Shown here in pieces: positions 1 through 64,000 of a stretch of DNA of 64,000 nt. Position 1 is the stretch's first letter. Every line of letters starts with the position of its first letter. The stretch spans positions 186,001-250,000 of the forward strand of contig NZ_FNVS01000002.1 of assembly GCF_900108035.1 (NCBI RefSeq), in the 5' to 3' direction. A program made the translations under genes and the position numbers. The stretch comes from Parabacteroides chinchillae. GTDB lineage: Bacteria; Bacteroidota; Bacteroidia; Bacteroidales; Tannerellaceae. The notes beneath the pieces are model-generated. The model saw nothing but the letters and a program-made list of their open reading frames with translations, had not been told where the DNA came from and ran no database searches.

Positions 1-2
1 AG

Positions 3-1169
3 AACCTGTCGGAAAGACAAATCCATGGACAACCGGTATTACGGCGTATGGCGATTGTGTTACAACTTGCCGTAAGTGTTGTATTTATTATAGCCGCAAT
101 GGTCGTAATGATACAAATGCATTTTGTTAACCATAAAGATATGGGCTTCGAACGCAACGGGATTATTCATTTGTCCGGATTGAGCTGGTATACAAATGAT
201 GATATGTTAACGGTATTGAAGAATAAACTTGCATCGATCCCTGAAATAGAAAACATCACAGATGCTTATTTTGAGCCCCAACACGATGCTAACACTGTAA
301 GCCTGGTCACTGACTTGGAATGGCCGGGTAAACTGTCGTCCGAAAAACCTGTTTTCTGTGCTATACCCACCGACAGTAAGTTTGCCGAGGCTTTCAAAAT
401 AGATATGCTTAAAGGAAGGTGGTTGGATGAAGGCGGAAAGTACCAAATTGTTCTTAATGAAGAAGCCGTTCGTGTAATGGGACTTAGTGAACCGATAGGC
501 ACTGTTATCCGCTTGAATATTTTTAGTGGTGGAAAAGACTACCGTGTAGCAGGTGTGGTGAAGGATTTTCATCTCTTCTCGCTCCGCAGCCGTATTCATC
601 CTACTATCTTCTTTATGTCTGATTATCCTACAAAGAGTTTATATATCCGTACGATTCCCGGCAAGGAACAAGATGCGATACGACAAATAAATGAGCTTCT
701 TCCCCAAGTAGATCCGTCGTTCCTGGATGTTTATCCGGCACGGCTCAGCGAATTATATGACAAGCTAAACTCATCGGAACAAGTTGGCTTGAAGATATTT
801 TTGGTTTTGGCCACAGTCTGTTTGCTGATCTCGTTGTTCGGTATTTATGCTGTTGCCTCGGCTGCCACCAGGCGGAGGCGCAAAGAAGTGGCGATACATA
901 AAGTGATGGGTGCCGAGGCCGGAGACATCATCCGTATGTTTTTCAGGGAGTATATTCTACTGGTACTAATTGCGGGAGCATTTGCTCTCCCACTGGCTTA
1001 TCTTGTCATGAACAACTGGTTGCAAGGATATGCCTATCGAATCAACATATCCTTGTGGCTGTTGGTTGGAGTAATTACAGGCGTAATCATACTCGTCTTG
1101 CTTACTGTGTTAGGACAGGTATGGAAAGCGGCTAACAGTAATCCTGCGGATGTAGTAAAAAGCGAATGA
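3..1169 (+). CDS. ABC transporter permease, MacB/FtsX type (5' truncated by window edge)
   Basis: C-terminal 388 residues of an inner-membrane ABC permease. The frame is open to the left edge, so the ATG at 48 is internal and the true start is outside the window. The visible part opens with a basic stretch and a transmembrane helix (LRRMAIVLQLAVSVVFIIA). A MacB-core-like periplasmic domain of about 220 residues follows. It ends with an FtsX domain: three hydrophobic helices and the cytoplasmic loop RRRRKEVAIHKVMGA, typical of Bacteroidales tandem permeases of this family. Substrate cannot be inferred, because the ATPase and partners lie outside the window. It converges on the murQ fusion with an 17-bp gap. 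Confidence 0.88.
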   Translation, partial: NLSERQIHGQPVLRRMAIVLQLAVSVVFIIAAMVVMIQMHFVNHKDMGFERNGIIHLSGLSWYTNDDMLTVLKNKLASIPEIENITDAYFEPQHDANTVSLVTDLEWPGKLSSEKPVFCAIPTDSKFAEAFKIDMLKGRWLDEGGKYQIVLNEEAVRVMGLSEPIGTVIRLNIFSGGKDYRVAGVVKDFHLFSLRSRIHPTIFFMSDYPTKSLYIRTIPGKEQDAIRQINELLPQVDPSFLDVYPARLSELYDKLNSSEQVGLKIFLVLATVCLLISLFGIYAVASAATRRRRKEVAIHKVMGAEAGDIIRMFFREYILLVLIAGAFALPLAYLVMNNWLQGYAYRINISLWLLVGVITGVIILVLLTVLGQVWKAANSNPADVVKSE

Positions 1170-1186
1170 TAAAGGTCAATCCATAG

Positions 1187-2908
1187 CTAGACAGATCTGC
1201 TTTTTATCACATCATTCAATCTGTAATTATGGATTTCCAGTTGCCGCATAGCTTCTTCTTCCGACATATGGAATAAGATGTGTAATATTTTCTTTGCCCG
1301 CTTAATGAGCTTATTATTGATACATTCCACTTCCGTCATATAACTTCCATATACTTTGCCTAGTCGTATCATTGCGATGGTAGAGATGAAGTTAAGTACT
1401 TTCTTTGTGGCTGTACCGGCTTTCATCCGGGTAGAGCCTGCAATAACCTCATTACCGGTATGCAAGGCTATAACTTTATCGCTAAACGGAACAGACACAA
1501 CCTCTTTTTCCTGTATAAAGACCGTATAAGCACCAATAGTCTTTGCATAAGCTAATGCGGATTGGACAAAGTATGCACTTCCACTAACAGATATGCCAAT
1601 AACAACATCCTTTTCCGAAACGTTTGCCAATATCATTTCGGGTACGCAACTGGCATCTTCTTCAAAATTTGTCTCGATGTCAATAGCAGCATCAGCTACT
1701 CCTCCGGCAATTAATGTAAGAACACGTTCACGTGGGAAACCAAAAGTACAAGCTATTTCCACCGTATCGACAGCAGCCAATCGTCCGCTCGTTCCGGCAC
1801 CTACGTATATAAGACGTCCACCGTTGTTCAGGCGTTCTGCTATTACGTCTGCCACTTCTGCAATATCCGATAATGACTCAGACAAGGCTGTTCCGGCCTC
1901 CTGCTCGGTTTTCCATAAAAGGGATGCTAAATCTGCTGTGTCCATTTTATGCAATTGAAGAGAAGGATCATACGGCTCTTCTGTAACAAGATTTTTATAT
2001 TCGGGAATGCATCGTAATGATTGGGCGTATTGTTCTCCCACCGCAATTAATAATGCACCCAGTAAAGGTAATTCATTTGCTTCCTGCACTAAACGGACTT
2101 CTATAATATCTCCGGTCAAAACCGGAGATGCCTGTAATCTTGTTGTAATCTGTTCAGCCAAAGGATAACCTGCTGCTTGTACCGCATGGGCCAACCCGCC
2201 TCCTATCAGTATGAGATCTGTCCGGAACAGATAATAGGTCGTCCGTATTATTTGTACCAAACGTTCCAGATATTCATCTGTTTTTTCTTTATATGCAGCC
2301 TCTTTAAAAACTGCAACCAAATTATTATCAGGATGCACGGATGCAAGCAAAGATGCACTGGCCAGTTGATCATAACTGCCATCGGGTGTTTCTATACTAC
2401 CCAATAACGGTTGGCTATAAGAAGGAGTCCATCTGCGCCCGTTTCTCCAAAGGGAGAATCCTAATCCTGTACCGATAGGCATTATGCCAACAGTACGATA
2501 GCCTTCAAGATATCCGGCTACGGATGCTCCTACCGCAGCAGCATCCGCATCATTTGATAACACAACAGGTACCTGATATTTATCTTTCAGCCATTCAATC
2601 CATTTGTTACTTTTCAACGGAGCCAGATGATCTGCAGAAAACAAGACCCGGGTTCCTGCATAATCTACTATTCCGGCAGTGGAAATCCCAATAGCACATA
2701 CTTCACAATCAGGGCACACTAAAATATCCATCAATTCCTGAAGAGCTTCAATAAAGTCATCAACAGTCTTATCCGTTCCCAGACGACTTTTTACCCTTTT
2801 TATTTCTTTAGGATCGATCTTGTACTCTTTTATGCACTTCATATAAGGTACGGCAAGACCTTTTATCCAGGAGCCTCCAATATCCAAAGTTAAATATATG
2901 CGTTTCAT
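1187..2908 (-). CDS. Fused ROK-type sugar kinase and N-acetylmuramic acid 6-phosphate etherase (MurQ)
   Basis: 573 residues with two enzymatic halves. Residues 1-295 are an ASKHA/ROK-like kinase: phosphate-binding LTLDIGGSWIKG (7-18), NDADAAAVG with the likely catalytic Asp120, and PIGTGLG (144-150). The usual ROK zinc motif (CxCGxxGC) is absent. Residues about 326-573 are MurQ, a SIS-fold etherase converting MurNAc-6-phosphate to GlcNAc-6-phosphate and D-lactate: AGTSGR (371-376), Glu384 at the place of the catalytic Glu in the DASE motif, SGS (442-444) and GSTRMKAGTATK (491-502). Single MurQ proteins are about 300 residues, so this is a true fusion. The likely role is phosphorylation of free MurNAc and ether cleavage in one polypeptide (inference). 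It lies 10 bp downstream of the secreted 711-residue protein, probably one operon. Confidence 0.88.
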   Translation of the reverse strand: MKRIYLTLDIGGSWIKGLAVPYMKCIKEYKIDPKEIKRVKSRLGTDKTVDDFIEALQELMDILVCPDCEVCAIGISTAGIVDYAGTRVLFSADHLAPLKSNKWIEWLKDKYQVPVVLSNDADAAAVGASVAGYLEGYRTVGIMPIGTGLGFSLWRNGRRWTPSYSQPLLGSIETPDGSYDQLASASLLASVHPDNNLVAVFKEAAYKEKTDEYLERLVQIIRTTYYLFRTDLILIGGGLAHAVQAAGYPLAEQITTRLQASPVLTGDIIEVRLVQEANELPLLGALLIAVGEQYAQSLRCIPEYKNLVTEEPYDPSLQLHKMDTADLASLLWKTEQEAGTALSESLSDIAEVADVIAERLNNGGRLIYVGAGTSGRLAAVDTVEIACTFGFPRERVLTLIAGGVADAAIDIETNFEEDASCVPEMILANVSEKDVVIGISVSGSAYFVQSALAYAKTIGAYTVFIQEKEVVSVPFSDKVIALHTGNEVIAGSTRMKAGTATKKVLNFISTIAMIRLGKVYGSYMTEVECINNKLIKRAKKILHILFHMSEEEAMRQLEIHNYRLNDVIKSRSV

Positions 2909-2918
2909 ATACTGTATT

Positions 2919-5054
2919 TTATTCCATCATCCACATTGCTTCTTTCATTTCCTTTGAGACATCTATGCTTTGTGTAAAGTCCCAATACGACCGGTCCTTT
3001 TCAACTAAAACCTGTGTGCCGACAATCCAGCTCTGGATCCATCCCGTAAGAGTAGACCATGCTCCCCATCCTGCATCGGCATTTGAAGCCCAATAATCCC
3101 AACGGTTATAGTCGAAAGCACGCATCCATGCTCCGTCCAGATCTTTATGGTTCTTGCTTTTTACCTGAATACGGATTAAAAAGTCCGACAGCTTCAGAAG
3201 TGCTTCCTTGTATTGAGGATTTCCGGTTGCATGTGCAGCTTCGTTTAAAGCGAAGAAAGCAAAGTTGCATGTGTATAGCATATCTGCTACAGGGTCGCCG
3301 TTTTTTGCAATCAGAGGAGCTTCATGCAATCCATAGTCGCTATTAGATTTAGCACCGCCAAACATTCCGGTAGAACTACTGCCCAACTCTTCACGAATGG
3401 CACCACATTCTACCTGGTTCTTTAATACTTCCTGTACTATTGTATCTAGCCAAGCCCGGTGCTCCGGTGTATCTTCTACCTGAACCAGCCACGCTAATGG
3501 CAATACCATACGTGCACGTTCCTGCTGAATGCCGTTTGTCCATCCCCATTTATCAGGATAAGACTCCATTGTAATACGAATGCCTGATTTTGCTTTTTCC
3601 AACAAAGGCTTATATCCGGTTTTGTCGTATAACCACAGATAACAAGCCCACATCCACGATTCGAAATGGGGATGCGGATTGGTGTAGTCGCGTTCGCCAT
3701 AATATTTCCAACCTTTTTCCAATATATCCGGCTCTTCTAACCGTCCTCCCTGGAAACCTTGCTTGCTGCATATCCTTAAATTTGCAAGTATACATTCTAC
3801 CACAAACTTATTCCAACGTTCGTTTTTCAGATAAGCCGAAGCCCCTATTACGCCTAACAAAGAACGGGCATTATCATCATTATAGAATACATACGGATGT
3901 GTTTCAGACCAGCCTAAAAGGCCATAAGACGGACTGTTTTTATCTGCACGCGGACCTTTCCTGAAGTTCGCTTCATAAAACATATAATCCATCAGATGTT
4001 CTGAAGTTCTTTCATATTTTTTGTCATTCAGCAGATTGCCGGCAGAAGCCAGTAAAAAGGCGACTTCTCCTTGTACGTCATTTCGTAACCAATAACGATA
4101 TTGTTCTGTACCATCATAATAAATAGTAGAAGCATGTCCTTCCAGAATACCGTCGGAACCATTACCCACCAGTTCGCAGGGAGGAACCGGAGGACCAACA
4201 GGCATTAGCCCGTCACCTTGTATTTCCTGTGCACGGGCTTTCCACGACGGATGTATAAAAAAGCGTCCGTTATACAGCCACTCGGTGCCTTTACGTATAG
4301 AAACAGCACGGGCATCAGCCGGCAATATAGCATCTTCGGAATAAGATGGTTGCGGATCAGACTCCCACTTTGACAGAGTTATATTTTTTTTGTTAGCAAC
4401 CCAGGATAGTATTTGCTCCCATACGGATTTCCATGAAGCGTTAGGAGCATATCGGGCAGTTTTAAAATTAGACAGGCACGACATTGCTATCATCGTATTT
4501 TTTTCCTTGAATAAAAGGGGAAAAACTTCCGTATCTGTCAAACCGTACTGTGCAATATCGAACCCTGCAACTTTTGCATACGAAATATAAGGATCTTTTA
4601 CTGCCGCTTTATATATGTGGCAATCATTTAATGCCAACAAGCTCATTGGTTTTAACGTAGAAAAGAATTTGGAAGAAATAACACCCCGTTCCAATTTACC
4701 TGCATAAATATCTTTTGTTATCTGCACACCTGGATAATCATTGATAAACTCCACATATAACCTTAATTGCTTCTGTTTAGCCAGCTTATAAAGATCCTGG
4801 TTGATAACTGTTGGTTGATTGGGATATTCTGTTGCGGTTATAATAACACCGCTTCCTTTTGTTGCTTCTTCTATTGCTTGGGCAGGAGTGTCAAAACGTT
4901 TTACATTAAACGTTTCTTTAGTAAGTAACTGAAAAAGATCATTGTCCGCATGAGCACATATATTTATAGCAGTTTGCGCCATTACGTTGTGGCTTAAAAA
5001 GGCTAGTAAAAAAACAAGTATGTATGGTAATAATTTGTGGTTATTTGATTTCAT
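2919..5054 (-). CDS. Secreted two-domain protein, possible alpha/alpha-toroid glycosidase-like, function unknown
   Basis: 711 residues with a clear signal peptide (MKSNNHKLLPYILVFLLAFL, cleavage near AQ at 26-27), so periplasmic or exported. Residues about 28-230 look like an alpha/beta domain resembling the GATase-like domains attached to some glycosidases. Residues about 250-700 are rich in Trp, Tyr, Asp and paired helices (YYDGTEQYRYWLRND, NPHPHFESWMWACYLWLYD, DGAWMRAFDYNRWDYW), which suggests a six-hairpin toroid as in several glycoside hydrolases and lyases. I do not recognise the family and cannot name catalytic residues. Location directly upstream of the MurNAc kinase/etherase fusion suggests it helps release or process cell-wall or host glycans (inference). 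Confidence 0.7.
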   Translation of the reverse strand: MKSNNHKLLPYILVFLLAFLSHNVMAQTAINICAHADNDLFQLLTKETFNVKRFDTPAQAIEEATKGSGVIITATEYPNQPTVINQDLYKLAKQKQLRLYVEFINDYPGVQITKDIYAGKLERGVISSKFFSTLKPMSLLALNDCHIYKAAVKDPYISYAKVAGFDIAQYGLTDTEVFPLLFKEKNTMIAMSCLSNFKTARYAPNASWKSVWEQILSWVANKKNITLSKWESDPQPSYSEDAILPADARAVSIRKGTEWLYNGRFFIHPSWKARAQEIQGDGLMPVGPPVPPCELVGNGSDGILEGHASTIYYDGTEQYRYWLRNDVQGEVAFLLASAGNLLNDKKYERTSEHLMDYMFYEANFRKGPRADKNSPSYGLLGWSETHPYVFYNDDNARSLLGVIGASAYLKNERWNKFVVECILANLRICSKQGFQGGRLEEPDILEKGWKYYGERDYTNPHPHFESWMWACYLWLYDKTGYKPLLEKAKSGIRITMESYPDKWGWTNGIQQERARMVLPLAWLVQVEDTPEHRAWLDTIVQEVLKNQVECGAIREELGSSSTGMFGGAKSNSDYGLHEAPLIAKNGDPVADMLYTCNFAFFALNEAAHATGNPQYKEALLKLSDFLIRIQVKSKNHKDLDGAWMRAFDYNRWDYWASNADAGWGAWSTLTGWIQSWIVGTQVLVEKDRSYWDFTQSIDVSKEMKEAMWMME

Positions 5055-5090
5055 TCTAACTGTTATTTTGCGGTTTATTCTAAAATGAAC

Positions 5091-5129
5091 AGAGGGAATA
5101 CATCCAGATTGTCTTGAAGCACTCCCTCT
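5091..5129 (-). terminator. Weak terminator-like hairpin after ridA
   Basis: AGAGGGA (5091-5097) pairs with TCCCTCT (5123-5129) across a 25-nt loop, just downstream of the ridA stop on the minus strand. The stem is short and the loop large, so it is tentative. Confidence 0.3.
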
Positions 5130-5138
5130 AAATTATAA

Positions 5139-5519
5139 TTAAGCCTTAACGGCAATTACTTCTATTTCTACCAGACCATTTTTAGGTAAGGTTTTAACGG
5201 CAACGGCTGAACGTGCAGGAAAAGAGCCATCGAACTGCGAAGCATACACTTCGTTCATTGCTGCAAAATCTCCCATATCTGCTAAAAACACGGTAGTCTT
5301 AACCACATCATTAATGCTATAACCGGCCTCTGCCAGGATAGCGTGAACATTTTTAAATGCCTGAAAAGTTTGTTCTTTTACTCCTCCTTCTACAAAGTTT
5401 CCCGTAGCAGGGTCAATGCCTAACTGTCCTGAAGCAAACAGCATATTTCCTACCTGTATAGCCTGGCTATAAGGGCCTATAGCTGCCGGTGCTTTAGTTG
5501 TTGCAATAACTTTTTTCAT
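5139..5519 (-). CDS. ridA: RidA family reactive intermediate/imine deaminase
   Basis: 126 residues, the usual length of the YjgF/YER057c/UK114 family. These cytosolic trimers hydrolyse reactive 2-aminoacrylate and related enamine/imine intermediates made by PLP enzymes. Family signatures: [12 protein letters not shown] near the N-terminus, [12 protein letters not shown] (30-41), and [20 protein letters not shown] near the C-terminus with the conserved active-site Arg and Glu. Starts at ATG 5519. It follows rlmB by 35 bp on the same strand, so co-transcription is possible. Confidence 0.93.
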
Positions 5520-5554
5520 TGTATATATATATATTTAGAATAAATAGTTCTCTC

Positions 5555-6295
5555 CTATTCTTTCATTCGTTGACGTACCACTTCGTATATCAGTATAGAG
5601 GATGCTACAGATACATTTAGGGATCCTATAGTTCCAAACTGAGGGATTTTTATCATGCTATCGCAAATACGGAGGTTCTCCATTGAAACACCTGTATCTT
5701 CGGCTCCCATTACAATTGCGACAGGGCCTTCATAGTGTATATCAGTATAATTTTCTGTTGCTTTTTCACTGGCAGCATAAACTTTGACGCCGCTTTCCTG
5801 TAAAAAACGGATTGATTGGTTTATACTTTTTTCCTTACATACGGGTAAAACATGTAAGGCTCCAGCCGAAGTCTTTATCGCATCGGCATTCACTGTAACA
5901 CTACCTTTCGCAGGAATAACAATCGCATCAACACCTGCACATTCGCATGTGCGGGCTATAGCTCCGAAATTACGTACATCAGTCACACCATCCAATAATA
6001 CTATGAAAGGATTTTTTCCTTGTTCGTATAAGAATGGAATTATATCTTCGAGCTTTTGATAGGTTATGGCAGACATAAACGCAATCACACCCTGGTGATT
6101 CTTACGGGTCAAACGATCCAAACGCTCAGCCGGAACACGTTGTACTGCAATATCACGTCCTTTTAATACTCCAAACAGTTCACGGGAAAGATCGCTTTGT
6201 AATTCTCGTTTTACTAATATTTTATCAATTTCTTTGTCTGCCTGTATAGCTTCGATTACGGCACGTATGCCAAAAACCATTTCGTTCTCTTTCAT
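5555..6295 (-). CDS. rlmB: 23S rRNA 2'-O-ribose methyltransferase, RlmB/TrmH family (SPOUT)
   Basis: 246 residues. N-terminal substrate-binding domain (NEMVFGIRAVIEAI at the start) and a C-terminal trefoil-knot SpoU domain with the three motifs: motif 1 around DVRNFGAIART with the catalytic Asn/Arg, motif 2 around AIVMGAEDTGVS, motif 3 around SLNVSVASSILIYE. Predicted to methylate the 2'-OH of a guanosine in 23S rRNA (Gm2251 in E. coli). A -7 box sits upstream at 6364-6371. A TrmH-like tRNA target cannot be excluded by eye. Confidence 0.9.
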   Translation of the reverse strand: MKENEMVFGIRAVIEAIQADKEIDKILVKRELQSDLSRELFGVLKGRDIAVQRVPAERLDRLTRKNHQGVIAFMSAITYQKLEDIIPFLYEQGKNPFIVLLDGVTDVRNFGAIARTCECAGVDAIVIPAKGSVTVNADAIKTSAGALHVLPVCKEKSINQSIRFLQESGVKVYAASEKATENYTDIHYEGPVAIVMGAEDTGVSMENLRICDSMIKIPQFGTIGSLNVSVASSILIYEVVRQRMKE

Positions 6296-6668
6296 GTATT
6301 ATATTCTTAATTGAATATCAAATGTTTATTGGTTCAAGTTGTATAATATTTCACAACGTTGTGCAAATATACAAAGAATACACTAACTTTTATTACTCTT
6401 TGAAAGTTATATATCCGAAACTATTTCTACCATTGCTTCACACCAACTCGAATCGTTATTACAAAAAGAACAAAGTATCCTTAATAAAATATCAGAGACA
6501 TTATTAACAACCCACTCTTTAAAATTCTCTTCTCTCCGCATCCGTTCAGGCCACTGGATTTACGTCTTGCGGAAAATTATTATTTAAACAGATTTCCATA
6601 ATTAATAATTGCTATTTGTCTTTATAAAAGATAAGTAAGCACTCCAATTATGTATCAGGACTGTCGTA
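6296..6668. other. AT-rich gap without a convincing gene
   Basis: Between the rlmB start and the 27-bp inverted repeat. It holds the rlmB promoter region. A minus-strand reading at about 6410-6530 stays open for roughly 45 codons with a protein-like helix pattern, but has no start, no recognisable family and an upstream stop. It may be a decayed gene or chance. Nothing else is visible. Confidence 0.4.
6364..6371 (-). promoter_or_regulatory. Bacteroides-type -7 box for rlmB
   Basis: Minus-strand TATATTTG fits TAnnTTTG about 70 nt upstream of the rlmB start. No clear -33 TTTG at 19-21 nt spacing. Confidence 0.45.
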
Positions 6669-6734
6669 TTATGACTTTTGTAATTTATAGTTATGATTTT
6701 CTAATACCATAACTATAAATTACAAAAGTCATAA
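6669..6734. repeat. Perfect 27-bp inverted repeat with 12-nt loop
   Basis: Left arm 6669-6695 and right arm 6708-6734 are exact reverse complements (arm core GACTTTTGTAATTTATAG), separated by 12 nt. No U-tract follows on either strand, so it is not an ordinary terminator. It ends 6 bp before the orphan decarboxylase fragment at 6741, which marks it as a possible rearrangement junction or mobile-element scar. Confidence 0.85.
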
Positions 6735-6740
6735 CTATGA

Positions 6741-6938
6741 ATGGGTAACTACAATCCTGTTATAGGAATTGCAGCAGTAAGCTGTGTACCGACAACTGCA
6801 AAGGTGGCACAAAAACTGGTAAGTAAGGAAAGTCCGGATTCATTTATTTTAGGAGATGCGCTAGGAGCTAATATATCCGGGGTTATAACCTCTGCTATAA
6901 TTACAGGTATATATGTTACAATTATTCCATATCTGTAA
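6741..6938 (+). pseudogene. Orphan 3' fragment of a sodium-pump decarboxylase beta subunit (OadB-like)
   Basis: 65 codons matching the extreme C-terminus of the membrane beta subunit of oxaloacetate/methylmalonyl-CoA decarboxylase: NPVIGIAAVSCVPTTAKVAQ followed by ALGANISGVITSAIITGIYV. A full OadB is about 400 residues with many helices, so this is under one fifth of the gene. A stop codon (6738-6740) lies directly upstream and no alpha or gamma subunit is nearby. The residues look undecayed, which suggests a recent partial duplication from an intact copy elsewhere (inference). It may not be translated. Confidence 0.75.
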
Positions 6939-6964
6939 ATTATTATATACAGGTATGGGATAAT
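6921..6964 (+). terminator. 17-bp stem-loop at the end of the oadB fragment
   Basis: ATTATTCCATATCTGTA (6921-6937) pairs with TACAGGTATGGGATAAT (6948-6964), 15 Watson-Crick pairs plus two G-U in the plus-strand RNA, loop 10 nt. It overlaps the fragment's stop codon, so it is probably the hairpin that ended the parental oadB transcript and was copied with it. No strong U-tract. Confidence 0.55.
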
Positions 6965-7031
6965 GACAAAGTTCTGTGTCCCCACTTTGTTATTAAATAT
7001 TTAAACTAATAAAGATATCATTCCTATTTTG

Positions 7032-7039
7032 TATTTTTG
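7032..7039 (+). promoter_or_regulatory. -7 box for the Omp85-like gene
   Basis: TATTTTTG fits TAnnTTTG, 24 nt before the ATG at 7064. No good -33 partner. Confidence 0.45.
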
Positions 7040-7063
7040 CAGCTCAAAATAAAAAGACAGTAA

Positions 7064-8356
7064 ATGTTTTACAAAGGATTTCTCATTTTTGCAGGAATAA
7101 TCGGGATGATATCTTTGCAATCGTTATATGCGCAACAGGGGATAAATTCGTCTCAATCTTCCGTCAGCAATATTTCAGCAACCTCACAAGACACAATCAT
7201 TGCCCCTCCGTCACCTGAACCTCTTATGATAGATGGTAAGCCAATGAATGAGAAGCAACGTAACCGTTACTATAAACAGTTGCGTAAAGATTCCATACGT
7301 GCAAAGAAAAATGTCTGGTGGTCTATACTTGGCGGCCCGTCATATACACCTGAAGCGTCATTAGGTGTGGGTGGAGCTGTATTGGCAAGCTTCAGATTAA
7401 ATAAGAATGATACAATTTCACAACGTTCTTTTATTCCGGCCGGATTCAATATTACATTAAACGGGACAATGGTGTTTGCCGGTGCAGGTACTCTATTTTT
7501 TAATGAGAATAAGTTCCGTATTTATATTAGTTACGGATATAGAAATGAGCCGTCCCATTACTTTGGCAAAGGTTATGAAAACATAGAACACACTGAAAAA
7601 AGCGATTCTACTACCAAGTTCCATAAAAGCTATTTCCAGCTTTATCCCCGCTTTGTATGGGAAATCAAACCCCATTTATATACAGGTGCTTTATTTGATA
7701 TCAATTATACGAAATCTACAGACATTAATCCGGTTATGCAGGCGGATCCTTATTTTCAGAAATTCAAACTGAAATATGTTAACATAGGTCTTGGCGGTTT
7801 AATACAATATGATACCCGGAATGATGTTGCAACCCCTAGTTCCGGTATGTTACTTAGTGGTATAGCCAGGGTATACAGCAAATACTTCGGAGGTGCATAC
7901 AATTATGGAATGTTTGATCTGGAATATCGTCAATTCCAGCAGGTTTTTCGTCCCCGAAGTACTTTAGCATGGGTTGCACGCTCATTGATAAGTGTGGGTG
8001 ATATTCCGTTTACCGAGTTACCGTCATTCGGTTCTCCTTTTGATTTACGTGGTTATTACTGGGGGAAATACCGTGATAAGACAATGGCTTATGCCATACT
8101 TGAATATCGTCACATGTTCGGTAGTGTAGAAAAATACAAAAGCGGAAACTTTTGGGCAAAATGTGGTTTCGTGGGATGGATAGGAACAGGTACTATAGGA
8201 AATGCTCCTGTTGTAGATTGGAGTAAATGGAAATTTAACTACGGAGTTGGTCTTCGTATACAGATGCAACCGGGGAAGAATTTCCGGCTGGATGTAGGTA
8301 AAGATCCGAACCAAAAAGGTATGGCCGTTTATATGAATATGACAGAAGCGTTCTAA
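7064..8356 (+). CDS. Outer-membrane beta-barrel protein, BamA/TamA (Omp85) surface-antigen-like
   Basis: 430 residues with a signal peptide (cleavage near YAQ). A short periplasmic linker rich in charged residues (NEKQRNRYYKQLRKDSIRAK, about 64-83) is followed by a barrel of about 330 residues with alternating aromatic strands. FDLRGYYWGKYRDK (about 326-339) matches the (V/L)RG(F/Y) motif of Omp85 barrels, and the chain ends in Phe as expected for barrel insertion. There are no recognisable POTRA repeats, so it is a short, single-barrel relative rather than BamA itself. Substrate unknown. It stands alone on the plus strand. Confidence 0.78.
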   Translation: MFYKGFLIFAGIIGMISLQSLYAQQGINSSQSSVSNISATSQDTIIAPPSPEPLMIDGKPMNEKQRNRYYKQLRKDSIRAKKNVWWSILGGPSYTPEASLGVGGAVLASFRLNKNDTISQRSFIPAGFNITLNGTMVFAGAGTLFFNENKFRIYISYGYRNEPSHYFGKGYENIEHTEKSDSTTKFHKSYFQLYPRFVWEIKPHLYTGALFDINYTKSTDINPVMQADPYFQKFKLKYVNIGLGGLIQYDTRNDVATPSSGMLLSGIARVYSKYFGGAYNYGMFDLEYRQFQQVFRPRSTLAWVARSLISVGDIPFTELPSFGSPFDLRGYYWGKYRDKTMAYAILEYRHMFGSVEKYKSGNFWAKCGFVGWIGTGTIGNAPVVDWSKWKFNYGVGLRIQMQPGKNFRLDVGKDPNQKGMAVYMNMTEAF

Positions 8357-8388
8357 AAAGGACACTTTCTTAAATTTAACACTTCTTT

Positions 8389-8419
8389 TTTGTAATATTC
8401 TTTAATCTTTATACCTTTG
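8389..8419 (+). promoter_or_regulatory. Promoter of the thiamine operon (-33 and -7)
   Basis: TTTG (8389-8392), 19-nt spacer, TACCTTTG (8412-8419): a full match to the Bacteroides TTTG-N19-21-TAnnTTTG promoter. Transcription would start a few bases before the riboswitch. Confidence 0.8.
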
Positions 8420-8423
8420 TATT

Positions 8424-8500
8424 ACATAAAGGGGTGCCAAACTGTATGGGCTGAGATCATACCCTCGAACCTGATACGGGTAATGCCGTCGTAGGAAAGC
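8424..8500 (+). promoter_or_regulatory. TPP (THI-element) riboswitch
   Basis: Contains the conserved TPP aptamer blocks in order: GGGGTGCC (8431-8438), GGGCTGAGATCATACCC (8448-8464), ACCTGATACGGGTAATGCC (8469-8487) and CGTAGGAAAGC (8490-8500). It lies about 35 nt before the thiD ATG and 3' of the promoter. It should switch thiD-tenI-thiE-thiC off when thiamine pyrophosphate is plentiful. No strong intrinsic terminator follows the aptamer, so control of translation initiation is the simpler reading. Confidence 0.95.
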
Positions 8501-8534
8501 ACAGAGGCTTTTTCCCTCCTTTTTGATAAGAAAA

Positions 8535-9380
8535 ATGGATAGAAACAATATTTTTCGTTATCCAACAGCACTAACTATCGCAGGATCCGATAGTGGTGGT
8601 GGAGCAGGAATACAAGCAGATTTGAAAACATTTTCTGCATTGGGTGTATTTGGAATATCGGTTATCACTGCAATAACAGCACAGAATACACAAACTGTTT
8701 ACGGAATACAAGCCGTTACTCCCGATTTATTGAAAAAACAGATAGATGCCGTTTTTCTGGACTTCACAATAGATGCTGTCAAAATAGGTATGCTTCATAA
8801 TAAAGAAGCCATCCATATTGTTGCAGAATCAATAAAAATCTTTGCTCCCGCTTATACAATATTAGATCCTGTTATGATTTCAACAAGTGGGAAGAAGCTT
8901 TTGGAAGATAATGCAATACATGTACTTATCGATGAATTATTTCCTAACGTAGCCTTGGTTACTCCCAATGTTGATGAAGCAGCATATTTATCCGGTATCA
9001 ATATTAAAGATGAAAAGGATATGGAAAAAGCTGCCCGTTGTTTACAAGAGATGGGATGTCGCTCAGTTCTTATAAAAGGCGGGCATCTGGCCGGTATAAC
9101 GACAAAAGATATTCTTATCATGCCGGATTTGGCTCCAATACATCTTGAAGTTCAAACAGTTCATACGAATAATACACATGGTACCGGTTGTACCTTGTCA
9201 TCGGCCATAGTTGCATATTTAGCTCTTGGCAATAATTTACAGGAATCTGTACGTATGGCAAAAATATACATTACGAACGCTTTAGCAGAAGGAGCTGATG
9301 TCTGTGTCGGTAATGGACATGGTGCAACGAATCACTTCTTTTCTCCGGTGCCTTTACAGAAAATAAAATTACACGGATGA
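8535..9380 (+). CDS. thiD: Hydroxymethylpyrimidine/phosphomethylpyrimidine kinase
   Basis: 281 residues from ATG 8535; a TTG four codons upstream is less likely. ThiD phosphorylates HMP and HMP-P to HMP-PP for thiamine synthesis. Ribokinase-fold signatures: [20 protein letters not shown] near the N-terminus, VLIKGGH in the centre and [14 protein letters not shown] near the C-terminus, with the catalytic Cys/Asp/Gly anion hole. First gene after the TPP riboswitch. Its TGA overlaps the next ATG (ATGA). Confidence 0.96.
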
Positions 9381-9975
9381 AAAAATTGTTTGTTATAACA
9401 ACACCATATTTCTTCTGTGGCGAAGGAGAAATCCTTTCCAATCTGTTTAGGGAAGGAATGGGATGTTTGCATCTCAGGAAACCGCATTGTAGCCGATCTG
9501 CATTAGAGAAGTTGATCTTGGAAATACCTTCTCAATATTACTCACATATTGTTTTACACGATCAATTTGGACTGGTTGCAAACGGTAATCCTTATCATTT
9601 TAAAGGAATCCATCTAAATAGAAGAAACAATACTATTCCCAACGGATTTTCGGGAAGCATAAGTTGTTCATGCCATAGTTTGCAGGAAATATCAGAGAAT
9701 GCAAAATTTGATTACCGGTTTCTCAGCCCTATTTTTCAAAGTATATCCAAGCAAGGTTACGGAAATGGCTTTCCTTTAGACATACTATGGCAAGCATCAA
9801 AAACAGGTCTGATTAATGAGAAAGTAATTGCACTGGGAGGCATTGACATTTCCACTATACCGCAGCTCAAAGATATAGCTTTCGGAGGCGTAGCAGTATT
9901 AGGAGCATTATGGGGCCAATCTCCTTCTGAAAAAGAAGTAAATAATATTATAAAACGATTCAAATCATTAGAATT

Positions 9976-9994
<19 letters not shown>
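9377..9994 (+). CDS. TenI-like thiamine phosphate synthase family protein
   Basis: 205 residues, TIM-barrel of the ThiE/TenI superfamily: LHLRKP near the N-terminus, LHDQFGLVANG (60-70), GIHLNRRNN and ALGGID near the C-terminus. It is shorter and more divergent than the ThiE encoded next to it. It is probably the TenI type (thiazole tautomerase) or a second, weak TMP synthase; the sequence alone cannot decide. Translationally coupled to thiD by an ATGA overlap, and overlaps thiE by 19 bp. Confidence 0.8.
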
Positions 9995-12367
<2,373 letters not shown>

Positions 12368-12390
12368 TCTTTAGATTTGTTGTCCTTTAG

Positions 12391-12446
12391 AAGAGGTGAC
12401 TTTTGAAATATCAAGACAAAAATATTGATTTCAAAAGTCACCTCTT
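12391..12446. terminator. Bidirectional terminator between thiC and the patatin gene
   Basis: Perfect 19-bp stem (12391-12409 with 12428-12446; arm AAGAGGTGACTTTTGAAAT), loop 18 nt, with T runs on the plus-strand 3' side. The stop codon of the convergent patatin gene (12431-12433) lies within the right arm, so it serves both genes. Confidence 0.85.
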
Positions 12447-13273
12447 TTTATCATGCGCCCGCATTCATATCCTTCATCATATAATTCAGATAGTTTCTTA
12501 ACGTCCCGTTCCGTACGTCCAACAGTGATTGGGTTTTGAGGACGAATAACAATAGCCTTATCTTCCGCTTCTAATTGATCGATATAATCTAAAACATTAT
12601 TATAACTACGATAACGTAACTTCAGCTGTTCCCTTATTGCCGGATATTTACGATAAATGAATCCGGGTAAATAAAAATCTTTATTAGCTTTCCTATAGCC
12701 TTTATTGCGAGTTAGAATAATGACATTTTTTTTGTAACCGTCCTCTATAGCCCGACGAACCGGAATAGCATCACAAACACCTCCGTCTACCATAGGAATC
12801 CCGTTTACGTGAGCCACAGGACACATAACCGGCAAGGAACAAGATGCTCTTAATACATCAAGCAGTTTTTTAGGATCTTTTTTTTCTTCATAATACTCAG
12901 CTTTTCCTGTTAAACAATTACTTGTAACCACAACAAAGCGTTCGGAAGAACGAAAATATGTATCATAATCAAAAGGATAATACTTTTCGGGATATGTATA
13001 AAACAAAAAATCAAGATCTATATAACCTTTGCCTTGCAGTAAACGGCGTAAGCCTATATAATTATATATTTTAAGTAAATCTATATTACTGAAACGGGAT
13101 CGTCCCCGTTGCCAGGATGCATACGAAATGCCATTACTTGCTCCGGCAGAAACACCAATTGTGTAAGAGAAACGGATATTATTATCCATAAAATAGTCTA
13201 ATACACCTACGGTGAATATACCACGCATCCCTCCTCCTTCCAAGACTAAACCGGTTTGTTTATCTATTTTCAT
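12431..13273 (-). CDS. Patatin-like phospholipase
   Basis: About 280 residues from ATG 13273 (Met14 of the longer frame, ATG 13288, is also possible). Patatin fold with all catalytic features: oxyanion hole EGGGMRGIF, nucleophile elbow GVSAGAS and catalytic DGG (VDGGVCDAIP). It belongs to the YjjU/RssA-like group without a signal peptide, so cytosolic or membrane-peripheral. The open frame runs to 13327, but a -7 box at 13327-13334 places transcription start downstream of that Met, which supports the shorter protein. Lipid substrate unknown. Confidence 0.9.
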   Translation of the reverse strand: MKIDKQTGLVLEGGGMRGIFTVGVLDYFMDNNIRFSYTIGVSAGASNGISYASWQRGRSRFSNIDLLKIYNYIGLRRLLQGKGYIDLDFLFYTYPEKYYPFDYDTYFRSSERFVVVTSNCLTGKAEYYEEKKDPKKLLDVLRASCSLPVMCPVAHVNGIPMVDGGVCDAIPVRRAIEDGYKKNVIILTRNKGYRKANKDFYLPGFIYRKYPAIREQLKLRYRSYNNVLDYIDQLEAEDKAIVIRPQNPITVGRTERDVKKLSELYDEGYECGRMIKRGDF

Positions 13274-13294
13274 AAATCGTATTTTCATTAAAAA

Positions 13295-13334
13295 GCCATT
13301 GCCTGGCTCACACCGGACAATGGCCACAAAAATA
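13295..13334 (-). promoter_or_regulatory. -7 box and leader hairpin of the patatin gene
   Basis: Minus-strand TATTTTTG (13327-13334) fits TAnnTTTG. The short leader then holds a hairpin of GCCATTG (13295-13301) with CAATGGC (13318-13324). Together they argue that translation begins at 13288 or 13273. Confidence 0.5.
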
Positions 13335-13373
13335 TAATAAATCAGCGATAAATAATAATCTCCTTATAGAATA

Positions 13374-14372
13374 TTACTTTGTAACTTCATTGATTAGAGG
13401 AAGCCCCTTGCGAAAATCATCGATATTTTTGAATGTCGTTTCAGCAATATTGTGCAAAGCCTCTTTCGTAAAAAATGCCTGATGGGAAGTAACAATCACA
13501 TTATTAAATGAGAGCAATCTTGCCAAAACATCATCATCAATAATTTTATCGGACTTATCTTCATAGAAATAGTCACCTTCTTCTTCATAAACATCCAAGC
13601 CTGCAGCCGACACTTTCTTTTCTTTCAAACCTTCAATCAATGCATTTGTATTGATCAGTTGTCCACGACCTGTATTAATAATCATTACTCCGTCCTTCAT
13701 CTTAGAAATAGAGTCATCATTTATGATATAACGTGTTTGTTCTGTCAACGGACAATGGAGCGATATAATATCTGCACGTTTATATAATTCATCTAATGGA
13801 ACATAAGTAAATCCTTCTTCAACAGCATATTTCTCGTCAGGATATAAATCGTTGGCTAAAATGTGCATGCCCAGTCCTTTTAAAATATGGATTAATATCT
13901 TTGCAATCTTTCCGGTTCCGATAATACCGGCCGTTTTACCATGCATATCGAATCCCATTAAGCCATTCAACGAGAAATTACCGTCTCTTGTACGCCAGTA
14001 AGCCCTATGTATCTTCCTATTTAGCGATAACATTAATGCCAACGTATATTCTGCTACAGCATAAGGTGAATAAGCAGGAACGCGTACGACGGGCAATTTA
14101 TCTTTTGCCGCAGACAGGTCCACATTATTAAAACCTGCACAACGTAAAGCCAGCAACTTTACTCCATTGGAAGCCATAGCATTTATTACCTCGGCATCAG
14201 CAGTGTCATTAACAAAAATACATACCACATCCATGCCTTGAGTCAAGACCACGTTATTCCTGTTTAAATGTCCTTTAAAGTAGCGTATGTCAAAGTTATA
14301 CTGTTCGTTTATTTTATCAAACGAAGCTATATCATACGGTTTAGCACCGAAAAGCGCAATTTTATATGCCAT
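13374..14372 (-). CDS. ldhA: D-lactate dehydrogenase (D-2-hydroxyacid dehydrogenase family)
   Basis: 332 residues, cytosolic NAD-dependent reduction of pyruvate to D-lactate in fermentation. Signatures: Rossmann motif GIIGTGKIAKILI (about 150-162), LALRCAGFNNVDL with the active-site Arg in the first domain, HCPLTEQTRYIIND and the catalytic His in VIVTSHQAFFT near the C-terminus. FYEDKSDKIIDDDV-type insertion is typical of LdhA rather than of phosphoglycerate dehydrogenase. Exact substrate inferred from family. Confidence 0.92.
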   Translation of the reverse strand: MAYKIALFGAKPYDIASFDKINEQYNFDIRYFKGHLNRNNVVLTQGMDVVCIFVNDTADAEVINAMASNGVKLLALRCAGFNNVDLSAAKDKLPVVRVPAYSPYAVAEYTLALMLSLNRKIHRAYWRTRDGNFSLNGLMGFDMHGKTAGIIGTGKIAKILIHILKGLGMHILANDLYPDEKYAVEEGFTYVPLDELYKRADIISLHCPLTEQTRYIINDDSISKMKDGVMIINTGRGQLINTNALIEGLKEKKVSAAGLDVYEEEGDYFYEDKSDKIIDDDVLARLLSFNNVIVTSHQAFFTKEALHNIAETTFKNIDDFRKGLPLINEVTK

Positions 14373-14538
14373 AATATCTGTTTTTAATAATAACTGATTT
14401 ACAGATATGAATGTTCTGTAATTACGGCACGTTTAACAGATCGCAGACTTATTAGCCAGGAAGAAGCACAAGGCGTTACACCTGAATCGGTAAAAATAGC
14501 AGGACCGGCTAAAGGACTTTTAACCAGCTCCGATTCCA

Positions 14539-15717
14539 TTATGGAAATTCAATCCGAACAGTAGTCCCTTTTTCTTCTTCTGAAATAATATCAACTTTTG
14601 CTCCATACGTGGTCAGTATCCGCATGGAAAGACTAAGACCAATACCGTGTCCTGCATATTCACGTGTATTACTAGCACGGTAAAACGGTTGATAAATACG
14701 CTTTATCTCTTCAGCTGGAATGCCTATGCCCTGATCTGTAATTTCAAGTATAGCTCCGTTTAAACGCATTTCGACAGGTGTATCTTTAGAATATTTACAC
14801 GCATTATTCAAGAGGTTGCTGATTGCTATTTTCAGCAGATATGGATTTGCTTGGAATGTATATGCAAAATTATCTGTGCAAAAACCTATACGGCCATCCA
14901 CAAATCGCATCAAAAAGTCTGCTAAAGGAATATTTTCACGGGCATTTTTCACAATTTCTTTATCGCCATGAGAAAGAAATAGAAGATGCTTCATCAATGT
15001 AATTATCCGTTTTGTTTCCGCCGCTATACGTTCTAATGCGGCTTGGTATTCTTCTGGTGTGCGTTCTTTCAACAAACTGATTTCACATTCTCCCTGTATC
15101 GCAGTTAACGGATTATTCAACTCATGGGAAGCGCTGCCGATAAATGATTTTTCACTCTGATATGCTGCATCTATCCGATCCACCATACGAATAGCATAAA
15201 GCTTCCCTACCAGATATATAAGGATAATACCAATAAGCAATAAGATCAGCAATAATCCGCCTATACGTTTCTGGATTTCACTTCCATATTGATTATTGGA
15301 TATTACAAGAATTATGAAATTGCCTTCGTTATCCGGATAATAAACAGCAGTACCAACCTTAAAATCATGGCTAAAGTTGATTACTTCACCATTGTATAAT
15401 TCCTTAATTTCTTTTTCTGAAAGATAACGTTCCAGTGTTGTATGCGTGTCGGCAATACTATCTGCATTCAACAGTATTTCCGTAGCCACAGGAAGAGTTT
15501 CTTCATAATGTTGTTGAATCCTGGCATAACTATCTGTATCTACCTCGTCCTTTTCCCAATGCTTTGCGGCTGTGGCATATGCTTTTTCCGTTAAATACGA
15601 GTAATAAAGACGTGTGATATAATTGGCTGATACAAAGTAGAAAACAACGACAACCAGCATTATTATGCCTACAGTAATAGCTGTATAAAACAATGTTATT
15701 TTATTGCCTATTTTCAT
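14539..15717 (-). CDS. Two-component sensor histidine kinase
   Basis: 392 residues. Two transmembrane helices (about 10-32 and 152-172) flank a 120-residue periplasmic sensor. The H-box SASHELNNPLTAIQ (His198) follows, then the N-box ISNLLNNACKYS, G1 DQGIGIP and G2 GHGIGLSLSM. There is hardly any HAMP segment between TM2 and the H-box. It overlaps its response regulator by 4 bp (ATGA type) and stands downstream of a decayed CzcA metal pump, so its original signal was probably a heavy metal (inference). Its target operon may be partly lost. Confidence 0.93.
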   Translation of the reverse strand: MKIGNKITLFYTAITVGIIMLVVVVFYFVSANYITRLYYSYLTEKAYATAAKHWEKDEVDTDSYARIQQHYEETLPVATEILLNADSIADTHTTLERYLSEKEIKELYNGEVINFSHDFKVGTAVYYPDNEGNFIILVISNNQYGSEIQKRIGGLLLILLLIGIILIYLVGKLYAIRMVDRIDAAYQSEKSFIGSASHELNNPLTAIQGECEISLLKERTPEEYQAALERIAAETKRIITLMKHLLFLSHGDKEIVKNARENIPLADFLMRFVDGRIGFCTDNFAYTFQANPYLLKIAISNLLNNACKYSKDTPVEMRLNGAILEITDQGIGIPAEEIKRIYQPFYRASNTREYAGHGIGLSLSMRILTTYGAKVDIISEEEKGTTVRIEFP

Positions 15718-16391
15718 GCTTCCATCATATATCCGACCCCAACAACCGTATGAATAAGCTTATGGTCAAAGTCTTTATCTATTTTGGCACGAAGATAATT
15801 CACATATACATCTACAACATTTGTATTCGTATCAAAATCTTTATCCCAAACATGCTTTAACAAATTGAGCCGGCTAAGAACCACGCCTTGGTTTTGCATA
15901 AAATACTCAAGCAAGCGAAATTCTTTCACTGTAAGATCAATTGCCGTATTATCGCGAAAAGCCCGGTGACCTGTCGGATCTAAAGATAGGCTACCGCAGC
16001 AAAGAGCATGGGTTGGCATTTCATTGCCCGAACGGCGTAACAGGGCTTTAATACGGGCTTCCAATTCCTGAAAGCTAAAAGGTTTAACCAGATAATCATC
16101 TGCACCCGCATCCAAGCCACTGACTATATCATCGGTCGTTCCTAAAGCTGTAAGCATCACAACAGGAGACTGGTATCCATATAATTGCCTGTATTGGCGG
16201 CACAGCTGCAATCCATTTATCTTCGGCATAATAATATCCAGAATTAAAAGCTGAAAACTCTCTTTTTGGATCAATTCCCATCCGGTAGCACCATCATAAG
16301 CAACATGCACATCATGGCCAAACTCTTTTAGTCCCCGTTCTATAAATGAGGCTATATTAACTTCGTCCTCTACCAATAATATTTTAGCCAT
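15714..16391 (-). CDS. OmpR/PhoB-family response regulator
   Basis: 225 residues. Receiver domain with acidic pocket VEDE (7-10), phosphoacceptor Asp52 in LILDIIMP, Thr in MLTALG and Lys in DDYLVKPF. Winged-helix effector from about 125 with VDVYVNYLRAKIDKDF and the final VGVGYMM. Cognate of the overlapping sensor kinase. Close to CusR/CzcR-type regulators in layout. The gene starts 45 bp after the end of the CzcA remnant, as if the three once formed one operon. Confidence 0.93.
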   Translation of the reverse strand: MAKILLVEDEVNIASFIERGLKEFGHDVHVAYDGATGWELIQKESFQLLILDIIMPKINGLQLCRQYRQLYGYQSPVVMLTALGTTDDIVSGLDAGADDYLVKPFSFQELEARIKALLRRSGNEMPTHALCCGSLSLDPTGHRAFRDNTAIDLTVKEFRLLEYFMQNQGVVLSRLNLLKHVWDKDFDTNTNVVDVYVNYLRAKIDKDFDHKLIHTVVGVGYMMEA

Positions 16392-16435
16392 ATTTAATTT
16401 TTTTCTTAAACTACCTGTTTTGCAAAGATATAATA

Positions 16436-16849
16436 TTACAACCTACGTTGCAGTAATTTTCCGTTTTTATCATACATCATACGATGATAAAAAGCTTCTA
16501 CCATCAAAGGAAAGACGAACAAAGTGAAAAATGTTCGCCTATAAGTCCACCGATGATAACAATAGCTAACGGACGCTGGATCTCCGATCCGATACCATAG
16601 CTAAGTGCCGCCGGCAACAGCCGTTCCCATATCACGTCCTCGTACAGAAAACTTCACTGTACAGAAACGTGTATGATTTTCACGATATATGATAAGCAGT
16701 CCTGTTATCGTTCGAATATCGGCTGGTTCTTTTATTGGAACCATTGTACCATCACGTGCCGGTACAAGAATCTTTCCAATTTCCTCTTCACTTCTCCGGA
16801 ATGAAGATTCGTAACGAACCATTATATTGAATTTACGTTCATCTTCATA
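16436..16849 (-). pseudogene. Decayed CzcA/CusA-type heavy-metal RND efflux pump
   Basis: Two collinear pieces of an HME-RND pump (intact about 1,000-1,450 residues). Piece one (16849 to about 16616) reads YEDERKFNIMVRYESS... through IYRENHTRFC and VKFSVRGRDMGTAV. It then jumps directly, with loss of roughly 200 residues and of frame, to AALSYGIGSEIQRPLAIVII. A second frameshift near 16535 restores TLFVFPLMVEAFYHRMMYD, ending at the TAA 16436-16438. Sequence between 16850 and 16992 shows nothing recognisable, so the whole N-terminal two thirds are gone. The adjacent kinase and regulator are intact. Confidence 0.85.
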
Positions 16850-16992
16850 AAAGGGATAAATAAAAATTTTCGTAAACGTAATATCTGTCTTCTTGAGTTT
16901 GTAGATTTCTATGACACTTATAAAAATACTTGTCTGCAACTTTATCTATCACGTTAGAATGCTCTTAGTTGAAATTAGAATTTGATTAGACG

Positions 16993-17454
16993 CTATTTTG
17001 TAAATTTTACTTTATAAGGAGGATTGATTCGTAAATGACTGGTTTCCAAATAAGGTATTTTCGGATAAATCAAATCAAGGTATCTCAAATCTAATGCAGC
17101 AGGAACTACCTCTAATCTTACTTTTGTGATGCCTTTTTTTATAAAATCCAATATTTCGGCAGCAGCCGGTGAAAGGTCTATAATACGTTTTTTTCGGAAT
17201 GGACCGCGATCGGTCACACAAACTATAACACTTTTCATATTAGACAAATTTGTCACTCTCAAAAAAGTGCCTAGGGGATAAGTACGATGAGCAGCTACCA
17301 ACTCACCACTATCATGCAAACGTCCGCTGGCAGATCTGCGGCCATGGAAACGCTCATGATAATAAGAAGCAAGCCCCTCCTCTTGTCCCCATATTTTTTC
17401 ACTGCTCTGATAAGCAGCAAGTAAAAAGATGATATAGACTAAGCGAAAGGGCAT
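16993..17454 (-). CDS. RlpA-like double-psi beta-barrel protein
   Basis: 153 residues with a signal peptide (about 1-23). The DPBB domain follows: ASYYHERFHGRRSASG, VAAHRTYPLGTFLRV, VTDRGPFRKKRIIDLS with the catalytic-type Asp, then AAEILDF and VRLEVVP. RlpA proteins are lytic transglycosylases acting on peptide-free peptidoglycan at the septum. This one is short and has no SPOR domain, so septal targeting by denuded glycan is not evident. Not an obvious lipoprotein. It follows the cytochrome peroxidase gene by 21 bp. Confidence 0.88.
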   Translation of the reverse strand: MPFRLVYIIFLLAAYQSSEKIWGQEEGLASYYHERFHGRRSASGRLHDSGELVAAHRTYPLGTFLRVTNLSNMKSVIVCVTDRGPFRKKRIIDLSPAAAEILDFIKKGITKVRLEVVPAALDLRYLDLIYPKIPYLETSHLRINPPYKVKFTK

Positions 17455-17475
17455 ACTTGTTATTTTTGTATTACA

Positions 17476-18855
17476 TTACTGTAACATTGTTCCGTTATAT
17501 TCGCCGGTCAATGTATTCAGATATGCTATAATCTTCTTAATTTCCGGATCAGTAATATTTTTGCCTATCTGGAATTGATGCATAACACGAATGGCATCTT
17601 CTACAGTTTTAATACTACCATCATGCATATACGGATAAGTAATCATTACATTACGTAGTGTAGGAGTTTTGAATTTATGACGGTCAGACTCATTTTTTGT
17701 TACAGCAAAACGTCCGTTATCACCATCTGTTAAACCTGTACCGCGATAATCAAAATAGTTCTTTTTAATACCCATATATTCAAAGGACTGTCCTCCTATA
17801 TTTATACCAACGTGGCAAGTAGCACATTTATTGTCTTTGAATAGTTGGTAACCTTCCAATTCATCTGCAGTAAGAGCATCTTTATCTCCCATCAAATATT
17901 TATCAAAACGGCTCGGTGTAAGCAATGTTTTTTCAAACTCTGCAATTGCATCCGTAATTGTAGACTGGTTAAACCCTTCCGGATATATGGCTAAGAATTT
18001 TTTACTAAAATCCTTATCTTCAGCTAGTTTATTACTGATTTCATCAAAAGAAATACTGCCCATTTCAACCGGATTTAACGGAGGGCCGGCAGCCTGCTCT
18101 TTTAAGTCGACAGCACGACCATCCCAGAACTGCAGGCAGTTTAAAGCTGCATTATATACAGTCGGTGCATTTACGCCTCCAAGTTGTCCTTTAATCCCTT
18201 CCGAATATTGTTTACGATCTACACCTCCGGTGTTTAATCCGTGGCAGGTAGCACACGAAATTGTATTATCTCCAGATAAACGTGTATCATGATATAAAGC
18301 AAATCCCAAAGCTACTTTTGCAGAGTCTGTCGGAATAGAAGTCATTAACGGCTGCACCGGTTCATTTGCAAACTCTTCTGCAACTGTGGGTGATAGAAAA
18401 CTATTTTTACGGACATTCTTTGCCCATGATATGATAACCGCTTTCTCTTCACTATCAAGATTCGTTCCCCAATGCATGGGCATTGTATAATACTTTGCAG
18501 GAGGCATAGTTCCACTAAGAGCTGTATTTTCTACCTTGGCCATATCTACTTCCGATACTGGCAGACCGTTTTCCAAGGCATTCACCATTGCAGTAAGATC
18601 CAGGTAGCGTGTACCTTCCAGCATATCAGCTTTAACTACTGATCCTATAAAAGGCAATTTTCCATAAAATGGAACTGGAGCATTTTCTGCATGACACTGC
18701 AAACATCCATTTTCGCGAATAATAGATGCTACTTGCTTAGCTTCATCACCAGCATACTTTTTGTAATCGGTGGTACTACAACTGGAAATGCTAAATGCCA
18801 GTGAAAGTAATCCGATCGGTAATGCCGTAATTTTACAAAAAATAGTGTTACGCAT
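17476..18855 (-). CDS. Tri-haem cytochrome c peroxidase-like lipoprotein (Haem_bd + CcpA/MauG)
   Basis: 459 residues. Lipoprotein signal ending in ISSCSTTD, so exported. An N-terminal haem-binding domain has CLQCH (51-55). After it comes a di-haem peroxidase domain with two CATCH motifs (about 200 and 342) and ligand Met/His-rich loops such as TYPYMHDGS. The family reduces hydrogen peroxide in the periplasm with electrons from small donors. Here the extra N-terminal haem may act as built-in electron entry. A -7 box lies at 18887-18894. Confidence 0.9.
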   Translation of the reverse strand: MRNTIFCKITALPIGLLSLAFSISSCSTTDYKKYAGDEAKQVASIIRENGCLQCHAENAPVPFYGKLPFIGSVVKADMLEGTRYLDLTAMVNALENGLPVSEVDMAKVENTALSGTMPPAKYYTMPMHWGTNLDSEEKAVIISWAKNVRKNSFLSPTVAEEFANEPVQPLMTSIPTDSAKVALGFALYHDTRLSGDNTISCATCHGLNTGGVDRKQYSEGIKGQLGGVNAPTVYNAALNCLQFWDGRAVDLKEQAAGPPLNPVEMGSISFDEISNKLAEDKDFSKKFLAIYPEGFNQSTITDAIAEFEKTLLTPSRFDKYLMGDKDALTADELEGYQLFKDNKCATCHVGINIGGQSFEYMGIKKNYFDYRGTGLTDGDNGRFAVTKNESDRHKFKTPTLRNVMITYPYMHDGSIKTVEDAIRVMHQFQIGKNITDPEIKKIIAYLNTLTGEYNGTMLQ

Positions 18856-18886
18856 AATTAATTGGTTGTTTTAGATTTATTTGACG

Positions 18887-18894
18887 CAAAGGTA
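18887..18894 (-). promoter_or_regulatory. -7 box for the cytochrome peroxidase gene
   Basis: Minus-strand TACCTTTG fits TAnnTTTG, 32 nt upstream of the start. No clear -33. Confidence 0.5.
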
Positions 18895-18977
18895 GAATAT
18901 TCTATTAACAGACCTTTTATAAATATTAAAAAATCTTGATAGAATAATTCTATCGAGTCATTGTTTTTGTCTATTAA

Positions 18978-19466
18978 CTATTCACCCAGCATATAGTACT
19001 CAGAAAGTACATCCCTGACCTTTTCCGGAGTCATACGTCCATAGACTTTTCCTGCTATTGTAACGACCGGAGCTAAACCGCAAGCTCCTACACAACGTAA
19101 ACAGTCTAAAGAAAAAAGCCCGTCCGATGTTGTCTCTCCTACTTTTATTTCCAACTGCCGCTGAAATTCGTCCATCACTTTTTCAGCACCACGCACATAG
19201 CATGCTGTACCTAAACATACGGATATGGGATATTTACCTTTCGGAGTCATAGTGAAAAATGAGTAAAAAGTAACAACTCCATATACGCGGGAAACGGGCA
19301 ACCGTAAGTCCGCAGCTATTATCTCCTGTACCTCTCTTGGCAAATATCCAAACAGTCCCTGGGCTGCATGTAGTATATTAATCAGTTCTCCTGCGTCATT
19401 GTTATGTTCTGCACATATAGTATGTAATTCTTCAACTTTCGTTTGTGGCAAATGTATTGTATCCAT
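18978..19466 (-). CDS. hydC: [FeFe]-hydrogenase subunit HydC (NuoE-like, 2Fe-2S)
   Basis: 162 residues, thioredoxin-like 2Fe-2S subunit. Ligand pattern: CLGTACY (C-x4-C) and CLRCVGACG (C-x3-C, within DCLRCVGACGLAPV). N-terminal helical region LLNILHAAQGLFGYLP-type as in NuoE. In bifurcating hydrogenases HydC passes electrons between the flavin subunit HydB and HydA. Last gene of the four-gene operon, 3 bp after hydA. Confidence 0.93.
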   Translation of the reverse strand: MDTIHLPQTKVEELHTICAEHNNDAGELINILHAAQGLFGYLPREVQEIIAADLRLPVSRVYGVVTFYSFFTMTPKGKYPISVCLGTACYVRGAEKVMDEFQRQLEIKVGETTSDGLFSLDCLRCVGACGLAPVVTIAGKVYGRMTPEKVRDVLSEYYMLGE

Positions 19467-19469
19467 AGC

Positions 19470-21260
19470 TTAATCTCTTTTATCAGTTTGCATATACAGC
19501 CCTACGATCTCTTTCCTGTCAATGTAGTGTGTATGTAATAATTTATGGGCCAATGGACCGCATGGTTCTCCCAGAAATTCTTTGTACAGTTTTTGTATAT
19601 ATGGATTTTCATGACTTTTACGGAGAGGTTTGTTTACGTCTTCCTGATAAAGAGCTGTTGCACGTTTACGCAACACTTCCATACGTCCTCTATGGAATGG
19701 TTGCCCTCCTCCTCCTATACACCCCCCCGGACAAGCCATAACTTCTATCGCATGATAAGGTGAAGTGCCATTTTTTACCTCTTCTATTAACTTCCGGGCA
19801 TTACCCAAACCATGTGCAATTCCTATTTTAACAGGTACGCCTTCAAAATCAATGGTAGCACTTCTGATGCCTTCCATACCCCGCAATTCTTCAAAATCAA
19901 CCTTGTGTAATACCTTTTTTGTAAATAATTCATACGCCGTACGACAGGCTGCTTCAATAACGCCTCCCGTTGTCCCGAAAATAATACCTGCTCCCGTAGA
20001 CTCTCCTAAAGGATGATCAAAATCACTATCGGGTAACTCATTAAAATCAATATTGGCATAACGAATCAGCCGGGCTAATTCGCGGGTGTAAATAGAAATA
20101 TCGACATCTGGATTGCCATCAACCGAAAACTCAGGTCTACTGGCTTCATATTTTTTCGCCAGACACGGCATAATAGAGACGACCACCAAATTCTTGCGAT
20201 CTATTCCTAATATTTTAGCAAAGTAACTTTTTGCTATTGCTCCAAACATTTGTTGCGGACTTTTTGCTGTTGAAAGGTTTTCTCTTAATTCAGGGAAATG
20301 TTGTTCTACAAAACTTACCCATCCGGGACAACAACTTGTCATCATTGGAATCTTTACTTTTTCGTCCCCATTCAGATATTTGCCCAAACGTTGTAATAGC
20401 TCAGTACCTTCCTCCATAATAGTCAGATCGGCGGCAAAATCAGTATCAAACACATAATCAAAACCCAACTGGCGAAGAGCAGAAACCATCTTTCCCGTTA
20501 CAAGAGTGCCTGGCTCAAAGCCGAAATCCCGGCCTAATGCAGTACGTACAGCCGGAGCCGTTTGGGCAATTACTATTTTTGCAGGATCAGCTAATGCGTC
20601 CAACACCGGTTGCTGCGTATTTCTACCACTTAATGCATTAACAGGGCAAACGGACACGCATTGGCCGCAATAGGAACAAGTACTTCCAGCAATATCGCGT
20701 TCAAACGCTGTAGACACAGCAGCATTAAACCCTCTGTTCACTGCAGTCAGTGCCCCCACTGTTTGTATTGAATTACACATCGTTTCACAACGGCGGCACA
20801 TGATACATTTATTCATATTCCGGACAATAGAAGGCGAACGGTCTATCTGGAATTTAGATTGTTCGCCTGCATACCGTATTTCTCTTATACCTAAATCGTG
20901 TGCAATAACCTGCAATTCGCAATGTCCGTTACTACTACAAGTAAGACACTCTGCCGGATGATTGGATAAAATTAACTCCATTACAGTTTTACGGGCATTC
21001 ATAACGCGTGGCGTATGGGTTTTTACGACCATTCCTTCGATACATTCTGTTTTACAGGACGGAGCCAGATTACGACGTCCTTCTATCTCAACTACACAAA
21101 TACGGCAGGCTCCCGGATTATTTTCATAATGCAAATCTTCCAGTTTCATATAACAGAGTGTAGGTATTTGTATGCCTACGCTTTTAGCCGCATCCAATAT
21201 TGTAGTACCTTTTGAAACTTCAACCTGTTTCTTATCTATAATTAATTTTACAGTTTCCAT
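19470..21260 (-). CDS. hydA: [FeFe]-hydrogenase catalytic subunit HydA
   Basis: 596 residues. N-terminal NuoG-like 2Fe-2S domain (Cys in NNPGACRICVVEIEG), His-ligated 4Fe-4S (HPAECLTCSSNGHCE), two 4Fe-4S (CIMCRRCETMC; CSYCGQCVSVCPV), then the H-cluster domain with all canonical motifs: L1 TSCCPGW, L2 MPCLAKKYEA, L3 MACPGGCIGGGGQP. The C-terminal small-subunit helix region ends near HYIDRKEIV. Proton-relay Cys and every cluster ligand are present, so it should be fully active. With HydB and HydC it matches NADH/ferredoxin bifurcating enzymes. Maturases HydE/F/G are not in the window. Confidence 0.96.
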   Translation of the reverse strand: METVKLIIDKKQVEVSKGTTILDAAKSVGIQIPTLCYMKLEDLHYENNPGACRICVVEIEGRRNLAPSCKTECIEGMVVKTHTPRVMNARKTVMELILSNHPAECLTCSSNGHCELQVIAHDLGIREIRYAGEQSKFQIDRSPSIVRNMNKCIMCRRCETMCNSIQTVGALTAVNRGFNAAVSTAFERDIAGSTCSYCGQCVSVCPVNALSGRNTQQPVLDALADPAKIVIAQTAPAVRTALGRDFGFEPGTLVTGKMVSALRQLGFDYVFDTDFAADLTIMEEGTELLQRLGKYLNGDEKVKIPMMTSCCPGWVSFVEQHFPELRENLSTAKSPQQMFGAIAKSYFAKILGIDRKNLVVVSIMPCLAKKYEASRPEFSVDGNPDVDISIYTRELARLIRYANIDFNELPDSDFDHPLGESTGAGIIFGTTGGVIEAACRTAYELFTKKVLHKVDFEELRGMEGIRSATIDFEGVPVKIGIAHGLGNARKLIEEVKNGTSPYHAIEVMACPGGCIGGGGQPFHRGRMEVLRKRATALYQEDVNKPLRKSHENPYIQKLYKEFLGEPCGPLAHKLLHTHYIDRKEIVGLYMQTDKRD

Positions 21261-21272
21261 GATTATCTGAAT

Positions 21273-23066
21273 TTAATGTACATATACCGCATCGAACTTA
21301 CATTTGTCCATACAAGTTCCGCACCTGATACATACTTGCAAGTCTATAACATGTGGTACTTTCCGATCTCCGGTAATTGCATGTACGGGGCAAACGCGGG
21401 CACATAATGTACAACCTTTACATTTCTCCGGATTGATATAATACTGGGTAAGCTCTCTACATTGATGAGAAGGGCAACGATGATCATGTACATGTGCCAG
21501 ATATTCGTCATAAAAATTATCCATAGTGGATAAGACAGGATTAGGAGAAGTTTGTCCTAATCCGCACAAAGCCGTATCTTTTATAACCATTGCCAGATTA
21601 CGCAATCTATCCAGATCATCTTCCGTTCCGTTACCTGAAGTTATTTTTTGTAGAATCTCATGCAAACGCTTGTTTCCTATACGGCACGGGGCACATTTAC
21701 CACATGATTCTTCTACTGTAAAATCAAGATAAAATTTTGCCATGGCAACCATACAGTCATTTTCATCCATAACGATCATTCCTCCTGATCCCATCATAGA
21801 ACCGGCAGCCAACAGATTATCATAGTCAATCGGCAGATCCAGATGTTTTTCTGTCAAACATCCTCCGGAAGGTCCTCCGGTTTGAACAGCTTTAAACTTT
21901 TTACCATCTTTAATACCTCCGCCAATTCCAAATATTACTTCCCTCAAAGTAGTTCCCATCGGAACTTCTATCAGACCGACATTATTTACTTTTCCAGCTA
22001 AAGCAAATACTTTTGTACCTTTGCTCTTTTCCGTACCGATACTACTGAACCATTTTGCTCCTTTCAGTAAAATAACCGGAATATTTGCATACGTCTCTAC
22101 ATTATTGACATTCGTCGGATAACCTTTATATCCTTGCTCGCTTGGAAACGGAGGCTTTACGGTAGCTTCACCGCGTAAGCCTTCCATACTATGAATTAAT
22201 GCTGTTTCTTCACCGCAAACAAATGCTCCTGCACCATATCGTATCTCAATATCAAATGAAAAACCACTACCAAATATATTATCTCCTAGCAGACCGTATT
22301 CCTTTGCCTGCTTAATAGCAATCATCAACCTCTCCACGGCTAAAGGATATTCTGCACGAATATATACGAGCCCCTTGTTAGCTCCGGTACAATATCCGTT
22401 AATAGCCATAGCTTCCACAATCGAATGAGGATCACCTTCTAATATAGACCGATCCATAAATGCTCCCGGATCACCCTCATCGGCATTACAAACAACATAT
22501 TTTTGAGAAGCCTGTACTTTTCGTGTTATCTGCCATTTCAAGCCCGTAGGAAAACCGCCACCACCACGGCCACGGAGTCCACTATCCATAATTTCTTTTA
22601 TTACCTCTTCCGGAGTCATTTCCGTAATTGCTTTTCCTAATGCCACATAGCCGTCCCTGGCTATATATTCATCTATATTCTCAGGATTTATAAAACCGCA
22701 ATTACGTAATGCAACACGAAGTTGTTTTTTATAAAAATCAATATGTTTGGAGTCTAAAATCTGCTCATTTGTTTCCGGGTTTACATAAAGTAACCGTTCT
22801 ACTTTCCGCCCCTTTACAAGGTGTTCTTTAACAAGTTCGTCGGCATCACCCGGTTGCACTTGCACATAAAATGTATTATCCGGAATCATTTTTACGACGG
22901 GGCCTTTTTCACAGAAACCAAAGCATCCGGTGCGGATTACCTGTACATTTTTCTGTAATCCGTTTTTTTCTACAGCAGCTTTCAGATTTCCTATGATCTT
23001 TTCACTTTGGGATGCGCGGCAACCGGTACCACCACACACCAAAATATAATTAGTGTATTGTGCCAT
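21273..23066 (-). CDS. hydB: Bifurcating hydrogenase subunit HydB (NuoF-like diaphorase)
   Basis: 597 residues. N-terminal thioredoxin-like 2Fe-2S domain (CGGTGCRAS; TGCFGFCEKGP). FMN/NADH core: GRGGGGFPTGLKW, NADEGDPGAFMDRS and GAGAFVCGEETAL. 4Fe-4S in ESCGKCAPCRIG. C-terminal 2x4Fe-4S ferredoxin (CKGCTLCARVCPV; CIRCGTCMDKC). This subunit oxidises or reduces NAD(H) and is the site of flavin-based bifurcation in characterised homologues. 12 bp upstream of hydA. Confidence 0.95.
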   Translation of the reverse strand: MAQYTNYILVCGGTGCRASQSEKIIGNLKAAVEKNGLQKNVQVIRTGCFGFCEKGPVVKMIPDNTFYVQVQPGDADELVKEHLVKGRKVERLLYVNPETNEQILDSKHIDFYKKQLRVALRNCGFINPENIDEYIARDGYVALGKAITEMTPEEVIKEIMDSGLRGRGGGGFPTGLKWQITRKVQASQKYVVCNADEGDPGAFMDRSILEGDPHSIVEAMAINGYCTGANKGLVYIRAEYPLAVERLMIAIKQAKEYGLLGDNIFGSGFSFDIEIRYGAGAFVCGEETALIHSMEGLRGEATVKPPFPSEQGYKGYPTNVNNVETYANIPVILLKGAKWFSSIGTEKSKGTKVFALAGKVNNVGLIEVPMGTTLREVIFGIGGGIKDGKKFKAVQTGGPSGGCLTEKHLDLPIDYDNLLAAGSMMGSGGMIVMDENDCMVAMAKFYLDFTVEESCGKCAPCRIGNKRLHEILQKITSGNGTEDDLDRLRNLAMVIKDTALCGLGQTSPNPVLSTMDNFYDEYLAHVHDHRCPSHQCRELTQYYINPEKCKGCTLCARVCPVHAITGDRKVPHVIDLQVCIRCGTCMDKCKFDAVYVH

Positions 23067-23092
23067 TCTTTCTAGTATTTGAAATGTATTTA

Positions 23093-23491
23093 TTATTCAG
23101 GTTTAACAGCTGTATAAGAAACAGGGATGATTCCGTCTACTAATATTCCATATCGTATATATTGAGATATAATTTCATCCACCTTTGCCTTATTTACATA
23201 CCCGAATACCAGAGGTTCTTTCCCCGGAACCAATATCTCGACAGTAGGTTCGGCATAACAATACCCCATACATCCGGTTTGAGTAACCAATGCGTCTATA
23301 TGTTCCCTATCGAGTACTTCAATAAAATAATTCATTATATCTTTTGCTCCGGCAGCTATTCCACACGTTGCCATCGAAATTTTTATCTGAATCATTTTTT
23401 CAGGATGGTCACTTTTTTCCCGCAAATCTAAAGATGCGCGAAAAGAGTCACGCATTTTACGAAGATCATCTAATGTCTTTACTTTATTCAT
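23093..23491 (-). CDS. Thioredoxin-like 2Fe-2S ferredoxin of the hydrogenase operon
   Basis: 132 residues, first gene of the hydrogenase operon. Contains C-x10-type and C-x3-C ligands, ISMATCGIAAGAKDIM then QTGCMGYCYAEPTV, the clostridial 2Fe-2S / HydB N-terminal fold. Such small ferredoxins accompany bifurcating hydrogenases in many anaerobes and are thought to be an extra electron carrier or regulatory partner; the exact role is not established. A promoter-like -7 box and an inverted repeat lie directly upstream. Confidence 0.85.
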   Translation of the reverse strand: MNKVKTLDDLRKMRDSFRASLDLREKSDHPEKMIQIKISMATCGIAAGAKDIMNYFIEVLDREHIDALVTQTGCMGYCYAEPTVEILVPGKEPLVFGYVNKAKVDEIISQYIRYGILVDGIIPVSYTAVKPE

Positions 23492-23495
23492 AGTA

Positions 23496-23568
23496 CATAC
23501 TATTTAAGGGAAACAATCACCTACAGAAGGTGTGTAGCAAACATACGGATTTCTCCTTAAATAGTATG
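23496..23568 (-). promoter_or_regulatory. Hydrogenase operon promoter region with 14-bp inverted repeat
   Basis: Minus-strand TATGTTTG (23538-23545) fits the -7 box. It sits between two exact 14-bp arms, CATACTATTTAAGG (23496-23509) and its complement (23555-23568). One arm lies just before the ATG in the leader and the other upstream of the -7 box. A small hairpin (CACCT/AGGTG) lies in the leader. The arrangement suggests an operator pair or a leader fold; not matched to Rex or FNR consensus. Confidence 0.5.
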
Positions 23569-23596
23569 CATATTTTGGATAAAAAAAAGGATTATA

Positions 23597-24889
23597 TCAA
23601 CAAGATTTTCCTGTCATAATATCCAATACAAGTTTATCTGTAGCCTCCATTCCATGCGAGCCTATAGCTGTTAAATTGGATATAGATTTATCTACATCAT
23701 CATCTATAATGCCTTCTACGGAAGTTACTACTTTATTTTCCATAGCCATCAATGCCGAAAGCATGGCAGTAGAAACACCGCTGGAAACTTTCATGGCACA
23801 ACTGGGTTTGGCTCCGTCACATATCATTCCGGTAATATTACCAATCATATTTTTAATAGCGTACGATATCTGTATTTTGCTCCCGCCCATCAACCATGTT
23901 ATACCACAACTGGCACCAGTGGCAGCTACTACGCATCCGCAAAGAGCAGATAAGCGCCCCAAACTCTGTTTTATATAAATCACCATTAAATGGCTTAACA
24001 TTAAAGAGCGGATCAACTGCTCTTCCGTACATTTTATATCTTCGGCAAATGATAAAACAGGTAATGTCGCAGCAATACCTTGATTTCCACTACCAGAGTT
24101 ACTCATAACCGGTATCATTGCACCATCCATACGTGCGTCACAGGCTGCAGCCGTTACGGCTAACATGTGGGTATAAGTAGATTCTCCCAAATATTTTTTA
24201 CCATATTTTCCCGAAACAGTCTTACTCACCGTATGCCCGTAATTCCCTTGAATAGATTCTTCGGCCGCTTTTTTATTTAATTCGGCAGTTTGTAAAATGA
24301 ACCGTATCTCATCCAATGGCATTTCTGTTGCAAACTCATACACTGTAGAAAAAGATAAACGCAAATCATTATCATTGCACATATCTTCATTTGATGACCC
24401 TGAAACGCGGCAATCTTGCAGCACATCTCCATTTTTTTCTACATATATAATATGAGTATGTTCATGGCAAATAATCACTTTTGACGAATCATTTCCAGCA
24501 AAGCAATTTATTTCTATATAAAGCTTATCGACATTCTCTTTAAGTGAAATATGTATACATTTACGATCCACCATCATTTTACCGGCTTTCAGACCCTCTT
24601 CATTAAGATCACGTAAAACTTCCAGGCCATAAGATGATTTACCTATTAAAGCACCAAGGGCAATTGCAATAGGCAACCCAACCATACCTGTTCCAGGAAT
24701 ACCAACCCCCATGGCATTTTTTAAAATATTGGCGCTCAAAAGCACTTCTATTTTCTCAGGTTCTTTTCCTAATGTTTCTGCAGCTTTAGCAGCAGCGAGA
24801 GCAACTGCAATAGGTTCTGTACAGCCAATTGCAGGTATAACTTCACGATGAATTAAACCGATAATTTGTGATTTAGTATTTTGATCCAT
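23597..24889 (-). CDS. L-cysteine desulfidase / serine dehydratase-like protein (UPF0597, YhaM/CdsB family)
   Basis: 430 residues from ATG 24889 (the frame extends to 24946, but the -7 box at 24920-24927 lies inside that extension). Family signatures: EVIPAIGCTEPIAVALA at the N-terminus, GVGIPGTGMVGLPIA, MSNSGSGNQG in the middle and GMICDGAKPSCAMKVSSGV near the C-terminus. Cys residues bind the 4Fe-4S cluster that activates cysteine breakdown to pyruvate, ammonia and sulfide. Whether it prefers cysteine or serine is not decided by sequence. Confidence 0.88.
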   Translation of the reverse strand: MDQNTKSQIIGLIHREVIPAIGCTEPIAVALAAAKAAETLGKEPEKIEVLLSANILKNAMGVGIPGTGMVGLPIAIALGALIGKSSYGLEVLRDLNEEGLKAGKMMVDRKCIHISLKENVDKLYIEINCFAGNDSSKVIICHEHTHIIYVEKNGDVLQDCRVSGSSNEDMCNDNDLRLSFSTVYEFATEMPLDEIRFILQTAELNKKAAEESIQGNYGHTVSKTVSGKYGKKYLGESTYTHMLAVTAAACDARMDGAMIPVMSNSGSGNQGIAATLPVLSFAEDIKCTEEQLIRSLMLSHLMVIYIKQSLGRLSALCGCVVAATGASCGITWLMGGSKIQISYAIKNMIGNITGMICDGAKPSCAMKVSSGVSTAMLSALMAMENKVVTSVEGIIDDDVDKSISNLTAIGSHGMEATDKLVLDIMTGKSC

Positions 24890-24919
24890 GGTAATGACAT
24901 TAATTAAATAAATTGCAAC

Positions 24920-24927
24920 AAAGGTAG
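24920..24927 (-). promoter_or_regulatory. -7 box that fixes the start of the cysteine desulfidase gene
   Basis: Minus-strand TACCTTTG, 31 nt upstream of ATG 24889 and downstream of the first in-frame Met, so the longer frame is unlikely. Confidence 0.55.
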
Positions 24928-24949
24928 TCAAATATTCCGGAAGCAACCT

Positions 24950-25837
24950 TTACAATTTATCCTTTAATCCTATCTCTATCGTATAATGTGCATCAAATGT
25001 TGCTCCGGGCAATAGGTGTTGTATCCAATCTTTATCCTTATAATCACCGTTAAAATAAACCGAATCGCAACGCCCATACCATGGCTCGATACAGACAAAC
25101 GGTGCATTTTTAGCCGGAGGAGACCATAATCCTACTACAGGCGCAGTAAAATGTAATGTCACGTATGGATTTCTGTCTTTATCCAACAATGCCACTTTTT
25201 TTAACTGGCTATCCTCAAATATCAAAGCATCATTATCAAATGTATGGATATCCAACGGTAGCAGCCCCTCTTGTAAAGCCAAAGAATACTTATCCGGTGA
25301 AACACAGCCTTTCTCTGATATAAGAATATACTCCACCCCTTCTTTTTTATCAAAAGAAAGATATCCTCTCTTTTCTTTTTCCGAATTAAAATCAGGATAA
25401 TAAAATGCAGGATGTGCCCCTATCTGAAAATACATGTCCTTATGTCCGGTATTTTTCACCTTCCACAATACATCAATTTTATTTTCATGAAGCAAATAAC
25501 CTATTTCCAATATAAACGGGAATGGATATAATTCCAAAGTTTCTTCATTACTTTCCAATCCAAACCGAATTTCTGTGGCAGATTCAGAGAGCAACGTAAA
25601 ATCTTTATCTCTGGCAAATCCGTGCTGGGAAAGCTTATACGTAATACCCTGATAACGGTATTCATTATTCCATAGGCTTCCCACTATCGGAAAAAGTACA
25701 GGAGAATGACGTTTCCAAAAAACGGGATCGGCTTGCCACAGGTATTCTTTTCCCGTTTTATTTGATACGATACTGGACAACTCCGCCCCACGTTCGGCAA
25801 CCTGAATTGTAAGTAGTTCATCCGTTAATGTTTTCAT
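24950..25837 (-). CDS. Aldose 1-epimerase family protein (LacX-like)
   Basis: 295 residues, galactose-mutarotase fold, cytosolic. LacX-like signatures: EYLWQADPVFWKRHSPVLFP (32-51), IGAHPAFYYP with the catalytic-type His (about 142-151) and CIEPWYGRCDS with the conserved Glu near the C-terminus. It probably interconverts sugar anomers; substrate unknown. Its end meets the promoter region of the desulfidase gene. Confidence 0.88.
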   Translation of the reverse strand: MKTLTDELLTIQVAERGAELSSIVSNKTGKEYLWQADPVFWKRHSPVLFPIVGSLWNNEYRYQGITYKLSQHGFARDKDFTLLSESATEIRFGLESNEETLELYPFPFILEIGYLLHENKIDVLWKVKNTGHKDMYFQIGAHPAFYYPDFNSEKEKRGYLSFDKKEGVEYILISEKGCVSPDKYSLALQEGLLPLDIHTFDNDALIFEDSQLKKVALLDKDRNPYVTLHFTAPVVGLWSPPAKNAPFVCIEPWYGRCDSVYFNGDYKDKDWIQHLLPGATFDAHYTIEIGLKDKL

Positions 25838-25878
25838 ATGTCTGTTTTTATCAATTTATAAAAAACAAATCGTCCCGA

Positions 25879-25938
25879 TGATATTATAAAATGATCCCGA
25901 TGTTTTTTTAAAATCATCCCGATCATTTTATAATATCA
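25879..25938 (-). terminator. 18-bp inverted repeat ending the 262-residue gene
   Basis: TGATATTATAAAATGATC (25879-25896) is exactly complementary to 25921-25938, loop 24 nt. The right arm contains the stop codon of the gene to its right. CCCGAT occurs three times, at 25874, 25896 and 25918, spaced 22 bp. Likely a transcription terminator, although no long U-tract is present. Confidence 0.5.
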
Positions 25939-26724
25939 CTCTTCTATCAATCCTTCCAGGTATAATTCGGGAGCCAAACCTTTACTTTGAAGGAAACTTG
26001 CCAAAGCACTGAATGACAAAATATCTCCGTCTTTGTTTAACAAAGAAATCCTTTTTATACAATTTACAGGAACAGGAATTGATATAAAAGGCGTCAATTT
26101 TCCTTCCACAAAACCATATTCAGCTTCTGAAGGATGGCGGAATAAAGCAACATTCCATTCCTTTTCTTCCATTTTTTCCGGCCTTTTTACTTCCATGCAG
26201 GCATTACAAAGCATAGAAAAGAAACGGGAGTCTGCCGTAAATCCCGTATGTTCTTCGTCAAAAAAGAACTTATCGTATTCTCTCTCTAATTGCTTGACAA
26301 AGGTCTGCAAAGACAGTTCTTCATCATATTTACAACGTATCAGATATAAATTTTCCAATAAACAATATTCGGCTAATGATTCATAGTCTAATGAAATTTT
26401 CAGGATAGGACTATCAGCCATCTGCAAGTATGGCGGTACCAAATCATTCTCATACATGGAAATAATATACATTTCCATCTCAGGGCCAACCAGCATTCGT
26501 CTATTTTCCCGAAAAAAAGGAATTGCTTGTTTACTATTATCCGGATGGATATTCATTTTTTGTTCATATAAACCGATTGCTCTACGAAGAAGCCCCAGAC
26601 CATAATCCTCAAAAGAAAATGTATGCATCAGATTAACAGCAGAAAAAATAAGTTCTGTATCAGTCTTATTTCTGCTCCATCCATTTATAAACGATCTCAA
26701 AGGAATATATGTGTTTAAAATCAT
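25936..26724 (-). CDS. Conserved-looking hypothetical protein, 262 aa
   Basis: No family recognised. No signal peptide or membrane helix. Mixed helical sequence with features such as WSRNKTDTELIFSAVNLMH, EMEMYIISMYENDLVPPYLQ and a basic/acidic coiled-coil-like stretch QTFVKQLEREYDKFFF. The C-terminal part, EYGFVEGKLTPFISIPVPV, recalls DUF2971-type proteins in layout, but this is only an impression. Transcribed divergently from the DUF362/polyferredoxin operon with back-to-back -7 boxes. Confidence 0.65.
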   Translation of the reverse strand: MILNTYIPLRSFINGWSRNKTDTELIFSAVNLMHTFSFEDYGLGLLRRAIGLYEQKMNIHPDNSKQAIPFFRENRRMLVGPEMEMYIISMYENDLVPPYLQMADSPILKISLDYESLAEYCLLENLYLIRCKYDEELSLQTFVKQLEREYDKFFFDEEHTGFTADSRFFSMLCNACMEVKRPEKMEEKEWNVALFRHPSEAEYGFVEGKLTPFISIPVPVNCIKRISLLNKDGDILSFSALASFLQSKGLAPELYLEGLIEE

Positions 26725-26745
26725 AGATCATTATTTTTTTGCACT

Positions 26746-26781
26746 CAAAGATAATCTATTATCAGATAATTACTACCTTTG
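26746..26781. promoter_or_regulatory. Divergent -7 boxes
   Basis: Minus-strand TATCTTTG (26746-26753) for the 262-residue gene, and plus-strand TACCTTTG (26774-26781) 26 nt before the DUF362 start. Both fit TAnnTTTG. Confidence 0.55.
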
Positions 26782-26807
26782 TTCAAGTAATTCTAAACTA
26801 TTAAGAG

Positions 26808-27740
26808 ATGAAACGTCGCGATTTCCTAAAGACCAGTGTTATAGCAGGTACTGCATTTTCTTTAAACTTTGAAGGTTTACATGCTGCCCTTTCCACTAAT
26901 ACTATAACTGTAGAGCAAGTCCCTGATATGGTTGCCGTAATGGGAGGCGAACCGGAAGTGATGCTTGAAAAAGCATTAGATGTCCTGGGAGGAATCGGAA
27001 AGTATATAAAAAAAGGACAAAAGGTAGTTATAAAACCTAATATCGGTTGGGACAGGACACCCGAAATGGCAGGAAATACAAATCCTAAATTAGTAAAAGC
27101 TTTGGTGAAAAAATGCTTTGCTGCCGGAGCAGAAAAAGTGACAGTGTTTGACCATACATGCGACAACTGGCAAAAATGTTATGAAACAAGCGGTATCGCT
27201 GCTGCTGTTAAAGAAGCAGGAGGAATAATAATGCCGGGAAACGATGAAAAGTATTACAAAGAAGTAGCTATACCTAACGGGGTAAATTTAAAAAATGCTC
27301 AAATACATGAAGCACTGCTTGAAGCAGATGTATGGATTAATGTTCCTGTATTAAAAAATCATGGAGGTGCAAAAATGACGTGCGCCATGAAGAACTACAT
27401 GGGTATTGTATGGGACCGGCGCTTTTTCCATCAAAATGATTTACAACAATGCATAGCAGACATCTGCACATGGCAAAAGAAACCGGTATTAAATATTGTA
27501 GATGCATACCGCATCATGCATCAAAATGGCCCTCAAGGCAAAACTGCTGCCGATGTTGCCGTTTTGAAATCATTAATTGTATCTCCTAACATAGTAGCGG
27601 TTGATACTGCCGCTCTAAAATTGTTTAATCAGGTAAAACAACTCGATATGGCTGCCGTCAGTCATCTGGAAAAAGGTGAAAAACTAAAGTTAGGAACCAC
27701 CAATCTGGATAAGGTAACCATTAAACGTATAAAAATATAA
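26808..27740 (+). CDS. DUF362 domain protein with Tat signal
   Basis: 310 residues. N-terminal twin-arginine signal MKRRDFLKTSVIAGTAFS marks export of a folded, probably cofactor-bearing protein. The DUF362 core follows: VVIKPNIGWDR (about 67-77), VFDHTCDNW, NVPVLKNHGGAKMTCAMKNY and NIVDAYRIM. The family's activity is not established; many members sit with iron-sulfur redox proteins, as here, where a membrane polyferredoxin starts 3 bp downstream. A joint periplasmic electron-transfer role is inference. Confidence 0.88.
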   Translation: MKRRDFLKTSVIAGTAFSLNFEGLHAALSTNTITVEQVPDMVAVMGGEPEVMLEKALDVLGGIGKYIKKGQKVVIKPNIGWDRTPEMAGNTNPKLVKALVKKCFAAGAEKVTVFDHTCDNWQKCYETSGIAAAVKEAGGIIMPGNDEKYYKEVAIPNGVNLKNAQIHEALLEADVWINVPVLKNHGGAKMTCAMKNYMGIVWDRRFFHQNDLQQCIADICTWQKKPVLNIVDAYRIMHQNGPQGKTAADVAVLKSLIVSPNIVAVDTAALKLFNQVKQLDMAAVSHLEKGEKLKLGTTNLDKVTIKRIKI

Positions 27741-27743
27741 AGG

Positions 27744-29342
27744 ATGAAACGAACTAATTACTTAAAAGGATTGCGGGTACTTCTCTCAATCCTCTTTTTC
27801 GTACCTATATTTCTGTTTTTTATTGATTTTGCAGGCATACTACCCGACAAAACAGGTAAATTATTACATATTCAGTTAATGCCTTCCATATTAAGCGGTA
27901 TGGGAGGAATTGTTATATTACAGTTAATACTGGCCCTGATTTTCGGACGTATTTATTGTTCGACAATTTGCCCTGCCGGAATTTTACAAGATATCATCAA
28001 TCGGATATATTGTATAGGCAAAAAGAAAAAAAACGGGGTTCGCAGGTTCAAATATCATAGACCGGCAAACGTTTTACGTTATACGCTACTTGCATTTACA
28101 ATCGTTATGGGTGCATTGGGCATTATGGAACTTTGTTTACTGTTAGACCCATACAGTAACTTCGGACGTATAGCCACAAACTTATTCCGGCCTGTTATTA
28201 TGTGGAGCAACAATCTTTTGGCTGATGTATTGATGAAGATGGATAACTATTCATTATACCATGTAACAATCAGCACTGTCACCACGGCCGGTTTAATATC
28301 TGCAATCATAGCACTATTCGTATTCATAATTATGGTTGTATTCCGGGGACGATTATTCTGTAACACATTATGTCCGATAGGAGCTTCTCTTAGTTTGGTA
28401 TCCCGCTTCTCGTTGTTCAGCATCTCTTTCGACAAAAACGCTTGTACTCATTGTGGAAATTGCGAACACACTTGTAAAGCAGAAGCTATCAACAGTCAGG
28501 ATTTAACGGTTGATACATCCCGCTGCGTAGATTGTTTCAACTGCGTTTCATCATGTGCCAAAGGAGGATTACAATATCGCTTCAGGTCTTTATTCAAAAA
28601 AGAAATAAACCAGACAGAAACAGCACAAACTCTTAATAGTGCTGAGGTTCAGACTAATAGTCGACGTACTTTTATCGCTACTGCTACTACTGTTGCTGCA
28701 AGTCTTCCTGTAATATCCGTTATAGCAAATGGAGTAAGAAAACGCAAGCGAAACAGAAATGGAGCATCTTGCGGAAAGGGACAAAAATGGCTGCCAGTTA
28801 CTCCCCCCGGCTCACTTAGTTTGGAGCGGTTTAAAGATAAATGTACAGCTTGCCATATTTGCGTCGTGAAATGTCCCAGTCAAGTACTCCGTCCGGCAGG
28901 AACAGAATATGGTTTCGATTATATGCTGAAACCTCATTTAGCTTACATAAGCAGCTACTGTAATTATGAATGCACTGTATGTGCTGACGTATGCCCCGCA
29001 CATGCAATACAACCTCTTACTAAAGAAGAAAAAGCAACTACTCAAGTAGGTATTGCTACCTTTTTTATTAACCGTTGTATTGTAAAAACGGAAGGTACAG
29101 ACTGTGGTGCTTGCTCGGAGCACTGTCCGACCCAAGCAGTACACATGATTCCGTATAAAGGTACGTTGACTATACCTGATGTAAACCCTGATTTATGTAT
29201 CGGTTGTGGCGGTTGTGAGTCCATCTGCCCGGTACGCCCGATGAGAGCTATTATTGTAAAGTCAAATACAGTACATAAATTTGTAGAAAAACCTAAAGAG
29301 GAAGAGGTAAAAAAGGTAGAAGTAGAAGACTTCGGATTCTGA
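27744..29342 (+). CDS. Membrane polyferredoxin, NapH-like domain fused to a NapG-like ferredoxin domain
   Basis: 532 residues. N-terminal half: four to five membrane helices with NapH/YccM motifs CSTICPAG and CNTLCPIG, then two 4Fe-4S (CTHCGNCEHTC; CVDCFNCVSSC). At about 303-325 there is an internal Tat-like segment SRRTFIATATTVAASLPV. The C-terminal part has four more 4Fe-4S motifs (CTACHICVVKC; CNYECTVCADVC; CGACSEHC; CIGCGGCESIC). The layout is that of NapH and NapG joined. Likely carries electrons across the inner membrane to a periplasmic acceptor, perhaps the DUF362 partner (inference). Confidence 0.87.
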   Translation: MKRTNYLKGLRVLLSILFFVPIFLFFIDFAGILPDKTGKLLHIQLMPSILSGMGGIVILQLILALIFGRIYCSTICPAGILQDIINRIYCIGKKKKNGVRRFKYHRPANVLRYTLLAFTIVMGALGIMELCLLLDPYSNFGRIATNLFRPVIMWSNNLLADVLMKMDNYSLYHVTISTVTTAGLISAIIALFVFIIMVVFRGRLFCNTLCPIGASLSLVSRFSLFSISFDKNACTHCGNCEHTCKAEAINSQDLTVDTSRCVDCFNCVSSCAKGGLQYRFRSLFKKEINQTETAQTLNSAEVQTNSRRTFIATATTVAASLPVISVIANGVRKRKRNRNGASCGKGQKWLPVTPPGSLSLERFKDKCTACHICVVKCPSQVLRPAGTEYGFDYMLKPHLAYISSYCNYECTVCADVCPAHAIQPLTKEEKATTQVGIATFFINRCIVKTEGTDCGACSEHCPTQAVHMIPYKGTLTIPDVNPDLCIGCGGCESICPVRPMRAIIVKSNTVHKFVEKPKEEEVKKVEVEDFGF

Positions 29343-29361
29343 TAGAAAAACACTACCTTTG
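29331..29361 (+). promoter_or_regulatory. tgt promoter
   Basis: TACCTTTG (29354-29361) lies 17 nt before the tgt ATG. TTCG (29331-29334) is a near -33 box at 19-nt spacing, inside the end of the polyferredoxin gene. Confidence 0.5.
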
Positions 29362-29378
29362 CCGACAAATTTTTCAGC

Positions 29379-30509
29379 ATGAATTTCGAATTACAATACA
29401 ACGATACAAAATCAAATGCAAGGGCAGGATTAATTACTACCGATCATGGTGTAATTGAGACGCCCATTTTTATGCCTGTCGGTACACAAGGAACAGTAAA
29501 AGGCGTACACATGACAGAATTAAAAGAAGACGTTAATGCACAAATCATTTTAGGAAACACATACCATCTTTATCTACGTCCCGGCATCCATATTCTGGAG
29601 CAAGCCGGCGGATTACATAAATTCAATAGCTGGGATCGTCCTATACTGACTGATAGCGGAGGCTTTCAGGTTTTTTCATTATCAGATAACCGTAAGTTGC
29701 ATGAAGAAGGTGCAGAGTTTCGTTCACATATTGACGGATCCAGACACATGTTTAGTCCGGAAAAGGTAATGGATATACAACGCTCGATCGGCGCAGATAT
29801 TATCATGGCTTTTGATGAATGCTGTCCGGGAGATGCCAATTACGAATATGCCAGAAAGTCCCTTGAATTAACCGAGCGCTGGCTGAATCGTTGTTTTGAA
29901 CGCTTCAATAGTACAGATCCTAAATATGGTTATAGTCAATGCCTTTTCCCTATTGTACAAGGTTGTGTTTATACAGATTTACGTCGGCGTGCTGCCGAGA
30001 ACATCGCCCAAAAAGGAGCTGATGGAAATGCTATTGGAGGACTAGCGGTAGGTGAACCTACAGAAAAAATGTATGAAATGATCGAAGTTGTAAATGAGAT
30101 TTTGCCTAAAGACAAACCCCGTTACCTAATGGGAGTCGGAACTCCGGTCAACATACTGGAAGCCATTGAACGCGGAGTGGACATGTTTGACTGCATAATG
30201 CCTACCCGTAACGGGCGAAATGGACAAATCTTCACTCGCTTTGGTACATTGAATATGCGAAATAAGAAATGGGAGAACGATTTTTCTCCTATCGATCCGG
30301 ATGCAAATTCATACGTCGATACGCTTTATTCAAGGGCATATTTACATCACCTGATAAAAGTAAACGAACTTTTAGGATTACAAATTGCTTCCATCCACAA
30401 CCTTGCTTTTTATATTTGGCTGGTAAAAGAAGCCCGCAAACATATAATTTCAGGCGATTTTACGACATGGAAAAGTGGTATGGTACGTCAATTATCTAAC
30501 AGACTATAA
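29379..30509 (+). CDS. tgt: tRNA-guanine transglycosylase (queuine tRNA-ribosyltransferase)
   Basis: 376 residues, the standard length. Exchanges guanine-34 for preQ1 in GUN-anticodon tRNAs. Signatures: TPIFMPVGTQGTVKG, ILGNTYHLYLRPG, LTDSGGFQVFSLS with the catalytic-type Asp, GGLAVGEP and MFDCIMPTRNGRNG with the nucleophilic Asp. One odd point: the C-terminal zinc site expected as CxCxxC is NSYVDTLYSRAYLHH here, with His kept but the Cys residues replaced. Followed by the lptG/F permease gene 3 bp downstream, a common Bacteroidales pairing. Confidence 0.95.
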   Translation: MNFELQYNDTKSNARAGLITTDHGVIETPIFMPVGTQGTVKGVHMTELKEDVNAQIILGNTYHLYLRPGIHILEQAGGLHKFNSWDRPILTDSGGFQVFSLSDNRKLHEEGAEFRSHIDGSRHMFSPEKVMDIQRSIGADIIMAFDECCPGDANYEYARKSLELTERWLNRCFERFNSTDPKYGYSQCLFPIVQGCVYTDLRRRAAENIAQKGADGNAIGGLAVGEPTEKMYEMIEVVNEILPKDKPRYLMGVGTPVNILEAIERGVDMFDCIMPTRNGRNGQIFTRFGTLNMRNKKWENDFSPIDPDANSYVDTLYSRAYLHHLIKVNELLGLQIASIHNLAFYIWLVKEARKHIISGDFTTWKSGMVRQLSNRL

Positions 30510-30512
30510 GAT

Positions 30513-31598
30513 ATGAAATATAAACTCAAGCGAATAGACTGGTATATTATCAAGCAATTCCTGGGAACATACATTTTCGCTATAGCCTTGATTATTTCAA
30601 TCTCGGTAGTATTCGACATAAATGAAAAAATCGATAAATTCCTTAATCCGGACGTACCATTAAAGGCTATTATATTCGATTACTACATGAATTTCGTACC
30701 CTATTTTGCCAACTTATTCAGTCCTTTATTTACTTTTATTGCTGTAATTTTTTTCACTTCAAGGCTGGCCGACAAGTCTGAAATCATAGCTATGTTGGCT
30801 AGTGGTATGAGTTTTAGGCGCCTTATGGTCCCTTACGCCATCTCAGCAACAATCATTGCATTGGTTACATTTATCCTAAATGCATTTATTATTCCACCGG
30901 CCAATATTACCCGTATCGATTTTCAGAATAAATATATCAGAAACAAAAAAGAAGAATATGTCAGCCACATGCAATTGGAGGTAGAACCTGGTGTAATAGC
31001 CTATTTTGATCGTTATGACGGAAAATCAAATATGGGGTATCGTTTCTCATTGGAAAATTTTGATGATAAAAAATTAATATCCCGCCTAACAGCAAATTCG
31101 ATTAAGTATGATTCTCTATATCAGTGGACAGTTATCGACTATATGATACGCGATTTTGACGGTATGCGCGAACATATTACACAAGGCACTCGCAAGGACA
31201 CGACATTAACAATTGTTCCTTCCGATTTCCTCATATCTGTAAACGATTGCGAAACAATGACCAGCCCGGAATTAAATACTTATATTGAACGTCAAAAAAA
31301 GCGCGGTATCGGAAATATACAAACTTTCCAGATAGAGTATCATAAACGTTTTGCTACCATTATGGCAGCATTCATCCTGACAACTATTGGAGCATCTCTT
31401 TCTTCGCGAAAAATAAAAGGAGGAATGGGTATGAACATCGGTATTGGCCTTGCATTAAGTTTTTCATACATTCTATTTATGACCATTACATCCACTTTTG
31501 CTATTAATGGATATGTTAGTCCTATGGTAGCAGCTTGGATTCCTAATATCCTTTATACATTCATTGCTATTTACCTCTATCTTAAAGCACCGAGATAA
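30513..31598 (+). CDS. LPS export permease, LptG/LptF (YjgP/YjgQ) family
   Basis: 361 residues. Six predicted membrane helices in two groups of three (about 15-110 and 270-360) round a periplasmic beta-jellyroll-like domain. N-terminal IDWYIIKQFLGTYIFAIAL and ASGMSFRRLMVPYAI are typical. Forms a heterodimer that with LptB2 extracts LPS from the inner membrane. Bacteroidales encode a second paralogue elsewhere; which of F or G this is cannot be decided. Confidence 0.92.
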   Translation: MKYKLKRIDWYIIKQFLGTYIFAIALIISISVVFDINEKIDKFLNPDVPLKAIIFDYYMNFVPYFANLFSPLFTFIAVIFFTSRLADKSEIIAMLASGMSFRRLMVPYAISATIIALVTFILNAFIIPPANITRIDFQNKYIRNKKEEYVSHMQLEVEPGVIAYFDRYDGKSNMGYRFSLENFDDKKLISRLTANSIKYDSLYQWTVIDYMIRDFDGMREHITQGTRKDTTLTIVPSDFLISVNDCETMTSPELNTYIERQKKRGIGNIQTFQIEYHKRFATIMAAFILTTIGASLSSRKIKGGMGMNIGIGLALSFSYILFMTITSTFAINGYVSPMVAAWIPNILYTFIAIYLYLKAPR

Positions 31599-31619
31599 CC
31601 AGAATAAAGGAGTTTGGTT

Positions 31620-32630
31620 TTAGTCTGCCGGGATTATACAAGGAGTGGTAAATCCTAACCCGATCTCTATTGACTGTGCTGAGTTAATAGCACTATCAAC
31701 AATAGGTAGCAGAAATGCATATTGACTGTCTGCAGGTATTAATGTTTTAATCAATGGCCATACTTTTTGCACAAAATCTTTTGTAACATATAACCTGGCA
31801 TTGTTTGCCTCTATCGTGGCATGAATAGGTAAAACATAAAAACTACCATTCAATTCCAGCAGTGACAGATAAGGAGTAATATCAATCTCAGACAATTTTG
31901 GTATCAAAGCAACAATAATATCTACAATATCTTTACGGGCAGCAATATATACTATACCGTCTTTTTCATACCATGTCAAAAGATTTACAAGTACAGGAGC
32001 TATTTCTGCAGGCGGAAGATCTATAGCATCCGATCCCGGCATTTTATACCCAACTACTAATTGTCCGTTTTCTCCAAATAAAACAGAGACCTTTTCTACT
32101 TTTTGTGCCAATAACTGGCCGACAACAGGTCCCATACTATTCAATAAATCATCCAAAGGTGTCCCTTTAACGGAAATGAACACATCAGCCGTTTTCCCAT
32201 CTTGTATTGTCAGATCCCAATTACCAACAACAGAAGAGGTCATCTCGCGAACAATATCCAATTTCAATATACCTTTCAGAATATAACCGTTTACAGTAAG
32301 CTCACCAGTTGAAATGGTAGCCATACCCTTTATTATAAAATCACCTGGAAAAGACGATGACTCCCCTCCTTTCATTAATATCGCAGATAATGTCACTTCA
32401 TTTTCTCCGGGAAGTATATCGGTTAATACCAGATTTACTTTATCTGCAGATACAGCTTCCAACTTAACAGAACCAACAGAACCTATCAAAGACGTTCCCA
32501 AATCCAACTGGTTGCCTGTATATGTTTTAGAAATATCCTGCCATGTTACAGGCTTCTCATCATCACTACATGCTGTAATAAAATATAGCGAACATATTAT
32601 GGTAAATAAATACAACAAACTTTTTTTCAT
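31620..32630 (-). CDS. DUF4925-like lipoprotein
   Basis: 336 residues with a lipoprotein signal ending ITACSDDEKP (Cys21), so anchored at the periplasmic face or cell surface. Two repeated beta-rich halves (about 35-135 and 140-330) with a pattern known from Bacteroidales DUF4925 proteins. Function unknown. Single gene, separated from lacZ by about 200 bp that hold the lacZ terminator. Confidence 0.72.
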   Translation of the reverse strand: MKKSLLYLFTIICSLYFITACSDDEKPVTWQDISKTYTGNQLDLGTSLIGSVGSVKLEAVSADKVNLVLTDILPGENEVTLSAILMKGGESSSFPGDFIIKGMATISTGELTVNGYILKGILKLDIVREMTSSVVGNWDLTIQDGKTADVFISVKGTPLDDLLNSMGPVVGQLLAQKVEKVSVLFGENGQLVVGYKMPGSDAIDLPPAEIAPVLVNLLTWYEKDGIVYIAARKDIVDIIVALIPKLSEIDITPYLSLLELNGSFYVLPIHATIEANNARLYVTKDFVQKVWPLIKTLIPADSQYAFLLPIVDSAINSAQSIEIGLGFTTPCIIPAD

Positions 32631-32770
32631 ATGTCTTTCAACTTAATCATATATTAAACTAGCCGTAAAGATAAATATTCCGGAAGTATCATCCTAATTC
32701 TTATAGCATTACTATACTGATCGTTGTTTCATGACATACAAACACTATCTTTTCGTTTTATTCAATAAAA

Positions 32771-32811
32771 AACGGGAAGTATAGAGGTTTTATGGACCTC
32801 TTACTCCCCGT
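32771..32811 (-). terminator. Terminator after lacZ
   Basis: AACGGGAAGTATAGAGGT-type left arm (32771-32788) pairs with ACCTCTTACTCCCCGT (32796-32811) with one bulge; loop about 7 nt, followed on the minus strand by a T-rich stretch. It sits 23 bp after the lacZ stop. Confidence 0.7.
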
Positions 32812-32833
32812 CTGTTTTACAAATTCCAATTAA

Positions 32834-35956
<3,123 letters not shown>

Positions 35957-35995
35957 TTAGTATAGGTTATTAAATAGAAAGACAAATATTGTTTT

Positions 35996-36883
35996 TTATT
36001 CGTCTTTAATAGCTTTTGTTTGAAGAATTTTGGAGTTAGGTGGAACGCTATAGGTTAACCAAATATTACCTCCGATAATTGACCCCTGGCCTATTCTAAT
36101 CCTTCCTAAAACAGAAGTATTCGAATATATTGTTACATGATCTTCTATAATCGGATGGCGGGGTACATCCATAGGCAAACCTTCGTCATCCAACGTGAAA
36201 CTTTTTGCTCCCAATGTTACACCTTGATATAACCGGACATGGTTGCCAATAATAGCAGTTTGACCTACCACCACACCTGTACCATGGTCTATACTGAAAT
36301 ATTCACCTATCTGTGCGCCCGGATGAATATCAATCCCCGTATCGGAATGCGCCATTTCCGTAATGATTCGGGGTAAGACTGGTACTCCTAACCTTAGTAA
36401 TTCATGCGCAACCCGCTGATAAAGTATTGCATGTACGGCGGGATAACAAAAAATGATCTCACTAATGCTCTTTGCAGCCGGATCCCCATCCAGAATAGCT
36501 TTAACATCAGTAGATAGAAGATACTTTATGTGAGGGATTTTATCAATAAAAGCTACCGCAATTTGTGATGCACGATCCTTAGAATCACAGCAGCGTTCAA
36601 CTTCAAAACAGAGTCCGTTATATATCTGCTCCTGTAATAAATCATACACTTTTTCAAGATTCACCCCCATATAGTACTGGATAGAATCAACTTGTGCTTC
36701 CTGCTCGGTACCAAAAAAGCCGGGGAAAATAATAGTCCGTAACAAAGTCATTATTTCCCTGACGGAAGCTATGGAAGGTGAAGGTTTCTGATGTAACGGA
36801 ATATATTTATATTCCGGTAAATCAAAAGCCGACAGATATTTTACATTGCTTTGTATGTGCTCTAAAGCCTCTATTCTTTTCAT
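35996..36883 (-). CDS. cysE: Serine O-acetyltransferase
   Basis: 295 residues. Long N-terminal helical domain (about 1-175) then a left-handed beta-helix of hexapeptide repeats: GIDIHPGAQIG, DHGTGVVVGQTAIIGN, GVTLGAKSF. Catalytic His/Asp in FSIDHGTG. Makes O-acetylserine for cysteine synthesis. It is longer than E. coli CysE (273) and of the EpsC-like plant/Bacteroidetes layout. It starts 3 bp after the kelch gene, so it may be read from the signalling operon too. Confidence 0.92.
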   Translation of the reverse strand: MKRIEALEHIQSNVKYLSAFDLPEYKYIPLHQKPSPSIASVREIMTLLRTIIFPGFFGTEQEAQVDSIQYYMGVNLEKVYDLLQEQIYNGLCFEVERCCDSKDRASQIAVAFIDKIPHIKYLLSTDVKAILDGDPAAKSISEIIFCYPAVHAILYQRVAHELLRLGVPVLPRIITEMAHSDTGIDIHPGAQIGEYFSIDHGTGVVVGQTAIIGNHVRLYQGVTLGAKSFTLDDEGLPMDVPRHPIIEDHVTIYSNTSVLGRIRIGQGSIIGGNIWLTYSVPPNSKILQTKAIKDE

Positions 36884-36886
36884 ATA

Positions 36887-39034
36887 TTAATTATCCCATG
36901 AGGGGTCATAACTTATGATTGACGAACCGGAAGTACCTTGTCCCAAATAAATAAGACCATCTAATGAATACATGCAATAAATATCTCTATTACCTGACGG
37001 CAATTGAGATTTCAGGGTCCAGCTATTAGTGGTTATATCATATTTCCAAATATAGCCAACGTCATCTACTACGTAAATATTATTATCAAAAGCTACACCA
37101 CAACGAACGTTTGCATTTATTGAATTTAACTCCTTCCATGTATTAGCCCCATCCGTTGATACATATAATTTCCTACTGTATGACGGGGTAACCCAATCTT
37201 TATTTCCCAGGCCAGCATATATTTTATCTCCTATAACAACAGCTATTCCACGACATTGTTTTTCGGGGAAAGTGCTCTTCTTTACCCATTTTTCTGCATT
37301 AGCTGGCTTAATAGACCATACTTCGTCTGTTATAGAACCGGAACGTATTCCACCAACAATAAAGACACTGTCTTTATACGCAAAGCCTGCAGACAGATAT
37401 CTGGCATCGGGAGCATTCGTTTCATCATATGTTATTTGCTCCCAATAATTTGTAAATAAGGAGTACAGATATAAATCTTTTGTACTTACATTATCAGAAC
37501 CTACACCACCAAAAGCAATCACTGCAGAACCTATATTAATAGCAGTTTGCCATTTTCTCTTAACAGGGAATGAATTTCGTTGTAACCATTCATTTTTATA
37601 TGCCCGGTACTCCCAGAATTCATTTGTTGCTTCAGCTCCAATGTCACCACCCAGAATTAATCCGCTAGAGCCCATTGCTGTAACGGCCACAGCTCCTCCT
37701 ATTTGGTTATTACCTTCAAAAACTTTTCTGGCAGAAAATATATCAGGAGTTGTATATGATGTTTCTTCTCCATACGTTATTACTCCATCTTTATTAATAG
37801 CATATGCTCTGATATAATATGTAGATCCTCCTTTCAAACCAGAAATTTCACCCTCATAAGAATTTTTACCTGAAGAAAGCTCCACCTTTGTATTTCCTAC
37901 TTTATCATCTTTTGTCAATGAATAAGATATACCCGATTCTATAACATTCATTGCTCCTTCATCCAACACTGCTGCGGAGACTTTTAATGTTCCCCCAATA
38001 TCCGTACGTGCTATTTCGACCGCTGATAAACGTGGCAAATCACTTTTTGTCCAGAAAGATATTTCATTACTGTAAGCTGTACCATAAGCATTTTTTGCAT
38101 ATGCCCGCATGTAATACATCTTATCTGATTTAAGTTTTGTTGCTTTACCAGTAAATTTACCTTTTCCGGCACCATTTATAGTGGTATCCCCATTCTCCAA
38201 CATTGTTCCCGACACAAATCCCCAGCATAGCCCACGAACTGTTACAGCCGAATCTCCTTCATTGGAAACTTCCGCTTCAAAACTACCATCAGTAAATCCT
38301 ATTGCAACCTCTTTGAGAGAAGTTACAACAGGCAACCCGTTAGTTGTCTTAAATGTCTGCGGCTCTCCTGCAAATATGCCGAATTCATTCTCTACATAAG
38401 CTTTAACAATATATATAGTAGATGTATCTAATTTAGTTATTTTACATACAAAAGAATCTGCATTCATTATTATCGGTATTACAGAGTCTTTAGTCGTTGG
38501 TGTAGTTAAATAAACCCCTCTATCTTTTATAATTCCTTCTCCATGATTTACGATCTTACCTCCACAAATAACGCTTTCTGCTTTTATACTATCACTTACT
38601 ACAACTGTAGCAACAACACCTAAACCTTTTGTCGTATTAACAGTAATTTCTTTACCATAATTCGTCCCTTTTGCATTAATTGCATATGGACGTATATAAT
38701 ATAAAGTATTAGGTTTCAATTTATGGGCTATACCTCTAAACTTTCCCAATCCTTTACCACATACAGTAGTATCATTCTTCTCTATTGTAGGTTCCGATTC
38801 CAATCCCCAGCATACACCATATTTTTCGACAGGTAAACCGTTTCCACTAACAACCTCTGCATAAAAAGAAACAGTAGTTGCCAGCTTTTCAATAGTATGC
38901 TGATCATCAATGAGTGTATTAACTGTCGGAATCTTTGCATTCTTGACACCCGTTTCCATATCCGGATCTTCAATACAGCCTGACAATATATTAGTAATCA
39001 AAAAAAATGATATAATAGAATATAGATATTTCAT
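36887..39034 (-). CDS. Surface lipoprotein with FN3-like repeats and a kelch beta-propeller
   Basis: 715 residues from ATG 39034 (the frame goes to 39070 but would overlap the upstream gene). Lipoprotein signal YLYSIISFFLITNILSGC. About 35-425: four immunoglobulin/FN3-like repeats, each ending in a pattern like YYIRAYAxNxxGxxYxxE (YYIRPYAINAKG, YYMRAYAKNAYG, YYIRAYAINKDG). About 440-715: six kelch-type repeats (LILGGDIG, AVIAFGGVG, VFIVGGIRSG, IYAGLGNKD, IYVVDDVGY, IYLGQGTSG) forming a propeller. Probably an outer-membrane-anchored binding protein. Last of the kinase/FHA gene series, 10 bp after the TPR-barrel gene. Confidence 0.8.
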   Translation of the reverse strand: MKYLYSIISFFLITNILSGCIEDPDMETGVKNAKIPTVNTLIDDQHTIEKLATTVSFYAEVVSGNGLPVEKYGVCWGLESEPTIEKNDTTVCGKGLGKFRGIAHKLKPNTLYYIRPYAINAKGTNYGKEITVNTTKGLGVVATVVVSDSIKAESVICGGKIVNHGEGIIKDRGVYLTTPTTKDSVIPIIMNADSFVCKITKLDTSTIYIVKAYVENEFGIFAGEPQTFKTTNGLPVVTSLKEVAIGFTDGSFEAEVSNEGDSAVTVRGLCWGFVSGTMLENGDTTINGAGKGKFTGKATKLKSDKMYYMRAYAKNAYGTAYSNEISFWTKSDLPRLSAVEIARTDIGGTLKVSAAVLDEGAMNVIESGISYSLTKDDKVGNTKVELSSGKNSYEGEISGLKGGSTYYIRAYAINKDGVITYGEETSYTTPDIFSARKVFEGNNQIGGAVAVTAMGSSGLILGGDIGAEATNEFWEYRAYKNEWLQRNSFPVKRKWQTAINIGSAVIAFGGVGSDNVSTKDLYLYSLFTNYWEQITYDETNAPDARYLSAGFAYKDSVFIVGGIRSGSITDEVWSIKPANAEKWVKKSTFPEKQCRGIAVVIGDKIYAGLGNKDWVTPSYSRKLYVSTDGANTWKELNSINANVRCGVAFDNNIYVVDDVGYIWKYDITTNSWTLKSQLPSGNRDIYCMYSLDGLIYLGQGTSGSSIISYDPSWDN

Positions 39035-39044
39035 CGTATTTATT

Positions 39045-39986
39045 TTAGAAAAAGAATCCCAAACCTGCATTCAAGTCTATATATTTAAAGTTAATCGTGT
39101 TACAACCCGCACTGATAAAAACATGATTAAATTTGATCATAAAATCTAAATCTGCTGCTATCCCTTTATAGGAAGCATCTATATTTTTAGCCCAAGCTTT
39201 TTGTTCATCGGCACCGGTAAACTCATTCTTAACCTGATACTCATAAAGAACACTCCTATCACCATATCCCAAACCGACAGTAGTATATAACCAAGGCGTA
39301 CACTTAACAACCATACCCGCCGTGCCTGCATAATTATTGACTTTTTTCTTGTTTGTAAAACTATAATAATCAATAATTGAACCAATTAATCCATTATTGT
39401 TGCATTCCGATGCATGATCTTTAAAAGACATATTTGTTTTAAACCGGACATACCATCCTAAACGACGGGCAACTCCGCCAACTGTCAGTCCGTATGGAGA
39501 CTCTATAGAATAAGAATATCCAAAGAAAAATTTCATACGTTCACGAGAGATATTCTTTTTTTTCAGAGCTTGTTCATTAGTAGCTGAAATAACCGGTATA
39601 CGCATTGTTTCTAAACGTTCATGCCAATAAGTTGCCAATTCTTCACTCTTCGGAGTACCTATTCCATTCTCATAAAAAACAATCAATTTTGATATGGCAG
39701 TCGTATCGTTCTCTGTAGCCATCACATTAAGACAATTCAAACATTTGTTCATAAGACTACGCATGGAAGGACGCATTCGTTCATTCTTCAGCCAGATTTT
39801 GGTCAATTGATTAATACTGTATGAGTCACATTGCGATACACCTTCTTCATACCATATTTTAGCATCACTATAATTCTGACGCTTCATTGCATCATCTCCT
39901 TTCCTATTATATTCTGTTTGTTGCTGCTGAGCCAACAAACCTAAGGGGAATATAATGCATATTATTAATAGTAAAAGTCTTTTCAT
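39045..39986 (-). CDS. TPR-containing outer-membrane barrel-like protein
   Basis: 313 residues with a signal peptide (MKRLLLLIICIIFPLGLLAQ). About 22-100: helical TPR-like repeat (YNRKGDDAMKRQNYSDAKIWYEEG) and a helical segment with CLNCLN. About 150-313: alternating hydrophobic strands with aromatic girdles (FFGYSYSIESPYG, RLGWYVRFKT, FMIKFNHVFISAGC), ending in GLGFFF as barrel proteins do. Comparable TPR-plus-barrel proteins occur beside Ser/Thr kinases in Bacteroidales; activity unknown. Probably links the kinase system to the outer membrane. Confidence 0.7.
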   Translation of the reverse strand: MKRLLLLIICIIFPLGLLAQQQQTEYNRKGDDAMKRQNYSDAKIWYEEGVSQCDSYSINQLTKIWLKNERMRPSMRSLMNKCLNCLNVMATENDTTAISKLIVFYENGIGTPKSEELATYWHERLETMRIPVISATNEQALKKKNISRERMKFFFGYSYSIESPYGLTVGGVARRLGWYVRFKTNMSFKDHASECNNNGLIGSIIDYYSFTNKKKVNNYAGTAGMVVKCTPWLYTTVGLGYGDRSVLYEYQVKNEFTGADEQKAWAKNIDASYKGIAADLDFMIKFNHVFISAGCNTINFKYIDLNAGLGFFF

Positions 39987-39999
39987 AACATCATTCTAA

Positions 40000-41826
40000 C
40001 TAATAATAAGTTAATCCTTCATTGACCAATACCCCGTCTGTATTATAAATATCATACAAATTATCTATACGCTCAAAAGCCCGGCCATTATCGGATTTTC
40101 CTACACTCAAATATTTACAGGGAATACGCTCTATTGCATTTGAATCAATGGCACCATATTTACCTGTTGATTTTTTACGTACTATTTTATATTTACCAAA
40201 AGTCATCATTTCCTGATACAGAGCCTTACGTTCTGCTAGTTCTTTTTCTTCTTGTTTTGTATCACAAGCAATCAGGAGTCGAACTACATCCTCTGTAAGT
40301 TTTACATCTTTAGCCTTCAAAAACTCTTTTTTAGCGCCAATATAATCAGTAGCATCCATTTTAGCCTTACCAGCCGCTATCATAGCTAAATATTTAGCAT
40401 CTATTTCAGCAGCAGATGGCTGAACAACTGTCTTTGGTACATCTTCTACATTTTTTTGCACCACCAATTGTTGATTATGATCTTCTTTGACAGGCTCTGT
40501 TACAATCGGGTTAAGAGTTTCCTCTTGTTTCACAGGATTTTCTTGTATGGAAATATCATTATGTCCTTCTTGTTTATCTTCCGTTGTTATTTCTAAAGGT
40601 AAAACATTATTTGATACGACAGGCTGTTCTTCAGATTGTTGATCTGTTGATGCAGTCAAATCTTTTACCAAAGGTTTATTCCTATATACATACCATGCAA
40701 CAGCACTACCTGCTAATGCAAAAATAATAAAAAATGCAGGAATTAAAAAAATCTTCTTCTTTTTCTTTCCCTGAAGCTGATTAGATGTTAATGCCTGATC
40801 ACTTACAATAGTCGCATCTTCATCTTCTTCTGATATAGTATTTGAAGAGTAAAGAACAGTTGTTTCATCTCCGTTTTGTGACATTACCGGCTGAGACGAA
40901 TATAATTGAGTTTTTGTCTTTTCTATTACAGGTAAGTCTAAAGATTCAAGCATCTCAGAGATAGACTGAAAACGATCGGTCGGTACAATCTGCATAGCCT
41001 TTATTATAGCAGATTCTGTTTTAGGTGTTATAGCCGGATTTATTTCTGAAGGATTCTGTAAAGGACGAGTAGCACGAAGTATGGATTCCGTAGGTATTTT
41101 TCCCGTAAGCAAATTATACATCGTTGCCCCTAAAGAATAAATATCCGGACAAGGAGAAAATAATTGAGTCCCTTCATTATCGTATTGTTCAATTGAGGCA
41201 AAACCTTTGGATAAAGTCAGCATGGTCGTACTCGTTTCTTGCTCTTCTATATCATAACGTTTACTCACTCCAAAATCAATAAGCCGTGCATTATCATCTT
41301 TGTCAATAAGTATATTACTCGGTTTAATATCCAGATGCAATATATTTTTCTCATGAACAAATTGCAGAGCTTCCCCAATTTGACGAACATACTTAAGAAC
41401 AATCGGTTCAGGCAATACTCCCTCTTTATCCATCATATATTTCAGAGAATTACCCGAAATATATTCCATTACAATATAAGCCGTATTGTTTTCTTCAAAA
41501 ACTTCAAGCACATTTACAATATACGGATGATGTACATCCGATAATATTTTTGCTTCTTTAATAAGTTTCTCTTTGAATTTGTTAAAAAGAGTTTTTCCTG
41601 TTTCCGAGTGAACTTTTACTGCTTGGGAATCATTATCCCTGTAACAGTAATCTTTGAAGAAATATTCTTTCACACATATAGGCACTTCAGTTTTAATTGC
41701 TCCTAGTGCCCCTTTTAGTTCTGTAAACCATACACCTTTGTAAGTTATACCAAAACCTCCCTGACCCACAACATGAGAAAGTTTATATTTTCCGTTTTGA
41801 AGAAGATATCCGTTAGGCAGATTCAT
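40000..41826 (-). CDS. Transmembrane Ser/Thr protein kinase (PknB/Hanks type)
   Basis: 608 residues. Cytosolic kinase domain 12-295: GQGGFG (21-26), Lys53 in ICVKEY, HLDIKPSN with catalytic Asp166, DFG (184-186), activation-segment end GFASIEQYD. The Arg of HRD is Leu165, so it is a non-RD kinase. Juxtamembrane 300-355 is acidic and carries two Thr clusters, ETTVLYSS (about 321) and DATIVSD (about 338). TM helix about 359-381. Periplasmic part: Glu/Gln-rich linker, one helical TPR-like unit (about 485-540) and a WG-repeat-like end (KYGAIDSN). Cognate phosphatase gene lies 43 bp upstream. Confidence 0.94.
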   Translation of the reverse strand: MNLPNGYLLQNGKYKLSHVVGQGGFGITYKGVWFTELKGALGAIKTEVPICVKEYFFKDYCYRDNDSQAVKVHSETGKTLFNKFKEKLIKEAKILSDVHHPYIVNVLEVFEENNTAYIVMEYISGNSLKYMMDKEGVLPEPIVLKYVRQIGEALQFVHEKNILHLDIKPSNILIDKDDNARLIDFGVSKRYDIEEQETSTTMLTLSKGFASIEQYDNEGTQLFSPCPDIYSLGATMYNLLTGKIPTESILRATRPLQNPSEINPAITPKTESAIIKAMQIVPTDRFQSISEMLESLDLPVIEKTKTQLYSSQPVMSQNGDETTVLYSSNTISEEDEDATIVSDQALTSNQLQGKKKKKIFLIPAFFIIFALAGSAVAWYVYRNKPLVKDLTASTDQQSEEQPVVSNNVLPLEITTEDKQEGHNDISIQENPVKQEETLNPIVTEPVKEDHNQQLVVQKNVEDVPKTVVQPSAAEIDAKYLAMIAAGKAKMDATDYIGAKKEFLKAKDVKLTEDVVRLLIACDTKQEEKELAERKALYQEMMTFGKYKIVRKKSTGKYGAIDSNAIERIPCKYLSVGKSDNGRAFERIDNLYDIYNTDGVLVNEGLTYY

Positions 41827-41869
41827 AACTACAAATGCAATTCTTTTTAATCTGCCAAAAGTACGTTAT

Positions 41870-42673
41870 TTATATAAAAGAATAAAGGAAACTAAGAATA
41901 TTTTGCTTTACACTTTGAGATTCTTGCACATTATTAACGGGTATAATATAAAAAGAAAAGTTATCCCGGGTACGTCCATAGCAAGTGTCCATAATAGCAT
42001 CTTTGATTTCTTCGGGATCATGGTATTTTGCAAAAACTGCAGCTAATAATTCATCTGTATAATGTTCCAGCACACCATCCGTACACATAAAAAAGTAATC
42101 TCCTGCTTGTACATCATCCAATACAATAACATCTGCTTCAGTTGGATGATCAGCCCCCTGTATAGCACGTAAAATAACATTTCTTTGAGGATGAGTTTTT
42201 ACTTCATCTTTTGAAATTTTACCTAATTTAAAAAGAGAATTCACTAAAGAATGATCTTCTGTTTGATATACTATTACCCCTTCTCTGAACTGATAAATAC
42301 GACTATCGCCCACATGCGCAATGACAACGCCTTTTGTTCCTGTATAAAGCATAGTAAGAGTAGTTGCCATACCTTTTGCTGCAGGATGCAACGCTATATA
42401 ATCGTCAAAACGTGCTTCTGTATATTGCAGGGCTTTTTTAACAAGATCTTCGGTAGTATCTCCATCTTGAAATGCGGAAAGATAGGTTTGGAAAGACTCA
42501 CATGCCAGATAACTGGCAATTTCCCCTTTCTCGGCACCTCCGACTCCATCACATACTAAAAATAATTTTTGACCGGAAGTTATTGTTTCTGGCAATGGAT
42601 AAATAGAATCTTCATTATTAAGCCTTCCACCCTTTTCACTAACAGCATATGGTTTACCGATCGTTATATTCAT
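41870..42673 (-). CDS. PP2C-family Ser/Thr phosphatase
   Basis: 267 residues. Metal-ligand motifs: FLVCDGVGGAEKGE (about 36-49), HVGDSRIY (about 117-124), FFMCTDGVLEHYT and TRDNFSFYI with the final Asp-Asn. N-terminal SEKGGRLNNEDS carries the conserved Arg/Asp. Soluble; removes phosphate from Ser/Thr of the partner kinase and its substrates. Located between the FHA gene (14 bp) and the kinase gene. Ends with a hydrophobic tail ILSFLYSFI. Confidence 0.94.
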   Translation of the reverse strand: MNITIGKPYAVSEKGGRLNNEDSIYPLPETITSGQKLFLVCDGVGGAEKGEIASYLACESFQTYLSAFQDGDTTEDLVKKALQYTEARFDDYIALHPAAKGMATTLTMLYTGTKGVVIAHVGDSRIYQFREGVIVYQTEDHSLVNSLFKLGKISKDEVKTHPQRNVILRAIQGADHPTEADVIVLDDVQAGDYFFMCTDGVLEHYTDELLAAVFAKYHDPEEIKDAIMDTCYGRTRDNFSFYIIPVNNVQESQSVKQNILSFLYSFI

Positions 42674-42687
42674 AGCAATAATGAGTT

Positions 42688-43206
42688 TTATTCATTAAAC
42701 CGGAGAACTGTACGGCCTATAATAATCTCGTCATTATTATTAAGTACGACAACTTCTCCATCTCCTAGGTAATTGCTATTATATAACGTATGGTTTTTAC
42801 TATTATTGTCTGAAAGATAATGTTTATAACCACCTTTCGAATCTTTTTTCACTTCTATCCTAATATGTTCCCGGCTCATTGAGCGATCGGTAGTTATTAT
42901 GCCAATCGTAGCATTTGATGCATTCGATTTTCTCCCGACAATCGTTGTACCTTCATAAAGAAGAAATTCTTGTTCCGGCGTATCCGTATCGGCTACTATG
43001 GTAAGTTTACCTGTGCTATTCTTTATTGGTTGCACAAGTATCGTTTCAGAATCATTTAAATTATTCTGAACATTTTCCTTTGAAAGAAAAGAAATAGGAA
43101 TGGGTTTCTTACATTTGGGACATTTAAAAGAAGTTATTCCGAGGGGAATTTTCCCCTCGTCTACTTTTAATCCTACCTGACAGTGTGGACACTTGACTGA
43201 AATCAT
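42688..43206 (-). CDS. Zinc-ribbon plus FHA domain protein
   Basis: 172 residues. N-terminal zinc ribbon VKCPHC...FKCPKC (Cys6, 9, 29, 32) resembles zinc_ribbon MJ0042-type domains. A linker holds SETILVQP with Thr55. FHA domain 75-170: VGRKSNAS, MSREHIRIEV, NNSKNHT. FHA domains bind phosphothreonine; the linker Thr motif resembles the ETT motif of GarA/OdhI, where a kinase-phosphorylated Thr binds the protein's own FHA (analogy only). Overlaps the small acidic gene by 4 bp, so translationally coupled. Confidence 0.88.
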   Translation of the reverse strand: MISVKCPHCQVGLKVDEGKIPLGITSFKCPKCKKPIPISFLSKENVQNNLNDSETILVQPIKNSTGKLTIVADTDTPEQEFLLYEGTTIVGRKSNASNATIGIITTDRSMSREHIRIEVKKDSKGGYKHYLSDNNSKNHTLYNSNYLGDGEVVVLNNNDEIIIGRTVLRFNE

Positions 43207-43445
43207 ATCATAAATGAAATATCTGTGCTATCAATATCCGTTGTATTAATATCCAACATGTCAGCATCAGATAGCATTATAGTATCATCCGATAAAGTAA
43301 TAAAATCAGAACTATCTATACTATCATCAATTACTACTGCATCCAGCATTCCACCATTGTCTCCGTCTACATCCACTACAATAGCATCTGCCAATAAGGC
43401 ATCATTATTATCCAAAGTAACGAATGTATATTCTTCTTCCTGCAT
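43203..43445 (-). CDS. Small, extremely acidic protein with no basic residues
   Basis: 80 residues from ATG 43445. The open frame runs to 43574, but a -7 box at 43489-43496 and a change in composition support the shorter start. 22 Asp/Glu and no Lys, Arg or His at all. Alternating hydrophobic and Asp pattern (LADAIVVDVDGDNGG) with a DxDxD run like a calcium-binding loop. Contains SDDTIMLSD, similar to Thr motifs in the kinase and the FHA protein. No family recognised. Possible phosphoacceptor or FHA ligand of the adjacent kinase (inference). Confidence 0.7.
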   Translation of the reverse strand: MQEEEYTFVTLDNNDALLADAIVVDVDGDNGGMLDAVVIDDSIDSSDFITLSDDTIMLSDADMLDINTTDIDSTDISFMI

Positions 43446-43488
43446 AATCTTATCCCTTTTTAATGTTTTTACCGGAAACAAAAGTAGG

Positions 43489-43496
43489 AAAAGTAA
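43489..43496 (-). promoter_or_regulatory. Internal -7 box in the kinase operon
   Basis: Minus-strand TACTTTTG fits TAnnTTTG, 44 nt upstream of ATG 43445. It may drive the acidic protein, FHA, phosphatase and kinase genes apart from the first two genes. Confidence 0.4.
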
Positions 43497-43578
43497 CGGA
43501 TTAATAAATATCCAATTCTTTCTTATAATCAAAGGATTGGATTTACTGTACAAAAAGCTGGATTTAGAATACAAACGG

Positions 43579-44232
43579 TTAATTGCTCACCCACTTAGCC
43601 TTGCAAGTTGAAACTGGACATTGTTTCCTGTTTTTTAAAGATTCCCATGGTATTTCACCTAAAAATGTTCCGCATTTAGGGCAGACATAATCTATTTTAA
43701 ATTGATTGGCGATATCTTGCAATTGCTGAGGTATCTTAGATGATTGTTTTGCACCTAAATATATTCCTATCGTAGGAGCACAAACAGTCACAAACAAACT
43801 TATCATTAATAATTCTGGATTTCCTTTACCTAAAAAACCAATTATTACTCCCACAACCCCGGTTAGAGCAAATGGCAATGATTGAAAAAGTCTTGTTTTA
43901 AATTGATTGGATGATTGAATCTTAACTTTTGCTTGAATATAATCATCATATATTTTCTTTAATTTGGCGAACTCTTCACTATAATCATTATTAAATTTCA
44001 GAATATCGGAAAGAACCACAATATAGCTATCTCCCAGCCTTATCTTATCAGTAGGTGTAATTCGTTTTTTTAGAATCTGGCAATCATTAACAAAAGTTCC
44101 ATTTGTCGAATTAGCATCCTCTAACAGCCAACAACCCTCTTCTTCACGTATCAAGCGCGCATGGTGCCTGCTTACATGAGGATCATTAACAACAAAATCA
44201 TTATCATCCGATTTTCCTATCTTAATTACCAT
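43579..44232 (-). CDS. FHA domain, two membrane helices, C-terminal zinc ribbon
   Basis: 217 residues. FHA domain 1-80: IGKSDDNDFVV, VSRHHARL and NSTNGTFVN contain all core FHA residues (Gly-Arg/Lys, Ser-His, Asn). Linker helix 85-110. Two membrane helices about 119-135 and 140-160. C-terminal zinc-binding end C184xxC187 and C205x4C210. The FHA domain should face the cytosol, where it can bind phosphothreonine of the kinase system at the membrane. 3 bp after the LytTR gene. Confidence 0.87.
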   Translation of the reverse strand: MVIKIGKSDDNDFVVNDPHVSRHHARLIREEEGCWLLEDANSTNGTFVNDCQILKKRITPTDKIRLGDSYIVVLSDILKFNNDYSEEFAKLKKIYDDYIQAKVKIQSSNQFKTRLFQSLPFALTGVVGVIIGFLGKGNPELLMISLFVTVCAPTIGIYLGAKQSSKIPQQLQDIANQFKIDYVCPKCGTFLGEIPWESLKNRKQCPVSTCKAKWVSN

Positions 44233-44235
44233 TCC

Positions 44236-44619
44236 TTATTCTTTAACCTCTTCAGACCTGCCCATCTCCTTTTCCAGTGAATCTTTCAAAACTTTCAAAG
44301 GATCTTTGGATATAACTAACTCCCGAGGCTTACCTTCTTCCGTAAGTAATAATAATTTCTGTTTAGGTAAGTTGATTTGCAATATATGATTTTTATTAAT
44401 AATATGACTTTTGCCAACGCGCATCAATATTTCATTGCACCCGGCAACCTGTTTCCCTAATATTTCTTCTATCTTACCTATATTTATTGCAAAAGTAAAT
44501 TGTATTCCATTCGATAATAATAATTTCGTATAATTCCTGTCGGCTTCAAAATACAGTATTTGTCCTATTTTTATACGTAACAGTTCATCTCTTGTCTTAA
44601 TAATTAAATACCGCTCCAT
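44236..44619 (-). CDS. Stand-alone LytTR DNA-binding domain protein
   Basis: 127 residues, almost only a LytTR domain: ILYFEADRNYTKLLLSNG (22-39), GCNEILMRVGKSHIINKNHI (60-79) and the final KVLKDSLEKEM helix. It lacks a receiver domain. Stand-alone LytTR proteins bind promoter direct repeats, sometimes with a membrane partner as inhibitor. First gene of the kinase operon with its own -7 box. It may regulate the operon or the fimbrillin-like gene next to it. Confidence 0.9.
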   Translation of the reverse strand: MERYLIIKTRDELLRIKIGQILYFEADRNYTKLLLSNGIQFTFAINIGKIEEILGKQVAGCNEILMRVGKSHIINKNHILQINLPKQKLLLLTEEGKPRELVISKDPLKVLKDSLEKEMGRSEEVKE

Positions 44620-44654
44620 AACGTAGATATTGTTTTTCTTTTTTCATCAAGAAA

Positions 44655-44662
44655 CAAATATA
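44655..44662 (-). promoter_or_regulatory. -7 box of the kinase operon
   Basis: Minus-strand TATATTTG fits TAnnTTTG, 36 nt upstream of the LytTR gene start. Confidence 0.5.
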
Positions 44663-44735
44663 CGTCATTTTCTTCTTTCGCATGCACATTTTGAAATAAA
44701 TAAATATTATTCAAATTACTTTGAAAACAAATTCA

Positions 44736-45680
44736 TCATTTCAACGTAGGATAAAGAGGTTTCCCCGTTTCATCCACTTCTGTCCAGCTTTTAATAGAAA
44801 CCTGAGAAAAATTCACCGAGTTTTCGTCTATTATCGCATTAAACAAATAAGAATCTCCTGATTGTAACTCTCCATTAGGAACTGGGACATTTACACTATA
44901 GATCCGAGAAGTACTCTCGTTATTTACCATTACTTCCAAAGTCAATGACATTGGAGATGTAGTCTTCAGCGGAAGCATAATATACTGAGCCAACAAGCCG
45001 TTTATACCCATTTTATCCGCTTTATCATATATTGATGCAGGAGGAATAATTCCGGTATACAAATTCATACGAGCTCCTGTCTCCGGCGGAGTAATCATGG
45101 CCGAGACCAACTTATTTAAAATTATTCCTTCGCCACCCGATACTTCAAAAACAACTTGTGTAGCTGCATGTAAATACATAATCGGTATATTTACCTGGTT
45201 ACTCATGATATCTTGTTCCGGACTATGCCACCACAAATAGTCAATGCCATTAAACAAAGGCTCAGACAGACCAGACGTAAACTTAGGAGGTATTGTAGAA
45301 AAGTTGTCAGACACAGCATAAAAATCATATATGCCGGATTCCAAATACATCTTATAACCATCATTACCTGTTAACACACCGGGGGCAGATGTTATATATA
45401 ACCCTTCAGCGTATGGTATTCCTTTAGCTCCATCTCCATTTGTTGAAGTAAAAGCATATAATTGGTTCTGAATCCCCTTTTTCATAGGAGCCATTGTCCT
45501 GGTCAATAAATTACGATCTTCTACTGCTGCATTAAATGTAACCAATGCTTTTCCGTCGGGGTTATTACTATTTGGATTTTCCCAACCATCCTCAAAAATA
45601 ATTGTATTTTTAGAACATCCCGCAAACAGCAAAACTATATAAACAAATACTACCAAGCTTACAATCTTGTACTTTTTCAT
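44736..45680 (-). CDS. Fimbrillin-like lipoprotein
   Basis: 314 residues with a lipoprotein signal ending FAGCSKN (Cys22). Layout of Bacteroidales fimbrillins (FimA/Mfa/FimB-like): VTFNAAVEDR with a basic site followed by beta strands, YDFYAVSDN, central MYLHAATQVVFEVSG, and a C-terminal domain with SGDSYLFNAIIDENSVNFSQ and IKSWTEVD. May be a pilus tip or anchor, or a surface adhesin. It lies 116 bp upstream of the LytTR regulator on the same strand, so regulation by it is possible. Confidence 0.72.
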   Translation of the reverse strand: MKKYKIVSLVVFVYIVLLFAGCSKNTIIFEDGWENPNSNNPDGKALVTFNAAVEDRNLLTRTMAPMKKGIQNQLYAFTSTNGDGAKGIPYAEGLYITSAPGVLTGNDGYKMYLESGIYDFYAVSDNFSTIPPKFTSGLSEPLFNGIDYLWWHSPEQDIMSNQVNIPIMYLHAATQVVFEVSGGEGIILNKLVSAMITPPETGARMNLYTGIIPPASIYDKADKMGINGLLAQYIMLPLKTTSPMSLTLEVMVNNESTSRIYSVNVPVPNGELQSGDSYLFNAIIDENSVNFSQVSIKSWTEVDETGKPLYPTLK

Positions 45681-45794
45681 AATAAACCATTTTTAGAATT
45701 CATATTATATAATACATTTCTGATCCCTGTTTGGTTCACGATGAAAATGTTAAGCATTCAACTCTATTTCACTTTAAATAAATTTTCAAACACA

Positions 45795-45822
45795 AAAGGC
45801 TGTCTCAAATGAGACAGCCTTT
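45795..45822. terminator. Terminator after ppdK
   Basis: AAAGGCTGTCTCA (45795-45807) pairs perfectly with TGAGACAGCCTTT (45810-45822), loop 2 nt between 13-bp arms, with T runs on both sides. Located 20 bp after the ppdK stop. Confidence 0.85.
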
Positions 45823-45842
45823 CTTTTTTTCTCTTTTTATTT

Positions 45843-48563
45843 TCAATCCTCCAACGCTGCTTGAGCCGCAGCAACACGCGCAATTGGCACCCGGAAAGGA
45901 GAACACGACACATAATTTAATCCTACCCTATGGCAGAACTTAACGGAAGAAGGTTCGCCTCCATGTTCACCACAAATTCCGCATTTTAAATCAGGACGGA
46001 TAGTGCGACCTTTCTCTGTAGCCATACGGACTAATTGTCCTACACCATTCTGGTCTAACACCTGGAACGGATCGACTTTCAAAATCTTCTTTTCCAAATA
46101 TACCGGCAAGAAAGAAGCTATATCATCACGAGAATAACCAAATGTCATCTGTGTCAAGTCATTTGTACCGAACGAGAAGAACTCGGCAGATGAAGCAATA
46201 CGATCAGCCGTTAGCGCCGCACGCGGAATCTCAATCATTGTACCAACCTTGTAATCAATACTGTCATCCATTTCCTTAAACAGGTCGGCTGCAGCTTTAC
46301 GAATTACATTTTCCTGTTCTTTAAATTCATATAGAATACCCGTCAGAGGAACCATAATTTCCGGCTTAGTATCAATGCCTTCTTTCTTTAACTCCAGTGC
46401 AGCACCTAAAATAGCACGAGTCTGCATTTCCGTAATTTCGGGATATGTATTACCTAAACGGCAACCACGATGGCCTAACATCGGGTTATGTTCACAAAGA
46501 GATTCCACACGCTTCTGGATTTCCTTAACAGAAACACCCATTGTTTTTGCCATCTCTTCTTGTCCCTTCAAATCATGAGGCACAAATTCATGTAATGGAG
46601 GATCTAACAGACGAACTGTCACCGGACATCCGGCCATAGCTTTGAAAATACCTTTAAAGTCTTCTTTCTGGTATGGCAGTATCTTCTCCAGCGCTTTCTT
46701 TCGCCCTTCCGCATCATCGGCCAAAATCATTTCACGCATAGCTTTAATCTTTTCGCCTTCAAAGAACATGTGCTCCGTACGACAAAGACCAATACCTACA
46801 GCACCAAAGTTACGGGCTATAGAAGCATCATGCGGAGTATCTGCGTTCGTACGCACCTGCAATCTGGTGTATTTATTTGCCAGATCCATTAATGCTGCAA
46901 AGTCACCCGACAATTCGGCTGCCATTGTTTCTACCTCGCCCAGATATACTTCGCCGGTGGTTCCGTTGATTGAGATGTAATCTCCCTCCTTCAGCGTTAC
47001 ACCACCCACTTCCATTGTTTTATTTTTATAGTCTATGTTTAATCCACCTGCACCCGAAACACAGCATTTACCCATACCGCGTGCAACAACCGCAGCATGT
47101 GAAGTCATACCACCACGGGCTGTAAGAATTCCTTCAGCCACAGCCATGCCTGCAAGGTCTTCAGGAGAAGTCTCAATACGAACCATGACTATTTTTTTAC
47201 CATCAGCATACCATTTTGCAGCATCATCAGCAAAAAATACGATTTGCCCGGTAGCAGCTCCCGGAGATGCGGGTAAACCTTTTACTAAAACTTTAGCTTT
47301 CTTCTCTGCTTTCTTATCAAACACAGGATGAAGCAATTCATCAAGTTTATTAGGCTCTATACGTAAAAGGGCTGTTTTTTCATCAATCATTCCCTGACGC
47401 AACAAATCCATGGCTATCTTAACCATAGCAGATCCGGTACGTTTACCGTTACGGGTTTGTAAGAACCATAGTTTTCCCTCTTGTACGGTAAATTCCATAT
47501 CCTGCATATCACGATAGTGATCTTCCAATTTTGTCTGAAGCATATCCAGTTCCTTATAAATAGAAGGCATTGCCTCTTCCATAGAAGGATATTTAGCTAC
47601 CCGTTCTGCTTCAGAAATACCAGCACGTTCAGCCCAACGCTGCGAACCGATTTTTGTAATCTGCTGTGGAGTGCGTATACCGGCTACCACATCTTCACCT
47701 TGCGCATTAATCAGATATTCACCATTGAATAAATCTTCTCCATTACCTGCATCACGAGAAAAACATACGCCTGTTGCCGATGTTTCACCCATATTACCAA
47801 ATACCATAGCCTGGACATTAACAGCCGTACCCCACTCTGCCGGAATACCTTCCATTTTACGATACAGAATAGCACGTTCATTCATCCAACTGTCAAATAC
47901 AGCACAAATAGCTCCCCAAAGCTGCTCATAAGATGAAGTCGGAAAATCTTGTCCGGTCTGTGCTTTAACTGCAGCCTTGAACTTGGCCACCAATGTCTTT
48001 AAGTCTTCAACATCCAGTTCATTATCTAATTTAACGCCCTTTGCTTTCTTCACTTCCTCGATTATCGCTTCAAACGGATCGATGTCTTCCTTGCTGGTCG
48101 GTTTCATGCCCAATACCACATCACCATACATTTGGACAAAACGACGATACGAATCCCATGCAAAACGGGCATTACCAGTCTTGCGGGTTAACCCTTCTAC
48201 AACATCATCGTTTAAGCCCAAGTTCAGGATTGTGTCCATCATACCCGGCATAGAAGCACGTGCACCGGAACGAACAGAAACCAATAACGGATTCTCTACA
48301 TCCCCAAACTTAGAATTCATCAAAGTTTCAATATTAGCAATAGATTTCTCTACGTCTTTCTTCAGTAGTTCTACAACTTTATCTTTTCCTAATTCATAGT
48401 ATTCAGAACAAACATCAGTAGTAATCGTAAATCCGGGAGGAACCGGAACGCCAATCAGATTCATTTCGGCAAGGTTTGCCCCTTTACCACCAAGCAGATT
48501 TTTCATATCTGCTTTACCTTCGGCTTTTCCATTCCCGAACGTATAAACTCTTTTTCTTTCCAT
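45843..48563 (-). CDS. ppdK: Pyruvate phosphate dikinase
   Basis: 906 residues from ATG 48563 (Met20 of the longest frame). Interconverts pyruvate/ATP/Pi and PEP/AMP/PPi. N-terminal ATP-grasp (KNLLGGKGANLAEM; GVCFSRDAGNG), swivelling His domain with GGMTSHAAVVARGMGKCC (phospho-His) and C-terminal PEP barrel (LCRTEHMFF; FSFGTNDLTQMTFG; CGICGEHGG). The -7 box at 48618-48625 overlaps the first in-frame Met, so the shorter start is preferred. Ends with AAAQAALED, normal. Confidence 0.97.
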   Translation of the reverse strand: MERKRVYTFGNGKAEGKADMKNLLGGKGANLAEMNLIGVPVPPGFTITTDVCSEYYELGKDKVVELLKKDVEKSIANIETLMNSKFGDVENPLLVSVRSGARASMPGMMDTILNLGLNDDVVEGLTRKTGNARFAWDSYRRFVQMYGDVVLGMKPTSKEDIDPFEAIIEEVKKAKGVKLDNELDVEDLKTLVAKFKAAVKAQTGQDFPTSSYEQLWGAICAVFDSWMNERAILYRKMEGIPAEWGTAVNVQAMVFGNMGETSATGVCFSRDAGNGEDLFNGEYLINAQGEDVVAGIRTPQQITKIGSQRWAERAGISEAERVAKYPSMEEAMPSIYKELDMLQTKLEDHYRDMQDMEFTVQEGKLWFLQTRNGKRTGSAMVKIAMDLLRQGMIDEKTALLRIEPNKLDELLHPVFDKKAEKKAKVLVKGLPASPGAATGQIVFFADDAAKWYADGKKIVMVRIETSPEDLAGMAVAEGILTARGGMTSHAAVVARGMGKCCVSGAGGLNIDYKNKTMEVGGVTLKEGDYISINGTTGEVYLGEVETMAAELSGDFAALMDLANKYTRLQVRTNADTPHDASIARNFGAVGIGLCRTEHMFFEGEKIKAMREMILADDAEGRKKALEKILPYQKEDFKGIFKAMAGCPVTVRLLDPPLHEFVPHDLKGQEEMAKTMGVSVKEIQKRVESLCEHNPMLGHRGCRLGNTYPEITEMQTRAILGAALELKKEGIDTKPEIMVPLTGILYEFKEQENVIRKAAADLFKEMDDSIDYKVGTMIEIPRAALTADRIASSAEFFSFGTNDLTQMTFGYSRDDIASFLPVYLEKKILKVDPFQVLDQNGVGQLVRMATEKGRTIRPDLKCGICGEHGGEPSSVKFCHRVGLNYVSCSPFRVPIARVAAAQAALED

Positions 48564-48617
48564 ATTCGACAGTATTATTTTAGATTTCAGTTTTGCTATC
48601 TCAACATTGCAATACCA

Positions 48618-48625
48618 CAAATATA
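48618..48625 (-). promoter_or_regulatory. -7 box for ppdK
   Basis: Minus-strand TATATTTG fits TAnnTTTG. It overlaps the first in-frame Met codon (48618-48620), so the ATG at 48563 is the likely start. Confidence 0.55.
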
Positions 48626-48712
48626 TGTTATTTAATAGTAGCTTATACTTATAAAGTTAAATAAATTTATATGTTTTATAACCACTCATTACCATTCGTA
48701 TCAGGTAAATAT

Positions 48713-48720
48713 GTACATTT
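48713..48720 (+). promoter_or_regulatory. -7 box for the rlmD-type gene
   Basis: TACATTTG fits TAnnTTTG and begins right after the first in-frame ATG (48711). Transcription would start after that ATG, which supports a TTG start at 48750. Confidence 0.5.
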
Positions 48721-48749
48721 GTGTGGCGAAAATTTTAAACTTAACAACA

Positions 48750-50162
48750 TTGGCAAGAAATAAGAAACAGTTACCCTTGCTGGAAAAGGTAACAATAACG
48801 GATGTAGCCGCAGAAGGAAAGGCTATTGCAAAGGTAAACGACATGGTAGTATTCATTCCTTTTGTTGCTCCTGGAGACGTTGTAGATATTCAACTTACCC
48901 GTAAAAAACACAGTTATGCCGAAGGGAAAGCTGTATATTTCCATGAATATTCTCCTAACCGGACAGAACCTTTCTGTGAACATTTCGGTGTATGTGGCGG
49001 CTGTAAATGGCAACATCTTCCTTATAAAGAACAACTTAAATATAAGCATAAACAAGTTATAGACAATTTAACACGTATCGGAAAAATAGAAATGGAAGAA
49101 ATCCTTCCTATCCTGGGTTCCGAAAACACCACTTTCTACCGCAACAAATTGGAGTTTACTTTTTCCAATAAGAAATGGTTAACTGAAGAAGAAGTAAAGT
49201 CCGGTGCTACATTTGAATGTATGAACGGTGTCGGATTCCATATTCCGGGAATGTTCGATAAGGTGCTGGATATCCATAAATGCTGGTTGCAGGACGATAT
49301 ATCCAACCGTATACGCCTCTGTATTAAAGAATATTGTCTCTCACATGAAGGTTTCCCGTTTTTTGACTTGCGCAACCAGGACGGTTTTGTACGAACTCTC
49401 ATGATCCGTACTGCCTCTACCGGAGATTTGATGGTCGTTCTTTGCTTTTATCACGAAGATGTAGAACATCGCGAAGCATTAATGTCGCATATTGCAGAAC
49501 AATTTCCGGAAATAACTTCGTTATTATATGTAATCAATGAAAAATGTAATGACACCATAACCGACCAGGAAGTACTTGTATTCCGCGGTAGGGATCATAT
49601 TATTGAAGAAATGGAAGGCCTGAAATTTAAAGTTGGCCCGAAGTCGTTCTATCAAACGAACAGCGCTCAGGCTTATAATCTATATAAGATAACCCGCGAG
49701 TTTGCCGGCCTTACCGGTAATGAAATGGTATACGATCTTTATACCGGCACTGGAACCATCGCAAACTTCATCTCTCGTCAGGCAAAAAAGGTGATCGGTA
49801 TAGAATACGTACCTGAAGCTATAGAAGATGCAAAAGTAAATTCGGCTCTGAATAAGATTGAAAACACATTATTCTACGCCGGCGACATGAAAAATATCCT
49901 TACGCAAGACTTTATAAACCAACACGGACGTCCTGATGTTATTATAACAGACCCGCCCCGCGCCGGAATGCATGATGATGTGATCAACACCATTTTGTTT
50001 GCCGAACCGGAGCGAATCGTTTATGTTAGTTGTAATCCGGCAACACAGGCGCGCGACCTAAGTCTGCTTAGCGTAAAATACGCAGTCAAAAAGGTGCAGC
50101 CCGTAGATATGTTCCCTCACACGCACCATGTGGAAAACGTAGTGTTGCTTCAAAAGAAATAA
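48750..50162 (+). CDS. rlmD: 23S rRNA (uracil-5-)-methyltransferase, RlmD/RumA family
   Basis: About 470 residues from TTG 48750 (483 from ATG 48711). TRAM domain (LEKVTITDVAAEGKAIAKV), 4Fe-4S ligands in CEHFGVCGGCKWQ, then the SAM methyltransferase core with YDLYTGTGTIANFI, TDPPRAGMHD and catalytic Cys in SCNPATQARDL. Makes m5U in 23S rRNA. The codons before 48750 encode MYICVAKILNLTT, unlike family N-termini, while LARNKKQLPLLEKV fits, and a -7 box covers the upstream ATG. Hence the TTG start. Confidence 0.92.
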   Translation: MARNKKQLPLLEKVTITDVAAEGKAIAKVNDMVVFIPFVAPGDVVDIQLTRKKHSYAEGKAVYFHEYSPNRTEPFCEHFGVCGGCKWQHLPYKEQLKYKHKQVIDNLTRIGKIEMEEILPILGSENTTFYRNKLEFTFSNKKWLTEEEVKSGATFECMNGVGFHIPGMFDKVLDIHKCWLQDDISNRIRLCIKEYCLSHEGFPFFDLRNQDGFVRTLMIRTASTGDLMVVLCFYHEDVEHREALMSHIAEQFPEITSLLYVINEKCNDTITDQEVLVFRGRDHIIEEMEGLKFKVGPKSFYQTNSAQAYNLYKITREFAGLTGNEMVYDLYTGTGTIANFISRQAKKVIGIEYVPEAIEDAKVNSALNKIENTLFYAGDMKNILTQDFINQHGRPDVIITDPPRAGMHDDVINTILFAEPERIVYVSCNPATQARDLSLLSVKYAVKKVQPVDMFPHTHHVENVVLLQKK

Positions 50163-50173
50163 ACATATATATA

Positions 50174-51568
50174 ATGTATAAAAAATGTATCCCCTTCTTG
50201 CTCTTTTTGTTTCTCTTGGGCAGTTGCTACAGTAACAAACAAGGGAAAGAAGAGGATATTGATACACATCCTGTAGATCTGACACAATTAAAAGAAAAAG
50301 GCGAAATCACTGCTGTTACTCTGTATAGTTCTACTTCCTATTTCCAATACAAGATGCAACCTATGGGTTACGAATATGATCTTATCAATGATTTCGCCAA
50401 ATCCGAAGGTTTAAAACTCAATATCAAAGTTGCCGAAAATGCTACCCGGTTAATAGAAATGCTTGAGGCCGGCGAAGCTGATGTTGTAGCCTATCCCATC
50501 CAAATAACCAACAAACTAAAACAAGAAGTACTTTTCTGCGGACGCGAAGAACAATCCAGCCAAGTCCTGGTGCAACGAGCCAATAAAGGCGATACTATAC
50601 TTACCGATGTCACTCAATTGATAGGCAAAGACATTTACGTCAAACCCAATACAAAATATTCCGAACGTCTACATAATCTGGACGTAGAACTTGGTGGCGG
50701 AATAAACATTAAGGATATTGAAAAAGATACAGTCACGACAGAAGACCTTATAGAGATGGTCTCAAAGGGGCAAATCCCCTATACTATCAGCGACGATAAC
50801 ACTGCCCGGCTAAACAAAACTTATTATTGGAATATCAATATAAACCTGAAAGTCAGTTTTATGCAGCGCTCCGCATGGGCTGTACGCAAGAATAGTCCGG
50901 AGTTAGCCAAAGCCATCAATGAATGGGCATCCGACAAATCCGGTTCTTTTACCTTTAAAGCCGTGACCAAACGCTATTTTGAATTAAGCAAAGAACCATT
51001 CAGGGCAGAACTGCCGGAAGTAAAAAACGGACATATTTCTCCATACGACCAATTATTCCGAAAGCATGCCGCCAATATCGGATGGGATTGGCAATTGCTT
51101 GCTTCTATTGCTTATCAGGAATCACGTTTCAATCCATCCGTAGTTTCATGGGCAGGAGCAGAAGGACTTATGGGCATCATGCCAAACACTGCAAAAGCTT
51201 TAGGCGTAACTCCGCACGAATTAAAGAATCCGGAAATAGGCATACGTACCGGGGTAGATTGTTTACGACGGTTCAGACAAGGCTTTTCTAGCATAAAAGA
51301 TCCACAAGAAAAGCTGAAATTCACATTGGCTTCATATAATGCCGGCATCGGTCATGTTTATGATGCCCAACGTTTGGCTGAAAAATATGGCAAAGACCCT
51401 AATAAATGGGACGGTAATGTTGCCGAATATGTCCGGCTGAAAAGCGATCCGCAATATTACAATGATCCGGTTTGCAAACACGGCTATCTTCGTGGTTCGG
51501 AAACCTATAATTACGTACAGGAAGTAATGCAACGGTATAAATACTACAAAGAGAAAACAAATAGCTAG
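50174..51568 (+). CDS. mltF: Membrane-bound lytic transglycosylase MltF
   Basis: 464 residues. Lipoprotein signal ending LLGSCYSN. Residues about 45-275: periplasmic solute-binding-like domain (SBP family 3). Residues about 285-450: SLT/GH23 catalytic domain with catalytic Glu in AYQESRFNPS, plus AEGLMGIMPNTAKALG and LASYNAGIGHV. Cleaves peptidoglycan with 1,6-anhydroMurNAc formation; the binding domain senses cell-wall peptides in homologues. Its TAG overlaps the convergent HATPase gene stop by 3 bp. Confidence 0.95.
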   Translation: MYKKCIPFLLFLFLLGSCYSNKQGKEEDIDTHPVDLTQLKEKGEITAVTLYSSTSYFQYKMQPMGYEYDLINDFAKSEGLKLNIKVAENATRLIEMLEAGEADVVAYPIQITNKLKQEVLFCGREEQSSQVLVQRANKGDTILTDVTQLIGKDIYVKPNTKYSERLHNLDVELGGGINIKDIEKDTVTTEDLIEMVSKGQIPYTISDDNTARLNKTYYWNININLKVSFMQRSAWAVRKNSPELAKAINEWASDKSGSFTFKAVTKRYFELSKEPFRAELPEVKNGHISPYDQLFRKHAANIGWDWQLLASIAYQESRFNPSVVSWAGAEGLMGIMPNTAKALGVTPHELKNPEIGIRTGVDCLRRFRQGFSSIKDPQEKLKFTLASYNAGIGHVYDAQRLAEKYGKDPNKWDGNVAEYVRLKSDPQYYNDPVCKHGYLRGSETYNYVQEVMQRYKYYKEKTNS

Positions 51569-52095
51569 TTACCGCCTATATTTTCACGTATCATATCCTT
51601 TATGAACAGCATCACTTTTGGATGGCTGACAGGCATACCATCCAAAGCTTCTTTTATATCATTCGTACTTAAATCGAAAAACTCTTTTCCTGACTGGTAA
51701 CTAAAACAAATATTCACATCCGGATTTCCGGTAATCAACATAGCCACAGTTGCCGGCAAATCTCCCCACGGAGGACAATCTATATTAGTAGAAATAAAAC
51801 GGGCCGTAACAGTTGTCCCTTTCCCCAATTCGGATATTATTGAAACACTTCCGCCCGTTTGTTCTGCATTTTGTATCAGAAAAGGAAGCCCCAGGCCTAC
51901 CTTTCGGGTAGTTCGTGTGGTATAAAACGGATTAGTCACTCGCGCCAATGTTTCTGCATCCATTCCGCAACCATTATCTTTTACACATATTTCTATGGCG
52001 TCTTTGCTATCAGAAATCAAAAGACCTATTTCGGTTGCACCGGCACGGATGCTATTGGCTGTTATATCGGTTATATGAAAAGAAAGATTATCCAT
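51565..52095 (-). CDS. HATPase-domain protein of the HydS cluster
   Basis: 176 residues, a GHKL ATP-binding domain without dimerisation/phosphorylation domain: N-box HITDITANSIRAGA, G1 DNGCGMD, ATP lid TNPFYTTRTTRKVGLGLPF and G2 ELGKGTTV. The last 70 residues (GDLPATVAMLITGNPDVN) form an unknown small domain. Such stand-alone HATPases accompany HydS-type hydrogenase genes and may act as regulatory kinases or anti-sigma-like factors; partner not known. Last gene of the operon. Confidence 0.85.
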   Translation of the reverse strand: MDNLSFHITDITANSIRAGATEIGLLISDSKDAIEICVKDNGCGMDAETLARVTNPFYTTRTTRKVGLGLPFLIQNAEQTGGSVSIISELGKGTTVTARFISTNIDCPPWGDLPATVAMLITGNPDVNICFSYQSGKEFFDLSTNDIKEALDGMPVSHPKVMLFIKDMIRENIGGN

Positions 52096-52155
52096 TCATT
52101 CTGTTTTAATTATTTTAATCCTCTGCAGAGCAAATGTGTTACCGAAAGAAACAGG

Positions 52156-52917
52156 CTATGCAATCTCATCGGTTTGTCCTGATGCAGACAAACTATAGTC
52201 TTTATCTCCGGCATAAGTTTTCCGTAAATCATTGAAGGTTAAATACTCTGTTTGCCACAAAGAGGGCTTGGTTCCTATTTGTCCGGGATAATGTGCATCC
52301 GAAGCAGAATAGCAAACATATTCATGTAAGTATGAATGCTGATTTAACAAAACCTTAAAACGCAATTTATCATTATATTCGACTGCATTTAAAGAAATGG
52401 CCGGATCAATGAATCCAAGTTGGCTAATCAAGCTAAATGAAGGACGTTCTATATGGGCTGCAACAACAAGACACCTTAAAGCCTTTGCCTTTGCTGTTAT
52501 CTGGTTTATGCTTTGATCAAGTGCGGAAAGAAGAAGATAAGGCATTTCTCCGACGATTTCATCCCGGCGATTTACCCACACCTGGTCGCCGAAACGTTCC
52601 GTATCATTCGGAATTGGCGGCAAATGTAAATCCAAATAATGTTGAAATGCGGCTCTAGCATCCTCCGATGGAAAGAGTATAAGGCAATGTGCTTCTTCGC
52701 GGGTGGTAACTTCCACCCCGGGAAAAACCTTTAAACCCAATTCTTTCCCCAGAGCTTGTACTTCGGGACATTGCAACGTGCTATTATGATCCGTCACGGC
52801 TATAGCATCCAAACCTCGCGAAAGCGCGGTTTCCACAATAACCTGAGGGCTCATATCCAGGCTTCCGCAAGGCGAAAGACAAGTATGAATATGCAAATCT
52901 ACTTTATACCGGTTCAT
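52156..52917 (-). CDS. PHP-domain phosphoesterase
   Basis: 253 residues. PHP metal motifs in order: DLHIHTCLSPCG (7-18), VTDHNSTLQ (41-49), GVEVTTREEAH (about 65-75), VVAAHIERPS (about 150-159) and SASDAHYPGQIGT (about 217-229). Predicted to hydrolyse a small phosphoester such as a nucleotide; target unknown. Frequent member of HydS/DRTGG clusters in anaerobes. Its start overlaps the DRTGG stop by 4 bp, so coupled. Confidence 0.88.
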   Translation of the reverse strand: MNRYKVDLHIHTCLSPCGSLDMSPQVIVETALSRGLDAIAVTDHNSTLQCPEVQALGKELGLKVFPGVEVTTREEAHCLILFPSEDARAAFQHYLDLHLPPIPNDTERFGDQVWVNRRDEIVGEMPYLLLSALDQSINQITAKAKALRCLVVAAHIERPSFSLISQLGFIDPAISLNAVEYNDKLRFKVLLNQHSYLHEYVCYSASDAHYPGQIGTKPSLWQTEYLTFNDLRKTYAGDKDYSLSASGQTDEIA

Positions 52918-53252
52918 TCGTTAAGCAATAATTGATATATTTTTCCGGTTACTTCGAAAGCGGAAAGCGACGTCCCAAGTACGGGGACATCTTCTTCCCT
53001 ACCTTTTTGCAACGTTTCTTCATCAGGAGAAGCTCCGTTTACTATTAAAACAGCCGATATATCTTTCAGGGTAGCAACAGCAAGAATATTCTGGTGTGTC
53101 TGCATGGTTATCCAGATCATGCCTTCGTCTACATGCCCCATCACATCACTAAGCAAGTCGCTGGTATAACCTCCTGTTATTTCTTCTTCGAGGCCTTTTT
53201 CACCACAAAACACAGTCAGGCTTAATTCTTTTACTAACTCATTGACCTTCAT
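52914..53252 (-). CDS. DRTGG-domain protein
   Basis: 112 residues, single DRTGG domain: ITGGYTSDLLSDVMGHVDEG (25-44), WITMQTHQNILAVATL, VLIVNGASPDEE and PVLGTSLSAFEVTGKIYQLL. The family is associated with CBS-PPase and AMP-binding or regulatory roles, but the ligand here is unproven. Overlaps the HydS-like gene by 14 bp. The cluster has a second DRTGG gene at its other end. Confidence 0.85.
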   Translation of the reverse strand: MKVNELVKELSLTVFCGEKGLEEEITGGYTSDLLSDVMGHVDEGMIWITMQTHQNILAVATLKDISAVLIVNGASPDEETLQKGREEDVPVLGTSLSAFEVTGKIYQLLLNE

Positions 53253-54618
53253 ATTTAGCTCCTTTCTTATAACAATCTTTGTTTAAACGATCTTTACCCC
53301 ATGTTTTCTCTACCAAGCGAAAAGCATGCTCCTGATCCAGTTTACCATACTTCTCCATATTACGTTGCATAAAGATACAGTCGCTAAACTGTGCTTCGTG
53401 ACGAACAATATCTTCGGCCAAACTCTGGCAATTGGGACTTCCGCAAGCTCCGCAATCTATCCCTGGCAAAAAACACATTAGCTTACGTACTTGCTCCATC
53501 TTACTCAATATTTCCTCTATCGAACCATTATAAAGCAATTTAGGATTGGGTTTAAGAGGTGGAATGGTAATATGTTGTTTCAGATAAGCCAGCGCTTCTT
53601 TCTGCTCGGCTGCATATATAAGTGGTGCTTTGTCACGCTTCATAGAGCGTTTCATAATACGTTCGGCCGTAAGGAAACGATTAGCGAATGTAAGAACCCC
53701 ACCGGCACAGCTACGATCGCAAGCCCTCAGTTCCAGAAAGTCCACGTTGCGCACTTCTGTGGTTGTCTCCATCCGTTCCAGAAAATCAATTACATTATGT
53801 ATTTCATCTATAGCAAGGCTACGACCGGAGAAGTGTTTTGCTTCACCTCCGGTCTGACTCCAACGCATTTCTTTTTTAGTAAGTGTCGGAGGAAGCTGGC
53901 ATTCGGGTTTATAATCACGCGGACGGTTTTTTAGTATATGATATACCTTATTATATAAGGTGTCCATATTAATTACTCCCTTGATAGTAGATGAATAACC
54001 GTCAGCTCCTTTTAGTGCTGCGATCTTGGCGGCACAAGGGGTAATATAAAACATGCCAATCTCATTGGATGGTATGCCCTGTTCCTCTAAAACTTTATGA
54101 TAATAAGTGGCTGTAGCATTTACTGGAGACTTTACAAGAAGCACGTTATCCACCAAAGCCGGAAACCTAACTTGTATCAAACGTATTATGGCCGGACAAA
54201 AAGAACTGATGACCGGCTTTTCATCAGCATTTTCCATCTGTTGGAGCATCTCACGATATATCATATCGGCAGTGAACTCTACCTGAAAGACATGGGTAAA
54301 GCCTAATTCATATAAAGCACTGAATATCTCCTTTTCGGTTGTATATTTGGAGAATTGCCCTATAAAGACAGACGGAACCAATACAACACGGTTCTTATAA
54401 TCAAAGATACGTTGAAAGTCATCCTGCTCTACATAAATTGCGTCGGTTGGGCAAGCCTTGAGGCATTCGCCACAATCCACACACCAGTTTTTTCGTATAA
54501 TTGCTTTTCCGTCACGAATACGGACAGCACCTGTCGGACACTTCGTCATGCAATGCGTACAACCAATGCATCGCTCATTATCTATTTTAAGTGCATGATA
54601 AAACTTTTCTTCTTCCAT
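53239..54618 (-). CDS. Sensory-type [FeFe]-hydrogenase (HydS-like)
   Basis: 459 residues. Two N-terminal 4Fe-4S motifs (CIGCTHCMTKC; CVDCGECLKAC), an H-cluster domain with altered motifs, and a C-terminal 4Fe-4S-type end GIDCGACGSPNCQ (about 394-406). L1 is SSFCPAI instead of TSCCPGW: the proton-relay Cys is Phe while the cubane ligand Cys stays. L2 is TPCAAK, L3 is CDRSCAGG. All four cubane ligands are therefore conserved but fast proton transfer is not expected. That fits a hydrogen sensor rather than a producer. No PAS domain. Flanked by paired HATPase and DRTGG genes. Confidence 0.88.
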   Translation of the reverse strand: MEEEKFYHALKIDNERCIGCTHCMTKCPTGAVRIRDGKAIIRKNWCVDCGECLKACPTDAIYVEQDDFQRIFDYKNRVVLVPSVFIGQFSKYTTEKEIFSALYELGFTHVFQVEFTADMIYREMLQQMENADEKPVISSFCPAIIRLIQVRFPALVDNVLLVKSPVNATATYYHKVLEEQGIPSNEIGMFYITPCAAKIAALKGADGYSSTIKGVINMDTLYNKVYHILKNRPRDYKPECQLPPTLTKKEMRWSQTGGEAKHFSGRSLAIDEIHNVIDFLERMETTTEVRNVDFLELRACDRSCAGGVLTFANRFLTAERIMKRSMKRDKAPLIYAAEQKEALAYLKQHITIPPLKPNPKLLYNGSIEEILSKMEQVRKLMCFLPGIDCGACGSPNCQSLAEDIVRHEAQFSDCIFMQRNMEKYGKLDQEHAFRLVEKTWGKDRLNKDCYKKGAKYEGQ

Positions 54619-54637
54619 TTGGGTAAACCTCCTTTCT

Positions 54638-55051
54638 TCAGCCGAAATGTGTAACCATACGTACAGTCGTTCCCCGACCGACTTTACTATCTATTATCAA
54701 CTCATCTACATTCTTCTTCATATTAGGCAATCCCATACCTGCACCAAAGCCCATTTCCCGAACAGCAGAAGATGCAGTAGAATATCCTTCCTTCATAGCC
54801 AACTCTATATCCGGTATTCCGGGACCTTCATCTTCCAGGGTCAATGTAATCTTATCTGCATCCAGGTCAGCCACAACCGTACCCCGCCATGCGTGGGCAA
54901 CAATATTCACTTCGGCTTCATACAAAGCCACCACCACACGCTTGATAATTTTTGGATCGATAGACAATTGTTTAAGCACTTTCTTTATATTACTTGAAGC
55001 ATATCCTGCTTTGGAAAAATTACCTCCTTCCAGTTCAAATCTAAATTGCAT
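54638..55051 (-). CDS. HATPase (anti-sigma/RsbW-like) protein of the HydS cluster
   Basis: 137 residues from ATG 55051 (the longer frame to 55096 would overlap the DRTGG gene). GHKL domain: N-box ALYEAEVNIVAHAW, G1 DEGPGIPDIELA, GFGAGMGLPNMKKN and G2 VGRGTTVRMVT. Resembles RsbW/SpoIIAB-like kinases. It is the second HATPase of the cluster, 19 bp upstream of the HydS-like gene. Confidence 0.87.
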   Translation of the reverse strand: MQFRFELEGGNFSKAGYASSNIKKVLKQLSIDPKIIKRVVVALYEAEVNIVAHAWRGTVVADLDADKITLTLEDEGPGIPDIELAMKEGYSTASSAVREMGFGAGMGLPNMKKNVDELIIDSKVGRGTTVRMVTHFG

Positions 55052-55067
55052 ACGGCTTTTCTCCTTA

Positions 55068-55412
55068 TCAATAAATAGGCGGAAGTCCACCTGCATATAA
55101 CTCTCCTACCGTATGATACATAGAGTGTCCGGTTTCAAGCAAAACCATATTATTTTCTTCAGCAAGTTGTTTCATTTCCGGAGTAACTTTCTTGCCGCGC
55201 ACAAATAAAATATAGGTTATCTCGGCAACTTCCGCCGTGCGAATCGTTTGCAAATTACAAAGGCCTGTCACCAAAAGAACATCACAACAGTCGAGTGTGA
55301 GCACATCGCTCATTAAGTCGCTTGCAAAGGCACAATCTATCTCGCAAGCCGGTTTATCTGAGCCACACACAATAATCGCTTCGGTAAGTTCCTGTATCCG
55401 TTGAATTTTCAT
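55068..55412 (-). CDS. DRTGG-domain protein (second copy)
   Basis: 114 residues from ATG 55412. DRTGG core: EIDCAFASDLMSDVLTLDCC (about 24-43), VLLVTGLCNLQTIRTAEVAE and VTPEMKQLAEENNM. First gene of the HydS operon. Partner of the DRTGG gene downstream of hydS; the two share fold but differ clearly in sequence. Confidence 0.84.
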   Translation of the reverse strand: MKIQRIQELTEAIIVCGSDKPACEIDCAFASDLMSDVLTLDCCDVLLVTGLCNLQTIRTAEVAEITYILFVRGKKVTPEMKQLAEENNMVLLETGHSMYHTVGELYAGGLPPIY

Positions 55413-55439
55413 AATGCTTATCAAAGGTTATATTCATAG

Positions 55440-55680
55440 TGGCAATGTAAGAAATATTTCGATTAGTTGGGATTGGTACGGTGAAAATCTTATTAATCTT
55501 TTACCTGATGGCGCTCAATAACTACCGTAAACCTGTCCAACCAACCTAAATTATCAATCAACATATAATAAGAAAAGTCTGACATATACTGGTTTTCTTT
55601 TAGAGTACAAAAATATAAATTCTTACCCATTAGGAATCAAATGCTACAACAGACATCATATACAAACCATAAATAATGCT
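55440..55680. other. Gap without a recognised feature
   Basis: AT-rich upstream region of the minus-strand HydS operon. No clear -7/-33 pair and no open frame with coding character was seen. Confidence 0.4.
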
Positions 55681-55688
55681 TATCTTTG
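55681..55688 (+). promoter_or_regulatory. -7 box for the structured RNA/MBOAT transcript
   Basis: TATCTTTG fits TAnnTTTG, just before the first hairpin of the structured leader. No -33 TTTG at the usual distance. Confidence 0.5.
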
Positions 55689-55689
55689 C

Positions 55690-55975
55690 ATTAATTCTGT
55701 AGACTTATAGAGATAAGCCGCTACAGAAGGACATAAATCAGAACGAAGAGCGTTTCTAAAGATATTATTCTTGTCATAGAAAATCCCCAATTTTCGAAGC
55801 CGTACGGGAATAATAACAACAGAAATAGCTCACGCCTGTGGTATATGAACATCTCAGAGATGAGAGGGTTATATCATATCGGCGTGGGACTGTTGTTTAT
55901 TATTTGTACGGTGGGTATGGGGATACCTCTATGACAAATAAGACATAAAGACAGTTCCCACGCTCTTTATTTATA
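55690..55975 (+). ncRNA. Strongly structured RNA with alternative helices, upstream of the MBOAT gene
   Basis: First hairpin: CTGTAG (55697-55702) with CTACAG (55721-55726), enclosing CTTAT-AGAG-ATAAG. Conformer 1: AACAACAG (55815-55822) with CTGTTGTT (55890-55897), then CACGCC (55831-55836) with GGCGTG (55881-55886), capped by TCTCA-GAGA-TGAGA with a GNRA loop (852-865) and ATATGA/TCATAT. Conformer 2: GCGTGGGACTGT (55882-55893) with ACAGTTCCCACGC (55951-55963), nested TTATTTGT/ACAAATAA and GGTAT-GGGG-ATACC, followed by a U-rich run. The two conformers share the same segment and exclude each other. No coding frame. No known riboswitch family matched. Confidence 0.6.
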
Positions 55976-56031
55976 ATACTCTATTAGCTTATCGTCAGGG
56001 AATTGAGATAAGATATGACACAACTCTGCTT

Positions 56032-57489
56032 ATGTTATTCAATTCATTTGAATTCTTTATTTTCCTGCCGCTGGTATTCCTGGGGTATTGGTTTGTGTTC
56101 AAACCGTTAAAATGGCAAAACCTGTTTGTTATCTTTATTAGTTACCTATTCTATGGTTGGTGGGACTGGAGGTTCCTGGTGCTTATTGCTTTCACGTCGT
56201 TATGCAGCTACCTAAGTGGTATTTACCTTGAACGAAACGAAGGTGATCGCAATAAACAGAAATGGATTAGTGCGAGCAATATTACTCTGAACCTCTTTAT
56301 CCTATGCTTGTTTAAGTACTTCAACTTCTTCTCTGAGAATCTGGGGATTCTATTCAAAGCATTCGGAATACAATTGGACTTTGTTACGCTAGATATTCTT
56401 CTACCTGTTGGCATCAGTTTCTATACCTTCCAAGCCTTAAGCTATACAATCGATGTTTATCAACACAAAATAAAAGCGACACATGATCCGATTGCCTTCT
56501 TTGCTTACATCAGCTTTTTCCCCCAATTGGTGGCCGGGCCTATCGAGAGAGCAACGAATCTGCTGCCGCAATTCAACCGTCCCCGTACCTTCGACTACGA
56601 CAAGGCAGTAGACGGTATGCGCCAGATGCTTTGGGGATTCTTTAGGAAAATGGTAGTTGCGGATAATTGTGCCTTATTTGCCAATGGTATTTTCGAGAAT
56701 TACCAGACGATGAGTGGAAGTGCCTTATTCATGGGGGCATTCTTCTTTACAATACAAATTTACGGTGACTTCTCTGGTTATTCGGATATAGCAATCGGTT
56801 GTGCCCGTTTGTTCGGAATCAATTTGATGCAAAATTTTAATTATCCCTACTTCTCAAGAGATATCGCCGAATTCTGGCGCAGGTGGCATATCTCACTTAC
56901 AACCTGGTTCCGCGATTATATCTATATTCCCTTAGGCGGAAGCCGTGCGGGTAAATGGAAAGGATTTCGCAACACAATGATTATCTTTCTAGTTAGCGGC
57001 TTCTGGCATGGCGCAAACTGGACGTTTATTGTCTGGGGAGCTTATCATGCGTTGCTATTCTTACCTCTGCTCCTTTTGGGCAAAAACAGAAAATATAAAA
57101 ATATAATTGCGGAAGGGAAACTATTCCCTTCATTCAAAGAGATAATTCAAATGGCAACAACCTTCCTGTTGGTAGTTATTGGTTGGGTTATATTCAGAGC
57201 AGAAACAATTATGCAAGCCTTTGAGTATTTGAAGGGGATGTGTGATTGGTCGTTATTTACAGTACCCCAAATGCAAGGAATCGGGATAACCCAAACACAA
57301 GCTGCAATTACATTATTATCAATCTTTATCTTATTTATTTTAGAATGGACTTATAGGAATAGACCTTATGGTATAGCGATACTCTTTCCTAACAAAACAT
57401 ACCAAAAATGTATTTATATATTAATAGGTATTATACTTCTTTTATTTAGACAACTTGATCAATCTGCTTTTATTTATTTTCAATTCTAA
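56032..57489 (+). CDS. MBOAT family O-acyltransferase (AlgI/DltB-like)
   Basis: 485 residues, about 10-12 membrane helices. MBOAT motifs: WRRWHISLTTWFRDYIYIPL (about 283-302) and the catalytic His in FLVSGFWHGANWTFIVWG (about 324-341). N-terminal GYWFVFKPLKWQNLF and LPVGISFYTFQALSY are typical of AlgI-type enzymes that move acetyl groups to extracytoplasmic polymers. Followed 8 bp later by an SGNH-like membrane protein, the usual partner that completes transfer. Target polymer (exopolysaccharide, LPS or wall) not known. Confidence 0.93.
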   Translation: MLFNSFEFFIFLPLVFLGYWFVFKPLKWQNLFVIFISYLFYGWWDWRFLVLIAFTSLCSYLSGIYLERNEGDRNKQKWISASNITLNLFILCLFKYFNFFSENLGILFKAFGIQLDFVTLDILLPVGISFYTFQALSYTIDVYQHKIKATHDPIAFFAYISFFPQLVAGPIERATNLLPQFNRPRTFDYDKAVDGMRQMLWGFFRKMVVADNCALFANGIFENYQTMSGSALFMGAFFFTIQIYGDFSGYSDIAIGCARLFGINLMQNFNYPYFSRDIAEFWRRWHISLTTWFRDYIYIPLGGSRAGKWKGFRNTMIIFLVSGFWHGANWTFIVWGAYHALLFLPLLLLGKNRKYKNIIAEGKLFPSFKEIIQMATTFLLVVIGWVIFRAETIMQAFEYLKGMCDWSLFTVPQMQGIGITQTQAAITLLSIFILFILEWTYRNRPYGIAILFPNKTYQKCIYILIGIILLLFRQLDQSAFIYFQF

Positions 57490-57497
57490 TTTAGCTT

Positions 57498-58412
57498 ATG
57501 AAAAAGTTCTTTGTATTCTTGGTTAAATGTAGCTGTATCTTTATGTTATGTTACGTTTTATTTATCATTTTATTAGTAATATTCTATACTAATAAAAATA
57601 TTACGGACTCCTATATAGCGTCAGACTTTGATAAACATAATCGTTTAATTCAAATTTCTTCTCCTAAAATAGTATTTATAGGAGGTTCTAACATTGCGTT
57701 CGGATTACATTCTGAACTAATAAAAGATTCTCTACATATAGAACCTGTTAATATGGGTATAAGTGCCGGCATAGGACTGAAATATATGCTTAAAGAAGTT
57801 ATTCCTCATTTAAAAACAAAAGACATATTAGTCATAATACCCGAATATGAACAGTTTTCACCTAAATGTTATTACGGAGAGGAAACTTTGTCTGAATTAT
57901 TACAAATTAAAAAAGAATGGAAAGAGTTAGTGTTTCAAACTGACTGGGTTGCATTTCCAAGTTCTTTAATTTCGAGAGTCATAACAGATATAATCTACCA
58001 CTTTACAAATAAAGCAACTCCTGAACGTTATAGTCGAATAAAATTTAATGAATATGGAGATTACATAGGACACTGGCAGTTCAAGCATCATTTAATATCA
58101 GCCCCGCCAATCACAAGCTCTTTCAGTCCTAAAGTAATTGAAGATATTAAAGGCATCATTTTGCAACTAGAGCATAAAGGAGTAAAAATATATTTAATAC
58201 CGCCATGTTATCATGCAGATAATTACAGCTTAGATTCTCAACGGATTCTGTCCATTCAAAAAGAGCTGCAAAAACAAGGAATTCCTTTTCTATCCAACCC
58301 GGAACGTTATGTATTTAATGATTCCTTATTTTATGACACTCAGTACCATCTTACAAAAGAAGGAGGTCTAATCAGAACCCAACGTTTGATTGAAGACTTA
58401 AAGCGCAAATGA
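57498..58412 (+). CDS. Membrane-anchored SGNH-like partner of the MBOAT enzyme
   Basis: 304 residues. One N-terminal membrane helix (about 8-30) then an extracytoplasmic domain. Block I of the SGNH fold is FIGGSNIAFG (nucleophile Ser; GGSN replaces GDS), and block V is DTQYHLTKEGG near the C-terminus with the Asp/His pair. VNMGISAGIG may be block II. Comparable to AlgJ/AlgX-type acetyl carriers. It forms an operon with the MBOAT gene. No other polymer genes adjoin, so the acceptor cannot be inferred. Confidence 0.75.
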   Translation: MKKFFVFLVKCSCIFMLCYVLFIILLVIFYTNKNITDSYIASDFDKHNRLIQISSPKIVFIGGSNIAFGLHSELIKDSLHIEPVNMGISAGIGLKYMLKEVIPHLKTKDILVIIPEYEQFSPKCYYGEETLSELLQIKKEWKELVFQTDWVAFPSSLISRVITDIIYHFTNKATPERYSRIKFNEYGDYIGHWQFKHHLISAPPITSSFSPKVIEDIKGIILQLEHKGVKIYLIPPCYHADNYSLDSQRILSIQKELQKQGIPFLSNPERYVFNDSLFYDTQYHLTKEGGLIRTQRLIEDLKRK

Positions 58413-58445
58413 TTACTAAAGCATAATTATTCAAAAGATTATTTC

Positions 58446-58453
58446 TATCTTTG
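58446..58453 (+). promoter_or_regulatory. -7 box for the aminopeptidase P gene
   Basis: TATCTTTG fits TAnnTTTG, 25 nt before ATG 58479. Confidence 0.5.
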
Positions 58454-58478
58454 AAAACAACATATAAAACGTAATACT

Positions 58479-59852
58479 ATGTTTAACAAAGAAATCTATA
58501 TGGCCCGCAGGGCAAAATTAAAACAGACGCTGGGCTCCGGTCTGTTATTATTTCTGGGTAATGACGAGTGTGGAATGAATTATGCAGATAACACATATCA
58601 CTTTCGTCAGGATTCTACTTTTCTTTATTTCTTCGGACTTCCGTATGCCGGATTAGCAGCAATTATTGATATCGACAATGATCGTGAAATTATCTTCGGA
58701 GACGAATTGACAATCGATGCTATTGTCTGGATGGGTACGCAGCCAACTTTAAAAGAAAAGAGCGAAAGTGCCGGAATCAAAGATGTCAGACCATTCAATG
58801 AAATAGAAACATATCTGAAAGATGCACAACAAAAAGGCCAGGCAATTCATTACTTACCTCCTTATCGTGCAGAACATCAGATCAAGCTACTGGCCTGGTT
58901 AGGTATTCGTCCGGGAGCTGAAAAACCATCCGTACCATTTATATATGGAGTTGTCAATCAGCGTAACTATAAGAGTAAAGAAGAAATTGCAGAAATAGAA
59001 AAAGCTTGTATCGTTACGGCAGATATGCACTTAACGGCAATGCGCACCGTACGTCCCGGAATACGCGAAAGTGACGTAGCTGCAGCTGTAGGCGAAGTTG
59101 CCTATGCTAACAATTACGAACTCTCCTTCCCTATTATCGCGACGATAAACGGACAGACGTTACATAATCATGACCACAGCCACATGATTAAGAGCGGCGA
59201 TATGCTATTGCTCGATGCCGGTGCCGAAACAGAAATGGGCTATGCAGGTGATATGTCATCAACTATTCCTGCCGATTCTCAGTTTACGCCGCGTCAGAAA
59301 GAAATATACGACATTCAGGTAGCTGCCCACGAAGCAGCCGTTGCAGCTCTTCGTCCCGGTATTCCTTTTGTAGATGTCTACGAATTATCCTGCAAAGTAA
59401 TTATGGAACGTCTGAAAGACCTTGGTTTTGTAAAAGGCGATCCGATGGAAGCCGTAAAAGCAGGTGCCCACGCACTATTTATGCCTTGTGGTCTTGGGCA
59501 CATGATGGGATTGGATGTACACGACATGGAGAATCTTGGAGAAGTATACGTAGGCTACAACGGACAGCCCAAAAGCACAGAATTCGGACGCAAGTCCTTA
59601 CGCCTGGGGCGTAAACTTGAACCGGGTTTTGTCCTTACAATTGAACCGGGCGTTTACTTCATACCCGAATTGATTGACTTATGGAGAGGCCAGAATAAGT
59701 TTACCGAATTTATCAATTACGAAAAAGTAGCAACTTATAAAGACTTCAGCGGTATCCGCAACGAAGAAGACTATCTGATTACCGAAAACGGCGCACGCCT
59801 GCTAGGTAAAAAGATACCTTTGCACACCGAAGAAGTAGAAGCTATCCGATAA
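58479..59852 (+). CDS. pepP: Xaa-Pro aminopeptidase (M24B)
   Basis: 457 residues, cytosolic, removes N-terminal residues before proline. AMP_N domain 1-170 and the pita-bread catalytic domain. Metal ligands: LLLDAGAETEMGYAGDMSST (two Asp), CGLGHMMGLDVHD (His), TIEPGVYF (Glu) and final Glu in GIRNEEDYLI. Start at ATG 58479; Met8 is an alternative. Followed by a bidirectional terminator. Confidence 0.95.
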   Translation: MFNKEIYMARRAKLKQTLGSGLLLFLGNDECGMNYADNTYHFRQDSTFLYFFGLPYAGLAAIIDIDNDREIIFGDELTIDAIVWMGTQPTLKEKSESAGIKDVRPFNEIETYLKDAQQKGQAIHYLPPYRAEHQIKLLAWLGIRPGAEKPSVPFIYGVVNQRNYKSKEEIAEIEKACIVTADMHLTAMRTVRPGIRESDVAAAVGEVAYANNYELSFPIIATINGQTLHNHDHSHMIKSGDMLLLDAGAETEMGYAGDMSSTIPADSQFTPRQKEIYDIQVAAHEAAVAALRPGIPFVDVYELSCKVIMERLKDLGFVKGDPMEAVKAGAHALFMPCGLGHMMGLDVHDMENLGEVYVGYNGQPKSTEFGRKSLRLGRKLEPGFVLTIEPGVYFIPELIDLWRGQNKFTEFINYEKVATYKDFSGIRNEEDYLITENGARLLGKKIPLHTEEVEAIR

Positions 59853-59874
59853 GGACTAGACAAGCATAGAAATA

Positions 59875-59910
59875 AAAAAGGCTGTCCTCAATTAAAAGGA
59901 CAGCCTTTTT
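59875..59910. terminator. Bidirectional terminator
   Basis: 14-bp perfect stem (59875-59888 with 59897-59910, arm AAAAAGGCTGTCCT), 8-nt loop, with T tract on both strands between convergent genes. Confidence 0.9.
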
Positions 59911-59925
59911 GATAATAATCTTTCT

Positions 59926-60426
59926 TTAGATTTTCTTCAACACTTCAGTAAGTTTTTCCGGAGTCACGTTAGCTGCTACTATTACTCCTTTGTCGTTAAT
60001 CAGAAAGTTTCTAAGTCCCCTTTGGAGATTATACTTCCGATACATTTCCGACTCCTTACCCAGTCCATCATGAAATTGCGTAGATAAATCCAGTTTATCA
60101 GCCTTTACTGTTTCAGTAAATATAGACGTCTTTTCGTCCAATGAAACAGAACGCATCGCAATTTTGTCCGAACCTAATTTGTTAACCTCATTCGCTAATA
60201 ACACGTTACGTGCCCTCGATTCAGCATCGTAAGCCGCCCAGAAGTTGAGCAAAGTGTAACGTCCTGAATGATTCCGGAAATTGAAATCGCTTTCATTTCC
60301 TAAAGACTCTATTCTCGGAGCAAGATCACCTGGATTCACACCCTCAGTGAGCTTAGCTTCTTTTGAACCGGCAGACATTCCTAAGAAAGCAACCGATGCA
60401 ATGAGAACATAAGTTCTAATCTTCAT
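59926..60426 (-). CDS. Exported thioredoxin-fold protein lacking the CxxC motif
   Basis: 166 residues with a signal peptide (about 1-20). TlpA/AhpC-like layout: GDLAPRIESLG, TLLNFWAAYDAESRARN, then a beta-alpha-beta end RNFLINDKGVIVAANV. The active-site CxxC expected after FWA is AYDAES, so it has no redox dithiol. Possibly a binding or chaperone-like member of the family. Preceded by a full promoter and a hairpin-rich leader of about 115 nt. Confidence 0.75.
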   Translation of the reverse strand: MKIRTYVLIASVAFLGMSAGSKEAKLTEGVNPGDLAPRIESLGNESDFNFRNHSGRYTLLNFWAAYDAESRARNVLLANEVNKLGSDKIAMRSVSLDEKTSIFTETVKADKLDLSTQFHDGLGKESEMYRKYNLQRGLRNFLINDKGVIVAANVTPEKLTEVLKKI

Positions 60427-60540
60427 AATGTTATTTTTACGTTAAACTTAATCGGAGAAGAAAAAACAAACTCCGACTCCTGATTTTCAGGAAGGTATAT
60501 AAAGACTGTTTCTTCGCTAAGAAACATATTCTTTACCCTT
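60427..60540 (-). promoter_or_regulatory. Hairpin-rich 5' leader of the thioredoxin-fold gene
   Basis: Three stems in about 115 nt: GTTTCTT with AAGAAAC, TCCTGA with TCAGGA, and CGGAG with CTCCG (minus-strand RNA order). No match to a known riboswitch. It may affect stability or translation. Confidence 0.4.
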
Positions 60541-60548
60541 AACGGCAG

Positions 60549-60581
60549 CAAAGATACAGTTAATTATAGGTTTCCACCAAA
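60549..60581 (-). promoter_or_regulatory. Promoter of the thioredoxin-fold gene (-33 and -7)
   Basis: Minus-strand TTTG (60578-60581), 21-nt spacer and TATCTTTG (60549-60556) match the Bacteroides consensus. It starts a leader of about 115 nt. Confidence 0.75.
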
Positions 60582-60738
60582 TTGTATAATATATTTCTAC
60601 TTATTTACAAGCTTTTTTATATGTTTTATCGCATATATCAGCATAAATTTAACTGTTTTACAGCATATTTTTAGCAATTTCTAATTTACAAGTCCGGATA
60701 TTATGTGTTTCTTTTCCTGCCTTTTTAGTAAAAAGTAC

Positions 60739-60849
60739 AGTATAATTTATTCTTTTGGGCTGCTGAAAATTAATTTTGTCCTAGCTAAAATTTAATTTTG
60801 CCCCAGGTGAAAATTGATTTTTACCTGGGGCAAAAGAATAAATCATACT
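60739..60849. repeat. Composite palindrome with three tandem 22-bp units
   Basis: Outer arms 60739-60757 and 60831-60849 are complementary at 18 of 19 positions. Between them are three 22-bp units, 60763-60784, 60785-60806 and 60807-60828, sharing the pattern AAAATT-AATTTT with GC-rich ends; each is itself near-palindromic. No coding frame. It could be a non-autonomous mobile-element remnant or a protein-binding array. Confidence 0.65.
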
Positions 60850-60963
60850 ATAGAAACTGATAAATAATAGCCTGTCCGGAATTAAAAAACAAAGAGAAAA
60901 GATTCATAAACGGCATTGATAAATTCATATTGAACGGGCAGGAAATATGGGTAAAATAGAACA

Positions 60964-60995
60964 AAAAAGCCTGGTAATTAATTACCAGGCTTTTT
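60964..60995. terminator. 32-bp perfect palindrome at the end of the 180-residue gene
   Basis: Every position from 60964 to 60995 is self-complementary (half AAAAAGCCTGGTAATT). It contains the gene's stop codon (60978-60980). Flanking A and T tracts make it a bidirectional terminator. Confidence 0.85.
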
Positions 60996-61517
60996 CTTTA
61001 TGTTTTCAGGAGGTGGCAAAGGCACACCTTCATTAATATATTCATCATATACAACCTTCGGATGATCTTGCGGTGAGGCCAGAATATTTTCCCCTTCAAA
61101 ATTATCACGGCGAAAATTCTTCAACTTTAAGTTTTCCGCACTATAGTTTCTCAACGTTTCTTTTTTATCACCAAACAAAGAGCTATTCAGCACTTCCGAA
61201 TTGAGTATATTCTCTTTTGGCGTTAACGATGGAAGGAGATTTTGCTCCAATAAGCCTCTGTAAGCTCCGATATACTCACACCAAACAGTTTTTCCACGTA
61301 AATAAATGCGATAGGTATAATTAGACCAGGCAGTAGTAACATGGACCTCTTCTTCCCAAATGTCGATTGAAGCCTCCGAGTCGAAATACGGATCCTTTAT
61401 AATAACCCGTTTCAAGCCATGTTTTTCTTCCTTTACAAGGGTAAGCCATTTGTCTGAATGTAATACTTCGTCAATTATTTCGGGAAGCGTCTCTCTTATC
61501 TCAAACTGAATTCTCAT
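60978..61517 (-). CDS. Hypothetical protein, about 179 aa
   Basis: No family recognised. From ATG 61517 (Met3 of the frame). No signal or membrane helix. N-terminal half is alpha/beta with many charged residues (IQFEIRETLPEIIDEVLHS; IDIWEEEVHVTTAWSNYTYR); C-terminal half is probably disordered and ends in PLPPPENIKKKPGN. A -7 box lies at 61593-61600. Single gene between terminator and serB, transcribed away from serB. Confidence 0.65.
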   Translation of the reverse strand: MRIQFEIRETLPEIIDEVLHSDKWLTLVKEEKHGLKRVIIKDPYFDSEASIDIWEEEVHVTTAWSNYTYRIYLRGKTVWCEYIGAYRGLLEQNLLPSLTPKENILNSEVLNSSLFGDKKETLRNYSAENLKLKNFRRDNFEGENILASPQDHPKVVYDEYINEGVPLPPPENIKKKPGN

Positions 61518-61592
61518 ACACATATGCCTGCCAGTCAGGACTTATTAAGGTCGCCAGGTTCTAAGTTAAACAATCCCTTTTTCTATATGTAA

Positions 61593-61600
61593 CAAATATA
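61593..61600 (-). promoter_or_regulatory. -7 box for the 179-residue gene
   Basis: Minus-strand TATATTTG fits TAnnTTTG, about 76 nt upstream of ATG 61517. AACAAAT/ATTTGTT forms a 7-bp dyad over it. Confidence 0.4.
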
Positions 61601-61646
61601 GGGAAATTTGTTCGATGCTATGTCATATATTTACCTAATTCTTATG

Positions 61647-61654
61647 TACCTTTG
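61647..61654 (+). promoter_or_regulatory. -7 box for serB
   Basis: TACCTTTG fits TAnnTTTG, 17 nt before the serB ATG. Confidence 0.55.
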
Positions 61655-61671
61655 CGCTATAATATCTTAAT

Positions 61672-62898
61672 ATGGTACAAAAAGACGAAATAATTCTGAT
61701 TAATATAAACGGAACAGACCGACCTGGCGTAACTGCCGCCCTTACTGAAATATTAGCCAAGAACAATGCTGTTATCTTAGACATCGGCCAGGCCGACATC
61801 CATAGTCATTTATCACTAGGCATTTTGTTTCAAAGTACCGAAGGCAATTCCGGAGAAATACTAAAGGAACTTTTATTTAAAAGTTATGAATTAGACGTGA
61901 ATATCCGGTTTAAGCCAATTACGGAAGACGAATACAACCAATGGGTCGGCATGCAAGGCAAGAACCGTTATATTATTACTATTTTAGGTCGTAAATTAAC
62001 GGCTAAACAAATAGCAGGCGTTTCGCGCATTGTTGCCGAACAGGATATGAATATAGATGATATCAAGCGACTTACCGGACGTATTCCGCTGGATGAAAAT
62101 GCACGTACACCCAAAGCCAGTGCAGAATTCTCTGTTCGCGGTACGCCCAAAAACAAAGAACAAATGAAAGCTGATTTCATGAAGCTATCATCTGAACAGG
62201 AAGTAGATATCTCATTCCAGGAAGAAAGTATGTTCCGCCGTATGCGCCGCTTGATTTGTTTTGATATGGATTCTACATTAATTGAAACAGAGGTCATAGA
62301 CGAACTGGCAATACGTGCCGGTGTTGGAGATCAGGTTAAAGCCATCACAGAAGCAGCCATGCGTGGTGAAATTGATTTCTGTGAAAGTTTCCGCCAACGT
62401 TGTGCTTTACTGAAAGGATTGGATGTTTCAGTCATGCAAGAAATAGCAGAAAACCTGCCTATAACAGAAGGCGTAGATCGTTTGATGCATATTTTAAAGA
62501 AAGTCGGATTTAAAATAGCAATTCTTTCCGGAGGATTTACATATTTTGGTAACTACCTGAAACAGAAATACAACATAGATTATGTATACGCCAATGAACT
62601 GGAAGTTGCAGACGGCAAACTAACAGGTAACTATTTAGGCGATATAGTAGATGGTAAACGCAAAGCAGAATTACTCCGTTTGATTGCGCAAGTGGAGAAC
62701 GTAGATATACGCCAGACTGTGGCCGTAGGCGACGGAGCAAATGATCTTCCTATGATTAGTATTGCAGGATTAGGTATTGCCTTCCATGCAAAGCCTAAAG
62801 TAAAAGCAACGGCAAAGCAATCTATTTCCACAATAGGGCTGGATGGTATATTATATTTCCTGGGATATAAAGATTCATACTTAGATGAGCAGATATAA
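61672..62898 (+). CDS. serB: Phosphoserine phosphatase with N-terminal ACT domains
   Basis: 408 residues. Two ACT domains (about 5-80, 95-180; ILININGTDRPGVTAALTE), then a HAD phosphatase: motif I FDMDSTLIETE with nucleophile Asp, motif II ILSGGFTYF and motif III/IV GDGANDLPM. Last step of serine synthesis; ACT domains may bind serine or another amino acid as regulators. First gene of a likely three-gene operon with the Dabb and C_GCAxxG genes. Confidence 0.95.
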   Translation: MVQKDEIILININGTDRPGVTAALTEILAKNNAVILDIGQADIHSHLSLGILFQSTEGNSGEILKELLFKSYELDVNIRFKPITEDEYNQWVGMQGKNRYIITILGRKLTAKQIAGVSRIVAEQDMNIDDIKRLTGRIPLDENARTPKASAEFSVRGTPKNKEQMKADFMKLSSEQEVDISFQEESMFRRMRRLICFDMDSTLIETEVIDELAIRAGVGDQVKAITEAAMRGEIDFCESFRQRCALLKGLDVSVMQEIAENLPITEGVDRLMHILKKVGFKIAILSGGFTYFGNYLKQKYNIDYVYANELEVADGKLTGNYLGDIVDGKRKAELLRLIAQVENVDIRQTVAVGDGANDLPMISIAGLGIAFHAKPKVKATAKQSISTIGLDGILYFLGYKDSYLDEQI

Positions 62899-62916
62899 CT
62901 ATTAAAATATAAAGAT

Positions 62917-63219
62917 ATGGTCAGACACATTGTTATGTTCAAGTTAAAAGAGTTTGCAACTCCGGCTGACAAACAAGCAAAAATGCAAGAAATCAAAGAA
63001 AAACTAGAAGCTTTGATTAACAAGATAGATGTTTTACGTATGATTCGCGTAGATTTCAATATCAACCCGGCAGAAACATGGGACCTAATTCTTACTACCG
63101 AACTTGATACCCTGGAAGACGTAAGCACATATGCCAACCATCCGGAACATGTTGCTGTATCTAAAGGAATTATAGGTCCGGTTAAAGAAGACAGAGCTTG
63201 CGTTGATTATAAATTCTGA
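62917..63219 (+). CDS. Dabb (stress-responsive A/B barrel) family protein
   Basis: 100 residues, the family's usual length: MVRHIVMFKLKEFATPADKQ at the start, IRVDFNINPAETWDLILTTE in the centre and YANHPEHVAVSKGI near the end, all typical Dabb motifs. Dimeric ferredoxin-like fold; function in bacteria not settled. 18 bp after serB. Confidence 0.9.
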   Translation: MVRHIVMFKLKEFATPADKQAKMQEIKEKLEALINKIDVLRMIRVDFNINPAETWDLILTTELDTLEDVSTYANHPEHVAVSKGIIGPVKEDRACVDYKF

Positions 63220-63245
63220 TAATCAACTTTTAATTTTGTATTATT

Positions 63246-63719
63246 ATGAAAGACTTTGACATTGAAGAACGTGTAAAGCAAGCTGTAGAAAATTTTAATT
63301 CTGGTTATAACTGTTCGCAATCGGTTTTTCTGGCTTATGCAGATGTTTTTGAATTAACTTTAGATATGGCTAAAATGATGTCCGGTTCTTTTGGAGGCGG
63401 CATGGGACGTATGCGCGAAGTTTGTGGAACAGTAAGCGCAATGTCTATGTTAGCTGGATTCAAATATCCGGTATTAGATACTTCTGACCAGGCTGCACGT
63501 ACAAAAAACTATGCAATGGTACAGAAAATGGCCGAATTGTTTAAAGAAAAACATCAAACAATTATTTGTCGCCAATTGCTTCCGGCAGCAGCAGCCGAAT
63601 CAAACAGCCCTACTCCTTCTTTACGTACATCCGAATATTACAGCAAACGTCCGTGTGGCAAATTTGTTGAAGATGCAGCGCGGATAGCCGGAAGGATGCT
63701 TAAAGGAGAGCTGGAATAG
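63246..63719 (+). CDS. C_GCAxxG_C_C family probable redox protein
   Basis: 157 residues. Family pattern of Cys residues: GYNCSQSVFLAYAD, GSFGGGMGRMREVCGTVSAM, IICRQLL and RPCGKFVEDAARIAG. Small cytosolic redox or metal-binding proteins, function unknown; frequent in anaerobes. 26 bp after the Dabb gene, presumed co-transcribed. Confidence 0.9.
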   Translation: MKDFDIEERVKQAVENFNSGYNCSQSVFLAYADVFELTLDMAKMMSGSFGGGMGRMREVCGTVSAMSMLAGFKYPVLDTSDQAARTKNYAMVQKMAELFKEKHQTIICRQLLPAAAAESNSPTPSLRTSEYYSKRPCGKFVEDAARIAGRMLKGELE

Positions 63720-63724
63720 ACATT

Positions 63725-64000
63725 TTATGCCAATAATCTGATTTGGGATATATATCCAAGTTTTCGTATTTCAGCAAATAAAATGCTATACGAAGACTTG
63801 GATTTTACATTTACTTTATAAGTAATTATGGAAGTATTCTTATCATAATTATGTTCGTAAGACAAACTCACAATAAAGATGTTATTGTTTTCAAGGATCT
63901 CCCGTATGCCTTTTAAGTCTGGAGTTGAAGTAGAGCAATTAATAGTCAGCACTTTATTTACGCCATCCAGATACATTTTTCTTTCTAAACGTTCCAAGGA
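63725..64000 (-). CDS. C-terminal domain of an MgtC/SapB-like protein (truncated by window edge)
   Basis: The frame is open to the right edge, so the start lies outside; 91 residues are visible. Pattern of an ACT-like C-terminal domain of MgtC/SapB membrane proteins: LTINCSTSTPDLKGIREILE, IVSLSYEHNYDKNTSIITYKVNVK and IRKLGYISQIRLLA. No membrane helix in the visible part. Assignment is by fold pattern only. Converges on the C_GCAxxG gene with a 5-bp gap. Confidence 0.5.
   Translation of the reverse strand, partial: SLERLERKMYLDGVNKVLTINCSTSTPDLKGIREILENNNIFIVSLSYEHNYDKNTSIITYKVNVKSKSSYSILFAEIRKLGYISQIRLLA

Follow-up and report, generated by a model that had tools for sequence, protein, structure and literature searches.

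Several bacterial signalling systems combine a Ser/Thr kinase, a PP2C-type phosphatase and FHA proteins. PpkA, PppA and Fha gate the assembly of the T6SS post-translationally, and the mycobacterial PknB-PstP-FhaA/FhaB system, like the operon described here, has a kinase, a PP2C phosphatase and two FHA proteins in one cluster. In GarA and OdhI, a threonine ahead of the FHA domain is phosphorylated. FHA/kinase conflict systems are also on record (PMC7159879), with architectures that differ from that of this operon. In LytTR regulatory systems (LRS), such as HdrRM and BrsRM of Streptococcus mutans, two 9-bp repeats separated by 12 bp closely precede the promoter; in the LRS-like operons of Bacteroides, the repeats, the spacer and the distance to the promoter each measure 11 bp (PMC6193735), so that the distance from repeat to -7 box sums to ~67 bp.

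Here, we analyse an eight-gene operon at 36887-44619 of the window, the whole stretch of 64,000 nucleotides that was analysed, from a host genome of 3.57 Mb. The original prediction placed eight genes of defined content on one strand, and the ORF list and a Pfam search agree, as all eight ORFs were found on the minus strand. In the direction of transcription, the features are:

44236..44619, minus strand: LytTR, 127 aa, a stand-alone DNA-binding LytTR protein without receiver domain
43579..44232, minus strand: FHA-TM (FHA-TM-Zn), 217 aa, with an N-terminal FHA domain, two predicted TM helices and a C-terminal CPxC...C...C zinc ribbon
43522..43554, minus strand: LytTR-type direct repeats TTTGTACAG-N12-TTTGATTAT with a 21-bp period, a putative LytTR site
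43479..43486, minus strand: -7 promoter box TACTTTTG (Bacteroidales TAnnTTTG) of a putative internal promoter, present in 50 of 51 sequences
43203..43445, minus strand: ACID, an acidic protein of 80 aa with the conserved segments EYTFVT and DFITLSDDT
42688..43206, minus strand: ZnFHA, 172 aa, a zinc ribbon, a linker with an invariant Thr55, and an FHA domain
41870..42673, minus strand: PP2C-type Ser/Thr phosphatase, 267 aa, metal-ligand Asp conserved
40000..41826, minus strand: transmembrane Ser/Thr kinase, with the kinase domain at 1-298, a linker, a TM helix at 361-382 and a periplasmic helical and beta domain at ~472-608
39045..39986, minus strand: BARREL, 313 aa, with a signal peptide, a helical Sel1/TPR-like periplasmic domain and a C-terminal OmpX/Ail-like outer membrane barrel
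36887..39034, minus strand: KELCH lipoprotein, with a lipobox Cys, FN3-like repeats and a kelch propeller

Pfam E-values were 2.4e-9 for LytTR, 7.3e-19 and 6e-11 for the FHA domains of FHA-TM and ZnFHA, 6.4e-41 for Pkinase and 2.1e-17 for the kelch repeats, with a sub-threshold fn3 match in KELCH; the PP2C domain was confirmed, and ZnFHA consists of an FHA domain plus a zinc ribbon. ACID most likely starts at 43445 (MQEEEYTF..., 80 aa) and not at the upstream TTG, and the most likely start of KELCH is at ~39034. Because of the conserved promoter and repeat element at 43479-43554, the eight genes probably form two transcription units.

The conservation of the operon was examined in 125 genomes (63 of good quality, 16 genera) of the host family, inferred as Tannerellaceae. 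The FHA-TM gene is present in 109 of these genomes, in 60 of the 63 good-quality genomes and in 14 of the 16 genera. Scored strictly by BLAST, with every gene required to be present, in order and on the same strand, the full set is kept at 46 of the 56 loci compared around FHA-TM, and at 48 when ACID is also picked up by HMM at L082 and L087, which bears out the co-conservation that a gene-neighbourhood search had been proposed to check. LytTR is found at all 56 loci, its gene typically overlapping that of FHA-TM (median gap -2.5), and the intergenic gaps within the operon are short. ACID and ZnFHA overlap by precisely 4 bp at every one of the 46 loci scored, which together with the order kept across genera is far beyond chance. 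The flanking genes fade much faster than the operon (SAT 32/56, PPDK 20/56, TrmA 13/56, Mfa 3/56). Both the kinase and FHA-TM are missing from two well-assembled family genomes (G062 and G124), the copies of another are disrupted (L078 and L203 of G025), and in genus g13 one genome holds only a diverged system (G072, L079). The operon is mainly a core locus of the Tannerellaceae, nearly universal there, non-mobile and vertically kept. It is not general to the Bacteroidales, as had been suggested: elsewhere only diverged systems and one near-complete, dispersed copy were found.

That copy, in a genome of another family (G373), has ACID, ZnFHA, PP2C, kinase, barrel and kelch as one cluster (L213) and LytTR-FHA-TM separately, alone at L259. 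In four genomes from four genera, G061, G081, G006 and G023, the operon is split, and every time it is the kinase, followed by barrel and kelch, that has been relocated (L199, L200, L201, L202). The upstream remainder stops at PP2C in the first three of these genomes, and just LytTR and FHA-TM are still paired in the fourth (L077). These natural splits show that the operon is modular, with at least three modules: LytTR and FHA-TM; ACID, ZnFHA and PP2C; and kinase, barrel and kelch. The third module stays intact in all of these splits, an argument for a kinase that acts together with the barrel and the lipoprotein. The proposed coupling of kinase, PP2C and FHA proteins to an outer membrane barrel and a propeller lipoprotein accordingly stands as one conserved set, in which the kinase-barrel-kelch block survives the splits.

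The kinase, the phosphatase and the FHA proteins have conserved key residues. The kinase retains the VAIK Lys, the alphaC Glu, the HxD catalytic Asp, the Asn and the DFG Asp in 49 of 49 sequences, and the metal ligands of PP2C are kept in 52-54 of 54, so that both enzymes look active. The two FHA domains and their zinc ribbons likewise look intact: in FHA-TM the pThr-site residues K7, S21, R22 and N44 are invariant (55/55) and the four zinc-ribbon Cys are present in 54 of 55, and in ZnFHA the pThr contacts are invariant and the zinc-ribbon Cys conserved. Candidate phosphosites recur in three of the proteins. Thr55 of ZnFHA is a Thr in 53 of 53 sequences, although it lies within the variable linker between zinc ribbon and FHA domain, and is surrounded by D/E at -1 (44/53), V/I at +1 (40/53) and L/V/I at +2 (53/53). 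The same kind of acidic-T-hydrophobic motif ([DE]xTT/[DE]xT) is found in the kinase linker at Thr322/323 and at Thr339 (43/49), and Thr7 of ACID is kept in 48 of 51 sequences. We infer that ZnFHA Thr55, the kinase linker Thr and ACID Thr7 are phosphosites, and ACID is likely to be a pThr adaptor or substrate.

Between FHA-TM and ACID, a half-site TTNGTACA is present in all 51 orthologous intergenic regions (shuffle mean 0.93). A second copy 21 bp further is the best-scoring offset on average, and a TAnnTTTG -7 box follows the half-site in 50 of the 51 sequences. From half-site start to -7 box the distance is 68/69 bp in 46 of 50 sequences and 79/80 bp in the remaining 4, a shift of about one helical turn, as expected of an activator that touches the polymerase. 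In Tannerella-type genomes the repeat reads like TTTGTACAATAA-N9-TTTGTACGTTAT, two genomes (G100 and G107) carry three tandem copies, and in Parabacteroides the second copy has diverged (TTTGATTA versus TTTGTACG). In 8 of 8 Parabacteroides genomes and in 9 of 10 of the Tannerella type, the exact site is present a single time, at the operon. A search for a wider LytTR regulon gave no second exact site in any of the eight Parabacteroides genomes, and the one-mismatch sites in these genomes look scattered and are not common between them. No repeat pair turned up ahead of the relocated kinase blocks either, which means that the kinase need not belong to the LytTR regulon, and that in those genomes only ACID, ZnFHA and PP2C are downstream of the repeat. 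LytTR is likely to act at this repeat. The gene set of the original prediction holds, but the eight genes comprise at least three modules and contain an internal LytTR-type regulatory site that had not been reported.

The kinase and BARREL were compared with solved structures through predicted models. The kinase model consists of the kinase domain, a disordered linker, the TM helix at 361-382 and a well-predicted helical and beta domain at ~472-608; the fold search returned matches to the kinase domain alone and nothing for the periplasmic domain, for which a WG-repeat identity was dropped, since it appeared in one ortholog only and below threshold. BARREL has only a sub-threshold Sel1 match by sequence. 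Its AlphaFold model (pLDDT 88.5) shows a helical N-domain of five to six helices, in which Cys53 and Cys85 are invariant and Cys82 is kept in 48 of 50 sequences, followed by a beta domain, and the best solved matches of the model are Ail, OmpX and OmpA. In KELCH the aligned lipobox Cys is invariant and the next residues are mostly acidic-acidic-Pro, in agreement with the surface-export signals of Bacteroidota.

Taken together, we favour, with a probability of about 0.55, a Ser/Thr phospho-switch that spans the envelope and feeds back on its own transcription, in which an OmpX-like barrel and a surface lipoprotein are linked to a LytTR loop. KELCH at the surface and BARREL, the latter through its periplasmic helical domain, would touch the kinase at its periplasmic domain and thereby set its activity. 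The kinase would then phosphorylate ZnFHA at Thr55, ACID at its N-terminal Thr and itself in the linker, marks that PP2C would remove. The FHA domains of ZnFHA and of membrane-bound FHA-TM would read the phosphothreonines, so that a membrane complex is assembled or released, and depending on the state of this complex LytTR would be freed or retained. LytTR would activate the internal promoter of ACID-ZnFHA-PP2C-kinase-barrel-kelch, resulting in positive feedback. The steps differ in strength. Phosphorylation of the kinase linker, ZnFHA Thr55 and the ACID Thr, and its reversal by PP2C, is likely. Control of LytTR by FHA-TM, suggested by the gene pairing and by the published LytTR systems, is about an even bet, and similar odds may be given to BARREL and KELCH as the kinase input, a contact suggested by gene linkage. 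The signal may run either way, as sensing or as export control, and a surface complex as output fits the linkage equally well. The complete outside-to-gene Ser/Thr chain across both membranes, from surface lipoprotein and barrel via Hanks kinase and FHA to a membrane-held LytTR and back to the same genes, is put forward tentatively. If true, it would offer Bacteroidota, within a single locus, an alternative to surface signalling by two-component or sigma/anti-sigma systems.

The main competitor reverses the flow: much as in the gating of the T6SS, the kinase and phosphatase would take up a cytoplasmic or periplasmic signal and control how the barrel-kelch surface complex, an adhesin or receptor, is assembled or functions. 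PpkA is the closest solved structure to the kinase domain by fold, and by sequence it ranks second after StkP; however, no T6SS or other secretion gene is found at the locus, and the kinase's own conserved periplasmic domain suggests sensing. Among the eight proteins, conservation is lowest for KELCH (identity mostly 30-40%), as expected for a surface-exposed binder. At two loci (L214 and L215), a barrel and an FN3/propeller lipoprotein adjoin a secreted caspase and no kinase is present, so the pair can function without the kinase. On balance, surface control as the output is a possible but less likely reading.

These loci belong to a wider set of diverged relatives. Diverged FHA-TM, ZnFHA and PP2C occur in scattered genomes from outside the family, usually with kinases that have other periplasmic domains, and several diverged loci encode a larger acidic protein that contains a hydrophobic stretch and gives weak EF-hand-like matches. 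A caspase with a signal peptide is encoded at L079, L177 and L188, and Peptidase_C14 was confirmed in L079, L181 and L188. Because of the diverged phospho-sets and the barrel-lipoprotein pair that lacks a kinase, the surface pair and the phospho-core look like exchangeable parts. The operon could also derive by reduction from a stress or self-killing system of the secreted-caspase/kinase/FHA kind, present in scattered Bacteroidales, and now serve housekeeping envelope homeostasis. FHA-TM, ZnFHA, PP2C, the caspase and the larger acidic protein are indeed joined at L079, L177 and L188, with kinases except at L188, but the Tannerellaceae operon itself has no caspase, and we regard such a descent as improbable. 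A phage-defence kinase system of the PD-T4-6, KKP or MADS type can be set aside as very improbable, as the strong PADLOC model matches are only general kinase-domain matches (34 families) with partner genes unmatched beyond the PP2C motif, the locus is a vertically kept core and not an accessory island, and KKP requires two kinases where the operon has one. A T6SS remnant is also unlikely: PF05943 (VipB/TssC) was found in 0/125 family genomes, with E. coli as the only positive in a weak control, and PF17541 was absent in a search in which no control gave a match. The genomes with the operon are likely to be without T6SS.

Should the favoured phospho-switch be right, the operon would show how a signal at a Gram-negative surface reaches a Ser/Thr kinase and a promoter, whereas the input is unknown for most Hanks kinases. 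With defined predicted phosphosites, a predicted operator and defined modules, each signalling step is directly testable. The host family includes Parabacteroides, common commensals of the human gut, and Tannerella, a genus with an oral pathogen. The caspase-bearing relatives point to FHA-kinase envelope systems as a larger group in Bacteroidota that has been little studied.

Compared to known systems, the operon shares with the T6SS threonine phosphorylation pathway (PpkA-PppA-Fha) a transmembrane Hanks kinase, a PP2C and FHA proteins in one operon, but LytTR, barrel and surface lipoprotein take the place of adjoining T6SS genes, and its FHA proteins are not of the TagH type (TIGR03354, 39.6 and 13 bits versus a cut-off of 120.25). 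Unlike the PknB-PstP-FhaA/FhaB cluster, it has no cell-wall genes and no PASTA repeats in Pfam, and the kinase scores 178.9 with NF033483 against a cut-off of 450; zinc ribbons, an acidic adaptor, LytTR and the helical/beta periplasmic domain of the kinase are specific to it. As in the GarA/OdhI switch, a conserved candidate phospho-Thr, ZnFHA Thr55, precedes an FHA domain, although with 20.1 and 29.6 bits against a cut-off of 200 (NF041660) the FHA proteins are not members of that family. A Hanks kinase is also found in KKP, together with PP2C, and in PD-T4-6; here, however, a single kinase (two plus a phosphatase in KKP) is encoded at a core chromosomal locus with FHA, LytTR and barrel partners.

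The LRS offer the closest parallel for the transcriptional part. Like these, the operon has a LytTR regulator without phospho-receiver, a neighbouring small membrane protein without enzymatic domain (FHA-TM, the pair standing alone in G373 and G023), and paired 9-bp direct repeats that fit the LRS spacing, with 11-13 bp between the copies and ~10 bp to a promoter at the same locus. The membrane protein differs, being FHA-TM-zinc ribbon instead of DUF3021, DUF2154 or NfeD, and the repeats are not at the regulator's own promoter, but downstream of LytTR-FHA-TM and upstream of the kinase, phosphatase and surface genes. Since the repeats follow the pair and the exact site is nowhere else in eight Parabacteroides genomes, the operon works like an LRS without being a member. 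The open-access papers searched gave no description of the eight-gene set, in line with the original view of an undescribed system: the novelty lies in the assembly of parts that are each of a known kind.

The outer membrane barrel protein of the operon (39045-39986 in the window, minus strand) contains two invariant cysteines in its periplasmic helical domain, Cys53 and Cys85, while Cys82 in the same domain is found in 48 of 50 cases; these residues may form a disulfide or bind a metal. At a related locus, L066 (genome G030, 3872-6645), the LytTR and FHA-TM genes are present as a pair twice in tandem, with one of the FHA-TM copies being longer (344 aa), and at L084 (G113) two kelch lipoproteins lie in tandem 3' of the barrel (at 11302 and 13545). 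A second zinc-ribbon-FHA paralogue is located outside the operon in the source genome (contig C19, 10302-10850; L091) and likewise at L062 (4549-5076), where it adjoins a secreted protein resembling a trypsin-like protease with TPRs. At L217 (G034, 7331-10715), a barrel paralogue is followed by apparent sigma-factor-like and anti-sigma-like genes.

Operon genes are broken by internal stops and split frames in genomes G025 (L078, L203) and G121 (L086), and therefore the operon may be dispensable in some lineages.

Two loci without the kinase, L214 and L215, have an operon encoding a secreted caspase with an Ig-like N-domain, an OmpX-like barrel with a different N-domain, and an FN3-repeat lipoprotein. 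The diverged FHA/kinase/PP2C systems of L079 (G072), L177, L181, and L188 also encode a caspase that is secreted and an acidic protein of larger size, and they possibly represent little-studied envelope stress systems.
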